Source: a virus. From it: a DNA stretch of 62,945 nucleotides. The DNA lies in the IMG/VR virus record IMGVR_UViG_3300034257_000004, positions 1 to 62,945 of that record, one strand, 5' to 3'. How positions within the stretch are numbered: the stretch's first letter is position 1; each line of letters starts with the position of its first letter. Under the pieces are notes generated by a model. The model did not search any database and had not been told where the DNA came from. It saw only the letters and a program-made list of their open reading frames with translations. The position numbers and the translations under genes are program-made. Of this stretch, positions 1 through 62,945 are shown piece after piece.

Positions 1-127
1 GGAAGAAGCGGAACCTGTGAAGGCCTGGTTTTGAAGAAGCGGATCCTGTCAGGAGGGCTTTCTCTGGCATGGGTGCGCAGTCAATCCTGCTTCGCGCGTA
101 GTGCATGGCGCGTTACGCACGCGTGAG
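1..127. repeat. 127-bp terminal direct repeat, copy 1
   Basis: These bases are identical to 62819..62945. A direct repeat of exactly 127 bases is what a k=127 de Bruijn assembler leaves on a circular contig, so I read it as the circle junction rather than a biological terminal repeat. The stop codon at 18-20 ends the gene that starts at 62500. Inside it, GAAGAAGCGG(A/T)CCTGT-like 17-mers occur twice in tandem (2-18 and 34-50), a minor local repeat. Confidence 0.97.
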
Positions 128-345
128 ACGACTCAGAAAGGAGAGAAGACCGAGAGGCGCGGAGCGCGCCCGAGACGAGGCTTAGTGTATATATGTACTG
201 ACTTAGGTGTTCAGAAAGATCTTAAGTCGCTCTCAGGTATATCATATACGCTGAAGTCAGGACTGCTCAGGTCACAGGGGAACTCGGATCACATGGGCAG
301 GTTTAAGGACCATAGCGGGTACAAACTACAGGAAGGACTAATAGC
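128..345 (+). other. Intergenic stretch with no convincing gene
   Basis: Between the stop at 18-20 and the gene at 346 only short arginine-rich frames are open, for example 26 codons from 105. None has a convincing ribosome site or protein-like composition. The one clear signal is GGGTACAAAC at 317-326, the start-associated element shared with other early genes. I see no strong promoter or terminator. Confidence 0.6.
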
Positions 346-579
346 ATGCCAGAGGAGAAGACCGAGAGACAGAAGCACTTAGAGTGGTGCAAGGAGAGAG
401 CACTGCAGTATGTAGAGGCGGGAGAGCTGACACAGGCATACTCGTCTATGGCCTCGGATATGCGTAAGCACAAAGAGACCGAGAACCACATGGGATTGGA
501 GCTGGGACTAGGACTGCTTATGGGTGGACACCTAGACACAGCTGCTCAGATGAAGAAGTTCATAGAAGACTTCAACTAA
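346..579 (+). CDS. Conserved small phage protein, unknown function
   Basis: This is a 77-residue soluble helical protein. The pattern of WCKERALQYV near the N terminus, then SSMASDM, HKETENHMG and GGHLDTAAQM, resembles a small hypothetical protein I associate with many actinophage and other phage early regions. Its function is not known to me. The ATG follows GGAAGGA with good spacing, and GGGTACAAAC lies 19 bases upstream. It opens the early rightward block after the circle junction. Confidence 0.8.
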   Translation: MPEEKTERQKHLEWCKERALQYVEAGELTQAYSSMASDMRKHKETENHMGLELGLGLLMGGHLDTAAQMKKFIEDFN

Positions 580-585
580 CCGTAG

Positions 586-596
586 CAGGTACAAAC
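586..596 (+). promoter_or_regulatory. GGTACAAAC start-associated element (representative)
   Basis: CAGGTACAAAC lies 12 bases before the ATG at 609. Close copies sit at 317-326, 1173-1182, 1446-1455, 6271-6281, 61402-61410 and 62390-62399, each 12-25 bases before a start codon and upstream of the ribosome site. The flank is also shared: ACCGAGGGTACAARC occurs at both about 1441 and about 62386. The location resembles the start-associated sequences of cluster K mycobacteriophages, although the sequence differs. Confidence 0.65.
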
Positions 597-608
597 CAGA
601 AGGTAAAC

Positions 609-1004
609 ATGGACAGACGACATGAGACCGGTGAACAGGTAGACCCTGACGACTATGTAGATGAGGGCTCGAGTCCAGCGGGTTGGCGACCACCCTCAGA
701 GATGGTAGACCCCTTGACAGAGAATCCACATGGAGTCGAAGAGATGGAAAGAGTGATGAGCGAACAGGCCACAGCTCAGGTAGATAGGAAACCTACAAGA
801 GTGATAGACCTGCTAGACATGCACGTAGAGTGTTCAGAGGAGGACGGACCAGAGCTTCAGACCTTCAGAGAAGACGTAGCTATGCTGATACGTACCTGTA
901 GGATGAAGATGGTAACGAACACCATGTCAAACGGGTACAAGAAGATTCTGTCTGAAACTACCAAGCGGATACAAGCGCAAATGGAGCGTACCGAGAAGGA
1001 GTAG
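609..1004 (+). CDS. Hypothetical early protein
   Basis: This 131-residue soluble protein is very acidic in its first half. The second half is predicted helical and basic (RTCRMKM, KRIQAQMERTEKE). I recognise no family. The start at 609 lies 12 bases after a GGTACAAAC element with AGAAGG between, and the next small gene starts two bases past its stop. Confidence 0.7.
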   Translation: MDRRHETGEQVDPDDYVDEGSSPAGWRPPSEMVDPLTENPHGVEEMERVMSEQATAQVDRKPTRVIDLLDMHVECSEEDGPELQTFREDVAMLIRTCRMKMVTNTMSNGYKKILSETTKRIQAQMERTEKE

Positions 1005-1005
1005 C

Positions 1006-1134
1006 ATGAGTAGACTGAGACTGTTCTTACATTGTCTGTTCCACCTGCATAGGTCGTATACGGTAAGTGACAACGACTCAGGCAAGATAGTGGAGCGAGG
1101 GTGTTTCACATATAAGTGTAGATCTAAGCTGTAA
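1006..1134 (+). CDS. Small hypothetical protein (42 aa)
   Basis: A short frame begins at ATG 1006, directly after the stop of the preceding gene, with AAGGAG as ribosome site. It encodes 42 residues with a His/Leu/Phe-rich N terminus and three cysteines. The tight coupling and good ribosome site support it. No function can be assigned. Confidence 0.5.
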   Translation: MSRLRLFLHCLFHLHRSYTVSDNDSGKIVERGCFTYKCRSKL

Positions 1135-1199
1135 GACTAAGCTGCTTAGGTTAGAATGTAGGCTGACCACGTAGGTACAAACGGTTAGGGGGGTTTCCC

Positions 1200-1343
1200 A
1201 TGAGTACTAGGACCTGTGTAGAGCGGAAGTTTAAGAAGCACCGCGGCGGAGCGGTACAGTTGGCGCAGAGCAAAGACCCCTCGAAGGGCGAGTTCTTCAA
1301 GCACTACCTCAGAAGAGAGCTAACGGGTGCAAGATACAACTGA
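1200..1343 (+). CDS. Small basic hypothetical protein; reading frame may continue after a -1 shift
   Basis: It encodes 47 residues, Lys/Arg-rich, from ATG 1200. AGGTACAAAC lies 17 bases upstream and a G-rich run is near the start. The -1 frame is open from about 1234 to a stop at 1439-1441 but contains no start codon. Its last 33 codons read like protein, with a PQFLVELAALL helix. A frameshift, real or from assembly, would join the two into roughly 80 residues. I see no classical slippery heptamer at the junction. Confidence 0.45.
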   Translation: MSTRTCVERKFKKHRGGAVQLAQSKDPSKGEFFKHYLRRELTGARYN

Positions 1344-1469
1344 AGGGGTATGAGGGACAGTTCCTGCCACAGTTCTTGGTAGAGCTAGCAGCACTGCTCA
1401 GAGGAGTACCGTTTCAACCAAGGTTCGACTTTCAACATTGACCGAGGGTACAAGCTAGGAGGTTCATCT

Positions 1470-1748
1470 ATGAGTGAGAAGAGGTACATAGGTCTGCATA
1501 GAGTATTCGAGCTGGGCACGTTACTACGAGACTACGTAGTAACGGTAGAGGCGAATGCTATACGGTATGCCTTGTTCTTATCTGGTGGTAAGGTCTCGAA
1601 GGCTGCACAGCTGCTAGGTATGTCGCATCAGACTCTGTCAAACATACTCAAGGATCGTCAGAAGAGTCTGCAGGAGCTTCGACTTCCTGTTAAGAAGCGT
1701 CTGAAGAGTGTGGTACGGCGACCACGGGAGGTTCGTCGTGGCAAGTGA
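1470..1748 (+). CDS. Fis/NtrC-type helix-turn-helix DNA-binding protein
   Basis: This 92-residue protein has a C-terminal Fis-type DNA-binding domain. ANAIRYALFLSGG, then KVSKAAQLLGMSHQTLSN (about residues 27-58), matches HTH_8, the Fis and NtrC C-terminal helix-turn-helix. The tail is strongly basic. It probably binds phage or host DNA as a dimer, as a transcription or nucleoid factor. GGGTACAAGC lies 14 bases before its start, with AGGAGG between. The downstream zinc protein overlaps its end. Confidence 0.8.
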   Translation: MSEKRYIGLHRVFELGTLLRDYVVTVEANAIRYALFLSGGKVSKAAQLLGMSHQTLSNILKDRQKSLQELRLPVKKRLKSVVRRPREVRRGK

Positions 1749-1929
1749 TACCATAAGCTGCGACCGGTGTGGCAAGCCGGTAAAGGACGACGAGATATGG
1801 ATAGGACCCGACGAGCAGACCGTATGCGAGGACTGCTACTACATCCTACGAGACGGTGACGAGGACGCGGACAACCTGAGGGCCAACGGGCCACACCAGG
1901 CTGTGTTTCACAGGAAGGAGTACGAATGA
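1738..1929 (+). CDS. Small zinc-ribbon-like protein
   Basis: It encodes 63 residues from GTG 1738, chosen because GGGAGG precedes it with correct spacing and because a longer upstream start would overlap the Fis-like gene deeply. CDRCGKPV and CEDCYY form a CxxC-CxxC zinc-binding pair around residues 7-38. The rest is acidic. Its stop overlaps the next start as ATGA. Function unknown. Confidence 0.7.
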   Translation: MASDTISCDRCGKPVKDDEIWIGPDEQTVCEDCYYILRDGDEDADNLRANGPHQAVFHRKEYE

Positions 1930-2726
1930 CGATCGAATTACAAGACGTCAAGGACGGTGATGTACTAGCCAGAGACGATCAAGAGTATCCGGAAGGCGCG
2001 GTACAGGTAACCGAGGTAGACGGAGAGCTGGTAGGGTACACATTGGGTGGAGGGTTCACGCTGAACCTGAAAGGGCTACTCAAAGATTGGCCATTCCATG
2101 TAGCGACAGAAGAGGAGAAGGTCCTCAAGTACTCGCTGCATACGTACGAGATAGAAGGGATACCTCATAAGTTCAAGGGTTTCGGTGCCGGTATGCACTG
2201 GAATGGCTGGGAGATGCCTATGTTCGACTGGGCTGAGGCCGCGAGATTATGCGGGATCATGCAGTTCGACTGGTGGTACTACCACGAGAAAGACGACGGA
2301 TTCTACACTTTGTCTGAACAAGCGGACGAGATAGACTTCTGGCCGGCAGAGAACATCATGCTCAAGGATGAAGGTTTTGAGGTCAGAGTGTACGGCATAG
2401 GTACGGGTTGTTGGTGTTGGGATCAATGTCCTGAGTGTAATTGTGGAGCGACCAGACACATGAGAGAGCCGGGAACACACGACAGGCGTTGTCCGCTATT
2501 CGATGAGGACCAGGACGAAGTGTTAGACGAACCTCTCGAAGGCCGAATACTGAGGGCAGTCAAGGTAGGTGAGAACGCGTTCTGGAGCGTGATGGCGGAG
2601 AGTTTCCCCGAGGCTAAGACGGGGGATCTGGACCCGCTCGAGTGTGTGAAACTGGAGGAGCGGTTAGTAGAGGTCGCTACCATGTGGGTACGAGCTAACA
2701 CTGACCTACTTGAGGAGAACACATGA
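1926..2726 (+). CDS. Hypothetical protein with Cys-rich centre
   Basis: This is a 266-residue soluble acidic protein. A Trp/Tyr-rich segment (FDWWYYHEKDD) is followed by a cysteine cluster, CWCWDQCPECNCG with a later RRCP, that could bind zinc. I know no family match. It is translationally coupled on both sides by ATGA overlaps, so it belongs to the early polycistronic run. Confidence 0.7.
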   Translation: MTIELQDVKDGDVLARDDQEYPEGAVQVTEVDGELVGYTLGGGFTLNLKGLLKDWPFHVATEEEKVLKYSLHTYEIEGIPHKFKGFGAGMHWNGWEMPMFDWAEAARLCGIMQFDWWYYHEKDDGFYTLSEQADEIDFWPAENIMLKDEGFEVRVYGIGTGCWCWDQCPECNCGATRHMREPGTHDRRCPLFDEDQDEVLDEPLEGRILRAVKVGENAFWSVMAESFPEAKTGDLDPLECVKLEERLVEVATMWVRANTDLLEENT

Positions 2727-2971
2727 AGGTTCTTTGGGAAAAGACGTTCAAGCAGTCCGGCGTGATAGAGATACCAGACGGGCTGGACGACAAGGCGCAA
2801 CAGGACGCTGCGATCGAGGCAGCGGACAAGGCCATGCCCACACTCGACGAGAATCCGGAGACGGATATACACTGGGTATGGTCTGACTACTTCGCTGAGG
2901 TCACGGACAACGAGGGACCAGAAGACCGCGAGGTAGATGGGGTCAAGTACCAAGAATGGTTCGATATTTAA
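2723..2971 (+). CDS. Hypothetical acidic protein
   Basis: This is an 82-residue acidic protein with a mixed strand/helix pattern and no cysteines. It starts inside the stop of the previous gene (ATGA). The C-terminal half has VWSDYFAEV and ends in EWFDI. No family recognised. Confidence 0.65.
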   Translation: MKVLWEKTFKQSGVIEIPDGLDDKAQQDAAIEAADKAMPTLDENPETDIHWVWSDYFAEVTDNEGPEDREVDGVKYQEWFDI

Positions 2972-2980
2972 GGAGGGACG

Positions 2981-3190
2981 ATGAGTGAAGAAAAGGCTAT
3001 GGACCCACAACGAGTTGTATGTGTGGTCATGCACAACGGCAAAGAGGTCGGACGTGTCAGAGCCGCTGCCCCACATGCGGAGCGGTATATCACAGGACTG
3101 GTAGAACATTACCATAGCCTGCAAGTAGAGTATGTCGAGGTCAGCTCGGACGTAATAAGCACTATGATGCTGGTGGAGCCTAGACTATGA
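2981..3190 (+). CDS. Hypothetical small protein
   Basis: It encodes 69 residues after AGGAGGGACG with good spacing. VVCVVMHNGKEVGRVRA followed by a helix suggests a compact alpha/beta fold. Its stop overlaps the next start by four bases. No function can be assigned. Confidence 0.65.
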   Translation: MSEEKAMDPQRVVCVVMHNGKEVGRVRAAAPHAERYITGLVEHYHSLQVEYVEVSSDVISTMMLVEPRL

Positions 3191-3555
3191 AAATCAAACG
3201 TAAGAGTAAAGCTGAGAAACGGGCAGACCAGCTGATAGAAGCCCACGAGTCCGTAGTAACACATTACGGCGGTCGGTTTTATAACCAAGGTTGGGGCTCG
3301 GGTGGCACGGAGGAAGGAGGAGAGTTCATAAGCTCCAAAACTAGTGTAGGACGTCTGCATTCAGAGATAGACGCAGATGGAGAAGTGACACATCGCTGGC
3401 TACCCGGGGGAGGTATAGGTTTTTCGGCTGACCTGGAGGAGTCGGTAGATGTAGACCTGGCACTTCCGAATCCGAATGTGAATCCAGCGGCGGACCGAGT
3501 AGAGTCAGGTAAAACTACGGTAGGGCAAGAGATAAGGAGGATTCTCAAGAGATGA
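3187..3555 (+). CDS. Hypothetical protein
   Basis: It encodes 122 residues with a basic N terminus (KIKRKSKAEKRADQL) and a Gly/Ser-rich middle. The C terminus is moderately basic. The start is coupled to the previous stop (ATGA). I recognise no domain. Confidence 0.65.
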   Translation: MKIKRKSKAEKRADQLIEAHESVVTHYGGRFYNQGWGSGGTEEGGEFISSKTSVGRLHSEIDADGEVTHRWLPGGGIGFSADLEESVDVDLALPNPNVNPAADRVESGKTTVGQEIRRILKR

Positions 3556-3758
3556 GGTACCAAGTGCTGATAGAGTTCGATTCGGACACAGTGACAGATG
3601 CTCAGGCGGTAAGGTACGGACAGACGTTACTGAACGACCTGAGGATAGACCCACATGGTCCAGAGTACAACCCATTCGATAGTGAGTTGGACATAAGGAC
3701 AGACCATCAGTGGGTACGAGTAGTCCGAGACAACATGATAGTAGAAGTCCTGATATGA
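3552..3758 (+). CDS. Hypothetical small protein
   Basis: This 68-residue acidic protein starts with a clear strand (YQVLIEFDSD) and ends with a hydrophobic strand (NMIVEVLI), suggesting a small ferredoxin-like alpha/beta fold. It is coupled at both ends by four-base overlaps. Function unknown. Confidence 0.65.
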   Translation: MRYQVLIEFDSDTVTDAQAVRYGQTLLNDLRIDPHGPEYNPFDSELDIRTDHQWVRVVRDNMIVEVLI

Positions 3759-3964
3759 GTGATACACTTAGGGAGCAGCTCGAGGCAGCGAGCGCTAGAC
3801 AAGAACTGAGGCTGCCCAATAGACATGAACGACGGAAGGCAAGGGCCATAGAGAAGGAGCGATATGGGAACCGTCCACAATTTGGTAGACAGCAGACAAA
3901 GCTCGCAGACGAAGAGGTTCAGGTGGAGCGAGGCGGAAAACGGGTTCTACCTAAACGATACTGA
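3755..3964 (+). CDS. Hypothetical protein with NRHERRKAR motif
   Basis: It encodes 69 residues from ATG 3755, which overlaps the preceding stop. LPNRHERRKARAIEKERY (about residues 20-38) is a basic helix of a kind I have seen in many small phage proteins. Its last 33 codons overlap the next gene in another frame, an unusually long overlap of 101 bases, so the true end or the next start could differ. Confidence 0.5.
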   Translation: MSDTLREQLEAASARQELRLPNRHERRKARAIEKERYGNRPQFGRQQTKLADEEVQVERGGKRVLPKRY

Positions 3965-4577
3965 CACGGGGCTGACCAGGTACATAGGCACCGGGGTAGA
4001 CATGTTCTGTGCGAGTCCCGAGGAGGGTGTAGAGAACAGAGACTGCCTGAAACCAGGTACCCAGCAGTTCTACGACGCTCTGAACTCATACTTCGAGAAC
4101 GAGCAGAGCACCATAGCCGAGACGTACTTCGGATGGATCATAGGTAAGGTAGAACCTGATACTAAAGTGGCGACTCAGCATACTGTGGGCGCGACTCACA
4201 CCTACCTTAAGCGGAGAGCTGCGTTGCACGCGGAGGCGGTCAAGGCCGACCTCGTAGCTATGATGTCGATGCCCATGAGTCTGATAAAGTTCCTCGGGTG
4301 TGACATAAGCCACAAGCTACAGGAGGCTGTCAAGCTGGGTAACATCCAGTCCTTCGGCGACCTGGGAGACGTGATGGACCACAATATGCTCGGGGACGGA
4401 GACAACGTGCTGGGAGAGCTGACTACTTTACTCAACCCGAACAACGAGGACGACGACCTGAAGAGACAGGCGGTACTGGACGTATTCAATGATGCGTTCG
4501 AGATAGTAGACCTGTGGATCAAGGCCGACGGACTCAAGGAGGTATTATGTCGAGACTTTACGACATTAAGAACTTAG
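3864..4577 (+). CDS. Hypothetical protein, paralogue of the gene at 8941
   Basis: This 237-residue protein begins after AAGGAGCG. Its N-terminal half shares a pattern with the product at 8941: RFRW near the start, then an Asp/Thr strand, a DxFC box, PGTxxFYDALN and EQxTI followed by YF. The C-terminal 130 residues are mostly helical and are absent from the shorter paralogue. This points to a duplicated early-gene family of unknown function. Confidence 0.7.
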   Translation: MGTVHNLVDSRQSSQTKRFRWSEAENGFYLNDTDTGLTRYIGTGVDMFCASPEEGVENRDCLKPGTQQFYDALNSYFENEQSTIAETYFGWIIGKVEPDTKVATQHTVGATHTYLKRRAALHAEAVKADLVAMMSMPMSLIKFLGCDISHKLQEAVKLGNIQSFGDLGDVMDHNMLGDGDNVLGELTTLLNPNNEDDDLKRQAVLDVFNDAFEIVDLWIKADGLKEVLCRDFTTLRT

Positions 4578-5224
4578 ACGCTAACACAGGTCCCTTTAAC
4601 TGGGTCACGTACAACACCATTACTGGAAACGAGGTAAGCAAGCAGACGTCGCAGGATATTGCACAACAGATAGCGGACGAGCTGAACTGTAACGCAGAGA
4701 TGCTCAAGCCGTACGAGGACAAGCTGGCATCTAGGAAACTCTATGTGGTATCCGGGTGCACCAGGGGTGAGTTCGACTCTCTAGTCGACGAGCCGAAGAT
4801 GTACGTAGAGGACGGGATGGCACCGGTCGCGTCCCCACAGCTTATGGGTGTCTACTCTACCAGCGAACTGGCGTTAACTGCTGGGACGAAAGAGATTGAC
4901 AGACAGATGAGGGAGGAGGACTATGAGTCCGACCCGGAAACCGGGGAACCGTACCTGCCTGGTACCTGCCCCGTAGATACCTGGAGATGGGTAGACGGAA
5001 AGGGTAAGCCGTACGACCCGAGCTGTCCGTTGGTACAGAGCACGAGAGGTCTTGAGGGTTTCCTAAAGAAGGGACAACCGGGATACGACGAACCGTGGGG
5101 CAGGCCGAGGTACATTGTGTACCTAGAGGAGCCCGAGCAGAAAGGTATAAGAACTAACCCGTACGAAGATGGCAGAGCTGAAGCGTGCGTGGTTGTACAG
5201 GAGGTGACGTTAGATGAACTATAG
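4547..5224 (+). CDS. Hypothetical protein, paralogue of the C-terminal half of the gene at 7671
   Basis: It encodes 225 residues from ATG 4547, preferred for the AAGGAGG six bases upstream. The segment LYVVSGC...SPQLMGVYSTSELALTAG matches VYVVGC...TPKLIGVFSTEQVAVRAG in the product at 7671, so the two share a domain. The Pro/Trp-rich second half is not recognisable. It overlaps the previous gene by 31 bases and the next by 11. Confidence 0.7.
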   Translation: MSRLYDIKNLDANTGPFNWVTYNTITGNEVSKQTSQDIAQQIADELNCNAEMLKPYEDKLASRKLYVVSGCTRGEFDSLVDEPKMYVEDGMAPVASPQLMGVYSTSELALTAGTKEIDRQMREEDYESDPETGEPYLPGTCPVDTWRWVDGKGKPYDPSCPLVQSTRGLEGFLKKGQPGYDEPWGRPRYIVYLEEPEQKGIRTNPYEDGRAEACVVVQEVTLDEL

Positions 5225-5756
5225 ACTGATACAGGACTTGGTGATACACGACAGACCGGAGCGACTGACACAGGTGTGGGTCTCGCCGACCTTCGTTAGG
5301 GGTGTAGACACGGAGACTAAGCACGCCCAAGCGCACAGACTGTGCGCGGACATACTGGAGACGAACGTAGAGGTCTTCAAACAAAGAGGTACCAAACTGT
5401 TCGCCGGGTCAATCTACGTAACGGCCGACGGAGCCGAGAGCTACAGGGTAGTACTTGAGGCCATAGACAACTACGACATGGACAAAGGGCTGATACTAGC
5501 CCACTTCGTACAGAACAACCTGTACAACAAACTGTCTAGAGCTGTCACGGAGCTACCGCTGTCTACGTTCGAGGACGAACAGACTGCGCTAGAGTACGTA
5601 CGACCGTTGAACCGTATGGTAGCAGGACCGTACGGAGGAACGTCAGCGCACGAGAGCCTCTGGGTAGTATGCCCAGGTCCCGACGAGAACAGATGGTCTG
5701 TAATAAGGATCGAGGATGCAATCGAAGCTGGCTTCCTGTACAAGTGGGTAGCCTAA
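5214..5756 (+). CDS. Hypothetical protein
   Basis: This 180-residue soluble protein has mixed strands and helices. A short segment, STFEDEQTALEYVR, resembles the YSTSELALTAG box of its neighbour and may be a diverged copy. No catalytic pattern is evident. It starts within the end of the preceding gene. Confidence 0.65.
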   Translation: MNYRLIQDLVIHDRPERLTQVWVSPTFVRGVDTETKHAQAHRLCADILETNVEVFKQRGTKLFAGSIYVTADGAESYRVVLEAIDNYDMDKGLILAHFVQNNLYNKLSRAVTELPLSTFEDEQTALEYVRPLNRMVAGPYGGTSAHESLWVVCPGPDENRWSVIRIEDAIEAGFLYKWVA

Positions 5757-5771
5757 GGAGTACAGAACACT

Positions 5772-5981
5772 ATGGACAACACATGGAACCCTGAACTCAG
5801 GGTGCAGATACCATGCAGGATATGTGGACAACAAACGCCACACCTGTTCACTAAGCTCTGCGACCGATGCTGGGAGCTTGAGACCAGGATCCAGGCAGAT
5901 CCACTGATAGCCGGCAAGATCATGCTGTCCGGTTGTAGAAACCACGGCCATACCCGTCGTGTCAGTGCGTACCTGGGATAG
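5772..5981 (+). CDS. Small zinc-finger protein
   Basis: It encodes 69 residues after AAGGAGTACAG. CRICG (residues about 17-21) and LCDRCWELE (about 30-38) form a CxxC-CxxC zinc-binding pair. The LCxRCWELExR pattern is one I have seen in other phage proteins. It ends in three consecutive in-frame amber codons (5979-5987). A second Cys-rich frame without a start follows at once. Confidence 0.7.
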   Translation: MDNTWNPELRVQIPCRICGQQTPHLFTKLCDRCWELETRIQADPLIAGKIMLSGCRNHGHTRRVSAYLG

Positions 5982-6166
5982 TAGTAGAGAACATCGTCTA
6001 TGCACCTTGTACCAAGGACAGTCACGACGGACCAAAGGTACAACACGTCTGCTGTGACGAGGGTCACCAATACGCAGACCCTAACGGCGACGTGAAGAAC
6101 GAGGACGGCTTCGTCTGGGTGGACACGCCCAGGTGTGGCACGTGCTGTGAGAAGCATAGGCGTTAG
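5938..6166 (+). pseudogene. Cys-rich open frame without a start codon
   Basis: After the triple amber that ends the zinc-finger gene, the -1 frame stays open to TAG 6164-6166. It encodes a protein-like sequence with CCDEGH, RCGTCCEKHRR and typical codon choice for this genome. It has no ATG, GTG or TTG start. It may be a frameshifted second half of the preceding gene, the remnant of a fused zinc protein, or the product of an assembly error. Confidence 0.4.
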
Positions 6167-6210
6167 AACGAACGAGATACCAAATGGTATGTTTACAGTT
6201 CGTTCGTTCT
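6165..6210 (+). promoter_or_regulatory. Nested dyads around the -35 (operator candidate)
   Basis: An 11-bp perfect inverted repeat, AGAACGAACGA at 6165-6175 and TCGTTCGTTCT at 6200-6210, flanks the -35 box. Between the arms lies a second dyad, ATACCA-AA-TGGTAT (6177-6190). The geometry fits a repressor or activator site controlling the promoter at 6192. Confidence 0.6.
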
Positions 6211-6220
6211 GTGCTATAAT
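6192..6220 (+). promoter_or_regulatory. Strong sigma70-type promoter
   Basis: TTTACA (6192-6197), a 17-bp spacer and TATAAT (6215-6220) with TGc before the -10 make a near-consensus extended promoter. Transcription would start near 6227 and run into the gene at 6307. GGGTACAAAAC (6271-6281) lies in the leader. Confidence 0.85.
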
Positions 6221-6306
6221 GTAGAACGTGGGAAGTCACTAACCATGGACTACCAACAAGGACCCATGCTGGGTACAAAACCAACTCGGAAGGAGTTTAA
6301 CGAATC

Positions 6307-6738
6307 ATGGCTAAGAAGAATGAAACAGCAGCAGCGACCAAAAGTAAGGCGACCAAGGCAGAAGCGAAGACCCCCAAGGTTACCATCGGATCGACAGCGA
6401 TCGGCTTCCTGAAGGCCGGCAAGACAGCACAGGAGACCTTGGAGCTGACCCAGAAGGCTTTCCCGGATGCAAGCACGACGATCGCCTGCATCTACTGGTA
6501 CGCGAGCAAGAACGGCATCAAGCTGCAACGGCCCGCGAAGGAGAAGAAGGTGGTCAAGGTGCTGAGCGCCAAAGAAGCCCAGCAGAAACGCGTAGCCGAC
6601 AGACAGGCACGAGCAGCGAGTCGTCCCGGAGCATCGCAGCCCTCGGTGGTAGCAGACGTGGTCGAGGAGACCAAGGTCGCGACCAAACAACCGGCCAAGA
6701 CAACCGCTCGACGACCGACAGCCACATCGGCTCGCTAG
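6307..6738 (+). CDS. FPxxxT-domain protein with basic Ala/Lys tails
   Basis: It encodes 143 residues. Residues about 26-74 form a compact domain: hydrophobic start (IGSTAIGFLKAG), KTAQETLELTQKAFP, then TTIACIYWYASKNGIKL. The same pattern occurs in the protein at 61423 and twice in the tape measure protein. The flanks are rich in Lys, Ala and Thr, like disordered DNA- or RNA-binding tails. The gene has its own strong promoter, operator dyads and a GGTACAAA element, so it is probably abundant and regulated. A nucleic-acid-binding role is my inference. Confidence 0.75.
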   Translation: MAKKNETAAATKSKATKAEAKTPKVTIGSTAIGFLKAGKTAQETLELTQKAFPDASTTIACIYWYASKNGIKLQRPAKEKKVVKVLSAKEAQQKRVADRQARAASRPGASQPSVVADVVEETKVATKQPAKTTARRPTATSAR

Positions 6739-6808
6739 TCCACGCAACCATGAGATCAGGGGTCGACGGCACGGGTCGTCGGCCTCGACTCATTGAGGAG
6801 GTACGAGG

Positions 6809-7456
6809 ATGGGTATACTAGGGTTCATAACCCACGACCTGAACTGTATGATAAACACCGTGGTCTGCGGAGACCACGCTTACTGCGGATGTCCGTGTCA
6901 CCCGAGTCTGCCGGCGATACCGCCGTCCAGGACCAGAAGGCAGGTAGACGACCTGGAGAACCCGGTCAAGACCTGTCCCAAGTGTGGATACACGGCACGA
7001 GAGATGGATGGCTTCAGCCTGTTGGCCGCGGGGTTCAACGGCATAAAGGAGGGAGACCCGGACGACGTAGATCAGCTGGAGTGCGGCAAGTGTGGACAAA
7101 GGTTCGAGCCGCTTAAGCATACGGAGGACTGTATAAGACGATGGAAGTGGTACTGGACGGCGACAAATGCCGACCCGTGCGAGACATGTAGAGGGAAGGG
7201 TGGCAAAGTGATACACCACGACCCGTCTGAAGCTGGTGTCAGCCTAGGACCTGGAACTATGAAGGAATGGGAAGACTGTCCGACATGTTACCCGTTTCGT
7301 ATCTGTCCCAGATGTAAGGGCTGTATGCCGGGGACTACCTGCTACAAGTGCGGCTACGACCACGAAAGACCTGGTCACGAAATGTTAGAGCCGGAGGACG
7401 TAGAGTGTCTGGCCTGCGAGCACTTGGTACCGAGAGAGGACGAGGTGACAGCGTGA
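6809..7456 (+). CDS. Multi-zinc-ribbon protein
   Basis: This 215-residue protein carries at least eight CxxC motifs. CPKCGY and CGKCGQ form one ribbon, CETCRGKGG resembles a DnaJ zinc-centre repeat, and CPTC, CPRCKGC, CYKCGY and CLAC follow. It is probably a metal-structured protein for binding nucleic acid or protein. The ATG follows AGGAGGTACGAGG. It is coupled to the next gene by a GTGA overlap. Confidence 0.7.
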   Translation: MGILGFITHDLNCMINTVVCGDHAYCGCPCHPSLPAIPPSRTRRQVDDLENPVKTCPKCGYTAREMDGFSLLAAGFNGIKEGDPDDVDQLECGKCGQRFEPLKHTEDCIRRWKWYWTATNADPCETCRGKGGKVIHHDPSEAGVSLGPGTMKEWEDCPTCYPFRICPRCKGCMPGTTCYKCGYDHERPGHEMLEPEDVECLACEHLVPREDEVTA

Positions 7457-7674
7457 GAGTACCTAATGCTAGAGACCTCAACAGACTGGAGCAGATCAAG
7501 GACGAGATACTCGAGTTGAACAACGAAGCGCTGACCCTGGTAGAAGGTACCAGCGAAGAGGGTAGGGCCCGAGCCTACTGGGTAGCACACATAAGACAGG
7601 CGGTCTATGCTGGGTGGGGACAAGACACCCTGAAGCACGCCACTGACAGACTAAGGAAGGAGGCACAAGGATGA
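7453..7674 (+). CDS. Hypothetical helical protein
   Basis: It encodes 73 residues from GTG 7453, which overlaps the previous stop as GTGA and follows GAGGTGA. The protein is almost entirely helical (LNRLEQIKDEILELNNEA). The next gene overlaps its stop by four bases. Function unknown. Confidence 0.65.
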   Translation: MRVPNARDLNRLEQIKDEILELNNEALTLVEGTSEEGRARAYWVAHIRQAVYAGWGQDTLKHATDRLRKEAQG

Positions 7675-8672
7675 AGCTGACGTTCTTCAACAAGACGGCC
7701 AGGGACATATCAAAGATGCAGGGAGACCCGGATAACCAATACCACATGGACGTGATACTAGCCGCGGTAGGACTGACAGCAATAGGAGAGGGCGACGACG
7801 CCCGTTACAAGTCGCATACCTATAAGAGCGGGACGACGGTGTGGGCTGACATAACGCACGGGGTAGTAGGCAGGGAGGGCGCACTACAGATGGCGAAGAA
7901 CGCAGAGCAGATACTGGCGGACTTCAAGGAATGGTCCGGGGGTTACTTACCTGGAGAAGCGGAAGACGACATAGACAAGTACGTAGAGTTTGGGCGTAGT
8001 ACATCGTTCGATGCGGTCTACACTGAGAAGGTACTACGTGCTAGCGCAGAGAGCACGCAGGAGGCCTCTTCTGCGCTAAGGACTGAGGTTATACCAACTA
8101 CACAGTACGTATATGTAGTAGGATGTGCGACCTTTAACCTGACGGAGTCCAACGCTGTAGACGGTGAGTCGACTTCCGAGTTCGCTACACCCAAGCTGAT
8201 AGGGGTCTTCAGCACAGAACAGGTAGCGGTGAGGGCTGGCAAGGAAGAGCTGGAGTGGCAGGTAGGTGAGGACCACGACCAAGAACTAGACTGGCCCAGA
8301 CACCTCACCTGGCACGACACGGGCTGGGACAGAGAGGGTCATAGGGAGGTCAGACGAATACACCTGCTGAGACACAAGTCCGAGTTTGAGAACGGCCTAC
8401 AGTTCCAGATGTGGGAAAGGTACGACGACGACCACGGGCTGGAAGGCGCGGTAGTGCTGTACCGGATGCCCATACAGAACGAATCGCCGGCACGCACCAG
8501 ACGGATAGGAGTACAGCCGTCTGTCCAGGCAATACTGTGGGAGACACAGACGGTAGAAGGCATCGAACCCAGGACTCTGGAACTCTACGTAGTAGCCGAA
8601 GGTGAAGACCTATCGGAGGTAGAGGCACAGGTACGAGAGTGGAACAAAGACAGGGGCTACCCTGTAGAATAG
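7671..8672 (+). CDS. Hypothetical protein with duplicated early-gene domain
   Basis: This 333-residue protein has an N-terminal region of about 120 residues with no recognisable family. A middle domain (VYVVGC...FATPKLIGVFSTEQVAVRAG) is shared with the product at 4547. The C-terminal region is Trp/Arg-rich. No catalytic signature is evident. The start is coupled to the preceding stop by an ATGA overlap. Confidence 0.7.
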   Translation: MKLTFFNKTARDISKMQGDPDNQYHMDVILAAVGLTAIGEGDDARYKSHTYKSGTTVWADITHGVVGREGALQMAKNAEQILADFKEWSGGYLPGEAEDDIDKYVEFGRSTSFDAVYTEKVLRASAESTQEASSALRTEVIPTTQYVYVVGCATFNLTESNAVDGESTSEFATPKLIGVFSTEQVAVRAGKEELEWQVGEDHDQELDWPRHLTWHDTGWDREGHREVRRIHLLRHKSEFENGLQFQMWERYDDDHGLEGAVVLYRMPIQNESPARTRRIGVQPSVQAILWETQTVEGIEPRTLELYVVAEGEDLSEVEAQVREWNKDRGYPVE

Positions 8673-8680
8673 GAGGAGCT

Positions 8681-8920
8681 ATGCCGATAACTACGGGCGG
8701 CACAGAAAAGCTGAACGAGAAAACCTATGAAGTGTGGCTGTGGGATAAGACTGGGCAAGGAAAGACCAAAAGAGATTGCCTGAGTCTAGTCAAGGTCAGC
8801 ACCAAGCCGTGGAGGACAGCGCTACTACCAAAGCTGCCGTACAACTGTCCACGAGCTAAGAGCTTACGGAGAGCGGCCAGGGACATCGTGGAGAACATCC
8901 TGCTCCACGGTAAGGCCTGA
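8681..8920 (+). CDS. Hypothetical basic protein
   Basis: It encodes 79 residues from ATG 8681, chosen because TAGGAGGAGCT precedes it. It is basic, with strands followed by a C-terminal helix (SLRRAARDIVENIL). I recognise no family. Confidence 0.65.
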   Translation: MPITTGGTEKLNEKTYEVWLWDKTGQGKTKRDCLSLVKVSTKPWRTALLPKLPYNCPRAKSLRRAARDIVENILLHGKA

Positions 8921-8940
8921 CTACAGGATAGAGGTTGCCT

Positions 8941-9240
8941 ATGACAACATACGATGGCGGACAGCACGAGCAGACTGGCCGCTTTAGGTGGCGAGAGGTC
9001 CAGGAGGAAGGTCTGTTGGTCTACTACGTGGACGACTCCGATACAGAGGAGACCGTACGCATGGAGGACGCTGCGGACCTGTTCTGTGGAGCGGACGGGG
9101 AGGACGACGCACTGACCCCGGGAACACCTATGTTCTATGACGCGTTGAATCAGTATTTTCAGCATGAGCAGGAGACTATAGAGAAGGTCTACTTCCAAGG
9201 TCTAGCAAAGGAGGTGATACATCATGGAACAGTCATGTAA
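8941..9240 (+). CDS. Short paralogue of the gene at 3864
   Basis: It encodes 99 residues from ATG 8941 after AGAGGTTG. GRFRWREV, a DDSD segment, ADLFC, PGTPMFYDALNQYF and EQETIEKVYF align one-to-one with the N-terminal half of the 237-residue product at 3864. The helical C-terminal part of that protein is missing. Role unknown. Confidence 0.7.
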   Translation: MTTYDGGQHEQTGRFRWREVQEEGLLVYYVDDSDTEETVRMEDAADLFCGADGEDDALTPGTPMFYDALNQYFQHEQETIEKVYFQGLAKEVIHHGTVM

Positions 9241-9676
9241 GTGCAGGTATACCAAGTGTGGCAAGTCGTACGACCCCAAGAAGTCGGGGGTAGCACTAGC
9301 AGGCTATTGCTCCATGAAATGCGAGAACAAGATGGTAAGGGCGCTCGACCCTAGCCGCAAGAGCAAAGGCAATCTAGAGGTACTGAAGTCGCACAACCAG
9401 TTAGGGCACGTGAAGACAGTCAAGGTAGGGAAGAACAGGTACCTCGTGCTGAAGTCGTTCACTGTAACGGAGACGTACGACGTCAGGGCCGACACACCAG
9501 AGGGTGCAGTCCGGTTCACGAATACAACAGGCTCACCATGGTCAATACCGGTAGACGTAGACAATGGTCAGATATTTACGGAGGTCTACCCTTACAAGGG
9601 CGAGTCGGAGCCGGACACCAGCATGGAGGATCCAGTGTTGACCTTAGGAAACAGGATATACCACGATGAAGAGTAG
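9224..9676 (+). CDS. Hypothetical protein with N-terminal zinc motif
   Basis: This 150-residue protein has CKCRYTKCG and YCSMKCE in its first 35 residues, a likely four-Cys zinc site. The remaining beta-rich region has no recognised fold. Its start lies inside the end of the preceding gene, after AAAGGAGGTGATAC. Confidence 0.65.
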   Translation: MEQSCKCRYTKCGKSYDPKKSGVALAGYCSMKCENKMVRALDPSRKSKGNLEVLKSHNQLGHVKTVKVGKNRYLVLKSFTVTETYDVRADTPEGAVRFTNTTGSPWSIPVDVDNGQIFTEVYPYKGESEPDTSMEDPVLTLGNRIYHDEE

Positions 9677-9887
9677 GTTCAACATAAGCTACAGGCATGG
9701 CAGTCACAGGGTATATGCCTGCGACATAAACCGTAGAACCTTGCATCCTTGGGGTTTCTATTATTGGAAGAGGATAGCCACGATCCCGGTGAACTTCGAT
9801 GACAGGTTGGAGGACTTACCTTGTCCTAGCTACGCACTGAAACTGCTGGCATGGCACGAAAGGAGGTTGACCACAGAGTTGCACTAA
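9666..9887 (+). CDS. Hypothetical small basic protein
   Basis: It encodes 73 residues rich in His, Arg, Trp and Tyr, with a C-terminal helix (LKLLAWHERRLTTEL). It overlaps the preceding gene by 11 bases and is the last gene before the promoter region at 9.9 kb. Confidence 0.6.
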   Translation: MKSRFNISYRHGSHRVYACDINRRTLHPWGFYYWKRIATIPVNFDDRLEDLPCPSYALKLLAWHERRLTTELH

Positions 9888-9914
9888 GGACACCGAATGG
9901 TATGCGACCAAGAG

Positions 9915-9964
9915 TGTACGAACGGCACCCCCAGGGTGTATAATAATAACCGGCTAGCGGTTAT
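9915..9964 (+). promoter_or_regulatory. Promoter with downstream dyad
   Basis: TGTATAAT gives a good -10 (9939-9944), but the -35 candidate TGTACG (9915-9920) is weak. The dyad ATAACCG-GCTAG-CGGTTAT (9946-9964) sits immediately downstream of the -10, where a repressor would block initiation. AATGGTATG near 9897-9905 is also found beside the promoter at 6192. The combination suggests an activator-dependent or regulated promoter for the AAA+ and DUF932 genes. Confidence 0.6.
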
Positions 9965-9988
9965 CACAACTCGAAAGGAGTTAGAAGC

Positions 9989-11152
9989 ATGGCATCTATC
10001 AAAGAGTTCGTGCTGGAGACCTTCGCGGAGGACCCCAGGATAACGAACGAAGAGCTTGCGGCACTGTGCCGTAAGCAGTTCCCAGGATCGTCTACTACCG
10101 CGGCGTCCGTGAGCAGTATCAAGAGCACGGCGCGTAGATCAGGCGAGCTGGAGCAGACGGAGCTCGCGGTCATAGACACACAGTTCGACCTCGAGGTTAT
10201 AGAGGACGACGACGGCGAGGACGAGATAACGATAGGAGAACGCATCAAGAAAAGGTTCGCGGCCATGATGCGTATGGCGAACGGCGTTATGACGGGGATA
10301 GTCCCCGCACTGATAGTCTCGGGTCCTCCCGGATTGGGTAAGTCGTTCGGTATCAGGGAGGCAATCAAGATACGTACAGACAAGGCCTACCTAGACGGCG
10401 AGGAGGAGTTCACCCACGACTACATCTCGGGAGCTGTCTCCCCGGTCGGTCTGTACATAGCGTTGTGGAACCAACGCGAGGGTGGGTTAGTGGTGCTGGA
10501 TGATTGCGACGACGCGTTCAAGGATGAGACGTCGCTTAACCTACTGAAGACGGTGCTCGACAGCAACGCCGTACGAGAAGTCAGCTGGAGAAAGCAGTCC
10601 AGATGGCTGGTGGACCTCGGCATAGATCCACAGTTCGAGTTCAAAGGGTCGGTCATATTCCTGACCAACCTAGACTTCGAGAGGTACATTGAGAAGGGCA
10701 ATGCCATGGGCACACACTTCAAGGCGCTCATGGATAGGTGCTTGTACCTGCATCTCACCATCCGCACGATCAAGGACTGTATGGTGAGGATCAAGCAGGT
10801 TATATACGAGGAGAAGATGCTCGAGCAATACAACATGGTAGACAAAGACATCGACTCCGTGGTCGACTATGTATACCGTAACAGGAAACGGTTCTACCAC
10901 TTGAGTCTGAGACTGGTACATCAGATCGCCTTGTGTCAGAAGTCGGACGCAGAGAACTGGGTAGATGACATAAGCATGACCAAGATGCGGGCCTACACGG
11001 AAGACATGGAAGAACCCATGTCCGAGACACCACTACACACCTACGACGAGAACGGTAAGCGGATAGTCGTAGAGTCAGAAGAGGAGGAGACAACGACCAA
11101 TGGTAAGAACAACGGAAGCAAACGAACAAAAACCAGTGGGCAGACCGCCTAG
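9989..11152 (+). CDS. AAA+ ATPase with N-terminal helical domain
   Basis: This 387-residue protein has a Walker A, SGPPGLGKS (about 111-119), and a Walker B, LVVLDDCDD (167-175), followed by a sensor-like FLTN motif. It is an AAA+ ATPase of a type found in phage genomes, probably acting on DNA or a protein partner. The first 55 residues (EELAALCRKQFPGSSTT, then SVSSIKSTARR) look like a diverged relative of the FPxxxT domain. It has its own promoter and is co-transcribed with the DUF932 gene, whose start lies inside its end. Confidence 0.85.
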   Translation: MASIKEFVLETFAEDPRITNEELAALCRKQFPGSSTTAASVSSIKSTARRSGELEQTELAVIDTQFDLEVIEDDDGEDEITIGERIKKRFAAMMRMANGVMTGIVPALIVSGPPGLGKSFGIREAIKIRTDKAYLDGEEEFTHDYISGAVSPVGLYIALWNQREGGLVVLDDCDDAFKDETSLNLLKTVLDSNAVREVSWRKQSRWLVDLGIDPQFEFKGSVIFLTNLDFERYIEKGNAMGTHFKALMDRCLYLHLTIRTIKDCMVRIKQVIYEEKMLEQYNMVDKDIDSVVDYVYRNRKRFYHLSLRLVHQIALCQKSDAENWVDDISMTKMRAYTEDMEEPMSETPLHTYDENGKRIVVESEEEETTTNGKNNGSKRTKTSGQTA

Positions 11153-12170
11153 GGTATACCAGGACCTAGCGCCATGGCAGGTACTCAATGAGCAGTCGGA
11201 AGAGACCGAGTCCATAACGCAAGCACTGATAGACTACGACTTGGACTGGACCGTAGACAAGGTGCCGACGTATATCAAGAACCCCAGCGGGGGAGGTTGG
11301 GTGGTAGTACCGGACCGTTCCGCGATAGTCAGGTCGGACACACAACAGATCATCGGTACGGCGGGCAAGCTGTTCACGCCTATACAGAACAGAGACGCGT
11401 TCGGCCAGCTACAAATAGCAATCGACGACCACGGGGCACAAGTAGTCATGGGCGGCTACCTCGCGGACGGCGCCAAGGTCTACATGTTGCTGCAACTCCT
11501 GCCACACGGCAAAGGTGAGGTGGTACCGGGGGACGTGCTCGCACCGTACTGCCTGCTAACGAACGCACACACGTCAGAGAAGTCCTCCACCCTAAGCGCA
11601 CGGTACATGGCTGACAGGCTATGGTGCTCGAACGCGTTGGGTGCAACTATGGTGAACGTGAAAGCGTCCGTGGCCATACCGCACCACAAGAACATTGAGG
11701 AGAGGGCAGAAGAGATCGGCAAGCTGATGGAGACCATGTACGACATCCATGACAAGACGATCAAGGTCTACCGCGGACTGGCTAAGGTGAAGGTCACTCA
11801 GGAGGAAATAGACGAGTTCGTAGAGCTCGTGTGGCCACGCAGGAAGGTGGACCAGAAGGCCGAGGCCAAGGACCTCAAGAAGCTGGCTGCCGACATAGAG
11901 GAGTCCGAGAAAGAGGACAAACGCAACAAGAACGACGAAGCACGAGAGAACGTCCGATGGTTGGTAGATAACGGTAAGCACACCGGACGAACAGCCTGGG
12001 GAGTCTACAACGCTGCCACAGAGTATGTAGACCACGTCTCTATACTCAAGGCGGACGGTTCCTACAGAGCAACCGGACCGGAGCAAGCGATGTTCGGGCT
12101 TGGCGCGTACACCAAGCAACGGGCGTTAGACATAGCACTCAAACTGTGGGGTCCCAATGGCGAGGCCTAA
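11100..12170 (+). CDS. DUF932 (phage/plasmid-like TIGR03299) protein
   Basis: This 356-residue protein matches the DUF932 pattern: a GTAGKLFTPIQNRDAF region near residue 80, VLAPYCLLTNAHTSEKSS near 145, and a helical C terminus ending in LDIALKLW. The family is common in phages and plasmids but its biochemical role is unknown. It overlaps the AAA+ gene by 53 bases, so the two proteins are probably made together. Confidence 0.8.
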   Translation: MVRTTEANEQKPVGRPPRVYQDLAPWQVLNEQSEETESITQALIDYDLDWTVDKVPTYIKNPSGGGWVVVPDRSAIVRSDTQQIIGTAGKLFTPIQNRDAFGQLQIAIDDHGAQVVMGGYLADGAKVYMLLQLLPHGKGEVVPGDVLAPYCLLTNAHTSEKSSTLSARYMADRLWCSNALGATMVNVKASVAIPHHKNIEERAEEIGKLMETMYDIHDKTIKVYRGLAKVKVTQEEIDEFVELVWPRRKVDQKAEAKDLKKLAADIEESEKEDKRNKNDEARENVRWLVDNGKHTGRTAWGVYNAATEYVDHVSILKADGSYRATGPEQAMFGLGAYTKQRALDIALKLWGPNGEA

Positions 12171-12423
12171 GAACGGTTTTGCTCTCATGAAGAGGGGAGG
12201 CGCCAGTGGAGAGGTGCTTATCCCCTCCGAGATGGTGAACCTAGACATCACAGACCTGCAGTACGTGAGGGGCTTGGTACGCAAGGACCTCGAGTACCTT
12301 AGGAGACGCAGGAAGAAGCGTGCGTTCAAACCCCAGAAGGGGCATACAGACGCGGACGCCACGAAAGTGGCATGGCGAGCCAAGCTGGAGATGAAACTCA
12401 ACAAGCTCTTGGAAGAAGTATGA
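12157..12423 (+). CDS. Hypothetical basic protein
   Basis: It encodes 88 residues, strongly basic in the middle (LRRRRKKRAFKPQ). The N-terminal ARPKNGFALMKRGG pattern and C-terminal helix are not assignable. It starts inside the DUF932 gene and overlaps the HNH gene as ATGA. Confidence 0.6.
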   Translation: MARPKNGFALMKRGGASGEVLIPSEMVNLDITDLQYVRGLVRKDLEYLRRRRKKRAFKPQKGHTDADATKVAWRAKLEMKLNKLLEEV

Positions 12424-12902
12424 GAGCGTTGACACCTAAGGAAAGGAAGGAACACAACCGAGCCAATGCGGCTCGATGGAGAAGTGTGCACTCTGAACAG
12501 GCCAAGGAGGTCAATAGGTTGGCAAGTGAGAACTGGCGTAAGAGAAACCCAGAAGAAGCTAAGGCCAAGAGTAGACAGTCTAGCCCTAAATCACGGCTTG
12601 ATATAAGCTACAGGTTAAAATCTAACCTTAGGACTAGACTGTGGAATGCTCTGAAGGGTAACAGCAAATCTGCTGATACTACAGAACTCATAGGTTGTTC
12701 TATTGAGTCGCTCATGGGTTATATACAAGACTTGTTCAAACCCGGTATGACATGGGAGAACTACGGGCAGTGGCACGTGGACCATGTAGTACCGTGCAGC
12801 AGGTTCGATCTGACAGACCCTAAACAACAGAGGGTTTGTTTCAACTACAAGAATCTTCAACCTCTGTGGGCTGAGGAGAATAAGAAGAAAGGAAAGAACT
12901 AA
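12420..12902 (+). CDS. HNH endonuclease
   Basis: It encodes 160 residues from ATG 12420, which overlaps the preceding stop. The C-terminal domain has IGCSIESLMGYIQDLF, MTWENYGQWHVDHVVPCSRFD and NYKNLQPLWAEENKKK, the signature of small free-standing phage HNH homing nucleases. The catalytic His pair lies in WHVDHV. Its base composition is more AT-rich than its neighbours, consistent with a mobile gene. Confidence 0.85.
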   Translation: MRALTPKERKEHNRANAARWRSVHSEQAKEVNRLASENWRKRNPEEAKAKSRQSSPKSRLDISYRLKSNLRTRLWNALKGNSKSADTTELIGCSIESLMGYIQDLFKPGMTWENYGQWHVDHVVPCSRFDLTDPKQQRVCFNYKNLQPLWAEENKKKGKN

Positions 12903-13333
12903 TGTCGGAAGAGTTACACGTCAAAAAGGTAGGTACAGACAACAGAGGTAGGGACATCATGCACGTCAAAAATAAGACGCCGTTCGTGCTGTCCAATGAA
13001 CCGTGGAAGCCCCCGAAACGTCCTAGCAAGGACATCCTGGAGGCTACCTACGACGAGGCCTGGTCGGAAATGCGGTCGGAGTTTCTACACGGGAGAAAGG
13101 TATTCTACTTCCATGTGGAGAACATGAGCACCGGATCCGAGTACAGCACCGAGTTGTTCGAGGGATTGAACGGCGAGCCATGCGCAGTCTGTATATGCCC
13201 GTCGGCTGTACCGTGTAAACATATCAAGAACTGTGTGCGCAAGGTCATAAGCGAGATAGACCCGACGTTCGGAGAACAGTACCACCAGACGGACTGGATG
13301 CTGAACGTAGGTCTGGAGGACGCCCCATTCTAA
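12902..13333 (+). CDS. SWIM-type zinc-finger protein
   Basis: This 143-residue protein has CICPSAVPCKH near residue 97, the CxC...CxH pattern of a SWIM zinc finger. SWIM domains mediate DNA or protein contacts. It is the last gene of the early rightward arm. Its stop overlaps the stop of the opposing gene at 13330, leaving no room for a terminator between the two converging arms. Confidence 0.65.
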   Translation: MSEELHVKKVGTDNRGRDIMHVKNKTPFVLSNEPWKPPKRPSKDILEATYDEAWSEMRSEFLHGRKVFYFHVENMSTGSEYSTELFEGLNGEPCAVCICPSAVPCKHIKNCVRKVISEIDPTFGEQYHQTDWMLNVGLEDAPF

Positions 13334-13542
13334 CCCGCCGCCTTCCTGTTCGGGTGTGCCTTCATTCGCAAGGCGCACTCGAACGCCTCTCTCAACTTGT
13401 CCTCATTACATGTCTCGAAGTTCTCACCTATCCAAAACAGCACAGTCTTAGGGCTGGACTCATCCTGAGCTCTCAGGGTGAACAGCTCTTCATCTTCTCC
13501 GGCCTTGTCGTAGCACGGCACGCCGTTTCTCTTCGTACCCAT
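13330..13542 (-). CDS. Hypothetical conserved small protein
   Basis: This 70-residue protein begins GTKRNGVPCYDKAG, then ELFTLRAQD, and ends with a helix, KLREAFECALRMK. I have seen similar small proteins in phage replication regions, without known function. AGGAG precedes its start. It is the last gene of the leftward replication arm. Confidence 0.65.
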   Translation of the reverse strand: MGTKRNGVPCYDKAGEDEELFTLRAQDESSPKTVLFWIGENFETCNEDKLREAFECALRMKAHPNRKAAG

Positions 13543-13623
13543 AGTAGTCTCCTCATACCGATTGTTAAGTGCTCAGGGACCCGAGCTGTCCCGGATCCCT
13601 TCACACAGTCCGTGAGATCCGGG

Positions 13624-14184
13624 TTATTCCGGAATCTCTGTGAGCGGTACCGGCGAACCTATGGTACCGATGGTCGGCTCGCCCGGGCCTGTGACGAACT
13701 CGTCCGAGTCGCCTGCCACGTCGCTGCCCGTGTCCGTGTTCTTGGCGTGGTAGGTCACGGTCACCAGCTCCGTGGTCGGCATTGAACCGCCCGTGATGCT
13801 GATAGGCGCGGTACAACTGTTGCCGTCCTCGCTAAGCACGGTAGGACCAACCTCGACCTGTAGCTGTTCCGAGCTCGACTCGGCCGACAGCTCGATGCCC
13901 TGTGCACCTACCGGTGAACCCTTAGCGCTTCTCAGGTCCTTAACCTCGAGCTCGAAGGAGACGGGTGTCTGGTCTTCGTTGAATCTGTATCTCATGAGTA
14001 GTGTACCTTTCACTGCAGTGTTGCCCTGAGGTAGCTCAGGGGGTTCAAGTTTGGAAATAGCTTTGGCTACCTGTGCAAAGCCTTCCGTCGTCCGACGTCT
14101 ATGGTTGTCTATAGCGTATACCAGTTTGTATAGAAACCTCATAAGCCTGTCGAACTGGTTGTTGGATAGTCGGAAGTCCATCAT
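13624..14184 (-). CDS. Hypothetical protein with Ser/Thr-rich beta C terminus
   Basis: It encodes 186 residues. Residues 1-50 are helical and basic, and the remainder is predicted beta with many Ser, Thr, Gly and Pro, resembling an Ig-like or decoration domain. I cannot assign a function. GGAGTG precedes the ATG. GGGAC-GTCCC repeats downstream (about 13588-13607) could form a weak hairpin. Confidence 0.6.
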   Translation of the reverse strand: MMDFRLSNNQFDRLMRFLYKLVYAIDNHRRRTTEGFAQVAKAISKLEPPELPQGNTAVKGTLLMRYRFNEDQTPVSFELEVKDLRSAKGSPVGAQGIELSAESSSEQLQVEVGPTVLSEDGNSCTAPISITGGSMPTTELVTVTYHAKNTDTGSDVAGDSDEFVTGPGEPTIGTIGSPVPLTEIPE

Positions 14185-14191
14185 CTCGTGT

Positions 14192-14491
14192 TCACTCCTT
14201 TAGTGACAGCAGTCCTCTCTTGGAATCCAACCTCTCTCGCACCGCGTCGGCGCCAGTTGTCGTCAGCTGTAGGGTCTCTATGTTTCCCTTCAGCCGTTCT
14301 ACTTCTACCAGGTCTCTAACCTCTAGGTCTCTGAGAAGGTTAAAGAACTTACGCCACTCCTCCTTGTCTGTGGGGCAGTCGTCCTCGAGAGCTTGACACA
14401 ACTCTCTGAAGGTAGAAGGTTCCGTAGACCCTATAGAGTCTAATATCTTGTTCTGTAGCTCAGAGTTCTCCACAACGTACTCTCCTTCCAT
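14192..14491 (-). CDS. Hypothetical winged-helix-like protein
   Basis: This 99-residue protein has the order helix, FRELCQAL helix, WRKFFNLLRDLEVRDLVEV, then two strands (NIETLQLTTTG). That would fit a small winged-helix DNA-binding domain, but the match is by pattern only. It starts within the end of the resolvase gene. Confidence 0.5.
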   Translation of the reverse strand: MEGEYVVENSELQNKILDSIGSTEPSTFRELCQALEDDCPTDKEEWRKFFNLLRDLEVRDLVEVERLKGNIETLQLTTTGADAVRERLDSKRGLLSLKE

Positions 14492-14915
14492 ACTCGGCGA
14501 TCAACAGTGCGTCCGCCGACCAGTGGGTTATGTGTTCGTCGGGGAACAGACGCTGCGCCGCGGACTTGCTCACGTTCTTGTCGCCGCCCGTGAGACACTG
14601 CAACGCCCTCTGCCACTTCTCTGGCTGCACGTAGTCGTACGGTATACGTAACGCGAACAGAACGCCGATGAGTAGCCCGTAGTTCTTACCGAACGTGAAT
14701 ATCGCGGGAGCTCCCTGGCCTCTGCCCGGCCACGAGTGTACCTTCTCTAGATATGCGTGAGTCTGCACCCCGTCGACCACGCAGTCCCGCAGGAACTCCA
14801 CCGTGTCGTGCTCCGTGGAATCGAGCTTGAACAGGTCTATCCGTCTCTCGCCGTCCTGGTCCCAGATAGAAGCGATACCGCCGCTCTTACCAGGATCCAA
14901 CCCTAGAATCAACAA
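14460..14915 (-). CDS. RuvC-like Holliday junction resolvase
   Basis: It encodes 151 residues from a TTG start preceded by GGAGGCGAC. The RNase H-fold resolvase motifs are present: GLDPGKSGG (5-13) with the first catalytic Asp, YLEKV (55-59) with Glu, and HWSADALLIAEYG near residue 131 with the last acidic residue. It should cut branched DNA during replication, recombination or packaging. It lies beside the NinG-like gene and the helicase, in a replication and recombination operon. Confidence 0.85.
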   Translation of the reverse strand: MLILGLDPGKSGGIASIWDQDGERRIDLFKLDSTEHDTVEFLRDCVVDGVQTHAYLEKVHSWPGRGQGAPAIFTFGKNYGLLIGVLFALRIPYDYVQPEKWQRALQCLTGGDKNVSKSAAQRLFPDEHITHWSADALLIAEYGRRVRCGEL

Positions 14916-15384
14916 AGTCGCCTCCCTCCCACTTGCGCATGAACGTGGCCTTGGCCTCGCTCAGTTTACCACCGGCTCGTGCCGTAAGCCTCAGGGCCAC
15001 CAGTCCCGCCGAGCCTAGCTTCTTCTCCATGAAGACCTTGTAGACCGTCCTCTTGTGGAACTCCCACCCGTCTATCGGGTGTAGGTGACACGTCTTGCAC
15101 AGGGCGTCGGCGTTCCTCAGGTCGTACCTCACCACGTAGACCCCTCGACCGATGAAGTGCGAGCAGTGCAGAGCTTCGGGGTTTCGTTCGAAACTCTTGC
15201 CGCACCCTACGCAGCGCCAGCCGGCGAGTTCTCGGACGATGCCGCTGAAGACCTTGTCGCAGAGGTCGGTGTCGTACTCCTCCTCTTGACCCTGGTCTCT
15301 GCGCCTAGCTACGGCCTTTGTCCACGGCTTCCTCGGTGAAAAGCCTTTCGCCCCTTCTCGTCTTCTTAACCAGTTCCTCTTCAC
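14887..15384 (-). CDS. NinG-like recombination protein / HNH-type zinc protein
   Basis: It encodes 165 residues from GTG after GAGGA. CVGCGK (about 58-63), HCSHFIGR (73-80) and CKTCHLHP (about 97-104) recall the lambda NinG/Rap family: CxxC, a His/Phe motif and a second CxxCH. NinG-type proteins take part in recombination of branched DNA, and the overlap with the RuvC-like gene supports this. An HNH nuclease role is an alternative. Confidence 0.7.
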   Translation of the reverse strand: MKRNWLRRREGAKGFSPRKPWTKAVARRRDQGQEEEYDTDLCDKVFSGIVRELAGWRCVGCGKSFERNPEALHCSHFIGRGVYVVRYDLRNADALCKTCHLHPIDGWEFHKRTVYKVFMEKKLGSAGLVALRLTARAGGKLSEAKATFMRKWEGGDFVDSRVGSW

Positions 15385-16771
15385 CCATGGTCCTCGGTTT
15401 CACGGGCGGCTTGGTGCCGTTCCCGTTGTTGTGCCCTAGCATGTCTGGCGTCCGGAAAGTTACCAACCTACAGTTCATGTCCATAGGCTCTCGGAACTGT
15501 GGCCCCTCCCTCTGCTTCTTAACCAACAGCTCCTTCGTGTAAAAGTCTAGGCCCTCCTCGTGTGGGTCTCCGTGTAAGAACCCTACGAAGTCTGCGTCTT
15601 GTTCTATCTGTCCGGACTCCCTCAGGTCGTACAGCTCAGGTTCTCTGTTACCAGTCACGTTAGCACGACTCAGCTGACTCACCCAAATACCCGAGATCTC
15701 TCTACGCATACAGATCCCCTTCAGACCCCTAGATATACCTGACACCTCCTGTACCCTGCCGTCTCCGTGTTCTCCGGACATGAGTTGCATGTAGTCTACC
15801 AACAGGACGTCGCACCGTTTACCTAGACGTTCGTACTCTCCTAGCCAGCCGTCAACCTCCTGGATACTTATGCTAGAGTCGTCGAGCACTATAGGAACCG
15901 GACGCATGTCGCCTAGGGTCTCGAGTATCTTCTTGTACTCCTTCTCGGATATACCGGCGCTTATGTGGAACCTCTCCACGTCCGACTTGGCCGCTACCAT
16001 CCTGTCTATCAAGGACTCCCTGGGCATCTCCCTAGTCACTATGTAGACTCTACGACCGCTCTGTGCTATGTTACATGCTATGTCTAGCGCTAGTGTACTC
16101 TTGCCCATGGAAGGACGACCCGCAAGAACGTAGGTGTACCCTGGTACTAGTCCTCCGCCTATCATCCTCTTGTCTATGTTAGGGAAACCTGTAGGTATAG
16201 CGTTCGATATTCCTTTGTGAAAGAGCATGTACCGTAGAGCTATGTCGTCGTACAACTCGTCAATGCTCATCGGTCGTCTAGCGTTCTGTAGAGTACCGTG
16301 TGCCTCGGACAACTCTTGTATGATATCCTGGAACATTTTGTCCGGGTGGTCTGCTCCGTCCTGAAGAGCCGCGGCGAACTTGTAGGCCAACCGTATACCC
16401 CGCCGAGCCTTGGCCTTCTCCCTCAGGATCTCGGCGTAGGCGGTCACGTTAGTGAAGTGCGGAAGGCCGTACGTAAGCTGAGTTATGAACGTGATACCGC
16501 CGGCCTTCTCTAACAACCCGTTCTTCTTCAAGTGTTCGCCTATCACTATCGGGTTCAGGTCCTGACCTAGGTTGTTCACCTCGAGCATAGCCTGGTAGAT
16601 GTACCTATGATAGCTTATATGGAACCAGCCCGCGGGTATAAGTCTACGAGTTTGGTCTATCAACACGGGGTCCATCAGTATACCGCCCAGTATAGCGTGC
16701 TCCGCGTCGGCGTTGTGTGGCAACGACCCCTTAAGCAGGGGTTCGTTACTCTGCCTGCTCTCTGGTCCCAC
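15305..16771 (-). CDS. dnaB-like: DnaB-type replicative helicase
   Basis: This 488-residue protein has the full two-domain DnaB layout. The N-terminal helical domain carries NADAEHAILGGIL (20-32). The RecA-like domain has Walker A GRPSMGKST (218-226), Walker B VLLVDYMQLM (322-331) and SQLSR in the later motif. It is the hexameric 5'-3' helicase of the phage fork. It starts at GTG 16771 and overlaps the initiator gene, so the two are probably co-translated and act together at the origin. Confidence 0.95.
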   Translation of the reverse strand: MGPESRQSNEPLLKGSLPHNADAEHAILGGILMDPVLIDQTRRLIPAGWFHISYHRYIYQAMLEVNNLGQDLNPIVIGEHLKKNGLLEKAGGITFITQLTYGLPHFTNVTAYAEILREKAKARRGIRLAYKFAAALQDGADHPDKMFQDIIQELSEAHGTLQNARRPMSIDELYDDIALRYMLFHKGISNAIPTGFPNIDKRMIGGGLVPGYTYVLAGRPSMGKSTLALDIACNIAQSGRRVYIVTREMPRESLIDRMVAAKSDVERFHISAGISEKEYKKILETLGDMRPVPIVLDDSSISIQEVDGWLGEYERLGKRCDVLLVDYMQLMSGEHGDGRVQEVSGISRGLKGICMRREISGIWVSQLSRANVTGNREPELYDLRESGQIEQDADFVGFLHGDPHEEGLDFYTKELLVKKQREGPQFREPMDMNCRLVTFRTPDMLGHNNGNGTKPPVKPRTMGEEELVKKTRRGERLFTEEAVDKGRS

Positions 16772-17537
16772 TCTTCCACCTCTTCTCGGCTGCTTCCGAC
16801 CTCTTCTTCCTCACGTCTGTCGGTCCTTTGTTCTTTCCCTTGGACTCGTAGATACCTATGAACCTGTCTACATGAGGGTTGTCTCGACAGATCAGCTCTA
16901 TGTCGTTGTACTTGGTGTTGTTGTCATTCTCGCCCATGTTGTGAGGAGACAGCTTGCAACCGTCTATGGCGTGGAACAGCTGCTCATCCGTATAGTCCTT
17001 ACATCTGCCAGTTATCTTGGTGCGTCTCTTAGAATCTAAACTAGTCCTGGGTTTGTTCATAACCTGCTGCCAGTATTCAAAGATTCTGTTAACCCGTTCG
17101 GTCAAGTTTGTTTTTGAACTTGACATAAGTGTTTTTGTATTATGTTCTTTATCTGTAAGACTCCTTAATGAAGAACCTTGTTCTGAACCCGTGTGCACGT
17201 CGCGATCATCTATGTGCGCGCGAGGGGGATGCGCTAGAAGACGCCCGGGCGTCGTAGAAGACGCCCCCTCAAAATTCTCGAACAGTAGTTGATACTTATG
17301 TGAGCCGTTAACTCCTTTACCATCTTCTATATGCACCAGGTCGGTCTTCTGAAGTTTTCTTATTATCCTTTGGACTTGTCTCTGTAAAAGTCTAGCCTTG
17401 GTACCTAGTTCCGGTATACTTGGCGGGTAGGATATACCGTTGTCGTCCGCATTGTCTGCCAGTGCTAGAAGGATTATCAGTTCGCTACCAGTACACGGTG
17501 CAAACCTCCATACAAGATCCATCATTTTACTACTCAT
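16746..17537 (-). CDS. Replication initiator / helicase-loader-like protein
   Basis: This 263-residue protein has an N-terminal winged-helix of the replication protein type (PSIPELGTKARLLQRQVQRI, about 40-60). A linker follows, then a C-terminal domain with FEYWQQVMNKPRTSLDSKRR and VDRFIGIYES, typical of phage replisome-organiser proteins that precede DnaB. It probably binds the origin and recruits the helicase. The ATG follows AAGGA and is preceded by a ~160-base structured leader. Confidence 0.8.
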   Translation of the reverse strand: MSSKMMDLVWRFAPCTGSELIILLALADNADDNGISYPPSIPELGTKARLLQRQVQRIIRKLQKTDLVHIEDGKGVNGSHKYQLLFENFEGASSTTPGRLLAHPPRAHIDDRDVHTGSEQGSSLRSLTDKEHNTKTLMSSSKTNLTERVNRIFEYWQQVMNKPRTSLDSKRRTKITGRCKDYTDEQLFHAIDGCKLSPHNMGENDNNTKYNDIELICRDNPHVDRFIGIYESKGKNKGPTDVRKKRSEAAEKRWKSGTREQAE

Positions 17538-17563
17538 AAATTATCCTTGAAGACAGAAGTAGA

Positions 17564-17700
17564 AAGCCCTTAGTTGAGGGCTCTGGTACCCTTGGCAAAT
17601 TCACTTTTGACACACGGGCGGCATCAAAAGCAAAAGAGTTCAGAGCACCTCAACTAAAGGCTTGCCCGTAACCTTGTTCGGTTGCCACCCGAAGTTTGTG
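17564..17700 (-). ncRNA. Structured leader RNA with predicted pseudoknot, upstream of the initiator gene
   Basis: The leftward transcript from the promoter at 17707 has a leader of about 160 nt. P1 pairs 17564-17585 with 17641-17663 (21 bp, one mismatch, one bulge). P2 pairs 17604-17610 with 17624-17630 (7 bp). P3 pairs 17670-17673 with 17680-17683. The P2 loop (17611-17623) can pair with 17664-17669, directly beside P1 (6 bp), or instead with 17683-17691 (9 bp including one G-U that exists only in the leftward RNA). The exclusive pairings suggest a regulatory switch. An origin of replication is an alternative reading. I know no matching RNA family. Confidence 0.7.
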
Positions 17701-17706
17701 TCGAAT

Positions 17707-17736
17707 ACTATACACCGTAGGAGGTAATCTTGTAAA
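17707..17736 (-). promoter_or_regulatory. Promoter of the replication operon
   Basis: On the minus strand: TTTACA (17731-17736), an 18-bp spacer and TATAGT (17707-17712), preceded by AAAGG as in other promoters of this phage. The start site would be near 17700, just before the leader structures. It drives the initiator, helicase, NinG-like and RuvC-like genes. Confidence 0.75.
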
Positions 17737-17745
17737 CCTTTGATT

Positions 17746-18210
17746 TTAGTAGATCTTCACGACCTCTATGTCTACCTCGCACAGGAACACTTCAGTAATA
17801 GGCCACAACTTGGTCCACTTGTCCTCTACCCCCTCAGTCAGTGCTACCTCTTGGAAGACTATCCGAGACACACCAACTTGCGACAGGAGCATAGCGCAGT
17901 GCAAACACGGGAAGAACCCATAGATGTATATGGAGCACTCGTACAGACTTATGCCCGTCAATGAAGCGTTGCAGATAACATTCTCCTCGGCGTGTATAGT
18001 AAGGGAGTAGTCGTTGGCCTGCCTCTTACGCTCTTCGTCTACTACTCCACGTGGGTATCCGTTGAAACCGCTCGCCTGGACCTGGCCGAACGGTCCTATC
18101 GCTATAGCACCTATCCTTATCTCCGGGTGCTTAGAGAACTGGGACACAGCCTTGGCCAAGTCCATGTACAGCAGACGCCACTTATGGCTCTGTTTCCTCT
18201 CGTGTCTCAT
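17746..18210 (-). CDS. Deoxycytidylate deaminase
   Basis: This 154-residue protein has the zinc-dependent deaminase signature: HAEEN (73-77) with the catalytic Glu, and PCLHC (101-105) with the two zinc cysteines. FNGYPRG and the N-terminal WRLLYMDLAK helix are typical of dCMP deaminases. It converts dCMP to dUMP. With the MazG-like gene upstream and the thymidylate synthase homologue at 55878, it forms the nucleotide pathway of the phage. The ATG follows AAAGGA. Confidence 0.9.
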   Translation of the reverse strand: MRHERKQSHKWRLLYMDLAKAVSQFSKHPEIRIGAIAIGPFGQVQASGFNGYPRGVVDEERKRQANDYSLTIHAEENVICNASLTGISLYECSIYIYGFFPCLHCAMLLSQVGVSRIVFQEVALTEGVEDKWTKLWPITEVFLCEVDIEVVKIY

Positions 18211-18502
18211 AGTGCATATCCTTTCGTACTATAGGTGGTAGTTGGTTGTGCCGCTGTTTAGACGGACACATTATGTCCAGACGCTCAGCAAGGTCGTTGA
18301 GCTCTGATATTTTTATGTCTATCTCTGCTACCAGATTCGGACCGCCTTTGTCCCTGGACTCGTATGCCCGTACCAGACCTCCTGTGAGGTCAACCAGTGC
18401 AGAGTGAATCTTGGAGTATAGAGCACGACAAGCCTCATATATCTCCTTCTGCTCCTGCTCGTTAAGTGTCTTGGTCATTTGAGCATTCTCCTCTTTGCTC
18501 AT
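18182..18502 (-). CDS. Hypothetical helical protein
   Basis: It encodes up to 106 residues, mostly helical and charged. A second ATG at 18478 has a better ribosome site (AGAGGAG), giving 98 residues. The start at 18502 overlaps the stop of the upstream gene. It lies between two nucleotide-metabolism genes. No domain recognised. Confidence 0.6.
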   Translation of the reverse strand: MSKEENAQMTKTLNEQEQKEIYEACRALYSKIHSALVDLTGGLVRAYESRDKGGPNLVAEIDIKISELNDLAERLDIMCPSKQRHNQLPPIVRKDMHYETREETEP

Positions 18503-19248
18503 TAGAAGTGTTCTTCTTCTCCCCAGTTTTTCTTAGGATTATTGAACAAATCCATTTGGGTATCCTGCCCTTGCATCTTACCTTCCAGCCACTCAACCAT
18601 GAATGAATAGTAAGCCATAGCGTCTCCACAAGTGTCGATCAATGACTCAAACTTCGGTTCCTGTCCTTCTCTTATATTGCCAAGCACAGACCTGAACCGG
18701 AGCATCTTCTTGTTGAGCTCGTACTCAAGATCGTTCACCCCGTGTATAAAGTACTCACCCTTCATTACTCCACTGGAGTTATAGTCTACAGCTTTGTCCA
18801 ATATATGCTTCTTGATAGCCTTCATCATGAACAAGGCACAGTATGGAAACGACGGAGCCAGTTGCCCAGAACTCATCTCTAGTAGTCCTACATTGTCGTC
18901 GTGTCTCGGTGCTACCCAACCCTCAGGTTTCACTAAGTCTTGTCCATCGGATCCAGGACGAGTAGCGTTTGCGCCCGAGACCTTCTTCATGTTGGCCTCG
19001 AATACCCGGTCCCAGGCTCTTTGTCCGTCTACTTTTGCTAGATCCAACAAACCTATAGTCACCACCATAAGGTCTATCAGTCCGTCTACTATATCCTCTG
19101 GTCTACCCTCGTCCGCCGATGTTATAGTCTCTGTCAACTCTTCTAGACAGAAGGCAAGTCTGAACCCCAGGAAGTGTGGGTCCATCCTCTGCTCGTGCCC
19201 GTAGTGTTTGTGCATGTCTGCGATGTCTTTGAAAAGGTCCTTGCTCAT
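18502..19248 (-). CDS. MazG-like nucleotide pyrophosphohydrolase fused to a DUF1599-like domain
   Basis: In this 248-residue protein, residues 1-115 match the all-alpha MazG/HisE pyrophosphohydrolase fold. EELTE (36-40) and EDIVDGLIDL (51-60) supply the metal-binding acidic residues, and VKPEGWVAPRHD is typical of phage members. Residues about 145-225 (FIHGVNDLEYELNKKMLRFRS, FESLIDTCGDAMAYYSF) resemble DUF1599, also called nucleotide-modification-associated domain 1. The enzyme should hydrolyse an NTP or dNTP to NMP and pyrophosphate. Substrate unknown; dCTP or a related nucleotide is my inference from context. Confidence 0.8.
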   Translation of the reverse strand: MSKDLFKDIADMHKHYGHEQRMDPHFLGFRLAFCLEELTETITSADEGRPEDIVDGLIDLMVVTIGLLDLAKVDGQRAWDRVFEANMKKVSGANATRPGSDGQDLVKPEGWVAPRHDDNVGLLEMSSGQLAPSFPYCALFMMKAIKKHILDKAVDYNSSGVMKGEYFIHGVNDLEYELNKKMLRFRSVLGNIREGQEPKFESLIDTCGDAMAYYSFMVEWLEGKMQGQDTQMDLFNNPKKNWGEEEHF

Positions 19249-19607
19249 TTGGTCGCTCCCTTGTAATGTTTGAGGCAGGCCTCAAGGTTGTAGACTACTC
19301 TCTCCTCGTCGTCCTGCCAGAACATGCCATCAAGGTTACCCTTGTTCCTGTGCATATAGAGAGAGCTCCTAGATACGGATGTACCCTGTAATTCTAGCTT
19401 GGTCATAAGGTCCTTCTCGCTGACCAGCGTGATGCCCTGGAGATTGTGCTCCTGCACGTACCTAGCGTTGTTGAGCCTCAGAGCCTCGGTCAGAGCCTTA
19501 TCCAGGGACGTACCCCTCACGATCGACAGGTTGTTCATAGTATCTAGTGCCTCTAACGCCCTGTCGTCTGTGATGTTCCAGCGAAAGTTCTTCTTCACCT
19601 CTGCCAT
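19245..19607 (-). CDS. Hypothetical protein, first gene of the leftward replication arm
   Basis: It encodes 120 residues from ATG 19607, chosen for GGAGGAACAGT just upstream. It is helical. KLELQGTSVSRSSLYMHRNKG looks like a helix-turn-helix recognition segment, so a DNA-binding role is possible but unproven. It is divergent from the DNA polymerase gene across a 109-bp control region. Confidence 0.6.
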   Translation of the reverse strand: MAEVKKNFRWNITDDRALEALDTMNNLSIVRGTSLDKALTEALRLNNARYVQEHNLQGITLVSEKDLMTKLELQGTSVSRSSLYMHRNKGNLDGMFWQDDEERVVYNLEACLKHYKGATK

Positions 19608-19716
19608 ACTGTTCCTCCGTGAACTGTATGTTAACACACATAGTGCCGCATCGTATACACTTATTTTGTTTTTTTGTGTACATACAGAACAAAACGGTGT
19701 ACACTGTCGTTCACTT
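19608..19716. promoter_or_regulatory. Divergent control region between replication arms
   Basis: This 109-bp AT-rich gap has T7 and T4 tracts on the plus strand. TGTACA palindromes occur twice, at about 19677 and 19698. On the minus strand TGTACA with a 17-base spacer and TGTATACGAT is a possible promoter for the leftward arm. I see no equally good rightward promoter, so polymerase expression may depend on an activator. Confidence 0.45.
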
Positions 19717-21570
19717 ATGAAGCATAAACCCCAACTCTTCATGTCCAAGGAGGACTACCCGGGTCTACGGACAGACACATGGGTCGTCACCAACAGCCAG
19801 CTAGTGAAGGGCTGTTTGGAAAGAGTCACTGGGAAGTACGCCGGCGTAGACTCTGAGACTACCGGGCTAGACCCGCTCATGCCACCGGTGAGGACACGAC
19901 TCATACAGCTGTCGAATGGGATCAATACTGTACTGTTCGACTTAGACTGTCTCGGGGTACGAGCCAAGACTGCCATAGCGAGGTGGCTTGAGGATAGGAA
20001 CAGGGTCAAGATCATCCACAACGGGAAGTTCGACCTCAAGTTTCTCATACACGATCTATCGGTAGGAGATGTTGGACCGCTATTCGACACGCTAATAGCC
20101 TCGCAGCTGTTGACTCTAGGAGACCGTACCATCAGACACAAGCTAGAGGCGGTAGCTCAAAGGATGGGCATAGAAGTCGACAAGGAGTATCAGCGGTCGG
20201 ACTGGTCAGGACCCCTGTCTATAGGACAACTGATATACGCATCGAACGATGCCTCGGTTCTATTACCTATCAGGGAGCGACAAGTGGCGGAGTGTAAGAA
20301 GAACGGACTGGTGAAGGCCTTCCAGCTCGAGTTCGAGGCTGTGCAGCCCACGGCACAGATGGAGCTGAACGGTATGCTGCTGGACAGGAAGAAGTGGATG
20401 AGACTTCTCAAGGACTCCCAGGAGCGATGTCAAGAGGTAGAGGAACAACTGTTCCAGCACCTGAAGCCTAGGGCCGGCGATACCCTGCCTATGTTCGAGG
20501 GTATAGGAGTATTCAACCTGAACAGTAATGACGAGCTCAAGTTAAGGCTCAAGGAGATAGGAGTCAAGCTGCCTACTGTCTTGGACGACGAGACAGGTCT
20601 GGAGAAGGATACCACGCTGCTCGACAAGATGGCCCAGATAGCAGACACACACCCTGTTATCAAGTTGGTCATAGAGCACAGGATACTTCGTAAACGAATA
20701 ACGAGCTACGGCCTCAAGTTTCTCAGGCACATTAACCCGTACGACGGACGGGCACACCCAGACTTCAAGCAAATAGGTACGGTCACTGGACGGTACACCG
20801 CGAAGGAACCACCGCTTCACGGTATACCTAAGCGCTCCGACCATCGAGAGTGCCTCGTTGCACCGGAGGGATACAAGCTGGTATGGGGAGACTACTCACA
20901 AATCGAGCTGAGGATACTCGCCGAGCTCTGCAAGGACGAGAACGTCCTAGAAGCATTCGCGTCGGGCAAAGACTTCCACGAGCACACGGCCAGCCAAGTC
21001 TTCGGTGTAAGGATGGACTTGGTTCAGGACGTACAGCGCAGAAGAGCTAAGGATCTGAACTTCGGAGAGGTGTACGGGGTCGGCGATAAACGGTTCGGTG
21101 AGAGAGCGGGTATAGGACAAGATGAGGTCAAACGTATAAGAGCAGCGTACGCCAAAGCCTATCCTCAGCAGAACAAATACCTCACCAATGTTGCACAGAA
21201 CGCCGTGGTACAAGGATATTGCAGAACAATGTCCGGGAAGATCATCTGGTTCCAAGTGAACAGGAACGATAAGCAGCAGGTGGCAGCGGTAGGGAGACAC
21301 GGCAAGAACTACCCGATACAGGGAAGTTCAGCGGACATCACCAAGAGAGCTATGCGGTTGGTCCACGACGCGATACAGGGCAAGGACATCCTCTTAGTAC
21401 ACTGCGCACATGACGAGCTGGTTCTACAGGTAAGAGACGACCTAGTACACGAGGCCACGGTCCTGCTGAAGACCTGCATGGTACAGGCCGGCGAAGAGTA
21501 CCTGAAGATCGTCAAGGTGGTAGTAGATACACAGTTCAACCAGTTCTGGGCCAAGGTGAAAGAGGACTGA
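19717..21570 (+). CDS. Family A DNA polymerase with 3'-5' exonuclease domain
   Basis: This 617-residue replicative polymerase is of the DNA polymerase I type. The exonuclease domain has GVDSETTGLDP (first catalytic Asp and Glu) and HNGKFDLKFL. The polymerase domain has motif A WGDYSQIELRILAEL, motif B RRRAKDLNFGEVYG and motif C VHCAHDELVLQ. No 5' nuclease domain is present. I chose ATG 19717. ATG 19741 is also possible, and neither has a clear ribosome site, which hints at special initiation. Confidence 0.95.
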   Translation: MKHKPQLFMSKEDYPGLRTDTWVVTNSQLVKGCLERVTGKYAGVDSETTGLDPLMPPVRTRLIQLSNGINTVLFDLDCLGVRAKTAIARWLEDRNRVKIIHNGKFDLKFLIHDLSVGDVGPLFDTLIASQLLTLGDRTIRHKLEAVAQRMGIEVDKEYQRSDWSGPLSIGQLIYASNDASVLLPIRERQVAECKKNGLVKAFQLEFEAVQPTAQMELNGMLLDRKKWMRLLKDSQERCQEVEEQLFQHLKPRAGDTLPMFEGIGVFNLNSNDELKLRLKEIGVKLPTVLDDETGLEKDTTLLDKMAQIADTHPVIKLVIEHRILRKRITSYGLKFLRHINPYDGRAHPDFKQIGTVTGRYTAKEPPLHGIPKRSDHRECLVAPEGYKLVWGDYSQIELRILAELCKDENVLEAFASGKDFHEHTASQVFGVRMDLVQDVQRRRAKDLNFGEVYGVGDKRFGERAGIGQDEVKRIRAAYAKAYPQQNKYLTNVAQNAVVQGYCRTMSGKIIWFQVNRNDKQQVAAVGRHGKNYPIQGSSADITKRAMRLVHDAIQGKDILLVHCAHDELVLQVRDDLVHEATVLLKTCMVQAGEEYLKIVKVVVDTQFNQFWAKVKED

Positions 21571-21851
21571 TGAAGATACCTCGAGACATACAGGTCATGA
21601 AGGTAGCATGTGAGACCTGTCCGTTCGAAGGAGCGCACCCAAATCTATTGGAGCAGGACGTGCTACTAGAGTATACCCTGAAGATAGTCAATCTAGAATC
21701 CCAACATCTCTGTCATACAGTAGATAACAAGAAGGTATGCAGGGGTGGAAGGAATATCATGCTCCGTGTCATGTGTGCTAAGGGTCTACTGACCCAGCCG
21801 ACTGATGAGTGCTTCGACGAGACACGGGCTAAGTATTTACCAAAGGAATAG
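21570..21851 (+). CDS. Conserved Cys/His-rich phage protein
   Basis: This 93-residue protein has ACETCPFEG near residue 14, SQHLCH near 49 and KKVCRGGRNIMLR near 58. The spaced cysteines suggest a metal site. I recall similar proteins downstream of polymerase genes in other phages, with no known function. Its start overlaps the polymerase stop by one base. Confidence 0.75.
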   Translation: MKIPRDIQVMKVACETCPFEGAHPNLLEQDVLLEYTLKIVNLESQHLCHTVDNKKVCRGGRNIMLRVMCAKGLLTQPTDECFDETRAKYLPKE

Positions 21852-21856
21852 AAGAT

Positions 21857-22258
21857 ATGAACCTTGTATATAGACACTCTGGTAAACCACCTGAGACACC
21901 AATAATTCATGGAAGGGCCTCTACCTATACTAACCTTGGATGTAGATGTGGACCATGCACCCAAGCTGTCCGTGATTATAATAAAAAGAGTGGTAGATCT
22001 AGAATAGCTAGCAGAAAACTAAGTGGTTGTGAAGAAGTATCAGAAGAGTTTTGTGTAAACCTGTTCAATAAGCAAGGCGGTAAGTGCGCAATCTGTAAAA
22101 GAGAATTGGTATGGCCAGATAAGAACACAAACGTCGACCATGACCATTCGACAGGGAAGATCAGAGGCATTCTTTGTGGGAAGTGTAACAGAGGACTAGG
22201 GTCATTTCAAGATGACGCTTCGATACTTCGTCGAGCTGTAAAGTATCTTTCGAACTAA
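21857..22258 (+). CDS. Endonuclease VII-like HNH nuclease (copy 1)
   Basis: It encodes 133 residues. The C-terminal 80 carry the recombination endonuclease VII pattern: CAICKRELVWPD, the DHDHSTGKIRGILC core with catalytic His/Asp, and CNRGLG with the second zinc cysteine. The N terminus has a further Cys pair (CRCGPC). It resembles the gene at 28501. Its AT-rich codon use differs from its neighbours. The stop lies two bases before a -35 box. It may be a mobile nuclease or resolve branched DNA. Confidence 0.85.
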   Translation: MNLVYRHSGKPPETPIIHGRASTYTNLGCRCGPCTQAVRDYNKKSGRSRIASRKLSGCEEVSEEFCVNLFNKQGGKCAICKRELVWPDKNTNVDHDHSTGKIRGILCGKCNRGLGSFQDDASILRRAVKYLSN

Positions 22259-22289
22259 GGTTTACATTTAGTTCGACTAAGTGTATAAT
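22251..22289 (+). promoter_or_regulatory. Strong promoter with flanking dyad
   Basis: TTTACA (22261-22266), 17 bp, TATAAT (22284-22289): a near-consensus sigma70 promoter with AAGG before the -35. The inverted repeat CGAACTAA (22251-22258) and TTAGTTCG (22268-22275) brackets the -35, and TTAGT-TCG-ACTAA overlaps it, so a regulator site is likely. It overlaps the end of the endonuclease VII-like gene. Confidence 0.85.
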
Positions 22290-22331
22290 GAACGCGGCCT
22301 TGGCCGAACCCGACAGAAAGGACATAAGAAT

Positions 22332-22619
22332 ATGACCGGCGAGAAGCTAACCATGAAGCGTACCCACAGGCATACCGTAGAGGTTACCGGACCTTGCCCC
22401 TTCCCGGTAGACATGCTGCGGTACGACGGGTGCTGGCCCGCAGAAGAGCGTGACTCAAATACCATAGCTCGTACACTCAACCCTATGGAGGACAACTGGA
22501 ACGTGCCGTACACGGTGCGTCTTGTGAAGTTCGACACAGCGAAACCTACCTGGGGTACAGCACGCTGGGAGAGCTTCAAGGCAGAGCTTAAGGAGGTAGA
22601 CTTCTATGAACCCAAGTAA
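22332..22619 (+). CDS. Hypothetical protein
   Basis: It encodes 95 residues from ATG 22332. An earlier in-frame start would lie upstream of the predicted transcription start. AAAGGAC precedes it. The protein is basic at the N terminus with GPCPFPVDM and a Trp-rich second half. It is the first gene behind the promoter at 22261. Function unknown. Confidence 0.65.
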   Translation: MTGEKLTMKRTHRHTVEVTGPCPFPVDMLRYDGCWPAEERDSNTIARTLNPMEDNWNVPYTVRLVKFDTAKPTWGTARWESFKAELKEVDFYEPK

Positions 22620-23013
22620 CGAACCATTCAAAACCTTCGGACAAGAACCCGTAGACTACGTGTACTCCTTCAAAGGTCTAGGCAACTTCCCGTCTAAGTG
22701 TCGGATCCGTATATTTAAGAGTAAGAAGGAACATTTCAAGGACGCGGTAGTTGTGGTAGCCACGGAGTTGAAGGAAAACCCAGGCACCTCCGTCACTAAC
22801 TTCGCGGAGCAGCTAGCTACACTGGTAGCTGCTCGTCACAGGATAGACCTGTACAAGTTGGTATGGGTAGAACACTACCGCCCTAACGAACGCGACGAAT
22901 CGTTCGATAGGGTAACCTTCAATCTAAGACCGGACGGTAAGACGCTGTACGAGGCAAAGTGGAACGAGCTGACCAGGACCAAGGTACAGGAAATAGTAGA
23001 GGGCTCGCTGTGA
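22606..23013 (+). CDS. Hypothetical protein
   Basis: This 135-residue alpha/beta protein has several strands (DAVVVVATEL, YKLVWVEHY) and a long helix (TNFAEQLATLVAA). No catalytic motif is visible. It overlaps its neighbours on both sides and is part of the operon behind the promoter at 22261. Confidence 0.65.
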   Translation: MNPSNEPFKTFGQEPVDYVYSFKGLGNFPSKCRIRIFKSKKEHFKDAVVVVATELKENPGTSVTNFAEQLATLVAARHRIDLYKLVWVEHYRPNERDESFDRVTFNLRPDGKTLYEAKWNELTRTKVQEIVEGSL

Positions 23014-23456
23014 CCGACCAACAGGAGTGGCCCTACGATCGTCAGGAACGACACGCCCTGTGGAAGACCATGAACATGGCTACGCTGAGGTCCAGCGGGC
23101 TGACGTTCAGGGAGACCAACAACGGCGAGACGATCCTTTTCAGAGAGAAGTCTAAGCCTATGGTAGACTTCTTCCCTTCAACCGGACGGTGGCGGATAGT
23201 AGGTCGTCACCCCAAAACCTTCCGCGGAGGAGCCAGAGCGTTCCTGCCGTGGTATAAGAAACAAGGAGCAACACCTATGAGTACCAAGAAACCGGGCACT
23301 CAGGAAGAGACAGCCCACACAGAGAACGTACCGGACGGTACACAACAAGACCAGGGACAACCGCCAGTACAAACCGATCAAACGGCTGAGCGTAAGCCGG
23401 ATCGGTTAGAAGAACGGCCTTGGCACGAGCGCACGGACGCAACAACTAAGGAGTAA
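23010..23456 (+). CDS. Hypothetical protein with disordered C-terminal tail
   Basis: It encodes 148 residues from GTG 23010, overlapping the previous stop. Residues 1-85 hold a compact basic domain (TLRSSGLTFRETNNG, FFPSTGRWRIVG). The remainder is Gln/Thr/Glu/Arg-rich and probably disordered. I recognise no family. Confidence 0.65.
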   Translation: MTDQQEWPYDRQERHALWKTMNMATLRSSGLTFRETNNGETILFREKSKPMVDFFPSTGRWRIVGRHPKTFRGGARAFLPWYKKQGATPMSTKKPGTQEETAHTENVPDGTQQDQGQPPVQTDQTAERKPDRLEERPWHERTDATTKE

Positions 23457-23469
23457 CAAGGGGAGGCAC

Positions 23470-23490
23470 GGGGCGAGCCCTAGTCGCCCC
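23470..23490 (+). terminator. Intergenic GC-rich hairpin without U-run
   Basis: GGGGCGA (23470-23476) and TCGCCCC (23484-23490) form a 7-bp stem with a 7-base loop. No T-run follows, so it may be a partial terminator, a processing site or a stabiliser between two operon segments. Confidence 0.4.
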
Positions 23491-23512
23491 CTCAACCAAG
23501 GAGCTTAACACG

Positions 23513-23932
23513 ATGAGATGCCCAGACTGTCGAAAGTTCACCGGGTTCAATACGGAGACCGACCCCGACGTGAACGATTTAGAGGTCGCGGATGATAAGG
23601 TAACCGCGACAGTAGAGATAAAGAACACGTGCTCGGAGTGCGACATGGACCTCAAGACCGCGTCGCTCGAGGTCAGCACTGACCTGACGGACAAGGAGAA
23701 CGTGGAGTGGGAGAAAGACCAGAACCTCGAAGACCATGCGGGTCATACGTTGAGCGTGGAAGAGGGCGACCTCACACGTACCGAGAATACTGTAGGCGCT
23801 GGACGTGCGGCCAAGAAGTTCTATGGAGCCGAGGTAGAGGTAGCGCTATCATGCGGAGACTGTGACGACGTCAAGCTGGCGACCGTTACCCTCAAGGGAG
23901 AGGTACAGGCGTCTGCTATGGAGGACGTGTAG
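23513..23932 (+). CDS. Acidic double zinc-ribbon-like protein
   Basis: This 139-residue, very acidic protein has CPDC (3-6), CSECD near 44 and CGDCD near 118. The strand pattern repeats, as if two ribbons were fused. AAGGAG precedes it. Acidic zinc proteins of this size in phages may mimic DNA, but that is speculation. Confidence 0.65.
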   Translation: MRCPDCRKFTGFNTETDPDVNDLEVADDKVTATVEIKNTCSECDMDLKTASLEVSTDLTDKENVEWEKDQNLEDHAGHTLSVEEGDLTRTENTVGAGRAAKKFYGAEVEVALSCGDCDDVKLATVTLKGEVQASAMEDV

Positions 23933-23934
23933 CC

Positions 23935-24147
23935 ATGGGCCTCATAGTCAGCCCAGTACCATTCATAGTGGTGTTAGCCCTGCTGGAGGTAGGGCTGACA
24001 CTCTTCTTCGGGTATGCTACCAAGGTTCTACATGACGAGGGTGACAAGGCCAGGACCACCGGTACATTCGTTATTACAGGAGTTATGGTGCTGATACTTC
24101 TGTTCTCCTTCTTATGTATCTATAGTTACGCTGGAGCATGCCCATGA
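23935..24147 (+). CDS. Small membrane protein with two transmembrane segments
   Basis: It encodes 70 residues with hydrophobic segments at about 8-27 and 45-66, separated by a charged loop (LHDEGDKARTT). It should sit in the host inner membrane. It lies among replication and recombination genes rather than lysis genes, so a holin role is not indicated. Confidence 0.7.
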   Translation: MGLIVSPVPFIVVLALLEVGLTLFFGYATKVLHDEGDKARTTGTFVITGVMVLILLFSFLCIYSYAGACP

Positions 24148-25130
24148 GAGAAGAGTTCTACCACTGCTACAAGCCACACAGGTTCACACCTGGAGTCAAG
24201 TCTATAATAGACCAGGCGAACCTGTACATAGAGGAGTACCAGAAGAAGGGCTACACATTGATCCTCAGACAGCTGTACTACAGGTTCATAGCCAAGGACT
24301 CCTTCCCTAACTCATGGATAGACCGTCAGTATAACCTGAGACACGGTCTCGACCCTAACACCAAGAACACTCTAAAGAACTACAAGAGGTTGGGGGACAT
24401 GATAAACCACGGTCGTGAGGCCGGACTGATAAGCTGGACAGCGTTCGAGGACCGTAACAGAACACTATACGGTACCAACCCAGTAGAGAACCCCGAGGAC
24501 CTGTTGGAGTTCCTAGAACACAGATTAGTGCTGGACTGTTGGAGGGAGCAGCCCAACTACGTAGAGGTCTATGTGGAGAAAGACTCGCTGGGGCAGATAG
24601 TAGGTAGACCGGCGGATCTATGGCGTGTACCACACATGGCCTGCAAAGGTTACCTATCAGCCAGTCAGGCCTGGAAGGCAGGACTACGATTCAGGAAGGC
24701 TATAGATAACGGCAAGAAGGTCACACTGATTCACCTAGGAGACCACGACCCTAGCGGACAGGATATGACACGTGACAACCACAAGCGGCTCAACATGTTC
24801 GCTGAAGCAGGCGTAGCCATAGACAGGATAGCTCTGAACATGGACCAGATAAAGGCACGTAACCCACCGCCTAACCCGGCTAAGGTGACGGACTCTAGGT
24901 TCGCGACATACGTATCCGAGTATGGTACCGACTGCTGGGAGCTAGATGCTTTAGAGCCACAGGAGCTCTACGATATAATCTACGACACGGTCGAATCCTA
25001 CGTGGACAAGAAGTTATGGGACAAGACTATGAAGAAAGAACGTAAGGAGCGCAAACGGGTGAAGACCTTCCTAGATGGTGTTAGAACCAACTGGGATAAA
25101 GTCGACAAGTTCCTTAAAACAATAGACTAA
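24138..25130 (+). CDS. Spo11/topoisomerase VI-A-like TOPRIM protein
   Basis: In this 330-residue protein, LRQLYYRF (43-50) resembles the catalytic-tyrosine motif of Spo11 and topoisomerase VI subunit A. VEVYVEKDSLG (142-152) and LGDHDPSG (200-207) are the TOPRIM metal-binding Glu and Asp motifs, and CWELDALEP follows. These are the parts of an enzyme that cleaves DNA through a tyrosine. No B-subunit ATPase partner is visible here. It overlaps the membrane protein gene by ten bases. A TOPRIM nuclease is the alternative. Confidence 0.75.
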   Translation: MPMREEFYHCYKPHRFTPGVKSIIDQANLYIEEYQKKGYTLILRQLYYRFIAKDSFPNSWIDRQYNLRHGLDPNTKNTLKNYKRLGDMINHGREAGLISWTAFEDRNRTLYGTNPVENPEDLLEFLEHRLVLDCWREQPNYVEVYVEKDSLGQIVGRPADLWRVPHMACKGYLSASQAWKAGLRFRKAIDNGKKVTLIHLGDHDPSGQDMTRDNHKRLNMFAEAGVAIDRIALNMDQIKARNPPPNPAKVTDSRFATYVSEYGTDCWELDALEPQELYDIIYDTVESYVDKKLWDKTMKKERKERKRVKTFLDGVRTNWDKVDKFLKTID

Positions 25131-25147
25131 CTGGAGAAAGTAACACC

Positions 25148-26155
25148 ATGGCCAAAGAACCAACCGATAAAGTGAAAGTGGTACACGGAGAGATGGTAGG
25201 CAAGGAAGGTCAGGCGCTGGAGAAGGTAGGACGAAAGAAACCACTAGCTAAGACCCAACCAGTCTCTACTAAGGGTACCGACGAGTACCTACAACTCATC
25301 ATAGACGCCGCTAGAGATCCTAGCGTAGACGTTGAAAAGCTGAAGACCCTGCTCGAGATGAAAGAGCGTATGCTCATGAAGGTAGCCGAGGGGGAGTACA
25401 ACCAGGCTATGTCTATAGCACAGGGTGAAATGACCAGGGTTGGCCGAGACGCTAAGAATCCACAGACTCAGAGTAGATATGCGTCGTACGCTGCTCTGGA
25501 CAAGGTCCTACGACCCATCTACACCAAGCACGGCTTCTCACTCAGCTTCGACACGGCAGAGAGCCCGTTGCCAGAGCACGTTAGGATACTCTGTGACGTA
25601 GCACACAAGGCTGGTTTCAAGAGTACTAAGCACATAGACATGCCGAACGATGGCAAGGGAGCCAAGGGCGGCGATGTCATGACCAAGACCCATGCTACCG
25701 GTGCAGGGGTAACCTACGGCATGCGCTACCTGCTTAAGATGATCTTCAACGTAGCGATCGGTGAGGACGACACGGACGGCAACAGGCCTACAGGTGGCGG
25801 TGGTCAGGACCACAGATACCCGTCCAAGGGCAACGAGGACGTACGGGCTCCACAGTCTAAGTCGGAACGAGCAGCAGCTACTAACAAACCTGCTGATACT
25901 GCTACACAGAGCAGCAGCAAACCTGCTACTACGGAGAAGGTAGCACAGACCACGAGACCTACGGGTGGTATAGAACCCGCACCGGACGCTGTCTCCAGGG
26001 TAACTGCGTCGAACGTCAAGACTCTCAAGTCCCTGATGACTCGAGCCGGTATAACTGAGGACGAGTTCGACTCCAAGTTCGGGTTCAAGATAGAATACCT
26101 CGATAAGAAAGACCTAGGGCCGGTCGCAGACTGGATAAAAGAGAATGGCAAGTAA
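25148..26155 (+). CDS. erf-like: Erf-family single-strand annealing protein
   Basis: This 335-residue protein has the ERF core: QTQSRYASYAALDKVLRPIY with HGFSLSFD (about 100-130), then THATGAGVTYGMRYLLKM near 185. ERF proteins anneal complementary single strands in phage recombination. The Thr/Ser/Pro-rich linker and the C-terminal domain (SLMTRAGITEDEFDSKFG) are typical. The PD-(D/E)XK exonuclease two genes downstream would be its partner. Confidence 0.9.
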   Translation: MAKEPTDKVKVVHGEMVGKEGQALEKVGRKKPLAKTQPVSTKGTDEYLQLIIDAARDPSVDVEKLKTLLEMKERMLMKVAEGEYNQAMSIAQGEMTRVGRDAKNPQTQSRYASYAALDKVLRPIYTKHGFSLSFDTAESPLPEHVRILCDVAHKAGFKSTKHIDMPNDGKGAKGGDVMTKTHATGAGVTYGMRYLLKMIFNVAIGEDDTDGNRPTGGGGQDHRYPSKGNEDVRAPQSKSERAAATNKPADTATQSSSKPATTEKVAQTTRPTGGIEPAPDAVSRVTASNVKTLKSLMTRAGITEDEFDSKFGFKIEYLDKKDLGPVADWIKENGK

Positions 26156-26375
26156 AACCAAGTACGAGTTCATCGTGTTCGTACGGCCGGAAAACGACGA
26201 CCTAGTCGTGATAATAGCTGCCGGGCATAAAAACAAGGAGACCATGACTGAGGCCTGGAGGATCGCCTCCATGATGCTGAAGAACGGTCAGGTCTCAGGG
26301 TTCATGGCCACCGACGTCAAGACAGGTGAAATCATGGGAGAGAAGGGAGAGACCGAGTGGACTTCGAAGAGCTAG
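26145..26375 (+). CDS. Hypothetical small protein
   Basis: This 76-residue alpha/beta protein (YEFIVFVRPENDDLVVIIAAG, then a helix) lies between the annealing protein and the exonuclease and overlaps both. It may be an accessory of the recombination pair. No family recognised. Confidence 0.65.
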   Translation: MASKTKYEFIVFVRPENDDLVVIIAAGHKNKETMTEAWRIASMMLKNGQVSGFMATDVKTGEIMGEKGETEWTSKS

Positions 26376-26995
26376 AGCTAGAGTTCGACCCGGACACACA
26401 CACGTATGTATGGAACGGCGCCAAGAGACCGTCGTGTACCGAGGTACTCACCCTAGCACGTAAGCCACTAGATAGGATACCCAAGGATGTACTCGACAGA
26501 GCAACTGAGCGTGGCAAGTCCGTACACCACGCAGTACATCTACACACTATCAAGGACCTGTACAAGCCATCTATGACACAGGCCATCAGGCTTAGGATCA
26601 AGTGGTGGGAGTGGTTTCTAAAGGAGTACAACGTCAAGCCTATACCTTCCAAGCAGCTGAAGGGCGGGTTTATATCGGAGGTTCCACTGGTACATCCTAT
26701 CTTCGGGTTCGGCGTCACACCCGACTTAGGCGCCGCTATGGTTCTCGACGTACCGTCGGTGGTAGAGGTCAAGGCCGTGTCCGTGCTGAACGACTCCACG
26801 GCTTTACAGACCGCAGCACAGCTCAAAACGGTTCAGCACATATTCCCAGAACTAGAGGTACAGGACAGATATGTCGTACAGCTGTTCCCAGATAAGAGAC
26901 CGAACGTAGAGTGTTACAGAGACAGCACTGACTGGGCTACGTACCTGTCTTTCATGAATGTCTTCAACTGGAGAAGAAGTCACAAGGTAGACTGA
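26357..26995 (+). CDS. PD-(D/E)XK exonuclease (RecB/Cas4-like)
   Basis: This 212-residue protein has the RecB-type nuclease order: ATERGKSVHHAVH with the conserved His (about 49-61), GFGVTPDLG with the metal-binding Asp near 119, VVEVKAVS with the Glu-x-Lys near 135 and TAAQLKTVQH with the QxxxY-like helix. It should resect double-stranded ends to supply strands for the Erf-like protein. Confidence 0.8.
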   Translation: MDFEELELEFDPDTHTYVWNGAKRPSCTEVLTLARKPLDRIPKDVLDRATERGKSVHHAVHLHTIKDLYKPSMTQAIRLRIKWWEWFLKEYNVKPIPSKQLKGGFISEVPLVHPIFGFGVTPDLGAAMVLDVPSVVEVKAVSVLNDSTALQTAAQLKTVQHIFPELEVQDRYVVQLFPDKRPNVECYRDSTDWATYLSFMNVFNWRRSHKVD

Positions 26996-27006
26996 AGGAG
27001 AACTGT

Positions 27007-27183
27007 ATGCGGCTTACCAAGGTACTACGTGTATGGAGAAGAGCTAGCGACCAGGACCTACGCGAGACAGCCAAGATGTTCGGTATATCGTCCGCTACTC
27101 TGTGTCGCTTGGAGAAGCGAGGTAGCATGGACGGCAAGACGTTGGCGAAGATACTTATATGGTTACTAGGAGAGGACAAATGA
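27007..27183 (+). CDS. Small Cro/C1-type helix-turn-helix protein
   Basis: It encodes 58 residues from ATG 27007 after GAAGGAGAAC. DLRETAKMFGISSATLCRLEKRG forms a Cro/C1 helix-turn-helix (about residues 18-40). It is probably a compact transcriptional regulator. Its stop overlaps the next start as ATGA. It may bind one of the promoter dyads in this genome. Confidence 0.8.
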   Translation: MRLTKVLRVWRRASDQDLRETAKMFGISSATLCRLEKRGSMDGKTLAKILIWLLGEDK

Positions 27184-27647
27184 TGTCACAACAAGTAGAC
27201 CCAGAAGTGGTGCGTTTTCTACACATACTGGCCCAGCTGGCCAACCACCATCCGAAGTTCGAACGATACATAGATAAGTTCGCTAGAACGTTTCTGATAG
27301 AACACTGCAAGGAAGGGATCGAGTCCTATGGGGACGAGGAACAGTTCGCGGACTACTTCGCTACCTCTCCACAGGTAAACACAGCACCGCCAGACCAGTA
27401 CGAGGTAGACAGGTTCGCCGACGATGTGAACTCCGTCACCCAAGTCTACCCCCAGTTTGTACGACGTATAGCTCTGTGGTTCTACGAGATAGGCAAGATA
27501 CTTTACCCACGGTGTGACGACCCAAAGTGTTTGTTCTGTTCGTGTAAGGATGCGGAAGAGTACGCCGACATAGCAGAGGCCGCAGCCAAAGAATTGACGC
27601 GTGTAACGGCTCAGGATAAGATGAGAAGTAACGCCCACAACAACTAA
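27180..27647 (+). CDS. Hypothetical protein
   Basis: It encodes 155 residues from ATG 27180, which overlaps the regulator stop and follows AGGAGAGG. It is largely helical. CDDPKCLFCSCKD near residue 117 is a compact Cys cluster that could bind metal. No family recognised. Confidence 0.65.
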   Translation: MMSQQVDPEVVRFLHILAQLANHHPKFERYIDKFARTFLIEHCKEGIESYGDEEQFADYFATSPQVNTAPPDQYEVDRFADDVNSVTQVYPQFVRRIALWFYEIGKILYPRCDDPKCLFCSCKDAEEYADIAEAAAKELTRVTAQDKMRSNAHNN

Positions 27648-27659
27648 CGAAGGAGTGAC

Positions 27660-28493
27660 ATGGCAAAACGAACCAAGAAGACAGACGAGAACACAGAGGC
27701 TTTAGAACAAGTACAGGTACAGACTAACCTGGCTATACTACAAGACCAGACTCAGATGACTATAGAGTTATCTCCACCCGGTAAAGAGATGATACGCCTG
27801 TTGATGTTCCCGGATAAGATACTAGAGGATGCCAAGGAGATAACTATCGAATCCGACGACGAATACAGATTAGCGGATGAACAACAGTCCGCATGGAAGA
27901 GGGAGGCGGTCGAGATAGAGAGTGGCAGAACCGCTGGTGCGGGACCGCTCACGAGGCTAAAGAAGCTGTGGGATAACCCCTTCACGTCCGCGGCCAACAT
28001 ACGCAAGCAAGCTGCACTGCTCGTACAGCAGACTATGACAGCATACAGAGTCAAGAGGAAAGCCGACGAAGCAGCTAAGAACCAAGAGGCCGAGAAGTTA
28101 GCCAGGGAGGAAACAGAACGTCTGAGGTCAGAAGCGGAGGCAGCACGTGCCAAGGCTGCTAAACTGAAGTCGCCAGCCAAGAAGGAAGCATTGCTGGAAG
28201 AGGCAGCTAAGTTGGAACAAACCGCAGAGATGATGCCTCAGACCTTCACCGCACCTCCACAGGTGTCACTCACCTCTGATGTCAGCAGTGCGGGTGGTAA
28301 GTGGGTAGGCGAGGTCACAGACCCCAAGCTCTACCTAGGCTACCTTATAGAGAATGACGACTTCCTGGGCATGGTCGTAAAGTTCATGCAGTCTGGGCTC
28401 AACGCACACGCTAAGTCCGTGAAGAACAACAAGGTCATACCTGGGTTCAAAGCCACAGACCAAGACGTCTATCGTAACAAGCCAGTTAAATAG
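27660..28493 (+). CDS. Coiled-coil hypothetical protein
   Basis: It encodes 277 residues. A long central helix of alternating Ala, Glu, Lys and Arg (about 110-200) is a clear coiled coil. The C-terminal domain (VSLTSDVSSAGGKWVGEVTD, YLGYLIEN) is compact. I recall similar proteins near recombination genes in other phages, with no assigned function. Confidence 0.7.
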   Translation: MAKRTKKTDENTEALEQVQVQTNLAILQDQTQMTIELSPPGKEMIRLLMFPDKILEDAKEITIESDDEYRLADEQQSAWKREAVEIESGRTAGAGPLTRLKKLWDNPFTSAANIRKQAALLVQQTMTAYRVKRKADEAAKNQEAEKLAREETERLRSEAEAARAKAAKLKSPAKKEALLEEAAKLEQTAEMMPQTFTAPPQVSLTSDVSSAGGKWVGEVTDPKLYLGYLIENDDFLGMVVKFMQSGLNAHAKSVKNNKVIPGFKATDQDVYRNKPVK

Positions 28494-28500
28494 ACGGACT

Positions 28501-28941
28501 ATGGGCAAACTAACGCTCGATCAATTACACAAAAGTAGACTCATCAAGGTTAAACCTTATGGGTGTCAACTGACTGTAGAAGAAAGAAAAGCATCTAGGA
28601 CGGATACTATGACTAGATATGTAGCTAAATACAGAAAGACAGAAGCTGGGATAGCAGCGACACGCAGAGCTTCTCGTAATGCTGCTAGAAAGAAAAGACT
28701 TGGGAAACCAGTCACAGAGGAGTTCTGTATTATCTTACTAGCAAAGCAGAACAATCAATGTGGTATCTGTCATAAACACCTATTATGGCCGGACAAAGAT
28801 ACCTGTTTAGACCATGACCACAAAACCGGCAAGGTCAGAGGCATACTCTGTAGTAGATGTAACAGAGGACTAGGACATTTCCAAGACAATGTAGAATCTT
28901 TACGACAAGCGGTGACCTATTTAACTATGGACCGAAAATAG
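28501..28941 (+). CDS. Endonuclease VII-like HNH nuclease (copy 2)
   Basis: It encodes 146 residues. CGICHKHLLWPD, the DHDHKTGKVRGILC core and CNRGLGHFQD match the copy at 21857 closely, while the N-terminal halves differ. It has the same AT-rich codon use. As with copy 1, its stop lies a few bases before a strong promoter. This repeated placement suggests insertion by a homing-like process. Confidence 0.85.
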   Translation: MGKLTLDQLHKSRLIKVKPYGCQLTVEERKASRTDTMTRYVAKYRKTEAGIAATRRASRNAARKKRLGKPVTEEFCIILLAKQNNQCGICHKHLLWPDKDTCLDHDHKTGKVRGILCSRCNRGLGHFQDNVESLRQAVTYLTMDRK

Positions 28942-28944
28942 CTG

Positions 28945-28973
28945 TTTACTTTGTTATCGATTCGTGTTACAAT
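28945..28973 (+). promoter_or_regulatory. Sigma70-type promoter
   Basis: TTTACT (28945-28950), 17 bp, TACAAT (28968-28973) with TGt before the -10. CGATT (28958-28962) and AATCG (28971-28975) form a short dyad over the spacer and -10. It drives the gene at 29014. Confidence 0.75.
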
Positions 28974-29013
28974 CGGATCGTAGCTTAAAGAACCGACCGA
29001 CGCAGGAGACCAT

Positions 29014-29973
29014 TTGACCAAGAAGCAGGAAGAAGAACCAAAGGTAGTAGGGATAGCGGTGGAGGTAACCAGTCTTCCCGATGGACCGTGCAACGTAGAA
29101 GTACGGTACGACCGCGGAGAACCTGGTACCACCGCCTACGACCTGTGGAGACCCGCTATCTATGCCGCCTACGTCACAGCCCACAAGAACGAACTAGTAG
29201 AGATAGAGTTGGTGTTCACAGGTACACAGCACTCACTCTATATGTCGGTGCCCGAGGAGGCATCGGAGCTGACGTCCAAACCTATGAATGAGGTGGAACG
29301 TCAGATAGCCAGGAAGGGCTTTGAGACAGGCTACCTGAGCGGCGGCAAGTGGAAGGTCCATCAGCCGGACGCAGCGGTCGGTACCCCTGACTGTGTCTAC
29401 AGGCCCAGGGGGTACTTCACACAAGAACAGATGATAGCGCTCGCCACGTCGACCCACGAGACTATCGTCGAGGAGATACAGGTCTCCTCAGAAGCCAACG
29501 GGTCGAGCACTAGGCGTTATCTACACATGAGAGGAGCCAGAAACATGGCGAAGAAGACCGAGGTCGAAGAGACCAAGAAGGTGCGGGCGACCGCCAAGTC
29601 CCTGAACGGCGTGGAGGTTGAGATCTCCCCGAAGCAGGAAGAGATGTTGGAGTTGATTCGTAAGCGATCGGCGTCAGGTAACCCGGTCGGCAGCGACCCC
29701 GAACGACTGGACGACCCGTCTAGTATCGCGGCTATGAAGCTCGCTACCAACGAGGTGGTCACCCGCGGTAAGTTTGGAACCAGATGGTGGTACTTCGCGA
29801 ATGCCAAGGATCTAGCGGCTGCGGTCGCAGCTGCGGAGAAGGCGGCAGAGGAAGAGGCCGCGGCCAAGAAGAAACCCGCCAAGGCTGCACCAGCCAAAGC
29901 AGCGGCAGGTTCCGCAGCAGCAGCCAGCGGCAAGAAGGTCGCCGGTCGGTTGAAGAAGCCCAGCGAGAAGTAA
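29014..29973 (+). CDS. Hypothetical protein with histone H1-like Ala/Lys/Pro tail
   Basis: It encodes 319 residues from a TTG start after CAGGAG. The first 175 residues form an alpha/beta domain of unknown family. A second, in-frame ATG at 29545 has its own AGAGGAG and begins MAKKTEVEETKK, so a shorter 142-residue product may also be made. The C terminus is a low-complexity Ala/Lys/Pro stretch (KKPAKAAPAKAA) like histone H1 or bacterial nucleoid proteins. It has a private promoter and is followed by a strong terminator. Confidence 0.65.
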   Translation: MTKKQEEEPKVVGIAVEVTSLPDGPCNVEVRYDRGEPGTTAYDLWRPAIYAAYVTAHKNELVEIELVFTGTQHSLYMSVPEEASELTSKPMNEVERQIARKGFETGYLSGGKWKVHQPDAAVGTPDCVYRPRGYFTQEQMIALATSTHETIVEEIQVSSEANGSSTRRYLHMRGARNMAKKTEVEETKKVRATAKSLNGVEVEISPKQEEMLELIRKRSASGNPVGSDPERLDDPSSIAAMKLATNEVVTRGKFGTRWWYFANAKDLAAAVAAAEKAAEEEAAAKKKPAKAAPAKAAAGSAAAASGKKVAGRLKKPSEK

Positions 29974-29992
29974 GCTCGGGCGCAGCACAGGA

Positions 29993-30029
29993 AAAGGGCG
30001 AGGGTAACCGGTATGGTCCCTCGCCCTTT
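29993..30029. terminator. Bidirectional rho-independent terminator
   Basis: AAAGGGCGAGGG (29993-30004) pairs with CCCTCGCCCTTT (30018-30029), a perfect 12-bp stem with a 13-base loop. CTGTTT follows on the plus strand and TTTTCC on the minus strand. It separates the rightward arm from the converging structural arm. Confidence 0.9.
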
Positions 30030-30126
30030 CTGTTTCCCCACCTACCTATATCGCACAAGAACTGCGTCCTAACACCTAACACATACAAGGCTACGTGTAG
30101 ACGCCTCAGAACGTCGTAGAACTGAC

Positions 30127-30795
30127 CTACTCGTCAAGAACTATACCGTTATGCTCCTCAGCATGCTTGGTAGCCGTAGACTTGACCGTAGTAGTCACCA
30201 ACTGCACGTCCGTAATCTTGTCCGACGTGCCCTGCTCTACTTGCTTGGTGACGAGCTGGTCTATCCGTATGATGATGGGCAGACCTTGAGCTATCAGTTT
30301 CTCCATCTCGTCTACGTGTGGGCTATCCAAGTGTGCACGTTTCTCGAGGACTGGAAGCAGATCGTCCCATTCTTTTAGTGTCAGCGGTACGGAATCCCTG
30401 ACTCTACCAATGATAGCGTCGTCTTCATGGAACTCGCCCGACGGGTGTATAAGACCGTCTACCCACTTCTGCTTCAACGCCGTAGTTATGGGAAGCATCT
30501 CTGCCTTGAGCAACTGTAAGGTCAGTGTGTCACCAGACTGAGTCTTAGTTATCTGCTCGTTCTGATCCTGTAGGTCTTTGACCTGCTTTACCAAAGCTTC
30601 GTGACCTACCTCGATTGCCTTCCTCTTACTCTCCTCTACCTGGGCCTGAAGAATAGCCTTTTCGGCATTCTCTGCCAGTCTCACCTTCTCTTTCTTGTTG
30701 GCTCTCCACTGTAGGTAGACCACCAACGGTCCGGCGAGTAGACCGATGATAGCCATAATGGTGTTGAGGTCTGCCCTAGATATGAGACATAGCAT
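30127..30795 (-). CDS. Membrane-anchored coiled-coil protein
   Basis: This 222-residue protein has one N-terminal transmembrane segment (about 11-27) and then a long charged coiled coil (about 30-85). The remainder is soluble and helical. It is the last gene of the structural arm. A lysis accessory or anchored tail-related protein is possible; nothing in the sequence decides this. Confidence 0.6.
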   Translation of the reverse strand: MLCLISRADLNTIMAIIGLLAGPLVVYLQWRANKKEKVRLAENAEKAILQAQVEESKRKAIEVGHEALVKQVKDLQDQNEQITKTQSGDTLTLQLLKAEMLPITTALKQKWVDGLIHPSGEFHEDDAIIGRVRDSVPLTLKEWDDLLPVLEKRAHLDSPHVDEMEKLIAQGLPIIIRIDQLVTKQVEQGTSDKITDVQLVTTTVKSTATKHAEEHNGIVLDE

Positions 30796-30861
30796 GGTGT
30801 TGCTCCCGTAGTTGTATGGACCCTGGTTTAATGTGGGAGTAGCAATCTCTCCGTAGCTGTC

Positions 30862-31725
30862 TTATGGACCAAGCGTCCTAAGCAACGAGTTGCTCCTGAC
30901 CTCAGCCGCCGGCTCCGTAGTTATCCATGCTCCTCGTATCGAGACTATCGCCACCATCCGCATGAACTGTTTCGTCTCAAGTGCCGTCGGTGACTGCTTC
31001 TGTGCCGACGCCGTGTAGTTGCTCCACGTTGTGCTGTCGAACACTGCATCGCTAGGGATGAATATCACGAAGGTCTCGGAACTCTTAGGACCTACTATGA
31101 TACCCTGCCTATAGCTATGATCTACCAGTTGCTCCAACTGCTTCGGCGACTTGTCCGGAAACATCCGAGCCAGCGCGGGTATGCCTACACCTGCCATTCC
31201 TGCTATAGTCGCACTCTGCGTTACGTTGAGGTATGGCGCGAATATAGGCGCTACCCCAGTGGCAAACTCTAGAAGACCGAACAACCTAGTTCGCATAGAC
31301 TCCGCCGTGCCTACCCTCGACACGGCAATGAGTACTCGTTGGTCCGTTGGTGCTGCAGCGTATGGATACCTAATCATCCTGTTGTAGGTGTCGTGACAAC
31401 GCTTCAGGTCGAAGGCTTGATTCATAGACTTGGCCAGATCGCACTGGGACAGGTCGAAGCCAAATGTGACTCCTCTCAGCCAGTACGGTCGTTCGTCGTA
31501 GTTCTCTACGTTCAGCTGCACGGCCAGATAGCGAGCGGCTATCCTTCCTCCGTACACATCTCGTACGGCACCGTAGTCCATGATCGACGGGTCTATGGCC
31601 GTACCCTGTACTTCTGGTTGGTTGACCACGGCTCGTGCCACGGTAGGTTCATCCTGGGCGTAGATAGGAACGGCGCAGAGCACCAACACCAACAGCAAGC
31701 AGATCGAAAGTTTGATTCTATACAT
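30862..31725 (-). CDS. Exported protein with signal peptide
   Basis: It encodes 287 residues. MYRIK, a hydrophobic stretch and VPIYAQD form a classical signal peptide with cleavage after YA, near residue 23. No lipobox. The mature protein has an RYLAVQLNVENYDERP beta segment, an internal hydrophobic stretch (about 150-180), and no motif I recognise. AGAGGAG precedes the start. An exported phage protein in this position could alter the host envelope, for example in exclusion of other phages. Confidence 0.65.
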   Translation of the reverse strand: MYRIKLSICLLLVLVLCAVPIYAQDEPTVARAVVNQPEVQGTAIDPSIMDYGAVRDVYGGRIAARYLAVQLNVENYDERPYWLRGVTFGFDLSQCDLAKSMNQAFDLKRCHDTYNRMIRYPYAAAPTDQRVLIAVSRVGTAESMRTRLFGLLEFATGVAPIFAPYLNVTQSATIAGMAGVGIPALARMFPDKSPKQLEQLVDHSYRQGIIVGPKSSETFVIFIPSDAVFDSTTWSNYTASAQKQSPTALETKQFMRMVAIVSIRGAWITTEPAAEVRSNSLLRTLGP

Positions 31726-31729
31726 GTGG

Positions 31730-32083
31730 TTACTCCTCTGTCTGCGTAGACCCTCGGTCCACTTTAGTCTTGTCGTCTAGCGAAGTAGTTGCTTTCTCCG
31801 CCTCTATCGTAGCCAGTGCCTCGACCTTGGCCACTGACACGTCCCCGCGTCTGTCGATGTACTTCCACCCCACAGCTCCGGCTGTAACTACCGCCGGCAA
31901 CACCACGGTCCTAAGTACCGACAAAAGTATTTCTCTGACCCCTGCGTCCTGTGTATACCGTAGACCCAGTAATACTACCACGAGTACCAGGACAGGCGTC
32001 AGAGCGGATATGACCGCTATCTTGAAGCTGGACGTTTTACTGCCGGTCTGAGGTTTCAGTGAGTCTAACAACTGGTCTGACAT
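31730..32083 (-). CDS. Two-TM membrane protein, holin candidate
   Basis: This 117-residue protein has hydrophobic segments at about 20-43 and 54-74 and a charged C-terminal tail (DKTKVDRGSTQTEE). This topology fits a class II holin, but it lies at the far end of the structural arm from the endolysin. GGAGGAG precedes the start. Confidence 0.55.
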   Translation of the reverse strand: MSDQLLDSLKPQTGSKTSSFKIAVISALTPVLVLVVVLLGLRYTQDAGVREILLSVLRTVVLPAVVTAGAVGWKYIDRRGDVSVAKVEALATIEAEKATTSLDDKTKVDRGSTQTEE

Positions 32084-32095
32084 GACTCCTCCGTG

Positions 32096-32413
32096 CTAAG
32101 GGTTAGGCGTGACCTTCACCTCAAGTATCTCTCTCTGTATCGCGGCCACAGTGTCATTATGCACCTTTAGGTCAAACCTCGCCACCCCCGGTGAGTCAGG
32201 GGACAAGTCTATGGGGTTTGTGTACAGGTCTAGGAAGGTATCGGCAGTCCCGTTACGTCTCGCTAGAACTTGTGCGTCTGGGTGCAGAGACGACGTCAAC
32301 CAGTACCCATCAGGACATGGAGTCTCTATAACGAAGACTTGGCTGTCGGCACCTCCCTCTATAGCCAATGGGACCATGCTTATGATGTTTCCGTCGATGT
32401 CTGTTATATTCAT
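32096..32413 (-). CDS. Hypothetical tail-region protein
   Basis: This 105-residue beta-rich protein (ITDIDGNIISMVPLAIEGG, then DLKVHNDTVAAIQREIL) lies between tail-tip genes and the membrane protein genes, so it is probably a small virion or tail-tip component. No family recognised. Confidence 0.55.
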   Translation of the reverse strand: MNITDIDGNIISMVPLAIEGGADSQVFVIETPCPDGYWLTSSLHPDAQVLARRNGTADTFLDLYTNPIDLSPDSPGVARFDLKVHNDTVAAIQREILEVKVTPNP

Positions 32414-32426
32414 CGGTTCTACCTTT

Positions 32427-33689
32427 CTACTCAGGAGCCCATACTACGCCCCACTCGGGTACCTGTATATTAGCATATATGTCCTGTTGGTGTGTACCTA
32501 GGCTTATACTCGTCCGTCTCCATACGTACCTGACTTGTTCGCCGATTCGTATAATAGCGCACAGGTCACCCGTGTATTCTGGTCCTACCATCCAGATAGC
32601 TGTCGCATACGCATGTGGCGGAGTACCTGCAGCGTGTGACCCTCCGGACACTATAGGACTTCTCAGAAGAGAGTACCTCATAGAACCAGACAGGGGAGGT
32701 ATACTTCCACTGTCGTACTCAGCATAGGCTGGGTAAATGGTGAGTCTGCCTATCCAGTCTGTCTCGAAGACAGTAACTGGAGGATTAGCTTGTCTCTGGT
32801 AGAACCAGTGGAAACCCCACACTTTGGGTTTAAGGTATATCTCCGTAGACTTACCTATACTTACGGATGCCTCATCAGCTGCGAAGTCTGGCTCTGCAGT
32901 TACCTTGAAATTAGCTGTGTCCGAGACGTCGAAGTGTACGTAATATCTCTCGAAGTCATTGCTCGACCTGATACCTACAGTGTTGGGTTTGACAGCGAGG
33001 TCGAAGTGACCGTCCCTTAGTGTCAACCCAGCAACTAGGTTAGAAGGGTTCCACAGCTCGGTAGCATCAGCCGGTGTAGTCTCTCTCAGTTTCCACTCGG
33101 GATCCTGACCTCCTACCGTCCATAGATAATGATGGTTGGGAGGAGCGACTAACGCGATACTGTTGAGCGGCTGGTAGAAAAGGTAGTCGGGATCGTAGCC
33201 ACGTATGTCGTAGGGTAGCGGCATACAGAAGGGTAGAGAACGCCCAGTCACGTTGGCGGGGTACGAGGACAGCGGGTTAGTGCCCAACAGCACTGCGTCG
33301 TAGGCTTTTATCTGGCCCGAGGTCGGGTATGCCTTGTTGGGGTAGGTAGCCTCAACGAAAAACGCGGCCGCGGCCTTGTCTAATAGGATCTCTATATACT
33401 CATTATAGTAGGCGTCGTTCCTGACCGGTGCTACTACAGAGTCATCGGGGATGTACCCCAACGGGCCGCTATACATAGGTACGCTCCTCAACCGCACGCC
33501 TAGGTCAAAGAACCGTATGCCGACGGCCTTCTTACGTCTTATGTACCGTGGTTCATCGTCTGTTATACCGGCTACTACGTCCTGAGCTTTCTTGGTATGT
33601 ACGGTACGTCGCTTGGGAACCTTGTTGCGTCTGAGCGTAGTCTTGACCGTCTCCCCCACCTTGGCTATTATCTTTTTTTCGTCCCCCAC
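32427..33689 (-). CDS. Tail-tip / receptor-binding region protein
   Basis: It encodes 420 residues from GTG 33689 after GAGGAGG. It is beta-rich, with many Tyr, Pro and Gly and no transmembrane segment, as in distal tail proteins. The position downstream of the large tail protein supports a tail-tip role. An A AAA AAG run at codons 4-6 is in frame for a -1 shift, but the alternative frame ends after about 48 codons. Confidence 0.6.
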   Translation of the reverse strand: MGDEKKIIAKVGETVKTTLRRNKVPKRRTVHTKKAQDVVAGITDDEPRYIRRKKAVGIRFFDLGVRLRSVPMYSGPLGYIPDDSVVAPVRNDAYYNEYIEILLDKAAAAFFVEATYPNKAYPTSGQIKAYDAVLLGTNPLSSYPANVTGRSLPFCMPLPYDIRGYDPDYLFYQPLNSIALVAPPNHHYLWTVGGQDPEWKLRETTPADATELWNPSNLVAGLTLRDGHFDLAVKPNTVGIRSSNDFERYYVHFDVSDTANFKVTAEPDFAADEASVSIGKSTEIYLKPKVWGFHWFYQRQANPPVTVFETDWIGRLTIYPAYAEYDSGSIPPLSGSMRYSLLRSPIVSGGSHAAGTPPHAYATAIWMVGPEYTGDLCAIIRIGEQVRYVWRRTSISLGTHQQDIYANIQVPEWGVVWAPE

Positions 33690-36032
33690 TCAGCCTACCT
33701 CCTCTACCTGCACGGACGTTGATATAAACATAGCGTGTAGTTTGCCGGAAGATGTCTCTCCGTGTATAGACAACCCAACACACACCCTGACACCTAGTCC
33801 GTGTCCATCTCGATGGTACAAGTCGAATACGCTACCCCTGTGTATAAGTGGGTCGAAACCTGCTGCTAACGCAAACTCACCGCTGCTTGGCGGGTTGTTC
33901 AACATACGGAGTTTCCTCTTAGCTAAAGCTATGGCTATGTTTCTTGGAACGCCGAGTGCACCTAAGGTAGCTACCACCCTAGTAATAACGGTCTCAGGTG
34001 TCAGTTTTAGCAGGACTTCTCGTTGTACACCGAACTCTCCGCCGTCTACTATGGGCAGCCCAGTCCGTGGTTCGCTAGTGCTGAAGGCAGTCGTGTTGGC
34101 TACATGGTCTACAACCGTTACTTGTGTATCCAGAGTCCTGTCAGGTTTGACTCTAAGACGTTCTATCCTAGTACGTAACGGACCGTAATCCGTAGACTGG
34201 TTAGCAGACGACTCTATAAACCCGTTACGATGAGCATCTACCCATGGGAGACGAAAAGGCTGGTCTCTATAGGTATTATCCTCGTCTACCAGTATCATAC
34301 CCCTGGTAGATATAAGGCAAAGATCTTGCAACGTCTCCGCAGTGTTGAAAGGGTTTCTAGAGTATGATACAGTGCACTTCTCGTCTAACGCTGTAAGAAG
34401 AGCGAGTGCATCAGTATCAGGGTCTGGAACTAGAGACTCGACCGTTCTAGTATGTCCAGTCTTCCTACCCCTGTCATCTAGTTGGTCCTTTTGCGTAGCA
34501 CGATGTACTATGGTTAATGTAGTATCGTAAACAGTTGTGACCTCCTCTACTAATACTTCTCGTATAGTAACTGCAGGAAGTGCCGTATTATAATACTGAC
34601 GAACCTTTCTTTGAGTCTCTGATCTAGTGTACCCAGGAGAACCGTAGCCGCCAACCGGACTTTCTGTAGACTCTAGTGCAAGGAATACCTCTCTGAATGC
34701 CTCTCCACCCTGTTCTGTATATTGCAACAGTATGGCCTCGTTTCTATCTCCTGCATCTTTAGTGTCTGAGTAGGTTAGGTAGTTCTTGGCTAGTACGATT
34801 CTAGGTACGAAACCAACTGGCAAAGGCTGCAACCTATCTAATATCCACAGTTCATTTGTAACATCATCTACAAAGTAGATCGGATCGTATGGTGCTACTA
34901 GTCCAGCTACTCCACCATGCCATCCAGAAGTGAGCGTGAAGTCTGCTTGCATGACCGGATAGTTTGCTATATTCGTCCTTATATCTGAGAAGCCACAACC
35001 TGTTACATAAGCTCTTCTCAGAACGTCGTACAAATACAATGGTGACCTAGGTTCGAATAAAGGAGTTATAGGTGTACCATCTTCAGTCCTAAGTATATTC
35101 ATAGGATCTACAACAGTATTCATGGCTACCCTAGACGCGTCGTACATAATCACCGGCCGTGCAGGACCTAATTTCCACTTATCCGCCAATGGATTCGCTG
35201 CATTGAAGGTCAGAGTGTCTGCCGGACCACCAGACGTAGACTGCGACTTTCTCCACCCTAGAGAATAGGTTCTACCAAATAGTTTACCGTCCGCTACTAT
35301 TGTCTTCCAATAGGTAGTAGCTCCATCTGCAGATACTATACCTATTTCAAACGAGTACATTGAAGCGAATGCTAATTGTGTCAGGTCTGGGTTTACTAAT
35401 GTGACACTCAGACTAGCGCCGAGAGTATCTTTTGGTTGAGTATACTCAAAGGCCTTAAAGGGAACCTCTTCGCCGTTTATCTTCAACCTCCCGTGGTACT
35501 CTGCTGCCCTACCAGCAACTGTGGCCGCTGCTGGGTAAGCGTCAATAACTATGGTGAACCCGAACTCATCGGACGGAATTGTATACATATCAAGTACCGC
35601 TAAACATGTGGACACAAAATATGCGGTCTGTCCGGTACGTCTACCAAGAGACACGATAAGTGCTGAAACAGAGTCTGCCGTCATACCGTCCAGTAGAACT
35701 ACGTTGGACTCACCTACTACCCTGGGTACCGGTGAGAAGATAGCATTAGTTAATAGTTCTACACCACCTAGTTGTCTCTTGACCCCTAGAGAAACGGTAA
35801 CAATACATTCTGAATTAACTGCACACCTTGTCAATATATTCAGGATTGATATAGGTCCACCACCAGGCCATACCTGTAGTTCGCTATCAGAGTCGAAGTC
35901 TACCCCTTGCAGAGATGTACTATAAACCAGTGCTACGGCTAGTGTAGAGGTAGCTAGAAATACAGCTTCTACTACGGCCTCAGGGCTATCAGCTTCTCCA
36001 GCATAGCCCTCTTGTAGTAGTAACAGACTCAT
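33690..36032 (-). CDS. Large minor tail protein / tail hub candidate
   Basis: It encodes 780 residues. Regions of beta structure alternate with helices. Position (second gene beyond the tail-fibre-like proteins) and size fit a tail hub or minor tail protein that contacts the tape measure tip. I recognise no enzymatic motif. It overlaps the lectin-like gene upstream by ATGA and abuts the next gene. Confidence 0.65.
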   Translation of the reverse strand: MSLLLLQEGYAGEADSPEAVVEAVFLATSTLAVALVYSTSLQGVDFDSDSELQVWPGGGPISILNILTRCAVNSECIVTVSLGVKRQLGGVELLTNAIFSPVPRVVGESNVVLLDGMTADSVSALIVSLGRRTGQTAYFVSTCLAVLDMYTIPSDEFGFTIVIDAYPAAATVAGRAAEYHGRLKINGEEVPFKAFEYTQPKDTLGASLSVTLVNPDLTQLAFASMYSFEIGIVSADGATTYWKTIVADGKLFGRTYSLGWRKSQSTSGGPADTLTFNAANPLADKWKLGPARPVIMYDASRVAMNTVVDPMNILRTEDGTPITPLFEPRSPLYLYDVLRRAYVTGCGFSDIRTNIANYPVMQADFTLTSGWHGGVAGLVAPYDPIYFVDDVTNELWILDRLQPLPVGFVPRIVLAKNYLTYSDTKDAGDRNEAILLQYTEQGGEAFREVFLALESTESPVGGYGSPGYTRSETQRKVRQYYNTALPAVTIREVLVEEVTTVYDTTLTIVHRATQKDQLDDRGRKTGHTRTVESLVPDPDTDALALLTALDEKCTVSYSRNPFNTAETLQDLCLISTRGMILVDEDNTYRDQPFRLPWVDAHRNGFIESSANQSTDYGPLRTRIERLRVKPDRTLDTQVTVVDHVANTTAFSTSEPRTGLPIVDGGEFGVQREVLLKLTPETVITRVVATLGALGVPRNIAIALAKRKLRMLNNPPSSGEFALAAGFDPLIHRGSVFDLYHRDGHGLGVRVCVGLSIHGETSSGKLHAMFISTSVQVEEVG

Positions 36033-37090
36033 ACTTTACCTCCCATCATTATTGGCTCCGTAACAAATACCCTAAAGCAGTCACAATAGAACTCTGCTGT
36101 CAGAGTGCTATCGGTGTTGTGTATCAAGAAACCTACTTCTGCCGGAGTGAATGGCAAAGTGCCCGTGTACCGTAGCTGCCAGAAAGGTACTCTCCTGTCA
36201 GGCATAGAGTACATATCGTAGTTGGTCCCAGTCTTTACTATCTTGAACCACTGCCACAGGCTATCCTTCATATCTGTGGCTGTACCAGTGTTAGATGCAG
36301 CATCATACCCAGACAATGGAGCTGCCCCACCGTTATGGTTGGTCCAACTGAAGCCACCGGTGAAAAAACCAGTAGAGGCTATACGTTGCCCGAATATAAC
36401 TAAGTCGCAAGTGTTTGGGTTACCAGCAGCATCTTGTAGTAAGGCTATCGAACCCCACATAGACCCGTCGGACACAGAACTAAGGGGTGTATTTGTCAAC
36501 AAAGCCGTACGTACTATGATAGTCCAATCACCACTAGGCACAGGTTGAAAAACACCAGACAACATGTAGGCACCTGACCCTTGTGGTCCTTGTACTAACT
36601 TTAGACAACTATCCTGTACAGATACCGAGGCATCTGCCGGTTGAAACAAAGTCCACAGCGGACCGAGTGCTAAACCATTAAACTCGTCGTTCTGGATATG
36701 AGGTAGCTCAGGTGGTGCTTGGTCCATGTAGAACGTTCGTTGTCTGTCCTCTAGTTCTAACACTACGCTAAATGGAGCTCCGATCCCCGTAGCATCTACC
36801 TGGTCTAGGTCTATGGACAACAAGTCTCCTGGCTCTAGTGGCAAGCTAAGTCCAGTCACCTCACCCTCGGTATCGCCATCTAGTATCCTGGGACGATCGC
36901 CCTGATCTGTAAACAGTGTGGTGCCATTGTTGTGTACGTCTACTATGACTGCCGCAACATCTGCTGCCATACCACTGTAGAGTCTAACTGCTTTTAGTAA
37001 CGCCTTAACGGGTACTACCATTTCGAAGACATCTACAGCCGGCACATCTAGTGCTGCTCCTCGTTTTATTGGGTTGGCTATAAGTAACAT
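36029..37090 (-). CDS. Tail protein with concanavalin/laminin-G-like domain
   Basis: It encodes 353 residues from ATG 37090 after AAGGAG. Residues about 145-350 begin with NDEFNGLALGPLWTLFQPAD and read as a jelly-roll, concanavalin-like lectin fold (SGDWTIIVRTAL, YTGTLPFTPAEVGF). It is a likely glycan-binding tail component. The N-terminal 140 residues form a separate beta domain. Confidence 0.7.
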   Translation of the reverse strand: MLLIANPIKRGAALDVPAVDVFEMVVPVKALLKAVRLYSGMAADVAAVIVDVHNNGTTLFTDQGDRPRILDGDTEGEVTGLSLPLEPGDLLSIDLDQVDATGIGAPFSVVLELEDRQRTFYMDQAPPELPHIQNDEFNGLALGPLWTLFQPADASVSVQDSCLKLVQGPQGSGAYMLSGVFQPVPSGDWTIIVRTALLTNTPLSSVSDGSMWGSIALLQDAAGNPNTCDLVIFGQRIASTGFFTGGFSWTNHNGGAAPLSGYDAASNTGTATDMKDSLWQWFKIVKTGTNYDMYSMPDRRVPFWQLRYTGTLPFTPAEVGFLIHNTDSTLTAEFYCDCFRVFVTEPIMMGGKV

Positions 37091-37098
37091 AGGGCTCC

Positions 37099-37503
37099 TT
37101 AATCGAATGAGAAGGTGATACCATTGATACTCACCGTAAGCTCGTCTCCTATGCCTATAGTTTTGTAGGGTGTAGGTGCAGCAGCCCAAAACAGTAGGTT
37201 ACCCCCTGTTAACGCATCGAATATTCCCACAGCTACTATGGTACCCCATATTGCCGAAGCAGCAGGAAACGTCAGAGCAACCGCATTTCCTTTAGAGCCA
37301 GCTACAGCGGCAGGAAAGTTGGTAGAGTTGTTGGTGACTGCAGCCCTAGCATACGACCCGCCAGCAACCTCTGTACCACCGCCGGCGTCTGTAGGAACCG
37401 CTGTATATAAGGCTACATAAACCGTCGCTGGTCTGGCATAGTCCGCACCGCCCAGTATGTGGTCTAGTAGTTCATTCTCTAAGAAGTCGCTCATGGCGCC
37501 CAT
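37099..37503 (-). CDS. Phage tail fibre-like protein
   Basis: This 134-residue protein matches a family commonly annotated as phage tail fibre protein: MSDFLENELLDHILGG, PATVYVALYTAVPTDAGGG, GGSYARAAV, then FPAASAIWGTIVAVGIFDA. It is probably a small structural piece of the tail tip. GGAGGAATAG precedes the start. Confidence 0.75.
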   Translation of the reverse strand: MGAMSDFLENELLDHILGGADYARPATVYVALYTAVPTDAGGGTEVAGGSYARAAVTNNSTNFPAAVAGSKGNAVALTFPAASAIWGTIVAVGIFDALTGGNLLFWAAAPTPYKTIGIGDELTVSINGITFSFD

Positions 37504-37515
37504 AATCTATTCCTC

Positions 37516-37947
37516 CTAAGCGCCAGCTGCGACGCTTTCGAACCTGAAAGTTACATCCTTAACGAACTCCAACCCCGGGTCTCCGGAGTAAGGACCCGTC
37601 TCTAACCACTCGTCCGAGGCAAATGCCTGAACGTCTATGTCCTTTGCCGTAATACTACTGGCCCTAACACGTACTGTACCGAGTGCGGCCTTGGCCGCTT
37701 CCACCTCCGCGATCGCCAGGTCTAATACCGACATCGGCAGCTGGGCTACCTTCAAGGAGAAGGACCTTCCCTGCATAGCGAGTGTAAACCGTTGTTGAAA
37801 CGGCGTGCCGTCGCTGGCGTGTTCCGTTTGTGTAGCATACGTCGAACGGAACCCTGCACCTCCGTCTATCTCTGCCCTGACATCTCTGTTCCCGGCGTCC
37901 TTCAGAGCGACCGTTCCTATTATAACGCCTGTAGCGAATCTTGGCAT
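37516..37947 (-). CDS. Hypothetical tail protein
   Basis: This 143-residue, beta-rich protein follows the tape measure gene in transcription order, the usual place of a distal tail protein. It has FATGVIIGTVALKDAGNRD at the start and a helical centre. No family can be named with certainty. Confidence 0.6.
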   Translation of the reverse strand: MPRFATGVIIGTVALKDAGNRDVRAEIDGGAGFRSTYATQTEHASDGTPFQQRFTLAMQGRSFSLKVAQLPMSVLDLAIAEVEAAKAALGTVRVRASSITAKDIDVQAFASDEWLETGPYSGDPGLEFVKDVTFRFESVAAGA

Positions 37948-37957
37948 ACTCTACCTC

Positions 37958-40900
37958 CTACTGCTGTGCCGCGGGTAGTCTACCCAGTGTAGCCTCTACT
38001 CCATACGAGTCGTAGCGCTGAGTTATGGTCACCAGCAGGTTTCTGTCTCTGCTGACTAAGGCCTGGAGCATCTGTCCTATCATACCACTCTTTCCGTCGG
38101 TTCCCACCAGACCGTCCCTTAGTGCTAGCGTAGCAGTCATAGCAGCGTCGGCTCGTTGCTCCTGTCCTCTAGTGTACTGAGCCTCCTCCTGAAGTGCTGC
38201 TATACGACCCTTGAGCAAGTCAGGTGTCATCTCTTCTCTAGGCAACGCACCAGTGATAGCCAAGAACTGTCCACGAGTCGCTGCTCTAGCACCTTCGTTG
38301 TCGGGCGCGTTGCCAGAGAGTCTAGCTAGTTCTGACAGTTGAGCTCTGGCCTGTTTGACTGCTCCTCTGCTAACCTCTGCCCTGGCCTTGACGTCTTTGA
38401 CCTCCTCCTCATTCTGTAGTATCTGGTCACGGAGCGCCTCTGCTTTGTATTGCGCGAGCTCTCTTCTCTTAGGGTCTCCGAACCGATCCCCCGGAGTTAT
38501 GCCCGCGGTCTGCTGTAGAACAAACTCGTTGAGCTGCTTGTTTATCTGCCGTCCTAGTGCCGTGTCATTGGACGGCCTGTCACGAGCGATCGAGCGTACG
38601 TACTCGAACTGTTCGCGGTCTCTCTGAAAGACGGACGTCGGGTCGAAACCTCTCTCGTATAACTTGGCCTCTCGCTCTAAGTTTCTGTTCTGGTCACGTG
38701 CCTTAAACTCAGCTTGCCATACGTCTAAGGAACGCTTCATCTCCCCTGTAAGCTCTCGGAACGGCTTAGCTAAGTCTGTCGCCTCGAATTCCAGTGACAC
38801 CGCCCTCATACCGTCAGTGATTCTCTGCTGGTACTTGCTAACAGCCGCTGCTTCTAGGTTCGCCGCCTGCAGCTTAGCTACTACCTCGGGTCCGAACTGC
38901 TTGAACTTCTCCTGGGTACTCTGTAGTGCTGCGTCCGCGTCTAGGGCGAGCTTTACGTACGGGTTGCTCTCTCCTATCAGCTGTAGCTGCGATAGCTCAT
39001 TGAGAGAACCCAGCACCGTGCGACCAAGCTCTTTAATCTTACCATAGGCGTCCTTATACGGTGCGTCCTCTACCTCTCGGTTCTGAACATTCAACGCAGC
39101 ACCACGGTCCTCTAGCTGGAACCGCATGGTCTCTACTGTGTCGGTAGAGAGGTTGGCCTTGTTCTTCTCCAGGTAGTCCCACTGGTCCGCTACGTCTTTG
39201 AACTGAGCCGACAACAATGACAGCTGGCGAGCATTGCTCTCTAGTACGGTCGAGCCTATAGCATCAAAACTCTCGGAGGTACGTTTAGCCGCGATTCTCT
39301 CGTCGTCCATGAACCGCTTCTTAAGGTCTCGCTCAGCCTTCTCTGTGGCCATGCGCTGCTTGGTCTCTGCAATCTTCTTAAGAGCTATCTCTCTGCTGAT
39401 CTTGTCATTAGCTTCTGCCGCAGCCGCTTCCCGCTTGTAGACTTCCTCTGGTCCCTGGAACTTCATCTGATCCCAGAACGCTTGTCCCCACTTAGCTAGT
39501 CCCGAAGATATGGAGTTCCATAGAGACGACGCAGCTGCTTCTACCGTGTTCAGTCTCTGGGCAGCTAGGTTCGCGTAACCAGAGGACTCTTTCATCGCGG
39601 CATTAGTAAGTATCTGAGCCTTCTCCATCTCCGTCAATCTAGACGTGACAGTACCGGCTGCCCTCGCGTAGTCCTCTAGTATTACGTCCCCACGAAGACC
39701 CGTCAGTTCCTTGAAAGCGTCAGCACTTCCTTCGCTCAGTCCCTTAAGTGCCGTAGCTGTAGTGTCTGGTGAGAGACCACGGGCAGTAGCCATCTTGACC
39801 AAGGCTTCACCCTGTCCCGCAGTGAAGGTCTGACCCATGACCAGCCTTAGTTCGCCAAAGGCTAAGGCCACGGCCGCAGCCTCCATCCTGGTAGCTATCA
39901 TGGAACCCAGGAACGTGTCTATATTAGCCTTGGCCTCGGAGTAAGACTGTCCTGTATCTCTGGCAGTAACGTTGAGCTGAGCCTGCTCCTTGTTAGCCGC
40001 GGCAACGAGCTTGACTATTCCAGCTACAGCGAGACCTGCGACCGCTATACCACCTATTGCTCCGGCAGCGGGACCAGCCGCTAACGCCGACTGCAAGGAG
40101 CCAAGACCCGTAGCACCTATGAACGGTCCGGCGAAGCCTAGAGCGCTTGACACACCTGCGAGGTTGCCTTGAGCTCTAGCATATCCCCCTGTACCCCCAG
40201 TGCTCTGACGACCCTTAGGCGGGTTGGCTGCAAGCCTCTGTGCTTGCTGCTCCTTGTTATGGATTCTTATGAGAGCGTCACTTCTCTGCTTCTGTAAAGA
40301 TAGAACAGCAGCGTTGTTCCTTTTCTCTAACGCTAACTCCTCGCCCTTGTGTTTTGTATAATCCTTGCCCATCTGAGCACGGATCTTACTTTCTTGGGCA
40401 TACCCATAGTTCTCTCGTTGCGCCCTATTCTTGGCGTCAGCTTCTTCCGATCTTACTATTTCCTTCTGGAACTTCTTAGCAGCATTCACACGCTGTATAA
40501 GTTGACGCTCGTACTCTGCTCTATCTTGCTTCCATAGTTGATAGAGAGCAGCACTCCTCTGACGTTGTAGACTTATCTCCGCATTCTCTTCCGGACTTTT
40601 CTTCCTCTTCCAAGGATCTTCTTCAGGTGGCTGTGGTCCACCAGGAGGTCTAGGAGGTTTGTCTCCACCACCGCCACCGCCCGTACCTCCACCTCTGCCC
40701 CCTCCACCAGTAGAACTTCCGCCACCTATATGAGGTGTTCTACTACCGCCCGCAACTTTAGCTAAAGGTACACCTGCCTCACTAGCATAGGTGTAGATAC
40801 TGTTCATCGTAGTCTTGGCATCGGGGAACTGAGCCAAGACCAGATTCAAAGTATCACGTGCACCTACACCCTGTCTCAACAAGTCTTTGGCGAATGTACC

Positions 40901-42337
40901 TATGCCATGCTTAGCGGCCGTATCTACCTGAGCTGTGGCCAAGGGTTTAATTACCGTTGCGACAGGAGTAGACTGAACAGTTGATGCAGACTTACGTGCA
41001 GACCCCTTTACAACCGCGGGGGACTGAGGTTTGACCCCATATCTACGCTCGAACTCTTTATCGAACGCAGCACGATTAGCAATAGAAGCTGTGAATGCCT
41101 CTACACCTTCTTCGCTACGACCATACTCCTTAACTTTTACACCAGGGAACTTTGCTAAACGTTCGTATGATCTCTCAGCTTCTATAGAACGAGCACCCCT
41201 GGCACCTGTTGGGTCCTCAGAGTACAGACCCTTCATCTTTCTCTCGTGAGACTCTCTGAGTGCTTCCGCGTAGAAACGCCCCCCGTAGCCTTTACCTTGA
41301 TACTGGGTTTTAGCTCTTACTTCATCTACGCTAAGGTACCTGCCCTTTATACCTTGCTCTCTCATCCACGGTGGTATATGAGCTAGATCTAGTCGACCAG
41401 TTACGGCACTCTCGTTGCCTACCTCCAACGTACGTAACGTGGGTGTTCGTTCTATATACTGGGAAGAGGCTAAACGTGAGTCGTAAGGATAACTAGTCTT
41501 ACCTTTAGGCAGAGTCTTAGGTGGTTTGATCGGTCTAGCCCTTACCTTAGCTACTTGAGTCTCTAGGGCCGCAATACCTTCTATCTCTTCTTGGCTGTAG
41601 CCTTCATTGGTCTGTTTAGCTGCTGCTACCGCTCGTAGAAGTCTCTGATTGTCTGTGGGCCGGTTTATAGACCCCGGACCGGCCAGCTTTATCCCGGCTT
41701 GACTCGCGTACGTGTAGATACCCTTGATAGACGTCTTTGAGTCTGGGAACTGCGACTTGACTGCCGCTAGAGTGTCCGCGGCGCTAGTGCCACCCTTGAG
41801 GAGCTGTGTAGCATAGGCTCCTATACCTTGTCCCGCTCTTACGTTCGCCACCTTAGCCTTGGTGTTAGCATTTACGGCAGACGTCTCTCGCTCGATGGCC
41901 AGGGCGGTCTCCCTGGTTGCCGCGGCTACCCTCTTCTCTTCCGCCAGAGTCTCTCGTACGGCGGCGGACCTCTGAGCTCGGATCTTCTGTACTTTGGGTT
42001 GTGTATCAGGAGTCGGCGTACTAGCTAGTGGTTTGTCCTGTGCTACTACCTTCTGGGTCTTGGCTATCTCCTCGCGGAGTTGACGCTCAGTGACCTTACG
42101 TATCTCAAGGATATTCTTCTGCTTCTGCTCCTCGGTAAGAATCTCCGCATCGGCAGCCTTCTTGGCGAAGGCTACCTTCTGACGGTTTACCTCCTCGATG
42201 TCCTTGAGCGAACGTCTGTCTATAGTCTTGCCGCGAAGAGATACCTCCTTCTCTACCCGGTCAAAAGAAGGCCCGTCCATCTCGGCCATGAACTGTAGGA
42301 ACGCAGTGTTCCCTGCTTCTGTGGGTTCGTCTGGCAT
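37958..42337 (-). CDS. Tape measure protein with embedded acetyltransferase-like module
   Basis: This 1459-residue protein sets tail length, roughly 220 nm at 1.5 A per residue. N-terminal coiled coil (40-165). FPxxxT domain copy 1 (171-219). A region of about 300-412 with YQGKGYGGRFYAEAL (346-360), then GLYSED and AERSYERLAKF, resembles GNAT acetyltransferase motif A and its C-terminal part. FPxxxT domain copy 2 (478-526). Gly/Pro linker (537-573). Coiled coil. Hydrophobic Gly/Ala segments (about 690-770). Long helical C terminus. The inserted section looks more AT-rich than the flanks, suggesting later acquisition. Confidence 0.9.
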   Translation of the reverse strand: MPDEPTEAGNTAFLQFMAEMDGPSFDRVEKEVSLRGKTIDRRSLKDIEEVNRQKVAFAKKAADAEILTEEQKQKNILEIRKVTERQLREEIAKTQKVVAQDKPLASTPTPDTQPKVQKIRAQRSAAVRETLAEEKRVAAATRETALAIERETSAVNANTKAKVANVRAGQGIGAYATQLLKGGTSAADTLAAVKSQFPDSKTSIKGIYTYASQAGIKLAGPGSINRPTDNQRLLRAVAAAKQTNEGYSQEEIEGIAALETQVAKVRARPIKPPKTLPKGKTSYPYDSRLASSQYIERTPTLRTLEVGNESAVTGRLDLAHIPPWMREQGIKGRYLSVDEVRAKTQYQGKGYGGRFYAEALRESHERKMKGLYSEDPTGARGARSIEAERSYERLAKFPGVKVKEYGRSEEGVEAFTASIANRAAFDKEFERRYGVKPQSPAVVKGSARKSASTVQSTPVATVIKPLATAQVDTAAKHGIGTFAKDLLRQGVGARDTLNLVLAQFPDAKTTMNSIYTYASEAGVPLAKVAGGSRTPHIGGGSSTGGGGRGGGTGGGGGGDKPPRPPGGPQPPEEDPWKRKKSPEENAEISLQRQRSAALYQLWKQDRAEYERQLIQRVNAAKKFQKEIVRSEEADAKNRAQRENYGYAQESKIRAQMGKDYTKHKGEELALEKRNNAAVLSLQKQRSDALIRIHNKEQQAQRLAANPPKGRQSTGGTGGYARAQGNLAGVSSALGFAGPFIGATGLGSLQSALAAGPAAGAIGGIAVAGLAVAGIVKLVAAANKEQAQLNVTARDTGQSYSEAKANIDTFLGSMIATRMEAAAVALAFGELRLVMGQTFTAGQGEALVKMATARGLSPDTTATALKGLSEGSADAFKELTGLRGDVILEDYARAAGTVTSRLTEMEKAQILTNAAMKESSGYANLAAQRLNTVEAAASSLWNSISSGLAKWGQAFWDQMKFQGPEEVYKREAAAAEANDKISREIALKKIAETKQRMATEKAERDLKKRFMDDERIAAKRTSESFDAIGSTVLESNARQLSLLSAQFKDVADQWDYLEKNKANLSTDTVETMRFQLEDRGAALNVQNREVEDAPYKDAYGKIKELGRTVLGSLNELSQLQLIGESNPYVKLALDADAALQSTQEKFKQFGPEVVAKLQAANLEAAAVSKYQQRITDGMRAVSLEFEATDLAKPFRELTGEMKRSLDVWQAEFKARDQNRNLEREAKLYERGFDPTSVFQRDREQFEYVRSIARDRPSNDTALGRQINKQLNEFVLQQTAGITPGDRFGDPKRRELAQYKAEALRDQILQNEEEVKDVKARAEVSRGAVKQARAQLSELARLSGNAPDNEGARAATRGQFLAITGALPREEMTPDLLKGRIAALQEEAQYTRGQEQRADAAMTATLALRDGLVGTDGKSGMIGQMLQALVSRDRNLLVTITQRYDSYGVEATLGRLPAAQQ
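40760..40906 (-). repeat. FPxxxT domain copy 2 in the tape measure protein
   Basis: Residues 478-526: GIGTFAKDLLRQG, then TLNLVLAQFPDAKTT and IYTYASEAGVPL. It shares the pattern of copy 1 at 41681-41827, the product at 61423 and the product at 6307. It is followed by a Gly/Pro-rich linker. Confidence 0.85.
41102..41440 (-). other. GNAT acetyltransferase-like domain coding segment
   Basis: Residues about 300-412 of the tape measure protein. QYQGKGYGGRFYAEAL fits the (Q/R)xxGxG/A acetyl-CoA loop followed by a helix, and SIEAERSYERLAKFPG fits the conserved C-terminal helix and turn. It sits between two FPxxxT domain copies. The assignment is by motif only and needs structural confirmation. Confidence 0.5.
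41681..41827 (-). repeat. FPxxxT domain copy 1 in the tape measure protein
   Basis: Residues 171-219: GIGAYATQLLKGG, then TLAAVKSQFPDSKTS and IYTYASQAGIKL. It aligns without gaps with copy 2 and with the small early proteins at 61423 and 6307. Confidence 0.85.
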
Positions 42338-42338
42338 G

Positions 42339-42782
42339 CTATCTCCTACTGCCTTTGAGTTCAGCCTCTCGTTCCTTCTGTCTAGCCCGTATCAGACTGT
42401 ACTTTTCGGCCCTTAGTATGCTGACTAAGATGCTGACGGTGGTAGGCCACTCAGGACTATGACCCTTGCCGTCTACCCTCGCGTCTATGGACGCTACCGC
42501 TCCTACGTCCTTCATCAACTTAGCCACGGACCATGGCCAAACGTACGTGTCACCTTCTCCGGGTCTTACATAGTTCCTGGATACTGCTAGGTCCGCGACC
42601 TCTCTCTCTACATCTTCTATCAGCTCCGAGTACATCTGGGTCACCAGACAGTCGGGGCAACCGTGAGCCATGTCGGCCTCGGGCCTGGTGCAGGACGAGG
42701 GACACCCGTCATAGGTGCCATCCAACTCCAACAGCTGCTCGTTGTAACAGGTCAGCTTCCAGGCCGTCACACGGAACAGGTC
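42339..42782 (-). CDS. Tail assembly chaperone, downstream frame (made by +1 frameshift)
   Basis: This is the +1 frame continuation of the gene at 42781. The first frame ends TAT CTT TGA C, and a +1 slip on CTT gives GAC CTG TTC CGT and so enters this open frame exactly. The extension is about 147 residues with a Cys cluster (DGCPSSC, CPDCL near the start) and a helical end. GTG 42770 could start it, but no ribosome site precedes that codon. Position between tube and tape measure genes is the standard place for a frameshifted chaperone pair. Confidence 0.75.
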   Translation of the reverse strand, partial: DLFRVTAWKLTCYNEQLLELDGTYDGCPSSCTRPEADMAHGCPDCLVTQMYSELIEDVEREVADLAVSRNYVRPGEGDTYVWPWSVAKLMKDVGAVASIDARVDGKGHSPEWPTTVSILVSILRAEKYSLIRARQKEREAELKGSRR

Positions 42783-43242
42783 AAAGATAGTCTGGCGACC
42801 GGAGGGAGTACCAGTATTTGTTCATCACGGCTTGGCAGATCATGGCCATGCCCTCAGCCTCATCTTTGTCGTCTCGCATGAGATAGTGTCGTATCACACT
42901 TTCCAGAGACTCTCCGTTGAACTCTGTAGGAAAGTCTGGGAAACCCTCGGGCGGCGTCGTGCTCAGCATGGCGATCATCTGCAGGTTATAGAGATAATAC
43001 TCGGATGGTGTCTGCTCGTCGTCCGGCATCCCCAGGAACTTCTCCTGCATAGCCTGGGCGTCCTTATTCAATTGCACACGCATGTGGAACGTGAACGGGT
43101 TCTCGACGGTCTCGGGATAGAGCGCGGGGAAACCTACCTTGACAGGGAAGGAGTTGCGAGGGATGAATCTCAACACGCTCGGAGGGGTCGCTGTAGCTAG
43201 TGCTTCTTGTTCTGTGTCGTTTTCTTTGCTGGCTGTAGTCAT
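42781..43242 (-). CDS. Tail assembly chaperone, upstream frame
   Basis: It encodes 153 residues from ATG 43242 after AGAGG. It is acidic and helical, with FIPRNSFPVKVGFP and QMIAMLSTTPPEGFP, as usual for the abundant short tail assembly chaperone. The last codons before the stop read CTT TGA C, identical to the RF2 (prfB) +1 frameshift site. The long product would include the downstream frame at 42339. These proteins coat the tape measure protein during tail assembly. Confidence 0.8.
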   Translation of the reverse strand: MTTASKENDTEQEALATATPPSVLRFIPRNSFPVKVGFPALYPETVENPFTFHMRVQLNKDAQAMQEKFLGMPDDEQTPSEYYLYNLQMIAMLSTTPPEGFPDFPTEFNGESLESVIRHYLMRDDKDEAEGMAMICQAVMNKYWYSLRSPDYL

Positions 43243-43302
43243 GTTGTGCCTCTTCTGCGCGCAGAAAGCGCGTCTGTGACCGTTCTGTGTGCTTACGTGT
43301 AA

Positions 43303-43359
43303 CCTACTCAGTGTGTACGGCCGAAGAACGTGTACGACGTACACAAACGCTCCGAGTAG
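43303..43359 (-). promoter_or_regulatory. Palindrome and stem in leader of chaperone genes
   Basis: A perfect 15-bp palindrome, GTGTACG-A-CGTACAC (43330-43344), lies inside an outer stem CTACTC (43303-43308) and GAGTAG (43354-43359). It sits between the 49-residue gene and the chaperone start. It could be a protein-binding site or a folded leader. Confidence 0.5.
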
Positions 43360-43369
43360 ACGTTGTGTT

Positions 43370-43519
43370 CTACCAGGAGAAGCTGAGGATGGCCGCGTTG
43401 ACCACCCGCTGCAAAGCTAGTCGGCTCTCCATAGTATCCCAGGTGTGATTTACCAGCCACCGTCTGATTGCACGGTCCACCCGTGCCTGTAATCTTAAGT
43501 GGGTTTTTATGTCCAGCAT
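43370..43519 (-). CDS. Small basic hypothetical protein
   Basis: It encodes 49 residues from ATG 43519 after GAGAAAGGA. It is helical and basic with two tryptophans (RAIRRWLVNHTW). It is the first gene behind the promoter at 43650, in front of the chaperones. Unknown function. It could be a small tail or regulatory factor. Confidence 0.6.
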   Translation of the reverse strand: MLDIKTHLRLQARVDRAIRRWLVNHTWDTMESRLALQRVVNAAILSFSW

Positions 43520-43554
43520 GACGTGTATCCTTTCTCTAGTACGTAAATAGCAAA

Positions 43555-43604
43555 ACACCCAAGAGGTACCAAGGGAGTTACCCTTGCCACGGACTCTTGG
43601 GTGT
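43555..43604 (-). terminator. Leader hairpin, terminator/attenuator candidate
   Basis: ACACCCAAGA (43555-43564) and TCTTGGGTGT (43595-43604) form a perfect 10-bp stem, with CAAGGG (43570-43575) and CCCTTG (43581-43586) as an inner 6-bp stem. On the leftward RNA the outer stem runs into UUUUG. It lies between the promoter at 43650 and the gene at 43519, so it may attenuate that transcript, and it may also end readthrough from the head genes. Confidence 0.6.
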
Positions 43605-43649
43605 TCCGCAAGTAGGCTAAAAGAACCTGACCTGACATCGACCGAGACA

Positions 43650-43678
43650 AATATAGCGCGAAAGACCGAGTTTGTAAA
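43650..43678 (-). promoter_or_regulatory. Promoter of the tail operon
   Basis: On the minus strand: TTTACA (43673-43678), 17 bp, TATATT (43650-43655). The upstream AAGGGG and the GCGC before the -10 are shared with the promoter at 50845, so the two form a pair with a common, perhaps late, consensus. Confidence 0.8.
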
Positions 43679-43682
43679 CCCC

Positions 43683-44174
43683 TTAATTTTGTACCGGGTA
43701 TACAAGCACCTCCAGCGGATACTCGGTCAGCTGACCGTCGGTGTTTCCTTCCGGTCCCTGAGTAACTAGTTCTAGCTCGTCGTCGGACAGACGGGTCACA
43801 CTGTAATTTGCGACTACACCGGACTTGTTGCCGGGTCTTACCTTGTCGCACGTGATGAACAACCTGCCGACCGGAAAGCCGCCCACGGATGTCGCTATAT
43901 ACCGACCGGTTCCTGAATATGACCAAACGGGCGTCTCTACTAAGTCGCTTCTCAGCACCGAATCTACTGGGGAGTTCTGGTCGGTTTGTGTAAGCAGGAC
44001 ACGATACACCTTCACCGGATCCGTGTGCGGCTCGGGGGGCGGACTGTATGGACCTACCAGCTCTGCCCCCTGTTCGATCAAGCTGACCGCCAACTCGTCC
44101 GACACTATGGCCACACCCGGGAGGTAGGTAAGACCCTCCCGTTGTATAGCCTTCTGTATGTTGACTACCTGCAT
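43683..44174 (-). CDS. Hypothetical virion protein after the tail tube gene
   Basis: It encodes 163 residues. Residues 1-40 form a small domain (VNIQKAIQREGLTYLPG, then a helix). The rest is beta, with SYSGTGRYIATSVGGFPVG and RLFITCDKVRPG. It sits between the tail tube gene and the chaperone promoter, so a structural or tail completion role is likely. No family recognised. Confidence 0.55.
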   Translation of the reverse strand: MQVVNIQKAIQREGLTYLPGVAIVSDELAVSLIEQGAELVGPYSPPPEPHTDPVKVYRVLLTQTDQNSPVDSVLRSDLVETPVWSYSGTGRYIATSVGGFPVGRLFITCDKVRPGNKSGVVANYSVTRLSDDELELVTQGPEGNTDGQLTEYPLEVLVYPVQN

Positions 44175-44186
44175 ATCGAACCTTTC

Positions 44187-45521
44187 TTAGACCGCTACTT
44201 CAAGGAACGGTGTCGACTGTCCCACGAATGCGGACAACGTGAACGGAGTAGTCGCGTCCCCGGGGATCGTCATGTGCTCGATCTGGAGTTCGACCTTGGA
44301 CCGCTTGGCAGTGCCGTCGTACGTTATAGACGGGTTCTTCAGAGATATGCTGGCCTTCGGAAGATCCCATAGTTGACAGTTGCCGGGACGACCTATCCTC
44401 AGTGACATCGGTACCTCTGCTAGCTGCTCACCTAGCTCGAAGATTGGGTCACCTTCCTCGCCCAGTATGCCGAGGTCAAGTGTCCATACACGAGAGTCCG
44501 CACGCTCCAGTCGATGGACGTCCTCGTCCTGTGCAGAGTAAGCGTCGTCGTCTGTGATAAGACCGTTGTTCACGTTCAACTCGAAGTCCTTCCACAGGTT
44601 AGTAGCAGCATAGTCCACGCCGTCTATGATAAGCCCACAGTCCCTGAACCGTGCCGCCCTGAATATTTCACAAGCCGGAACTACGTAACCGGAAGTCACG
44701 ATGTCTACTTCTCCAGAGCCCACCACACCCATACTTGCAGTGATTCTAGGTTGAGCTGCAGACCCTCTGACTACGAACGAGTCCATGACTACGGACTTGT
44801 ATCGCTTCGGTAGACGGGCAGAGTTCCTGAAGCCTGCCACCAGACCGAACGCGGAAGGCTGGTAACCGGTGAGTCTGGATATAGCGTGCATACGTTGAGC
44901 CGCGGCCGTAGTCGCAGTCTGCGTAACCACACCACCCGTAAGACCGGTGTTGTCGATTGCGAATACCAACGAACCGTTAGCTAGGTTGTTCAACAGTGTC
45001 ACAGTCCAAGTGTTAGGTGGACCAGCCGCCAAGATCACGGTGGTATTGCCACGCCCGACCTGAGACAAGTTCTCAATCGCTCGCTTGAAGTCCGCTGCAG
45101 ATACATTCCACGCGAGCCACGGTGTATACTTGGTGAACGCTCCAACTACTACACCTACTCTCCAGAGACCTGCAGTAACGCCAACTCCTCTGGAGAACGT
45201 GGTCACCTGGTTGGCGGGTGTTCCTGTAGGACTAGCTGCCACTGATAGTAGATAAGCAGCATGGATCGTCATAAGGACAGGATCGGCGTCGTAATCCAAG
45301 GTGAACCTCATGATACGACGCAGGAGGTCCTTAGCTACCAAGTCTTCCTGTCGACAGTCGAGTAGACGGTCTATCTCACGGTCTACGTTCGGATAACTGT
45401 CCGAAGTCATAGGCCATGCAGTGTCGAGCGAATCCTCGGGCATCGGCGTATCGAAGTCCGCCTGTATCTTACCTGTGCCGCTAAAGGCGGCCACTAGCTC
45501 GGCTCTTCTTCTAGTCGCCAT
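44187..45521 (-). CDS. Major tail (tube) protein with inserted beta domain
   Basis: This 444-residue protein lies between the head-tail joining genes and the chaperones, the standard place of the tail tube gene. Residues about 105-205 (AADFKRAIENLSQVGRGNT, WTVTLLNNLANGS, NTGLTGGVV) read as an inserted surface domain of a type recurrent in secreted and phage proteins. The C-terminal part (TYDGTAKRSKVELQIEH) fits a tube strand. The insertion would decorate the tail outside. Confidence 0.7.
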   Translation of the reverse strand: MATRRRAELVAAFSGTGKIQADFDTPMPEDSLDTAWPMTSDSYPNVDREIDRLLDCRQEDLVAKDLLRRIMRFTLDYDADPVLMTIHAAYLLSVAASPTGTPANQVTTFSRGVGVTAGLWRVGVVVGAFTKYTPWLAWNVSAADFKRAIENLSQVGRGNTTVILAAGPPNTWTVTLLNNLANGSLVFAIDNTGLTGGVVTQTATTAAAQRMHAISRLTGYQPSAFGLVAGFRNSARLPKRYKSVVMDSFVVRGSAAQPRITASMGVVGSGEVDIVTSGYVVPACEIFRAARFRDCGLIIDGVDYAATNLWKDFELNVNNGLITDDDAYSAQDEDVHRLERADSRVWTLDLGILGEEGDPIFELGEQLAEVPMSLRIGRPGNCQLWDLPKASISLKNPSITYDGTAKRSKVELQIEHMTIPGDATTPFTLSAFVGQSTPFLEVAV

Positions 45522-45786
45522 TATGCTTCACTCCCTTCTCTTTGAACGGCACATAGATACCAGGGAACTGCTCCAGCAACAACGAGGTTGCATCCTTCCT
45601 TTCGGTCTCTTTATGCCTGAGCGAGTAGGGTGTGAACCCTTCGCGCTGTGCCTCTACCGACGGCAAGAAGACCTTGAGCCCCATGCCGATATTTATGTGC
45701 CCTTCCGCGGTGGGAGGGTTTTTGTCGTTCGCCAGCTTGACAGACTTCTTGTCGTCCGTCGGCAGGTCTTTCTGCTCAGTGCTCAT
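45511..45786 (-). CDS. Hypothetical small protein in tail-joining block
   Basis: It encodes 91 residues with a charged N terminus and a C-terminal beta/helix part (SLRHKETERKDATSLLLEQFP). It overlaps the tube gene by 11 bases. Unknown function, perhaps a chaperone or minor head-tail protein. Confidence 0.6.
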   Translation of the reverse strand: MSTEQKDLPTDDKKSVKLANDKNPPTAEGHINIGMGLKVFLPSVEAQREGFTPYSLRHKETERKDATSLLLEQFPGIYVPFKEKGVKHNGD

Positions 45787-45806
45787 GGAACTTCCTCCGT
45801 TGATGT

Positions 45807-46367
45807 TCAGCAGACCCTTAGATCTACTGTTAGTGTGCCGTCTAGTACGACGGCTGTTCCGCCCTGGTCGTCTGCCGGCGCGAACCTAGGACGCGACGGC
45901 GATTGGTAAAACCTATGACTCACTAGATCATCGTCAAGCCCCAGTCCTTGATTGTCGGCCAATATACGCTCGAACCTCATGTTCAGGGCGACTATCTCTT
46001 TGTACGTTCCGACCAGCGGTCTGGCCTGGTACCTATCCCTAAAGCCCATACTTATAACGGTCAGGTACCTTAGGCTGAGGAGTTTGGCTGTCCTAACATG
46101 ACCCGCGTACTCTACAGCGAAGTATCTATGAATCCTGTACTCGTCCTTAGGAGTCTGCGGCTGCGGTACGACGTCAGGGTCTAACACCGTGAATACGTCT
46201 TTGTAATCTGCTTCCTCCTCTACGTACCTGGGCTCCAAGTGAATCACGTTGGCAGAGAACAAGTAGGGTTCTGCAATCCCTAAGAAGATGTCAGCTATAG
46301 CCTGTCGTATCGCTAGCTCAGCGAGTTCTTGTCCCTCGGGGGTCTCATACTCTGTCGGTAGTGGCAT
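45807..46367 (-). CDS. Tail terminator or completion protein candidate
   Basis: This 186-residue alpha/beta protein begins with a helix (ELAELAIRQAIADIFLGI) and a beta region (YRIHRYFAVEYAGHVRTAK). The order connector, completion protein, this gene, tube is the usual position of the tail terminator. The assignment rests on position. Confidence 0.55.
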   Translation of the reverse strand: MPLPTEYETPEGQELAELAIRQAIADIFLGIAEPYLFSANVIHLEPRYVEEEADYKDVFTVLDPDVVPQPQTPKDEYRIHRYFAVEYAGHVRTAKLLSLRYLTVISMGFRDRYQARPLVGTYKEIVALNMRFERILADNQGLGLDDDLVSHRFYQSPSRPRFAPADDQGGTAVVLDGTLTVDLRVC

Positions 46368-46913
46368 CTACTGACCTCCCGTGTTGCCGTGGTTTATTAT
46401 CAGAGCCGCTTTCCACAATGTGTTCTTAACCCCGGTCCGTATCTCAGCATCCCACTCTTCTCTCGTCGATTTGAACGGACGTCTCAGTCTGTCGTTAGGG
46501 TTGGGCATCCCTCGTCGATGTATAGCCCTGGCGACCAGGAAGCTAGTAGCCTCAAGTCGTTTACTATCGGGATTCCAGTACTCGTAGACCCATGCTGCCA
46601 GCATAGACCCAAAACCATACCTCGGGAATACCTTACCTGCCGGAAGTCCTATGTCGTCTATGGCTCCTTGCACCGTAGTAGGTCTTATCGTAAGACCCGC
46701 TCTCTTAGGAGACCTAGTAACCGTGACCTGTATACCTTCCTGCTCTGCACCAGTGTACCTACGCATCTTGCTCCTGATATCCCGTACAAGCGACGGAGCT
46801 ATGTAGTCAAAGTAGTCTGCCACCTGGTCCGCTACCACGACCATCGTACCGGTAGGTCCTTGGACACTCTGTATGTGCGGTCTTATGGTGAATCCCGCTC
46901 GTAAGTTAGGCAT
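46368..46913 (-). CDS. HK97 gp10-like head-tail joining protein candidate
   Basis: In this 181-residue protein, helices containing YIAPSLVRDIRSKMRRYTG and a basic beta section (VTRSPKRAGLTIRP) followed by FGSMLAAWVYEYW suggest a gp10/minor-capsid type tail completion fold. It overlaps the upstream gene by one base. Confidence rests mostly on gene order. Confidence 0.55.
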   Translation of the reverse strand: MPNLRAGFTIRPHIQSVQGPTGTMVVVADQVADYFDYIAPSLVRDIRSKMRRYTGAEQEGIQVTVTRSPKRAGLTIRPTTVQGAIDDIGLPAGKVFPRYGFGSMLAAWVYEYWNPDSKRLEATSFLVARAIHRRGMPNPNDRLRRPFKSTREEWDAEIRTGVKNTLWKAALIINHGNTGGQ

Positions 46914-47344
46914 CAGCTGGGCCCCATGAACTTGCTTCTGAACTTAGTCTTGACCACGGTCAGCGTCCACACTCTAGGCTTTCCACCCTCGGGTCTGTTG
47001 GCAACCTCGGTCTCGTACCTATCGCTTAGTGTCTCTATGAAGCCAAGGAAAGGACCACCCTCTACCCTAGCCACTACGTACTGGAAGGCTTTGACAGCAC
47101 CCATGTAATCATCTAACACCTCCCCAAGTGCTGAGTCCTCAGCTATTGTCAATACCTCTTCGTCCGCGTTCTTGGACTTGCTAGACTTTTTCGGACGGCC
47201 TATACTCCAGAAGTGGTCCAGTCTCTTTAGTTCTTGACCGCTCTTATCATAGAGTATCAGGACATTGATAGGTGTGTCGAAGTCGTATGCTAGCAGCCTC
47301 GCTGTGTCGAGCATGGTACCCTGTATGTCCGCGGATAATGCCAT
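46913..47344 (-). CDS. Head-tail joining region protein
   Basis: This 143-residue protein is beta-rich, with TPINVLILYDKSGQELKRL at the start and VWTLTVVKTKFRSK at the end. It lies inside the connector block. The fold cannot be named with certainty from sequence alone. Confidence 0.55.
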   Translation of the reverse strand: MALSADIQGTMLDTARLLAYDFDTPINVLILYDKSGQELKRLDHFWSIGRPKKSSKSKNADEEVLTIAEDSALGEVLDDYMGAVKAFQYVVARVEGGPFLGFIETLSDRYETEVANRPEGGKPRVWTLTVVKTKFRSKFMGPS

Positions 47345-47347
47345 AGA

Positions 47348-47737
47348 CTACCACCTCACCACTGTCTCTGCTGCTCCACCCTCTGTGCCGAAACCTCCGG
47401 CGAACAGCTTGGGCAGGAAGTCTACCCCGTACAGTACCGCGATTGCGTACTCTATATAGCCCTCCCGATTGTTAAGGGTGTCGAAGTCCCCCTCTTGTGT
47501 CTTACCCTGGGCGTCTACCGGTCCTATCTTGTCGAGCAATACCATCGCCTCGTTAAGTTGCTTCGCGCGAAGCGACGCGTCCACTACCCCGGCTAACCGC
47601 TCTACGAGGTCAGAGAAGTTACCCGAATAGGCCGAGTAGATGCGGGAACCTACCAGGACGGGCAGCCAGAGGCCTCGCTCGTTGTCTGTGAAGGTCCCCG
47701 CATTAAGGGTTATCAGACTGGACTTAGGACTGAGCAC
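47348..47737 (-). CDS. Head-tail connector candidate
   Basis: This 129-residue protein is largely helical in the middle (DLVERLAGVVDASLRAKQLNEA), with a C-terminal Gly/Phe-rich end. The size and position after the capsid genes fit a head completion (connector) protein. Confidence 0.5.
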   Translation of the reverse strand: MLSPKSSLITLNAGTFTDNERGLWLPVLVGSRIYSAYSGNFSDLVERLAGVVDASLRAKQLNEAMVLLDKIGPVDAQGKTQEGDFDTLNNREGYIEYAIAVLYGVDFLPKLFAGGFGTEGGAAETVVRW

Positions 47738-47740
47738 GTG

Positions 47741-48130
47741 TTACTCCTGTGGTTCGACCAACTCACCAGCGTCGTTCTTAGCTACGAAGCCTGCGGGTGG
47801 ATAGTCCTTGAGGTCGTTCCCGTTATTGACCCACTCAGTAGGGGTAGGACCGTCCTCTCTCAACTCATCCGACGGAGTGTTACCCTCGCCTGGATCGTCT
47901 TGCGCCTGCGACCCACCACCGCTGGCTAGCTGCTCGTCCGTCTCCTCTACGTACTCCTTGACCTTACGCGCTCGTCTGAGGTCGGCCTTGATAGCCTTGG
48001 ACTCTCTATCGTCTACGCGTGCCTTGCCCCCGAAGTAAACCTTGTTACCGGGTGTGATAACGGTCCGTGGTATAGTCAGCACGGTCGTCTTCACTCCGTC
48101 CTTTCTTGAAGTGTCGTTTGCAGTCGCCAT
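47741..48130 (-). CDS. Hypothetical protein in head block
   Basis: It encodes 129 residues. A beta N-terminal half (VLTIPRTVITPGNKVYFGG) precedes a charged linker and a disordered acidic tail (GGGSQAQDDPGEGNTP). It directly follows the capsid gene in transcription, where such small accessory proteins are common. Function unknown. Confidence 0.6.
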   Translation of the reverse strand: MATANDTSRKDGVKTTVLTIPRTVITPGNKVYFGGKARVDDRESKAIKADLRRARKVKEYVEETDEQLASGGGSQAQDDPGEGNTPSDELREDGPTPTEWVNNGNDLKDYPPAGFVAKNDAGELVEPQE

Positions 48131-48160
48131 GTCGCTCCTTCCGAAATGTAGTAAGTCCGA

Positions 48161-48184
48161 TAGGCCCGAGTTGCCCCGGGCCTA
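48161..48184 (-). terminator. Hairpin downstream of the capsid gene
   Basis: TAGGCCC (48161-48167) and GGGCCTA (48178-48184) form a 7-bp stem with a 10-base loop, between the capsid gene and the next gene. No U-run follows. It may moderate transcription or protect the capsid mRNA 3' end. Confidence 0.4.
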
Positions 48185-48206
48185 CTGGTACCGTAGAGTA
48201 CGCGCC

Positions 48207-49298
48207 TTAGGAGATAGCGCCGATAACCCCGATAGCCTCTGGCTCCGTGATAACCGGTAGACTGGTCTCCCAGCCCTCTCCCTCTACGCGTGGCGGTTTA
48301 TTAGTGAATGCCTCGAGCCGTAGAACACGACCCGGGCTGGACTGGCCGGCTGCTCTACCGACGCCTACGTACCCGAGCGTGCTCTGTACGATCTGCTCTT
48401 CGTCCGCGAAGTCCAGCATCTCGTCTCGGTCCGTCTCGCAAATGAAGGTCATTACGTTACGGGCCAAGAAGTATCCGCTGGCAGTCTGCGTACGGTACTG
48501 AAGGTTGTACTCCTCCAGTGGTGGCAGATCGTTCGCCTGGAATATGCGGTTGAGCGCATCCAGGTTCGCACGCTGGTTGGCGATCGACAGGGTGCCTCCC
48601 AGGTTGATGACAGTAGAGCCGATACGTGCTTGCATCTTGGCGTTGCCCGCCAGGATACTTATAACGGGTCGCGAGGTGACGATGCGACGCACCGTGAACC
48701 CTTTGCCCGCTAGCATGTCGACTATCGGAAGGATGTCCGACTCCATCGGGTCATTAGCGTCGTTGGACCACACCACGCCCGCGTTGACGCGGTGACCGGA
48801 CGGGTTGCTATAGGCTACGTCCTCGACGTACCCGTTATCGCCACGTCTCTGTACGACCGCGGCCACTATGGCCTGCCACCTTTGTCGCTCGTTGTGCTCC
48901 AGCATGGCACGGTTGAGCGTGACATCGGACCAGTCAAGAATACGAGCCATAGCCTGCATGTCCCCGCGGTTGCCCAGGAGGTCAATAAGGGCATCGTACT
49001 CTCTGGATGTGATTTCTCGGCCGATGTCCGACTCGCCGAGCTCTACTGCGAACGAGCCGACGAACTCGCCTTTCTTCTTCTGCACTGGCGAATAGCGAGT
49101 GCCGTCGTTGGCCACCACGGTCCTGTACCGAATAGCGTCCTCTCGGAACATGTTCTGCGGAACCGTGCGCTCCGGCAGTATCTCGGCTCCTATGTACCTG
49201 CGAGCCGATGTTCCGAACTGTGAGAGCGGGTTCGATGCAACGTCCACGAACTGCCCCTCTTCTCTTAGCTGCGCGATGAGTGTGTTAAGGTCTCTCAT
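48207..49298 (-). CDS. Major capsid protein
   Basis: It encodes 363 residues from ATG 49298, which overlaps the upstream stop. The layout resembles the lambda gpE capsid family: PERTVPQNMFREDAIRYRTV near residue 40, a central helix block (DRALIDLLGN-type region 100-130), VTSRPVISILAGN near 205, and the C-terminal TLGYVGVGRAAGQ. It is preceded by decoration and scaffold genes, the normal order for a capsid gene. Confidence 0.8.
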   Translation of the reverse strand: MRDLNTLIAQLREEGQFVDVASNPLSQFGTSARRYIGAEILPERTVPQNMFREDAIRYRTVVANDGTRYSPVQKKKGEFVGSFAVELGESDIGREITSREYDALIDLLGNRGDMQAMARILDWSDVTLNRAMLEHNERQRWQAIVAAVVQRRGDNGYVEDVAYSNPSGHRVNAGVVWSNDANDPMESDILPIVDMLAGKGFTVRRIVTSRPVISILAGNAKMQARIGSTVINLGGTLSIANQRANLDALNRIFQANDLPPLEEYNLQYRTQTASGYFLARNVMTFICETDRDEMLDFADEEQIVQSTLGYVGVGRAAGQSSPGRVLRLEAFTNKPPRVEGEGWETSLPVITEPEAIGVIGAIS

Positions 49299-49936
49299 TA
49301 GTCGTGGCCCTCCGTACACTCGTAAAGAGCCCTGATCTTCGCGATAAGGGTAGCGGACAGAGTGCTGAACGCTGGCAGGTAGTTTGTCTTGACGAGACCA
49401 CCATGGCGGTAGAACTCAACGTCCGCGTTGTTGTCCGCGTCGGTGACGTCGAAAGCCACGAGGTAGAACTGGTCGTCCGCATCATCTGCGGGACCGAACG
49501 GGGTCTTGGCCGCTGCCTCCGCGAACGTGCGACCTAGAAAAGTGCCACTCGGTATACTCTTCAGACCGCCCGTACCCGGATACAGGTACTCGTCGTTGTC
49601 CTCGATCGCCACGATGAGAGCGTCGACCGGAATAGAGGTGTCACCCTCTTCTACGTCGGCCGTGGTGCGAGCGAACTCGTCCGCAGTGCCGAAGTACATG
49701 TTAGTGCCCGCGGGGATGAAGGCATCCTCGTTGGCATTGGTGAGCGGATCGACTACGAGCGCCGTCGCTCCTATCGCCGCTGTAGCGCTTAGTTTCACTA
49801 GCACACTCTCGGTGCCACGAAACTGAGCCGGATCTACCCTGGCACCGCCCGGAAGCAGGCGTTCAGGACTCATGAAGTCCCCGGCCCACCTGGGCGCTGT
49901 CAGCTGATTCTCAATCTCGCTGAAGCCCTTAGCCAT
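49298..49936 (-). CDS. Head decoration protein candidate
   Basis: It encodes 212 residues. The middle (ATALVVDPLTNANEDAFIPAGTN) is a beta domain of the type found in head decoration proteins, with GGLKSIPSGTFLGRTFAEA after it. It lies directly upstream of the capsid gene and overlaps it by one base, the place of gpD-like genes. Confidence 0.6.
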   Translation of the reverse strand: MAKGFSEIENQLTAPRWAGDFMSPERLLPGGARVDPAQFRGTESVLVKLSATAAIGATALVVDPLTNANEDAFIPAGTNMYFGTADEFARTTADVEEGDTSIPVDALIVAIEDNDEYLYPGTGGLKSIPSGTFLGRTFAEAAAKTPFGPADDADDQFYLVAFDVTDADNNADVEFYRHGGLVKTNYLPAFSTLSATLIAKIRALYECTEGHD

Positions 49937-50006
49937 AGGTGGCTCTCCTTTCGTCTGTACGTGTTGGTGGGTCCCGCGCCTTGTCGGGTCTCGTAGGAGG
50001 ATCTAG

Positions 50007-50795
50007 CTACTTCTTGTCCTCGGGTTTACCGATCCCGGGGTACCTCTTCTTGAGGAGGTTCTTCGCTAGGTCCTTGGTGCCGCCTGTCTCAGCCTTGCTG
50101 CCACGCGACTGTCTGACGAACGATGTCCCTTGTGCACCGCTCTTTGCGCTCGCCTCTCCGGCGTCGTCCTTGTTCTCGTCCTTGACGAGAGAAGGCAGGA
50201 ACTCTTGCAGCTCCTCAGCTAGCTTCTTCTTACCTGTGACCGTACCCTTGTCGTCCTTGACGTTCAGGTACCCGCGCATAACCTTGGTCTTTTTCTTCTG
50301 ACCCTCGTTCTCTGGGTCGTCGGTCTCTTCCTCAACCTCTTCTACGCCGAACAATTCCATACCGTTCGTGAGTCTGTCGAGTACCGGGACCTTCCAACCC
50401 TCAGCGTCCGCTATGTCGCGCAGCTTATTGTCACGGGCTAGCTTCTGGTTCTCTGCGCGAAGAGTCGGTTCATCCTTAATTATCTTCTTGAGGTCCTCTA
50501 CCTTCACGTTGAGACCCTTGGCCTCATTGTAGAAAGTGACCTCATCGCCCGTCAGTACCAAAGCACCGGCGGGTGGTAGACCCTTGACCTGTTCATCGAG
50601 TTGTCGTTTCTGTTCTCGTAGCGTTGCGTTCTCCGCCATCAGCGTACCGACGCCTTGCTCCGGATTCAAGTTACGATTCGTTAAGAACTGTTGTACTAAC
50701 TCTCTTACCTGCTCTGGCGTCATACCTGGGGTAATAGCCGGAACAGGAACTGGTGTTGCCGACCCTGTCGGCAATGCACTTGGTGTTGTAGACAT
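50007..50795 (-). CDS. Scaffolding protein candidate
   Basis: This 262-residue protein has a Pro/Thr-rich N terminus, then a helical coiled-coil region (LMAENATLREQKRQLDEQVKG), acidic low-complexity sections and a basic C-terminal end (LAKNLLKKRYPG). It is typical of phage scaffold proteins that shape the procapsid. It follows the promoter at 50845. Confidence 0.7.
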   Translation of the reverse strand: MSTTPSALPTGSATPVPVPAITPGMTPEQVRELVQQFLTNRNLNPEQGVGTLMAENATLREQKRQLDEQVKGLPPAGALVLTGDEVTFYNEAKGLNVKVEDLKKIIKDEPTLRAENQKLARDNKLRDIADAEGWKVPVLDRLTNGMELFGVEEVEEETDDPENEGQKKKTKVMRGYLNVKDDKGTVTGKKKLAEELQEFLPSLVKDENKDDAGEASAKSGAQGTSFVRQSRGSKAETGGTKDLAKNLLKKRYPGIGKPEDKK

Positions 50796-50844
50796 ATCCT
50801 TGTGTGTCCCTTCTGGTTAAGCGTCCTTGCGCCTACCAGGGTCG

Positions 50845-50873
50845 ACTATAGCGCAGTCGAAGTCAGATGTAAA
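50845..50873 (-). promoter_or_regulatory. Promoter of the head operon
   Basis: On the minus strand: TTTACA (50868-50873), 17 bp, TATAGT (50845-50850). The 12-mer AAGGGGTTTACA is identical to that of the promoter at 43650. TCGACT/AGTCGA half-sites surround the -10. It should drive scaffold, decoration and capsid genes. Confidence 0.8.
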
Positions 50874-50886
50874 CCCCTTGTGTGTT

Positions 50887-52632
50887 CTAGCGTGCCGGAC
50901 CTCCGTGGTCCTCAGCCGGTGGAGGCATGTTGTTATCTCCCGCACCGGACGGCGGTGTACCCTGTCTTGCACGCTCCAGATTGGTCTGGGCGGTAGCCAG
51001 ATTAGTAGTCTGTACGGGGTCGTTCGCGTCCTCCTGTGAAATCTCCAGGAGCTCGCTCTCCGGGTCCTCGTTTATTCTCAGCTCTACCACGGCGTTCTTC
51101 TTGGACCTAAGACCTGCCTGTACCTCTCCTCTTATGGCCGCTCGGTCTACGGCGGACAATGGCCCCGCGTCTACTTGCGAGTCGAACAGTACCTTGAGTC
51201 CGTCGAACAGCCCAGGCTGGCCCATAAACACCGACGCCATCCAGAGAGCAGTCTCCAGCATCCACCTACCGGCTGCGTCCACTCTGGACTTCGTTCGCTT
51301 GAGAGACTTCTCGTAATCGTCCCTAGCCTGCTTGCGCGACTCGCCCGATGCTATAGCATCCCCTGAGATTATCACGTGGAGCTGTCTGGTTCCGTGTAGT
51401 ATGTTCCTGTAAGCTGCCTCTTGTGTATCTACGAAAGTCTTGACGTCTACGGGGTCTCTGAATTTGACATCCGGCTTCTCTAGCAGGGGCTGCTTGCTCT
51501 CCTTGTCTACGCCCTTCTGAGCTCCTTTGATGAACTGAGTGGTCCTAGCACCGGTCTTAAACTTGTCAGGGACGAACCGTTTGCCACCCGGTGCTTTGGG
51601 ATCGTTTACGTACTCCCCTGGTGCTTGTGCCCCTAGGAAGATCCTCTCGAGGTAGCCGGCAAGTACCACGTTGTTGCCCATCATGGTGAGACCCATGACC
51701 AACAGCTTGAGGTTGTCCAGTATAGGACGAGTGACCAAGGGACGAGACCTCATTTCATATATAGTCAGTCTACGTCCTAGCGGCAGCTCTGTACGACCCC
51801 AGTCTACTGGGTCAGACTTACCTGCCGGTTGCTGGGTCTGACCTATGACCCGTATAACCGTATTCCTGTCGACATCCAGGTAGGTCAGCTCAGCGATCTG
51901 TGTAGGCTTGCCAGACAGGGCGTCTACTACCTCATAGACATATACTCCAACGTCCCGCATGGTTACGGGATCTCTCAGGACCACTGCCTGACGCGCCTCC
52001 ACGGCTACCGGCCATACACGATCTAGTGACTCTTGCAAGTCTCCGGCCGGGACTATAATCTCTCCGTCCACTTCCATGAGCTCGCCCTCTGGTACCATCA
52101 GCCTCAATAGTCCGCGTCCGCCGAGCTGTACGTCCATCGCAGCATCCCAGAGCTGAGCTAATGCCTCTTTCGCATCCCACCAGTTTATAAGGGCCACTGT
52201 AGCCTGATCTATGAGTGACTGTTCCTGGTCTGTAGGCTGCTCGGCCTCGTCGTCCGTCTCGCCTTCCAGCAATCCTCCTGTTATAGGGTCGCGCTTCCCC
52301 TTCTTAGCAGGCTTGAGCGCCCTGGCCACGGTCACTCTCCAGTCGGACTCGCTGCCGAGTATAGCATCCACGTGTCGCTCGGTAACCTCATCGAGGGCGG
52401 GACTGGCCACGAGACCGCGCTGTATCTCATCCCATATTTGCTCGGCGTTCTCCTCGTCCTCGTCTACTATGGGGCCTATCCAGCCCTTTCGGTTTTGCCA
52501 GAAGTCCTGGTCCCTATACGCGCGTGCCTCATCGTAGAGCTCGTCAGAGACTAGTAACTGGACCACGTCGTTAAACTCTAGTGTCTCCGGGTCAGCGCTG
52601 AGACTGAACTGGGTGTCGGTTGTTCTCTTCAT
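50887..52632 (-). CDS. Portal protein
   Basis: In this 581-residue protein, a long acidic N terminus is followed by a helical body with repeated Trp/Arg regions (VGLMVMGNN-like helices), an RNILHGTRQLHVIISGD segment near residue 400 and a helical region toward the C terminus. The end is Pro/Gly-rich. Size, position after the large terminase gene and helix distribution fit a phage portal ring subunit. Confidence 0.75.
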   Translation of the reverse strand: MKRTTDTQFSLSADPETLEFNDVVQLLVSDELYDEARAYRDQDFWQNRKGWIGPIVDEDEENAEQIWDEIQRGLVASPALDEVTERHVDAILGSESDWRVTVARALKPAKKGKRDPITGGLLEGETDDEAEQPTDQEQSLIDQATVALINWWDAKEALAQLWDAAMDVQLGGRGLLRLMVPEGELMEVDGEIIVPAGDLQESLDRVWPVAVEARQAVVLRDPVTMRDVGVYVYEVVDALSGKPTQIAELTYLDVDRNTVIRVIGQTQQPAGKSDPVDWGRTELPLGRRLTIYEMRSRPLVTRPILDNLKLLVMGLTMMGNNVVLAGYLERIFLGAQAPGEYVNDPKAPGGKRFVPDKFKTGARTTQFIKGAQKGVDKESKQPLLEKPDVKFRDPVDVKTFVDTQEAAYRNILHGTRQLHVIISGDAIASGESRKQARDDYEKSLKRTKSRVDAAGRWMLETALWMASVFMGQPGLFDGLKVLFDSQVDAGPLSAVDRAAIRGEVQAGLRSKKNAVVELRINEDPESELLEISQEDANDPVQTTNLATAQTNLERARQGTPPSGAGDNNMPPPAEDHGGPAR

Positions 52633-52646
52633 ATCGTATGGTGCTC

Positions 52647-54200
52647 CTACTTGAATGGTCCTTTGCTACTGCTGCCCTCGGCATCCCACGGTAGCATTAT
52701 AGAGTCTGCGTTGAACGCAGCCATAGAGGTACAGACCGCAAGGTCTATCTTCATGGAGCGTTGTCGCTTGACTATCCTTATTCTCTTACCGTCCTCGGTA
52801 GTCTTCCTATCCGCATTGTATACGTGCGTCCTTATGTCGGACTGTCCCACGTGCGCTATGCGTCTGGTGACTATCCTGTCGAGTAGTGCTTTGTCCGACT
52901 GCTCTCTTAGTACTCCCTGGGGAAACTCGGTGGTCATGACACCGGGCCACCACCTTTTGTCCGGCAGCTGACCAGCCTTCCTGAGACGAGTCATCATGTG
53001 ATGCAACTCGCGCGGATCATAGACTATCTCGCCTATGGCGTACTTTAGGCAGACATCCTTTATGTCGGACTCTATATCGTCGAAGTCTCTCTGTACCCCC
53101 TTGGCCTCCCACATCTTATAGCCCCTGATAGCTACCACGTCCTCTTTGAAAGGGTGAGGACCGGCGAGTATCATGGCGAACACATCCCCCTTGCTGGCGT
53201 ACGCTCCATCTACCGCCATGACCAACGGATCGTACGGTGTGAGCCCCGGCAGACTGGAGTCATAGCAAGCGTCCCATAGGGCCATGTCATGCAGGAAGTG
53301 TTGTACGTCGTCCTCATCCTCCCACTGAGCCTCCAGGAACACCCGACGCTCGGACTCAGTCAGTGTGGAGCCTCTGTCCTCAGCATAGTCGTCTGCCAGG
53401 TTCTCCTCGTTGTCTAGCGTGTATAAGGTCACGACCACGGCCTTGCTCTTAAACAGAGCGCGAGGATCGTCCTTCTTGAAGTGCTCCTGACCTACATCCA
53501 TCTCGCCGAACGGGTTAGGTACCCCACCAAAGAAGTCGAACAGCCAATGCTTCTTGGGAGTAGTAGTGAACCAGAGCTGTGGAGGTTCGCCCTTGGGTCC
53601 CGGTATACGGACGCGGCCTGACAGTACCTTGAGTATGTCGGCGTCGTCCTTGCGTCGTACCTCATCACCGTGCGCGAAGCTGACATTGGGACCGTGCCAG
53701 CCGGTAGGGTCGTCCATACCACCGCAGTACAGAGTGCTCAGTCCGCCGTATTCGTTGTGGAAGTGGAGCTCGAACTGCTTGGAAGGTTCCCAGTCCGTCC
53801 TCAGCCTGTAACGCTCCCTCTCTATCACGCTCTCCAGGGGACACCACCTACGGAACTCTGCCCAGAGGCTCTTTTTGAAGTGTTCAAAGTCCGGCGACAC
53901 CATGATGCCCGTCATACCGCGTCGCAAACGCTCGAGGTCCTTTATAATACCGCCGACCGACTTGCCCCCGCCCTCTCCGCCCTTTATCAGAATGTGCTTG
54001 GGTGAGTCGGAGTATATGACGAGGTCTTCGCCCCGGTGTTTCTTGGGCTTGTATGTACGACCGGTCTCCCTGTTGACGTACTCTCTCCACTTGTAGACCG
54101 GTCCTACCTCGGTAGGCGAGAGTATAGAGAGCACAGCGTCCTGGACACGCTGGCGCCCTGTCTTTACAACCGGAGGTCTGTACTGTAGGTTGGAGCTCAC
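52647..54200 (-). CDS. terL: Terminase large subunit
   Basis: This 517-residue packaging motor protein has Walker A GGEGGGKS (74-81) near the start. NVSFAHGDEVRRKDDAD includes the region of the Walker B acidic pair. The nuclease domain begins at LVMAVDGAYASKGDVFAMIL with the first metal-binding Asp, followed by the later YDPRELHHMM segment. It translocates DNA into the procapsid and cuts it. The portal gene follows directly. Confidence 0.9.
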   Translation of the reverse strand: MSSNLQYRPPVVKTGRQRVQDAVLSILSPTEVGPVYKWREYVNRETGRTYKPKKHRGEDLVIYSDSPKHILIKGGEGGGKSVGGIIKDLERLRRGMTGIMVSPDFEHFKKSLWAEFRRWCPLESVIERERYRLRTDWEPSKQFELHFHNEYGGLSTLYCGGMDDPTGWHGPNVSFAHGDEVRRKDDADILKVLSGRVRIPGPKGEPPQLWFTTTPKKHWLFDFFGGVPNPFGEMDVGQEHFKKDDPRALFKSKAVVVTLYTLDNEENLADDYAEDRGSTLTESERRVFLEAQWEDEDDVQHFLHDMALWDACYDSSLPGLTPYDPLVMAVDGAYASKGDVFAMILAGPHPFKEDVVAIRGYKMWEAKGVQRDFDDIESDIKDVCLKYAIGEIVYDPRELHHMMTRLRKAGQLPDKRWWPGVMTTEFPQGVLREQSDKALLDRIVTRRIAHVGQSDIRTHVYNADRKTTEDGKRIRIVKRQRSMKIDLAVCTSMAAFNADSIMLPWDAEGSSSKGPFK

Positions 54201-54239
54201 GGGTGCACTATAGCACGCGTTGTTGTTACATGGACACTG

Positions 54240-54539
54240 TTAGTCTCGGTGGGCTTTCCTGAGCTTGTCGAAGTCTATGTTCTTACGTTTACCCGTACCT
54301 ATAGGATCTTTTGTCAGTATTTGCTCTGCGGTATCTTGTGCTAAGGTCAGTGACGGCTCGTCGACTGGGGCCCACGGCTTCTGTGTGTGACCAACCCACC
54401 GTCCGGTAGGTTGACGCTCTATAATCGCTAATGCTTGTGCATCGTTGACCGGCGTACCTGTCTTTAGACCTAACTCCGGCACTAATGCCCAACGAGTAGG
54501 GTTATGTCCTATACAATACCACTGTGCTTTAGGTTGCAT
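54240..54539 (-). CDS. Hypothetical protein
   Basis: It encodes 99 residues rich in Pro, Trp and Thr (QWYCIGHNPTRWALVPELG). It lies just upstream of the terminase gene. Function unknown. Confidence 0.55.
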   Translation of the reverse strand: MQPKAQWYCIGHNPTRWALVPELGLKTGTPVNDAQALAIIERQPTGRWVGHTQKPWAPVDEPSLTLAQDTAEQILTKDPIGTGKRKNIDFDKLRKAHRD

Positions 54540-54596
54540 AACGTGACTATCCTCACTCTTTTACTATTTGCCCCCTTAGCGTACTACGCATGTAAA

Positions 54597-54848
54597 CTAT
54601 ACGGAGAACATAGGTTTGGCATTATCGAAAGGTCCACGAGCGGTAAGTGGTCTACCACACTCCGTACACTTCTCTCCTAACATACTGGTAGGTACGTTCT
54701 TCAACTGTATGTCGCAAGAGTTACAGTAGAGGGTGGTTAGCATCTCCTCGTGCTCATATTCCCTGTTCTCGTCGAACGTCGTGAATCTAGGTTGTCTGGG
54801 TCTTAGTGCTATCTTGCTCCTTGTTGTCGTTTTTGTCGTAGTGTTCAT
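54597..54848 (-). CDS. Small zinc-ribbon protein
   Basis: It encodes 83 residues. LYCNSCDIQL and GEKCTECGRPL form a classical CxxC-CxxC zinc ribbon (about 41-67). The N terminus is basic and Thr-rich, probably disordered. It overlaps the next gene by 62 bases. Confidence 0.65.
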   Translation of the reverse strand: MNTTTKTTTRSKIALRPRQPRFTTFDENREYEHEEMLTTLYCNSCDIQLKNVPTSMLGEKCTECGRPLTARGPFDNAKPMFSV

Positions 54849-55098
54849 CCAATGCAGCTAATGCCATACGTAGCATGGACCGTAAGTCTTGCTTGCCCCA
54901 AAACGTAACTGCGCTCGAATCATCGTCGCCTGCTTGGTGAATAAACGGACCACGTACTTCCCTTGTTGGATCAAACTGTGGCGTAGTTACTGGCAGGTAA
55001 AGATAGAACCGTAACCCCGTAAAGGTCTGCCCCTCAATCTCTTTACCGATAATCTCTATTCGGTCTGTCATTTCCTCAGCATAGATATTTACTCTCAT
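54787..55098 (-). CDS. Hypothetical protein
   Basis: It encodes 103 residues, starting with a strand (MRVNIYAEEMTDRIEIIGKE) and ending in a charged helix. FTGLRFYLYLPVTTPQFDPTRE suggests a compact beta domain. It is transcribed just after the endolysin gene. Function unknown. Confidence 0.6.
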   Translation of the reverse strand: MRVNIYAEEMTDRIEIIGKEIEGQTFTGLRFYLYLPVTTPQFDPTREVRGPFIHQAGDDDSSAVTFWGKQDLRSMLRMALAALDEHYDKNDNKEQDSTKTQTT

Positions 55099-55108
55099 AG
55101 CTCTCTTC

Positions 55109-55852
55109 CTACCTTTCGTTAGGGAATTTATCGAACAACTTATCTTCCAGCGTAGACAACAACTCGTCTGGCGCTAAGTGTGGACCTGTTATCTCCTGGT
55201 CTATCGCCCTGCCCGTGTTAGGGCCCATGGTCCCGTCTATGTCTCCTATATCGTGACCTAGTCGGATGAGCGCAGCCTGTATCGCTCCTACCGTCTGGTG
55301 GTTCCCGAGCTTATCCACCTTGACACCTATGGAGAGTATCGCTGACGCTGCCATTGCCTCGTACGGTTTGACCGCTGCTAGCCCTAGCCTCTTGCCCTTA
55401 CCGGACCTGTAGTACTGGTATACCAGGTCGTGACTTCCTCTGCGATCGAAGTGCCACGACTCACTGGCTCCGTCCTTCGGTGTAGCTATGATGGGGGTCA
55501 GCCCGTGCTTTTTAGCTATGACCCAGAACTTGTCCAGGCCCATGTTGTCCGCGCCCAGGTCGTAGTCCAAGGCTCTGCCAGCCTCGTGCATGCTAGCTCC
55601 TGGAGGAGGACTGAACGCCTTCTTCCTGCCCGTCTTCCAATCGAGGTGAGACCTGAGCTGCATCTCATAGCTGCGGAAGAGGTCTGACAGGTACAGCTGA
55701 CCTCCAGCTGCCTGTACGTCCAGTGCTATACCCCTTATGGCGAACTCCATGTCGGAAGTGCACTTGTTCATACTCGCAGGGAGCGGTATCCGCTGTCTCT
55801 TTCCGTTCAAGTAGGTAGACATGACTGTCACTGGGTAAAGTCTTCTGCGCAT
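55109..55852 (-). CDS. Endolysin, M15 peptidase with peptidoglycan-binding domain
   Basis: This 247-residue protein has the M15 (VanY-like) zinc peptidase signature: SMHEAGRALDYDL (88-99) gives His89 and Asp96, and ESWHFD (131-136) gives the later His. It should cleave the cell-wall stem peptide. Residues about 160-245 resemble a peptidoglycan-binding domain (TVGAIQAALIRLGHDIGDIDG, TGRAIDQEITGP). No signal peptide. ATG 55852 follows AAAGGA. It is probably the lysis enzyme. Confidence 0.85.
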   Translation of the reverse strand: MRRRLYPVTVMSTYLNGKRQRIPLPASMNKCTSDMEFAIRGIALDVQAAGGQLYLSDLFRSYEMQLRSHLDWKTGRKKAFSPPPGASMHEAGRALDYDLGADNMGLDKFWVIAKKHGLTPIIATPKDGASESWHFDRRGSHDLVYQYYRSGKGKRLGLAAVKPYEAMAASAILSIGVKVDKLGNHQTVGAIQAALIRLGHDIGDIDGTMGPNTGRAIDQEITGPHLAPDELLSTLEDKLFDKFPNER

Positions 55853-55877
55853 AGTGTTGATCCTTTCTGTTGTTGGT

Positions 55878-56792
55878 TTATACTGAAACTTCCGCGCTTA
55901 TCTTGGGATGCGGATCGTAGTTATGTAGGACGAAGTGTTGGAACTGTATCTGTAACAAGTTGACGAAGTTGTCTTGGCCGGGAGCGCTAGGGGTCGCGTG
56001 CCACATGTCCTTTCCGATGAATACCTCAGGCTTGGGTCTGGGTTGTCTTTCGAGCAAGGCCTTGGCCGCGTCCGTATGCGTGTCGTACAGGTGAAGATCG
56101 CCGAACTGGAACACCAACTGCCGAGGTCTTCGTCCTGTGACCCATGCTAGCATCTCCAACAGCAAGCCGTAGTGAGCTATGTCGAACGGTAACCCTACGA
56201 ACACATCGGCGCTCCGACAGTAGACCAGCAGCGACATCTCGTGGTCGTCGTGCACCTTAACCTGCCAGACCGGCTGACACGGGGGGACCTCTACTTCATG
56301 CAACGTGTAAGGATCCCACTGGGTCACAACGTGCCGACGGCTGTACGGGTCTACGTCCAAGTTGTAACATAGCTCCCACAGCTGGTCATGCCCCTTCCAC
56401 GACTCCGGCATCTGTTCCTGTTTTACCATCGCACGGCGGTCTCTGGTCCGCATATACTTACCGCCATAGAACCTCAACAAGAAGCCGTATGTAGGACCCA
56501 GGTCTCCGGCGTCACGTCCGTATACCTCACACTTCTCCTGTGTGGCCCAAGGAGCCCAGGTCTTCACACCGTGCGCCTGTAGCTCGTGTTCGTCTGTAGA
56601 TCCCGCCAGCATCCACAACAGTTCTGTAGCGATCCACTTGAACGGTATCTTCTTAGTAGTCAGCAAGGGATAGCCACCCCTCATGTCTACCTTGAGAGTC
56701 TCGCCCCAGGTACTCAACGTCCCGCCGTTCCGTCCCTCATAGTGCTCGCCGTCTCTTATAACTCTGCTCAGTAAACCCTGATACTCTATCAT
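55878..56792 (-). CDS. Thymidylate synthase homologue, predicted dCMP (hydroxy)methylase
   Basis: This 304-residue protein has the thymidylate synthase fold motifs: catalytic Cys172 in VPPCQPV, Arg pair 152-153, CRSADVFVGLPFDIAHY (192-208) and GDLHLYDTH (231-239). The key Asn of LPFNIA is Asp204 here (LPFDIA). Known work on E. coli and Lactobacillus enzymes shows that this Asn-to-Asp change favours dCMP, as in T4 dCMP hydroxymethylase. PPCH is PPCQ. The product may be 5-methyl- or 5-hydroxymethyl-dCMP. A plain thymidylate synthase is less likely. Confidence 0.8.
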   Translation of the reverse strand: MIEYQGLLSRVIRDGEHYEGRNGGTLSTWGETLKVDMRGGYPLLTTKKIPFKWIATELLWMLAGSTDEHELQAHGVKTWAPWATQEKCEVYGRDAGDLGPTYGFLLRFYGGKYMRTRDRRAMVKQEQMPESWKGHDQLWELCYNLDVDPYSRRHVVTQWDPYTLHEVEVPPCQPVWQVKVHDDHEMSLLVYCRSADVFVGLPFDIAHYGLLLEMLAWVTGRRPRQLVFQFGDLHLYDTHTDAAKALLERQPRPKPEVFIGKDMWHATPSAPGQDNFVNLLQIQFQHFVLHNYDPHPKISAEVSV

Positions 56793-57205
56793 GGCAGTTC
56801 TCCTACTCTTATGTAGCCCAACAGAAGTAAGACTCTTTCGGCCTGTTGCTTAGCGGCAGTGGTAACTACATCCCCGCTAGTGAGTTGAAGCACGGAGTAG
56901 GCCTCACGCTCTACTAGGTTGAACAACTCCAACTCCTCGGTTAGGACGAACCTTACGCCTACAGGTTCTGGTACTCGCCACTGCTGTACGACCTCGTTGG
57001 TTCGTATCAGCTTTAGCATGTTATACAGCTCCACACGGGAGTAGCCATCCTCCTCGGTGGTGTCCCTGGAGGTTACTGTTATCTCAAGAGGTTCTAACTT
57101 GAAGGTGTAGATTCTCCTGTTGCCTACTGAGCCGAACCTACCGGGTCTCTGCCACAGGATTATCTTCAACAGTCGTAGTCGAATGTAGGTCAGTACGTTC
57201 CTCAT
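56789..57205 (-). CDS. Hypothetical protein
   Basis: It encodes 138 residues, basic and predicted alpha/beta, with LEPLEITVTSRDTTEEDG and FVLTEELELFNLVEREAYS. AAAGGAG precedes the start. It is coupled to the synthase gene by an ATGA overlap. Unknown function. Confidence 0.6.
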   Translation of the reverse strand: MRNVLTYIRLRLLKIILWQRPGRFGSVGNRRIYTFKLEPLEITVTSRDTTEEDGYSRVELYNMLKLIRTNEVVQQWRVPEPVGVRFVLTEELELFNLVEREAYSVLQLTSGDVVTTAAKQQAERVLLLLGYIRVGELP

Positions 57206-57548
57206 CTGGTAGTCTCTCCTTTGTGAAGAATGGTTGGGACAGGTAGTCTATACCGGTTGCTGCACACTCCGCCTCTGTCCGATAGGCGTGTGCTCTGCTG
57301 TTATTGCCCAGCAGCAGTACGTCGCTCAGTGAGCACCCGTCCTTATGGGTCAGGCTACTACGGCCCATCGGACACTCCTCGTCACACTCCGGGCAATAGA
57401 TGTAGGTTGTACCATACTTAGGTGAGTAGCTCTTACACGAGCACCCTTCCGCGGTACACGCCATGTCATTGGTCCGTTCATGTACGTCTACTCGGTGTGG
57501 ACAACATCGCTGTCTGGTCCTGAGCGGACTTCTCTTTTCATCCGTCAT
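57138..57548 (-). CDS. Hypothetical Cys-rich protein
   Basis: This 136-residue protein has paired cysteines (CCPHRV; CTAEGCSCK; YCPECDEECP) that should bind two metal ions. It overlaps the following gene by 68 bases, so its end region is coded twice. An internal ATG at 57464 would give a shorter form. Function unknown. Confidence 0.55.
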   Translation of the reverse strand: MTDEKRSPLRTRQRCCPHRVDVHERTNDMACTAEGCSCKSYSPKYGTTYIYCPECDEECPMGRSSLTHKDGCSLSDVLLLGNNSRAHAYRTEAECAATGIDYLSQPFFTKERLPDEERTDLHSTTTVEDNPVAETR

Positions 57549-57756
57549 AATTAGTACGCCTCTCTACATTGTTCTCTTTTAGGATCTGTCTGGTGGTGTC
57601 GTCGGATATACCGAACCTGTGTCTTATCTGCTTCATGGTCAGCTCATGCTCTACCCTGCACTCCACTACCCTTGCCTTCTCGTCCTCAGTCAGTTGACCG
57701 TAACCCCTGAGCTGTACAGTCCTGTGCGCGGACGTTATGCTACCCGTGTACCCCAT
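57538..57756 (-). CDS. Small helix-turn-helix protein
   Basis: It encodes 72 residues from ATG 57756 after GGGGG. LTMKQIRHRFGISDDTTRQILKEN (about 39-62) is a clear helix-turn-helix similar to resolvase/transposase-type small DNA-binding domains. It may regulate one of the phage promoters. The start lies inside the end of the preceding gene. Confidence 0.7.
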   Translation of the reverse strand: MGYTGSITSAHRTVQLRGYGQLTEDEKARVVECRVEHELTMKQIRHRFGISDDTTRQILKENNVERRTNYDG

Positions 57757-58108
57757 CAAGTACCCCCTTACCCGTGTATATCTCGAACGCTACGGACATC
57801 ATATAATCAATGAACCACGCGCTACCCTCTGAACTCTTATAGAATGCTTTATCCCTCATCAGCTTCATGTGGTCAACCGCCAGGAAGTAGACCTTCTCCC
57901 CGGCTCGCTCTTTTATCCTTATCTGAAACATCAGCTCCGTCATACCGGCGTCCAGTTCATAGAGTTTGTCTCTTAGCTTATCCCAGGCTAACTCTGTGAA
58001 CCGTACCCCCTTGGGTGTCAGCATCCAAACCTTGTAAGCCTCGAGTGTGTCAGGGTCGTAGGTAGTACTCCTGACCTTTAACTCGCGCCCATTGACATCC
58101 GTTATCAC
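57740..58108 (-). CDS. Hypothetical protein
   Basis: It encodes 122 residues from GTG 58108, the only in-frame start near the leader. It is alpha/beta, with YKVWMLTPKGVRFTELAW and a helix-rich end. It is the first gene behind the structured leader at 58148. Unknown function. Confidence 0.6.
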   Translation of the reverse strand: MITDVNGRELKVRSTTYDPDTLEAYKVWMLTPKGVRFTELAWDKLRDKLYELDAGMTELMFQIRIKERAGEKVYFLAVDHMKLMRDKAFYKSSEGSAWFIDYMMSVAFEIYTGKGVLDGVHG

Positions 58109-58147
58109 TGCTTGGTTCTACTTTCCGTGGTCTGGACATAGAAAAGG

Positions 58148-58218
58148 ACCGCTCGAAGATCACGTTGACGGTTCCGCAGCCCCCTCGCGAAGGACAACCA
58201 TCAACCGCTCCGAGCGGT
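58148..58218 (-). ncRNA. Structured leader RNA with two stems
   Basis: On the leftward RNA, ACCGCUCG (58218-58211) pairs with CGAGCGGU (58155-58148), 8 bp. Inside it, GUUGAUGG (58205-58198) pairs with CCGUCAAC (58171-58164), 8 bp including one G-U. The 5' end would lie at the first stem, which would shield it. As DNA, ACCGCTC-C-GAGCGGT (58204-58218) is a perfect 15-bp palindrome at the predicted start site, so it could instead be an operator. Confidence 0.55.
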
Positions 58219-58224
58219 GTATGT

Positions 58225-58255
58225 ATACTACGCCGGTTTACACTTTTTGTAAACC
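58225..58255 (-). promoter_or_regulatory. Promoter with -35 dyad
   Basis: On the minus strand: TTTACA (58248-58253), 17 bp, TAGTAT (58225-58230). GGTTTACA (58235-58242) and TGTAAACC (58248-58255) are a perfect 8-bp dyad that includes the -35. AAAGG precedes the -35, as at 17731. Confidence 0.65.
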
Positions 58256-58256
58256 T

Positions 58257-58691
58257 TTATTTTTTCCGTGCTTCAAACAGCGTGTTGTCGGGCCAACACC
58301 CCATGACTGAGCTGATGTAGTAGAACTTCGACCAGTCCTTGCGGTCCGGGTCTGACGGATCTAACAGCTCACCATTCTCGTCCATCACTACGGAATGTGT
58401 GGTCTCCGCATCTACGTAGACCGACGTACAAACTATGTGAGCTGGAGCAAAGGGTACCAGCATGTGTTTGTTGGAGGAAGCTATATCTAGGTATCCCTCT
58501 ACCTGCTTGAGTATGAGTGACTGACCGTGGTCCTGAAGGAAAGCTTTGATGTGTTCTAGCTTTACACCACTCCTGTTGAAGTCGTTCAGGAACTCGCGCT
58601 CTATGTCGTCATACGGGATACTGGTAACCATGGCCAGTGAGGCTATGGCACAGCCGTACTCATGTTTCTGTCGTACGTATGTTAGACTCAT
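58257..58691 (-). CDS. C39-like cysteine peptidase
   Basis: It encodes 144 residues from ATG 58691, which overlaps the preceding stop. YGCAIASLAMVTSIPYDDIE (residues about 12-31) has the catalytic Cys of a papain-like C39 peptidase, and THSVVMDENGELLDPSDPDR holds the His and Asp. C39-like phage proteins may process or bind peptides, but the substrate is unknown. It is the last gene before the promoter at 58225. Confidence 0.7.
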   Translation of the reverse strand: MSLTYVRQKHEYGCAIASLAMVTSIPYDDIEREFLNDFNRSGVKLEHIKAFLQDHGQSLILKQVEGYLDIASSNKHMLVPFAPAHIVCTSVYVDAETTHSVVMDENGELLDPSDPDRKDWSKFYYISSVMGCWPDNTLFEARKK

Positions 58692-59497
58692 CCTACATCT
58701 CCCAGTTCCGTGGTATCTGAGTCGACACCCTGTTGTGCTGCCCAATGTCGGTTAACGTCTGTCAATATCTGGTCCGCAGTGGTCTTGTCGACAGTACGCT
58801 CCAGGACCTCCTTGAGTGAGTTTGCCATGTCCTTGAACATGTTCACGACTTCCTCGGCGGTCACGTACTTATGACCCTCCAGTGCACGTTTGCGTTCGGA
58901 CTCTACCATCTTGAGCCGCTGAGCAAACATCGACTGTATATCGGACCATGATGACCAGTCCCTGGAGGCCACCTCATAAAGCGCCCGCAACTGTCCATAC
59001 AACGCTGCCCCCTTCTCAGTCAGTGACGGCTCTACTTCTATATACAGAGACTCCAGCAGTTTCCGCGACCGTTCCGTGAACTTGGACCCGCCCTCTGCAT
59101 CCAGTCCCTGCATCAGCTCGGCTATGCGTGCGCCTACTACGTTGATGTCGTCCGACAAATCTAGAGGATCACCGGCGGACACGGCCTTGGCCAGCTTCGC
59201 GTACCTGGTAGGAGCAAACCGCGAGAACCTCCCTGTGGTGTAGGCTGGGTTGAGGGCACCTACCCTGGTCTTGCCTCCATGCCTGGAACAGCCCCTGCGT
59301 CCCACCATCCTGTACTGACTGCATAGCACACCGACGGACTCCTCGTTCCGTGTCGTATGCCGACAGTGCTTAGGACACCTGCCATCTTTGTCTAATACCA
59401 ACGGACAGGGCGCACCCTTCCCGCGTACGAGCCCGCACTTGTCCCCAGGTTTTGAGTCTGCCCCGGCCGATCTCTTCGTTACAACCTTGTCATTCAT
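58688..59497 (-). CDS. Terminase small subunit candidate
   Basis: It encodes 269 residues from ATG 59497 after GGAGGACGG. The N-terminal zinc-like segment (CGLVRGKGAPCPL, then CPKHC) and CSRHGGKTRVGALNPAYTTGRFSR resemble phage small terminase proteins of the HGG type. The remainder is helical. It should recognise the packaging site and load TerL. The gene lies distant from terL, which lowers certainty. Confidence 0.6.
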   Translation of the reverse strand: MNDKVVTKRSAGADSKPGDKCGLVRGKGAPCPLVLDKDGRCPKHCRHTTRNEESVGVLCSQYRMVGRRGCSRHGGKTRVGALNPAYTTGRFSRFAPTRYAKLAKAVSAGDPLDLSDDINVVGARIAELMQGLDAEGGSKFTERSRKLLESLYIEVEPSLTEKGAALYGQLRALYEVASRDWSSWSDIQSMFAQRLKMVESERKRALEGHKYVTAEEVVNMFKDMANSLKEVLERTVDKTTADQILTDVNRHWAAQQGVDSDTTELGDVG

Positions 59498-59727
59498 TTC
59501 CCGTCCTCCATATATCTGCCGCACTGCCTGCGATGGTGCGAGCCCAATAGCCCGCGCATGAACCTGTCCATCATGACCACGGCGTCGAAACTCTCTGGGG
59601 GACATGAGCACCTGGGCCCCATCGTCCTTTCGTCAAACTGTGGTCTCTCTGGTCTGACCGGCCGCATCGAATCGAATCCGCATCCCGGCCATCCCATTGT
59701 CCAGCCGCCTCCTACGCTCTTACCCAT
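59494..59727 (-). CDS. Hypothetical small protein
   Basis: It encodes 77 residues from ATG 59727 after GAGGGACGG. It is Gly/Arg/Pro-rich with RCSCPPESFDAVVMMDRFM in the middle. It overlaps both neighbours. Composition is not strongly protein-like, so confidence is moderate. Confidence 0.45.
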   Translation of the reverse strand: MGKSVGGGWTMGWPGCGFDSMRPVRPERPQFDERTMGPRCSCPPESFDAVVMMDRFMRGLLGSHHRRQCGRYMEDGK

Positions 59728-60062
59728 TTGCCGTCCCTCACCCATCCATGGTCACCGCAGTGGCAGAGGAAGCTCGGACTCAGCGTGGACGCGCTGTCCG
59801 TGCCGGTTAAGTCCCACTGCGGTCTCTCGGAGTCCGACTTCCTGATGAAGCTGGAGCCCCTCAGCCAGAAGGCACCGCGACAGAAGTCCCTGTCCACGCC
59901 TAGCGCCTTATCGGTCTGCTCGTGTATGTGTCTGTGTATTAGGATGCCACCTGTCCTCTCGCCCTCGTACTGCGTCCACCGTAGCCAGTGTCCGTCACCC
60001 AGGTCCAGGTCGGCATTGTCTGGCATGACCGTGCTCGCTTCTTCTAGCTGTGAGTCGTTCAT
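59712..60062 (-). CDS. Hypothetical protein
   Basis: This 116-residue protein has an acidic N terminus and a Trp/His-rich body (GILIHRHIHEQTDKALGVDRD). CHCGD near the C terminus could bind metal. It starts inside the preceding stop (ATGA). Unknown function. Confidence 0.6.
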   Translation of the reverse strand: MNDSQLEEASTVMPDNADLDLGDGHWLRWTQYEGERTGGILIHRHIHEQTDKALGVDRDFCRGAFWLRGSSFIRKSDSERPQWDLTGTDSASTLSPSFLCHCGDHGWVRDGKWVRA

Positions 60063-60292
60063 TGCTCGTCGTCCTCCGTAGCGTCGTCATGGTCTGGTGG
60101 CTCAAAGGCGTGTGCTACCCAGACCCCGTTTTTGTCGACCCCGTCCACCGCTCCGAAGGCATGCGCAGGATGGCTGTTGTCCTCACCACACTCAAGACAG
60201 TCCCCGTCCCAGTCGTGTTGGTCGAGGTGTCCTCTCGCCTGCGCCCTGACCAACTCCTCGTGGTAGTCGTTCATGTCACCGTGGTAGCCCAT
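60059..60292 (-). CDS. Hypothetical His/Asp-rich protein
   Basis: It encodes 77 residues, very rich in His, Asp and Glu (HLDQHDWDGDCLECGEDNSH). CLECGE gives one Cys pair. It is coupled to the next gene by ATGA. Possibly a metal-binding protein. Confidence 0.55.
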   Translation of the reverse strand: MGYHGDMNDYHEELVRAQARGHLDQHDWDGDCLECGEDNSHPAHAFGAVDGVDKNGVWVAHAFEPPDHDDATEDDEQ

Positions 60293-60295
60293 CAG

Positions 60296-60520
60296 TCACT
60301 TGTCCTTTCCGTGCAAATCGGCTTGCTCCGCGTCGAACCCCCGCTGCCTCTCCTCCCTGGCGTACTCCAGCCCCTGTTCCACTAGCATCTGAGCCAAGTC
60401 GAAGAAGACCGTCAGGAGGAGGACCAGGAGGGCGAACGCGGCATCCCAAAAGTCCGAGGCTTCGAGGGCTACCCCCAGGCGAAGACAGACCAAGAAGGTC
60501 AGCGCACCCCGCGCCTTCAT
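60296..60520 (-). CDS. Small membrane protein
   Basis: It encodes 74 residues from ATG 60520 after GAGGAAACGG. Hydrophobic segments lie at about 5-18 and 25-45, followed by a charged tail (YAREERQRGFDAEQADLHG). It overlaps the stop of the small TM gene (ATGA), so the two are probably made together, as for holin/antiholin pairs. This is a guess. Confidence 0.6.
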   Translation of the reverse strand: MKARGALTFLVCLRLGVALEASDFWDAAFALLVLLLTVFFDLAQMLVEQGLEYAREERQRGFDAEQADLHGKDK

Positions 60521-60663
60521 GTCCGTTTCCTCGGTCTGTATAGCCAGACCAGCGCCAGGAGGCACGAGGCGACCGTCACGACCAGACCGACTCGGAAGCC
60601 GTAGAAGTCCCAGGCACCGTCGGGAAGCACCCTCAGGCCATGTAGCAGGATCTGTAGGAACAC
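60517..60663 (-). CDS. Small transmembrane protein, first gene of the structural arm
   Basis: It encodes 48 residues from GTG 60663 after GGAGGTGACGG. One transmembrane helix lies at about residues 26-42, followed by a basic tail (LYRPRKRT). It is the first gene behind the 61066 promoter and overlaps the next membrane protein gene as ATGA. A holin-type or membrane-targeting role is possible. Confidence 0.6.
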   Translation of the reverse strand: MFLQILLHGLRVLPDGAWDFYGFRVGLVVTVASCLLALVWLYRPRKRT

Positions 60664-61065
60664 GCCGTCACCTCCTGGTCTGAAATTTTCCCGGGGGTAC
60701 TCCCTGACGACCGTCGTCGCCCCGTACAGTTAGGGTATTCCCCCGGAACATCGTGCCGTACCCGTAGACCTTCTAGAGACGGGCCGCTCTTAAGCGAGCC
60801 CAAGCCAACCAGTACATCTGGTACGAACTGAAATTTTTCCGGGACAGGTCTCTCAACCGTGCCCACCCATCCCGGAAACCGGGACCCACGCCAGTAGTCC
60901 CGAAGCCGTAGAACCTGTAGGGAGGAGCCGGAGTCCCCCGCGACGTTACAGGCGAGGACCGCGTAAGCTGGCCCACGAACCGTCGCGTTCGTCCCCCGGG
61001 GATGCGCATCTCGCCGAACCAAAACGGCCCGGAGTCCGCCCGGAAGACCTCCGACCCCCGCGCGC
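60664..61065 (-). other. Long GC-rich leader of the structural arm
   Basis: About 395 bases separate the promoter at 61066 from the first start codon. Two frames stay open here for 100-200 codons, but composition is Arg/Gly/Pro-rich and no ribosome site supports them, so I treat it as noncoding. Several perfect hairpins occur, for example TCCCGG-TTT-CCGGGA, ACGAAC-GTTCGT, GCCG-CGGC and the palindrome GACGAC-G-GTCGTC. It could be a structured antitermination or regulatory RNA. Confidence 0.5.
60680..60697. repeat. CTGAAATTTTC-CCGGGGG box (copies also at 60828-60843 and 61096-61114)
   Basis: Three similar boxes, CTGAAATTTTCCCGGGGG (60680-60697), CTGAAATTTTTCCGGG (60828-60843) and CGGAATTTTTCGCGGGG (from 61096), lie in the leader and promoter region. 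An AT core next to a G-run is unusual in this GC-rich stretch, so they may be protein-binding sites. One copy is just upstream of the promoter at 61066. Confidence 0.55.
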
Positions 61066-61095
61066 ATTGTATCACACAAGCCGGCAAGGGGGAAA
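61066..61095 (-). promoter_or_regulatory. Extended -10 promoter of the structural arm
   Basis: On the minus strand, TGaTACAAT gives an extended -10 (61066-61071). The -35 candidate TTTCCC lies 18 bases upstream and is weak. Transcription would start near 61059. The -10 extension may replace a strong -35. Confidence 0.55.
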
Positions 61096-61139
61096 CGGAA
61101 TTTTTCGCGGGGACGTTGCGTACAGTTCCCTACAACGAA

Positions 61140-61230
61140 GTGACGAAATCTGTCACCCATTTTATTAAAAACATTCAATATAATTGAACTATGACAAAAA
61201 GTGTCATTTGCTAGTGGCAGAATCTGTCGC
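61140..61230 (+). promoter_or_regulatory. Three related 17-bp operators
   Basis: Consensus RTGRCRRAAWSTGTCRY. Copy 1 at 61140-61156 (GTGACGAAATCTGTCAC), copy 2 at 61191-61207 (ATGACAAAAAGTGTCAT) and copy 3 at 61214-61230 (GTGGCAGAATCTGTCGC). Each is a near-palindrome with TGAC/GTCA arms. They lie between the leftward and rightward promoters, as in a repressor-controlled switch. The AT-rich flank contrasts with the genome average. Confidence 0.7.
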
Positions 61231-61288
61231 TTCATCGACGAAACATCATTTCATTAACAGCAAACTATTGAAAACAAACAACTTATAT

Positions 61289-61370
61289 GTTTCATCCATG
61301 AAACGTTGTTTTATAGACGAACGGCACAACAATTGCATTATATATTATAGATTCTGTTATTCTAGAATCT
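61289..61370 (+). promoter_or_regulatory. Rightward early promoter region with two dyads
   Basis: GTTTCAT-CC-ATGAAAC (61289-61304) and AGATTCT-N8-AGAATCT (61349-61370) are perfect dyads. TTGCAT (61333-61338) and TATTCT (61358-61363), spaced by 19 bases, are the best promoter candidate, and the second dyad covers the -10. The region feeds the gene at 61423. Confidence 0.5.
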
Positions 61371-61422
61371 AAGATGTTTGAAAACTTTAGAACTTAAGCT
61401 AAGTACAAACTTGGAGGTTGAT

Positions 61423-61638
61423 ATGAACATAGGACAGTTTGCTACAACTTTGCTGAAATCAGGCAAGTCGGCTCAAGAAACCTTAGGTACAGTACAGAAG
61501 GTTTTTCCAGGATGCAAGACAAGTATGAAATGCATCTACTACTATGCAAGTAAAGCCAAGATCAAGCTAGGCTCAGGAGCTGTTGCAGATCAGAAGCTTC
61601 TGAAGGCTGAACTAGCCAAGCTGAAGAAGACTGCATAA
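61423..61638 (+). CDS. Small FPxxxT-domain protein, first early gene
   Basis: It encodes 71 residues from ATG 61423, which follows TTGGAGGTTGAT. An AAGTACAAAC element lies 12 bases upstream. Almost the whole protein is the FPxxxT domain: NIGQFATTLLKSGKSAQETL, then VQKVFPGCKTS and IYYYASKAKIKL. A short Lys-rich helix ends it. It is the smallest stand-alone form of the domain found in the tape measure protein. The gene is followed by its own terminator, so it can be made in large amounts. Confidence 0.8.
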   Translation: MNIGQFATTLLKSGKSAQETLGTVQKVFPGCKTSMKCIYYYASKAKIKLGSGAVADQKLLKAELAKLKKTA

Positions 61639-61648
61639 GGACAGAAGG

Positions 61649-61671
61649 TACAAGACTATCATGGTCTTGTA
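61649..61671 (+). terminator. Rho-independent terminator
   Basis: TACAAGAC (61649-61656) and GTCTTGTA (61664-61671) form a perfect 8-bp stem with a 7-base loop, followed by TCTTTTTGTTGTTT. It ends or limits transcription after the first early gene. Confidence 0.85.
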
Positions 61672-61714
61672 TCTTTTTGTTGTTTCTATACCACACAAGA
61701 AAGGTCTAGTTGCC

Positions 61715-61882
61715 ATGAAAGAAGAAGATAAGGATGAACAAGACAGTCAGACGGAGCTCATGCAGGAACAGATGCTGCAAGACATAACGCCTCAGGTAGA
61801 GGCATGCCAGGCTAGCTGCGGAGACGAGCTGGCAGTCTGTATAAGCAAGCATGAGGAAGCATGGTTGCAGGCCAGAAGGTAA
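61715..61882 (+). CDS. Hypothetical acidic protein
   Basis: It encodes 55 residues from ATG 61715; an upstream ATG at 61661 falls inside the terminator. It is acidic with a Glu/Gln-rich N-terminal half and CQASCGDELAVC near residue 33. Unknown function. The AAGAAAGG ribosome site is a little distant. Confidence 0.5.
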   Translation: MKEEDKDEQDSQTELMQEQMLQDITPQVEACQASCGDELAVCISKHEEAWLQARR

Positions 61883-61890
61883 GGTACAAC

Positions 61891-62385
61891 ATGGACATGC
61901 GAGGAAGACTGGGTGAAAGAGCCCAGAAGGTCAGGCTATCTAGCGGGTTCATGCACTATGGACCGCCTAGGTCTACACAGGTAAGGCCAGGTAGAGCTCA
62001 GGCCGATCCTGAGGCGCTCAGGTTAGCTCTGATGGAGCTAGGTGTAGCTACTACAGCAGGTAGCACACAGGACAGCTCAGAGGAGCGATCTGTGCACAGG
62101 TTAGCCTACATAGATGATGCTGATAATCTAAGACTGCTCAAGGCTGCTACGGGCAGGCGCAGAAGGTCGAGACATAAGGTAGATCTGAGGTGTGCCGGCC
62201 AGGACGAGTACGGGAAGCGGATATGTGTATGCGGAAAGGCCGAGCTCACTGAGGACTGCAAGACCATGGGCCCTGAGTCGCCCAAGGACTTCAGGCCACA
62301 CCAGGCACACACGGTCAAGATGATCTACAGGATAGGCACGGCTTCAGATGGTAAGGTGTGGCACAGACAAGGACCACTAGATTAA
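61891..62385 (+). CDS. Hypothetical early protein
   Basis: It encodes 164 residues from ATG 61891, preceded by AGAAGGTAAGGTACAAC (ribosome site plus a GGTACAAC version of the start element). It has a basic N terminus and a Cys cluster (RICVCGKAELTEDC) near residue 113. No domain recognised. Confidence 0.6.
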   Translation: MDMRGRLGERAQKVRLSSGFMHYGPPRSTQVRPGRAQADPEALRLALMELGVATTAGSTQDSSEERSVHRLAYIDDADNLRLLKAATGRRRRSRHKVDLRCAGQDEYGKRICVCGKAELTEDCKTMGPESPKDFRPHQAHTVKMIYRIGTASDGKVWHRQGPLD

Positions 62386-62413
62386 CCGAGGGTACAAACG
62401 AATCGAGGTAGTT

Positions 62414-62503
62414 ATGGAAGCACTAGAATACGTGGTAAACGGGTTCGTGTTACTGGTAGCGTTTGGTTGTATATGGGCAGACCATAGGAGCACGAGGAGA
62501 TGA
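62414..62503 (+). CDS. Tiny membrane protein
   Basis: It encodes 29 residues with a hydrophobic stretch (VLLVAFGCIWA) of about 17 residues, then a basic tail. The start is preceded by CGAGG and by GGGTACAAAC (62390-62399). The stop overlaps the next start as ATGA. It may be a short membrane-active peptide. Confidence 0.55.
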   Translation: MEALEYVVNGFVLLVAFGCIWADHRSTRR

Positions 62504-62838
62504 GCTCGGAATATGAAGGCGAATACCACGACTTCGAGTATACAGGAGAAGAGCGTAGGGCCCAGGTGCGCTATGTAGAACAGACGCAAGAGAGCGTACA
62601 AGCACAGATGGAGGAGGATGGTATGCACACGATGGCGGAGGCTATCAGGATCTCAGGGGCAAGTACCCCGAACAGGCGGGTCCGGAGGGCTATAGCAGCG
62701 ATGAGCAGGGATGCCAGGGTTGAGGAGGAGCCCGAGGTCCTAGAACTGGAGCCCGAGGTTCCCGGAGAAGCCAGGCTGGTCTGTACGGACGGGATAGAAA
62801 GGAAGGTCTGGCGGGTAGGGAAGAAGCGGAACCTGTGA
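62500..62838 (+). CDS. Hypothetical acidic protein at the circle junction
   Basis: It encodes 112 residues from ATG 62500. The N terminus is very acidic with Tyr (YEGEYHDFEYTGEE). A basic middle (TPNRRVRRAIAAMSRD) and an acidic stretch (ELEPEVPGE) follow. It ends inside the terminal repeat, so its stop also appears at 18-20. Function unknown. Confidence 0.65.
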   Translation: MSSEYEGEYHDFEYTGEERRAQVRYVEQTQESVQAQMEEDGMHTMAEAIRISGASTPNRRVRRAIAAMSRDARVEEEPEVLELEPEVPGEARLVCTDGIERKVWRVGKKRNL

Positions 62839-62945
62839 AGGCCTGGTTTTGAAGAAGCGGATCCTGTCAGGAGGGCTTTCTCTGGCATGGGTGCGCAGTC
62901 AATCCTGCTTCGCGCGTAGTGCATGGCGCGTTACGCACGCGTGAG
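62819..62945. repeat. 127-bp terminal direct repeat, copy 2
   Basis: Identical to 1..127, closing the map as a circle of 62,818 bp. See copy 1. Confidence 0.97.

What the first reader, a model, noticed from the sequence alone, without database searches (positions are those of the whole stretch)
17537..17736. Pseudoknotted leader RNA with two exclusive pairings in front of the replication initiator
Downstream of a TTTACA-N18-TATAGT leftward promoter, the leader can form a 21-bp stem (17564-17585 with 17641-17663) and a 7-bp inner hairpin. The loop 17611-17623 can pair either with 17664-17669, next to the big stem (6 bp pseudoknot), or with 17683-17691 (9 bp including one G-U valid only in the leftward RNA). 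This is the design of a regulatory RNA that could control initiator and helicase expression, or of an origin transcript. I know no RNA family with this layout.
Basis: partly seen in the sequence, partly recalled or inferred. Interest (0 to 1): 0.82.

Follow-up and report, generated by a model that had tools for sequence, protein, structure and literature searches.

The report
Phage initiator leader with interlocked RNA pairings
The messenger RNA of a phage's replication-initiator gene begins with a long RNA hairpin whose loop can pair back to the RNA's own 5' end; the same layout, with unrelated sequences, recurs in related phages, usually with a terminator-like end, so it is probably a built-in RNA brake similar to the immunity RNAs of phages P4 and P1.

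Summary
The described stems are really in the sequence, in the leftward RNA, between a TTTACA-N18-TATAGT promoter and the ATG of an O-like initiator (17537). P1 is 22 bp with one bulge. The leader is the strongest fold in the window (z -5.1). No Rfam family matches. The loop/5'-leader pairing is weak evidence on its own here (p 0.05-0.24 against dinucleotide shuffles).
Close relatives of the replication genes are absent, so classical covariation cannot be tested. But phages sharing this genome's terminase (39-57% identity) carry leaders of the same layout with unrelated sequences: promoter, element D (often at the transcript's 5' end), long hairpin Y with a loop complementary to D, often a U-run, then Shine-Dalgarno and ATG. 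Selected without reference to D, 17 such leaders show loop/5'-leader complementarity (Fisher p about 2e-4; held-out subset 0.009); control regions and control phages show none. A U-run of 5 or more follows 10 of 17 hairpins, against 21 of 504 background hairpins.
The P4 immunity leader (Rfam C4) has the same interleaved topology. Most likely this is an RNA attenuator that works like P4 CI/C4, though not a C4 member by covariance model. In the window itself the U-tract is weak, so translational control or RNase processing remain open.

The parts
17707..17736 (-). sigma-70-like promoter TTTACA-N18-TATAGT, preceded by AAAGG; start of transcription expected near 17701-17699
   Evidence: one of five near-identical promoters of this genome; start site inferred, not mapped
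17683..17691 (-). element D (CGGGUGGCA), complementary to the hairpin loop (9 bp, one G-U); CACA at 17700-17697 extends the match
   Evidence: p 0.05-0.24 on its own, supported by the recurring layout
17677..17693 (-). small 5' hairpin UUCGG/CCGAA whose loop GUGGCAA holds most of D
17664..17669 (-). proximal element ACGGGC, alternative partner of the loop (6 bp)
   Evidence: sequence
17564..17663 (-). long hairpin Y (P1): 16 bp + bulged U + 6 bp, inner 6 bp, apical 7-bp hairpin
17611..17623 (-). apical loop L (UGCCGCCCGUGUG), partner of D or of the proximal element
17553..17570 (-). 3' end of Y followed by a pyrimidine-rich run (AGGGCUUUCUACUUCUGU), a weak terminator-like tail (nT 4.1)
17544..17548 (-). 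Shine-Dalgarno AAGGA, downstream of the stem, not sequestered by Y
16746..17537 (-). O-like replication initiator (263 aa), first gene after the leader
   Evidence: PHROG 16167, 6.4e-23; HTH_36
15305..16771 (-). DnaB-type replicative helicase, second gene
   Evidence: Pfam DnaB_C 4e-53

Best explanation
It is a cis-acting 5'-leader RNA of the initiator-helicase operon, one example of a recurring leader type in this phage lineage. Its order is D - Y5 - L - Y3, with D:L and Y5:Y3 interleaved (an H-type pseudoknot, or two competing folds). Y closes right in front of the Shine-Dalgarno and in most members ends in a U-run, so the most likely action is attenuation. When Y5 pairs with Y3, transcription stops at the U-run (or, where this is weak as in the window, ribosome entry or elongation is reduced). 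When the transcript's 5' end (D) holds the loop first, Y closure is delayed or remodelled and the operon is expressed. A stopped leader could also act in trans on sister transcripts, as CI/C4 RNA does in P4 and P1. Shown here: the structure, the promoter, the recurrence, and the statistical support for D:L and for the U-runs across the class. Inferred: termination, the direction of the switch and any trans action.
For: Structure z -5.1, strand-specific. Same layout with unrelated sequence in terminase relatives G003, G010 (two), G012 (two), G013, G016, G019, G021, G033, G041 (two), and in G024, a DnaB relative. Of 17 leaders picked without looking at D:L, complementarity of loop to 5' leader gives Fisher p 1.6e-4 to 3.9e-4, against 0.76 and 0.88 for control regions of the same loci and 0.99 for control phages. 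The held-out set alone gives 0.009. Shuffled genomes give 0-1 leaders. U-run of 5 or more after 10 of 17 hairpins against 21 of 504. Non-Watson-Crick pairs are G-U in the transcribed direction 34 to 13. In G003, G005 and G024 an interleaved element also lies in front of a replication operon. P4's immunity leader, which controls its replication genes, has the same topology.
Against: In the window the U-tract is weak (UUUCU) and D:L is not significant alone. No close homologue of this leader exists in the collections, so no base-pair covariation could be counted. Seven of the 17 leaders lack a U-run and 12 of 17 have no individually significant D:L. U-runs may partly reflect AT-rich intergenic DNA. 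The Shine-Dalgarno of the window is not sequestered by Y. No transcript data. Some members were first seen because of their D:L pairing; only the 17-leader test avoids this.
Confidence: 0.5

Rival explanations
1. 5'-end protection: D at the transcript's 5' terminus is locked into the loop of a stable hairpin, which shields the mRNA from 5'-end-dependent decay (RppH/RNase E or RNase J) and leaves the ribosome site open. No switch.
For: D begins within about 16 nt of the predicted start in the window and in 7 other members (G010 two, G012a, G013, G019, G033, G041b); only a free 5' end can thread into a closed hairpin; the pyrimidine-rich stretch before the Shine-Dalgarno would suit ribosome loading.
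Against: Does not explain the U-runs directly after Y in 10 of 17 leaders; in three members (G003, G021, G012b) D lies 46-76 nt from the start.
Confidence: 0.2
2. RNase III processing site: the 22-bp stem with internal loops is cut to give a mature 5' end, as in early leaders of T7 or the lambda N leader. The loop pairing is incidental.
For: About two helical turns of nearly perfect RNA duplex; a second promoter of this genome (43678-) has a comparable leader hairpin without D:L.
Against: Does not explain loop/5'-leader complementarity across relatives nor the U-runs.
Confidence: 0.15
3. Trans-acting immunity or copy-control RNA: the terminated leader is itself the product, and pairs with nascent leaders of co-infecting genomes, as P4 CI and P1 C4 do.
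For: Same interleaved order in P4, where Rfam C4 spans D and L; position in front of replication genes in several phages.
Against: No integrase or repressor recognised among the window genes scanned, so temperate life is not shown; no Rfam C4 match; one leader precedes a TnpB gene and one an HNH gene.
Confidence: 0.12
4. DNA-level element (origin, cruciform or protein site) rather than RNA.
For: Inverted repeats are also nearly symmetric in DNA; it sits next to the initiator.
Against: The mismatches are G-U in the transcribed direction in both window stems and 34:13 over the class; consistent place between promoter and start codon.
Confidence: 0.03

Closest known systems
P4 prophage-immunity leader, CI RNA with seqA/seqC (P4 NC_001609, minus strand 8502-8369)
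   Same: Interleaved D-Y5-L-Y3 order found by the same scan (D:L 17 bp, Y 10+9 bp); leader of the operon that carries replication genes; acts by premature transcription termination through RNA pairing (PMC4825925).
   Different: No sequence similarity; P4 shows no U-run at Y3 and uses a processed CI RNA with a second target seqC; trans action not shown here.
C4 antisense RNA of P1/P7, Rfam RF01695
   Same: Structured phage RNA whose loop sequences pair near a downstream ribosome site (PMC12197685); Rfam C4 overlaps D and L in P4.
   Different: Window and members do not match RF01695; Y here is much longer and the gene is an initiator, not an antirepressor.
repZ/Inc RNA leader pseudoknot of IncI/IncB/IncK plasmids
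   Same: Loop-to-leader pseudoknot in front of a replication initiator (from general knowledge; papers listed, not read).
   Different: There the partner lies downstream of the stem and activates translation, and an antisense RNA from the opposite strand is needed; no such promoter evident here.
HK022 put RNA
   Same: Structured RNA at the start of an early phage transcript that affects termination without a phage protein (PMC9378689).
   Different: put is two stem-loops of conserved sequence of about 70 nt, with no pseudoknot mentioned; the RNAs here share no sequence.
RNase III sites of T7 and lambda N leaders
   Same: Long imperfect hairpin in an early leader (general knowledge).
   Different: No loop/5'-end pairing or U-run known to me.

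Membership tests
C4 antisense RNA (RF01695) | Match to the covariance model at gathering score | tested here: not met
   No match in window or in class members, while P4 in the same search scores 74.9 bits;
C4 antisense RNA (RF01695) | Interleaved pairing: own hairpin plus loop sequences complementary to a site just before the downstream start codon | tested here: met
C4 antisense RNA (RF01695) | Stable processed RNA acting in trans | not testable with these tools
   no transcript data
P4 CI / attenuator leader | Termination site in the leader before the first gene | tested here: inconclusive
   Terminator-like in most class members; weak in the window (UUUCU, nT 4.1)
Known Rfam riboswitch, ribozyme or leader family | Any Rfam 15 match | tested here: not met
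   0 at gathering in the whole window; only a spurious plant miRNA hit at E 0.12 in the region
Leader class described here | Promoter, long hairpin, Shine-Dalgarno and ATG in order | tested here: met
Leader class described here | Loop complementary to the 5' leader beyond chance | tested here: inconclusive
   9 bp present; p 0.05-0.24 for this member, class p about 2e-4
Leader class described here | U-run directly after the hairpin | tested here: inconclusive
   longest U-run 3 in the window's leader
IncI-type repZ leader | Antisense RNA from the opposite strand over the hairpin loop | tested here: inconclusive
   The only + strand promoter-like matches nearby are 9/12 and lie past the hairpin in that direction

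The most novel reading that the evidence does not exclude
A previously undescribed class of self-contained leader RNA in an uncultivated phage lineage: the transcript's own 5' end competes with, or locks into, a terminator hairpin ahead of replication, TnpB, HNH and other genes. Only the topology is conserved, not the sequence, so covariance searches miss it. It would be a sequence-free counterpart of the P4/P1 immunity RNAs.
Probability: 0.4. Interest if true: 0.75.

Novelty: new variant of a known kind. Interest (0 to 1): 0.6.

Why it matters
If right, the topology of P4/C4 immunity leaders is not confined to a few enterobacterial phages but is an architecture that phages re-create with arbitrary sequence. 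It would be invisible to Rfam-style searches and would predict RNA-level control of replication in a lineage with no cultured member known here. It also gives a simple rule (5' end complementary to the loop of a leader hairpin) that can be scanned for in other genomes.

Tried and rejected
Close homologues of the leader: none in phages by blastn, none via initiator, DnaB, topoisomerase or polymerase queries in viral contigs or genomes. A single-sequence covariance model found no other member, as expected if sequence is not conserved. O-like initiators of Vibrio, Shewanella, Marinomonas, Xanthomonas and Cobetia phages abut the preceding gene and have no such leader. Set aside: G005 (A B A' B' with about 25 and 23 bp, order of the long partner reversed), G002 (GATC repeats) and several interleaved repeats inside genes. 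Leader peptide: no upstream ORF with a Shine-Dalgarno found by eye. Origin transcript: no support. Paper searches found no description of this layout.

Full report
What is there. The minus strand carries TTTACA-N18-TATAGT (17736-17707), a leader of about 163 nt, Shine-Dalgarno AAGGA (17548-17544) and the ATG (17537) of a 263-aa O-like initiator, followed by a DnaB helicase. The genome has five TTTACA-N17/18-TATANT promoters, four of them preceded by AAGG or GGGG, which makes this promoter credible. The leader folds at -63 kcal/mol, 5.1 standard deviations below shuffles; the opposite strand gives -2.4, and no other 120-nt stretch of the window ranks as high. The long stem Y is 22 bp with one bulge. 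Its apical 13-nt loop matches the 5' leader at 17691-17683 (9 bp) and 17669-17664 (6 bp), and the first four bases of the RNA (CACA) match the other end of the loop. Both non-Watson-Crick pairs are G-U only in the leftward RNA.

Is it more than chance. The hairpin is. The loop pairing in this single sequence is borderline: p 0.05 with dinucleotide shuffles of the 37-nt leader, 0.004 against random genomic 37-mers, 0.24 when the whole inner part of Y is allowed as partner, 0.14 by duplex energy.

Relatives. The window is a 62,945-base virus record. Its replication proteins have only distant relatives (about 30-50%), and no phage in the deposited collection has a related terminase at E 1e-5. Terminase relatives at 39-57% identity exist in viral contigs, mostly with other replication genes. 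Looking upstream of the G003 initiator, a relative of the window's initiator, showed a leader with a hairpin of about 30 bp whose apical loop (UUCCCACU) is complementary to the leader upstream (AGUGGGAA). A scan for interleaved inverted repeats then found the same order in other relatives: G013 (D 11 bp, Y 17 bp, just before Shine-Dalgarno and ATG), G019 (D 14 nt at the predicted transcription start, HNH gene), G012 (two leaders, TTGACA-17-TATAAT and TTGACA-17-TATAGT), G010 (two leaders, one with D:L of 19 bp before a TnpB gene), G021, and G024 (a distant DnaB relative, again just before the replication operon).

Test without choosing on the pairing. Leaders were defined only by promoter (at least 9/12), hairpin (score at least 12) and an ORF with Shine-Dalgarno within 50 nt. 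In the first 842 kb of the terminase family, 11 leaders gave Fisher p 9e-4 for loop/5'-leader complementarity; in 913 kb of other phages, 6 leaders gave 0.995. Nine further terminase relatives, fetched afterwards as a held-out set, gave 6 leaders with p 0.009, including G033, where a 21-nt D begins at the predicted start. Over all 17, p is 1.6e-4, against 0.76 for equally long stretches upstream of the promoters and 0.88 downstream. Thresholds matter somewhat (0.042 with longer hairpins only, 3.4e-5 with stronger promoters), and shuffled genomes yield 0-1 leaders. Predicted start to hairpin is 30-41 nt in 8 of 17, hairpin to ATG 12-36 nt. U-runs of 5 or more follow 10 of 17 hairpins against 21 of 504 others (p 2e-9), though intergenic AT content may contribute. 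Counted with strand-neutral scoring, G-U pairs in the transcribed direction outnumber the reverse 34 to 13 (p 0.003); some members had been found with G-U-tolerant scoring, so this is supporting only.

Mechanism. The order promoter - D - Y5 - L - Y3 - U-run - Shine-Dalgarno - ATG is that of an attenuator. D emerges first and can wind around L because it is at or near the free 5' end; this happens before Y3 is made and would delay or remodel Y. If D is occupied or absent, Y closes and polymerase stops. This step is inference. For the window the U-tract is weak, so the effect may be pausing or translational.

Comparison. The same scan on phage P4 finds D:L of 17 bp (8502-8486 with 8441-8425) interleaved with Y (8487-8478 with 8378-8369), exactly where Rfam reports C4 antisense RNA. 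P4 uses CI RNA from this leader to stop transcription of its own replication genes (PMC4825925), and C4 RNA of P1/P7 pairs around a downstream ribosome site (PMC12197685). The window and its relatives are not C4 by covariance model. I therefore say it works like C4/CI, with moderate confidence, and is a new variant rather than a member.

Limits. No close homologue, so no base-pair covariation; no transcript data; 12 of 17 leaders have no individually significant D:L; host unknown.

Noticed in passing
window 43500-43678 (-): A second promoter of the same type (TTTACA-17-TATATT) is followed by a long leader hairpin (12 perfect bp, 16 bp with extension, 43550-43609) with UUUUGCUAUUUA after it, before a 49-aa ORF ahead of the tail genes; no loop/5'-leader pairing.
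   Followed up: partly
window 6165-6225: Inverted repeat GAACGAACGA...TCGTTCGTTC overlapping a TTTACA-N17-TATAAT promoter (6192+): looks like a repressor operator.
   Followed up: no
window 17235-17266: Two exact 12-nt direct repeats TAGAAGACGCCC around a GCCCGGGCG palindrome inside the initiator gene: possible iterons, as in lambda O.
   Followed up: no
L073 18549-18750 (G010): TnpB-like gene (396 aa) preceded by TTGACA-17-TATGAT and a pseudoknot-capable leader with two stems of 17-19 bp; the first stem's 5' strand starts at the predicted transcript start.
   Followed up: partly
L065 5772-5930 (G005): Two interlocked inverted repeats of about 25 and 23 bp between an SSB-like gene and a replisome-organiser operon; one arm is itself a palindrome.
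   Followed up: partly
L106 6240-6430 (G024): 27-bp leader hairpin before a replication operon; two separate upstream elements (GUGAAAAC, GAAGUAUG) are both complementary to its loop, and the Shine-Dalgarno AAGG lies inside the stem.
   Followed up: partly
L069 9690-9800 (G009): Nearly perfect 23-bp hairpin (GGGGUGCAUCGGGCGCGGAUGCA) inside an ORF near the DnaB operon.
   Followed up: no
window 52647-54200 (-): Terminase with no tblastn match at 1e-5 among 50,697 deposited phage genomes although relatives at 39-57% occur in metagenomic viral contigs: a lineage without members in that collection.
   Followed up: partly
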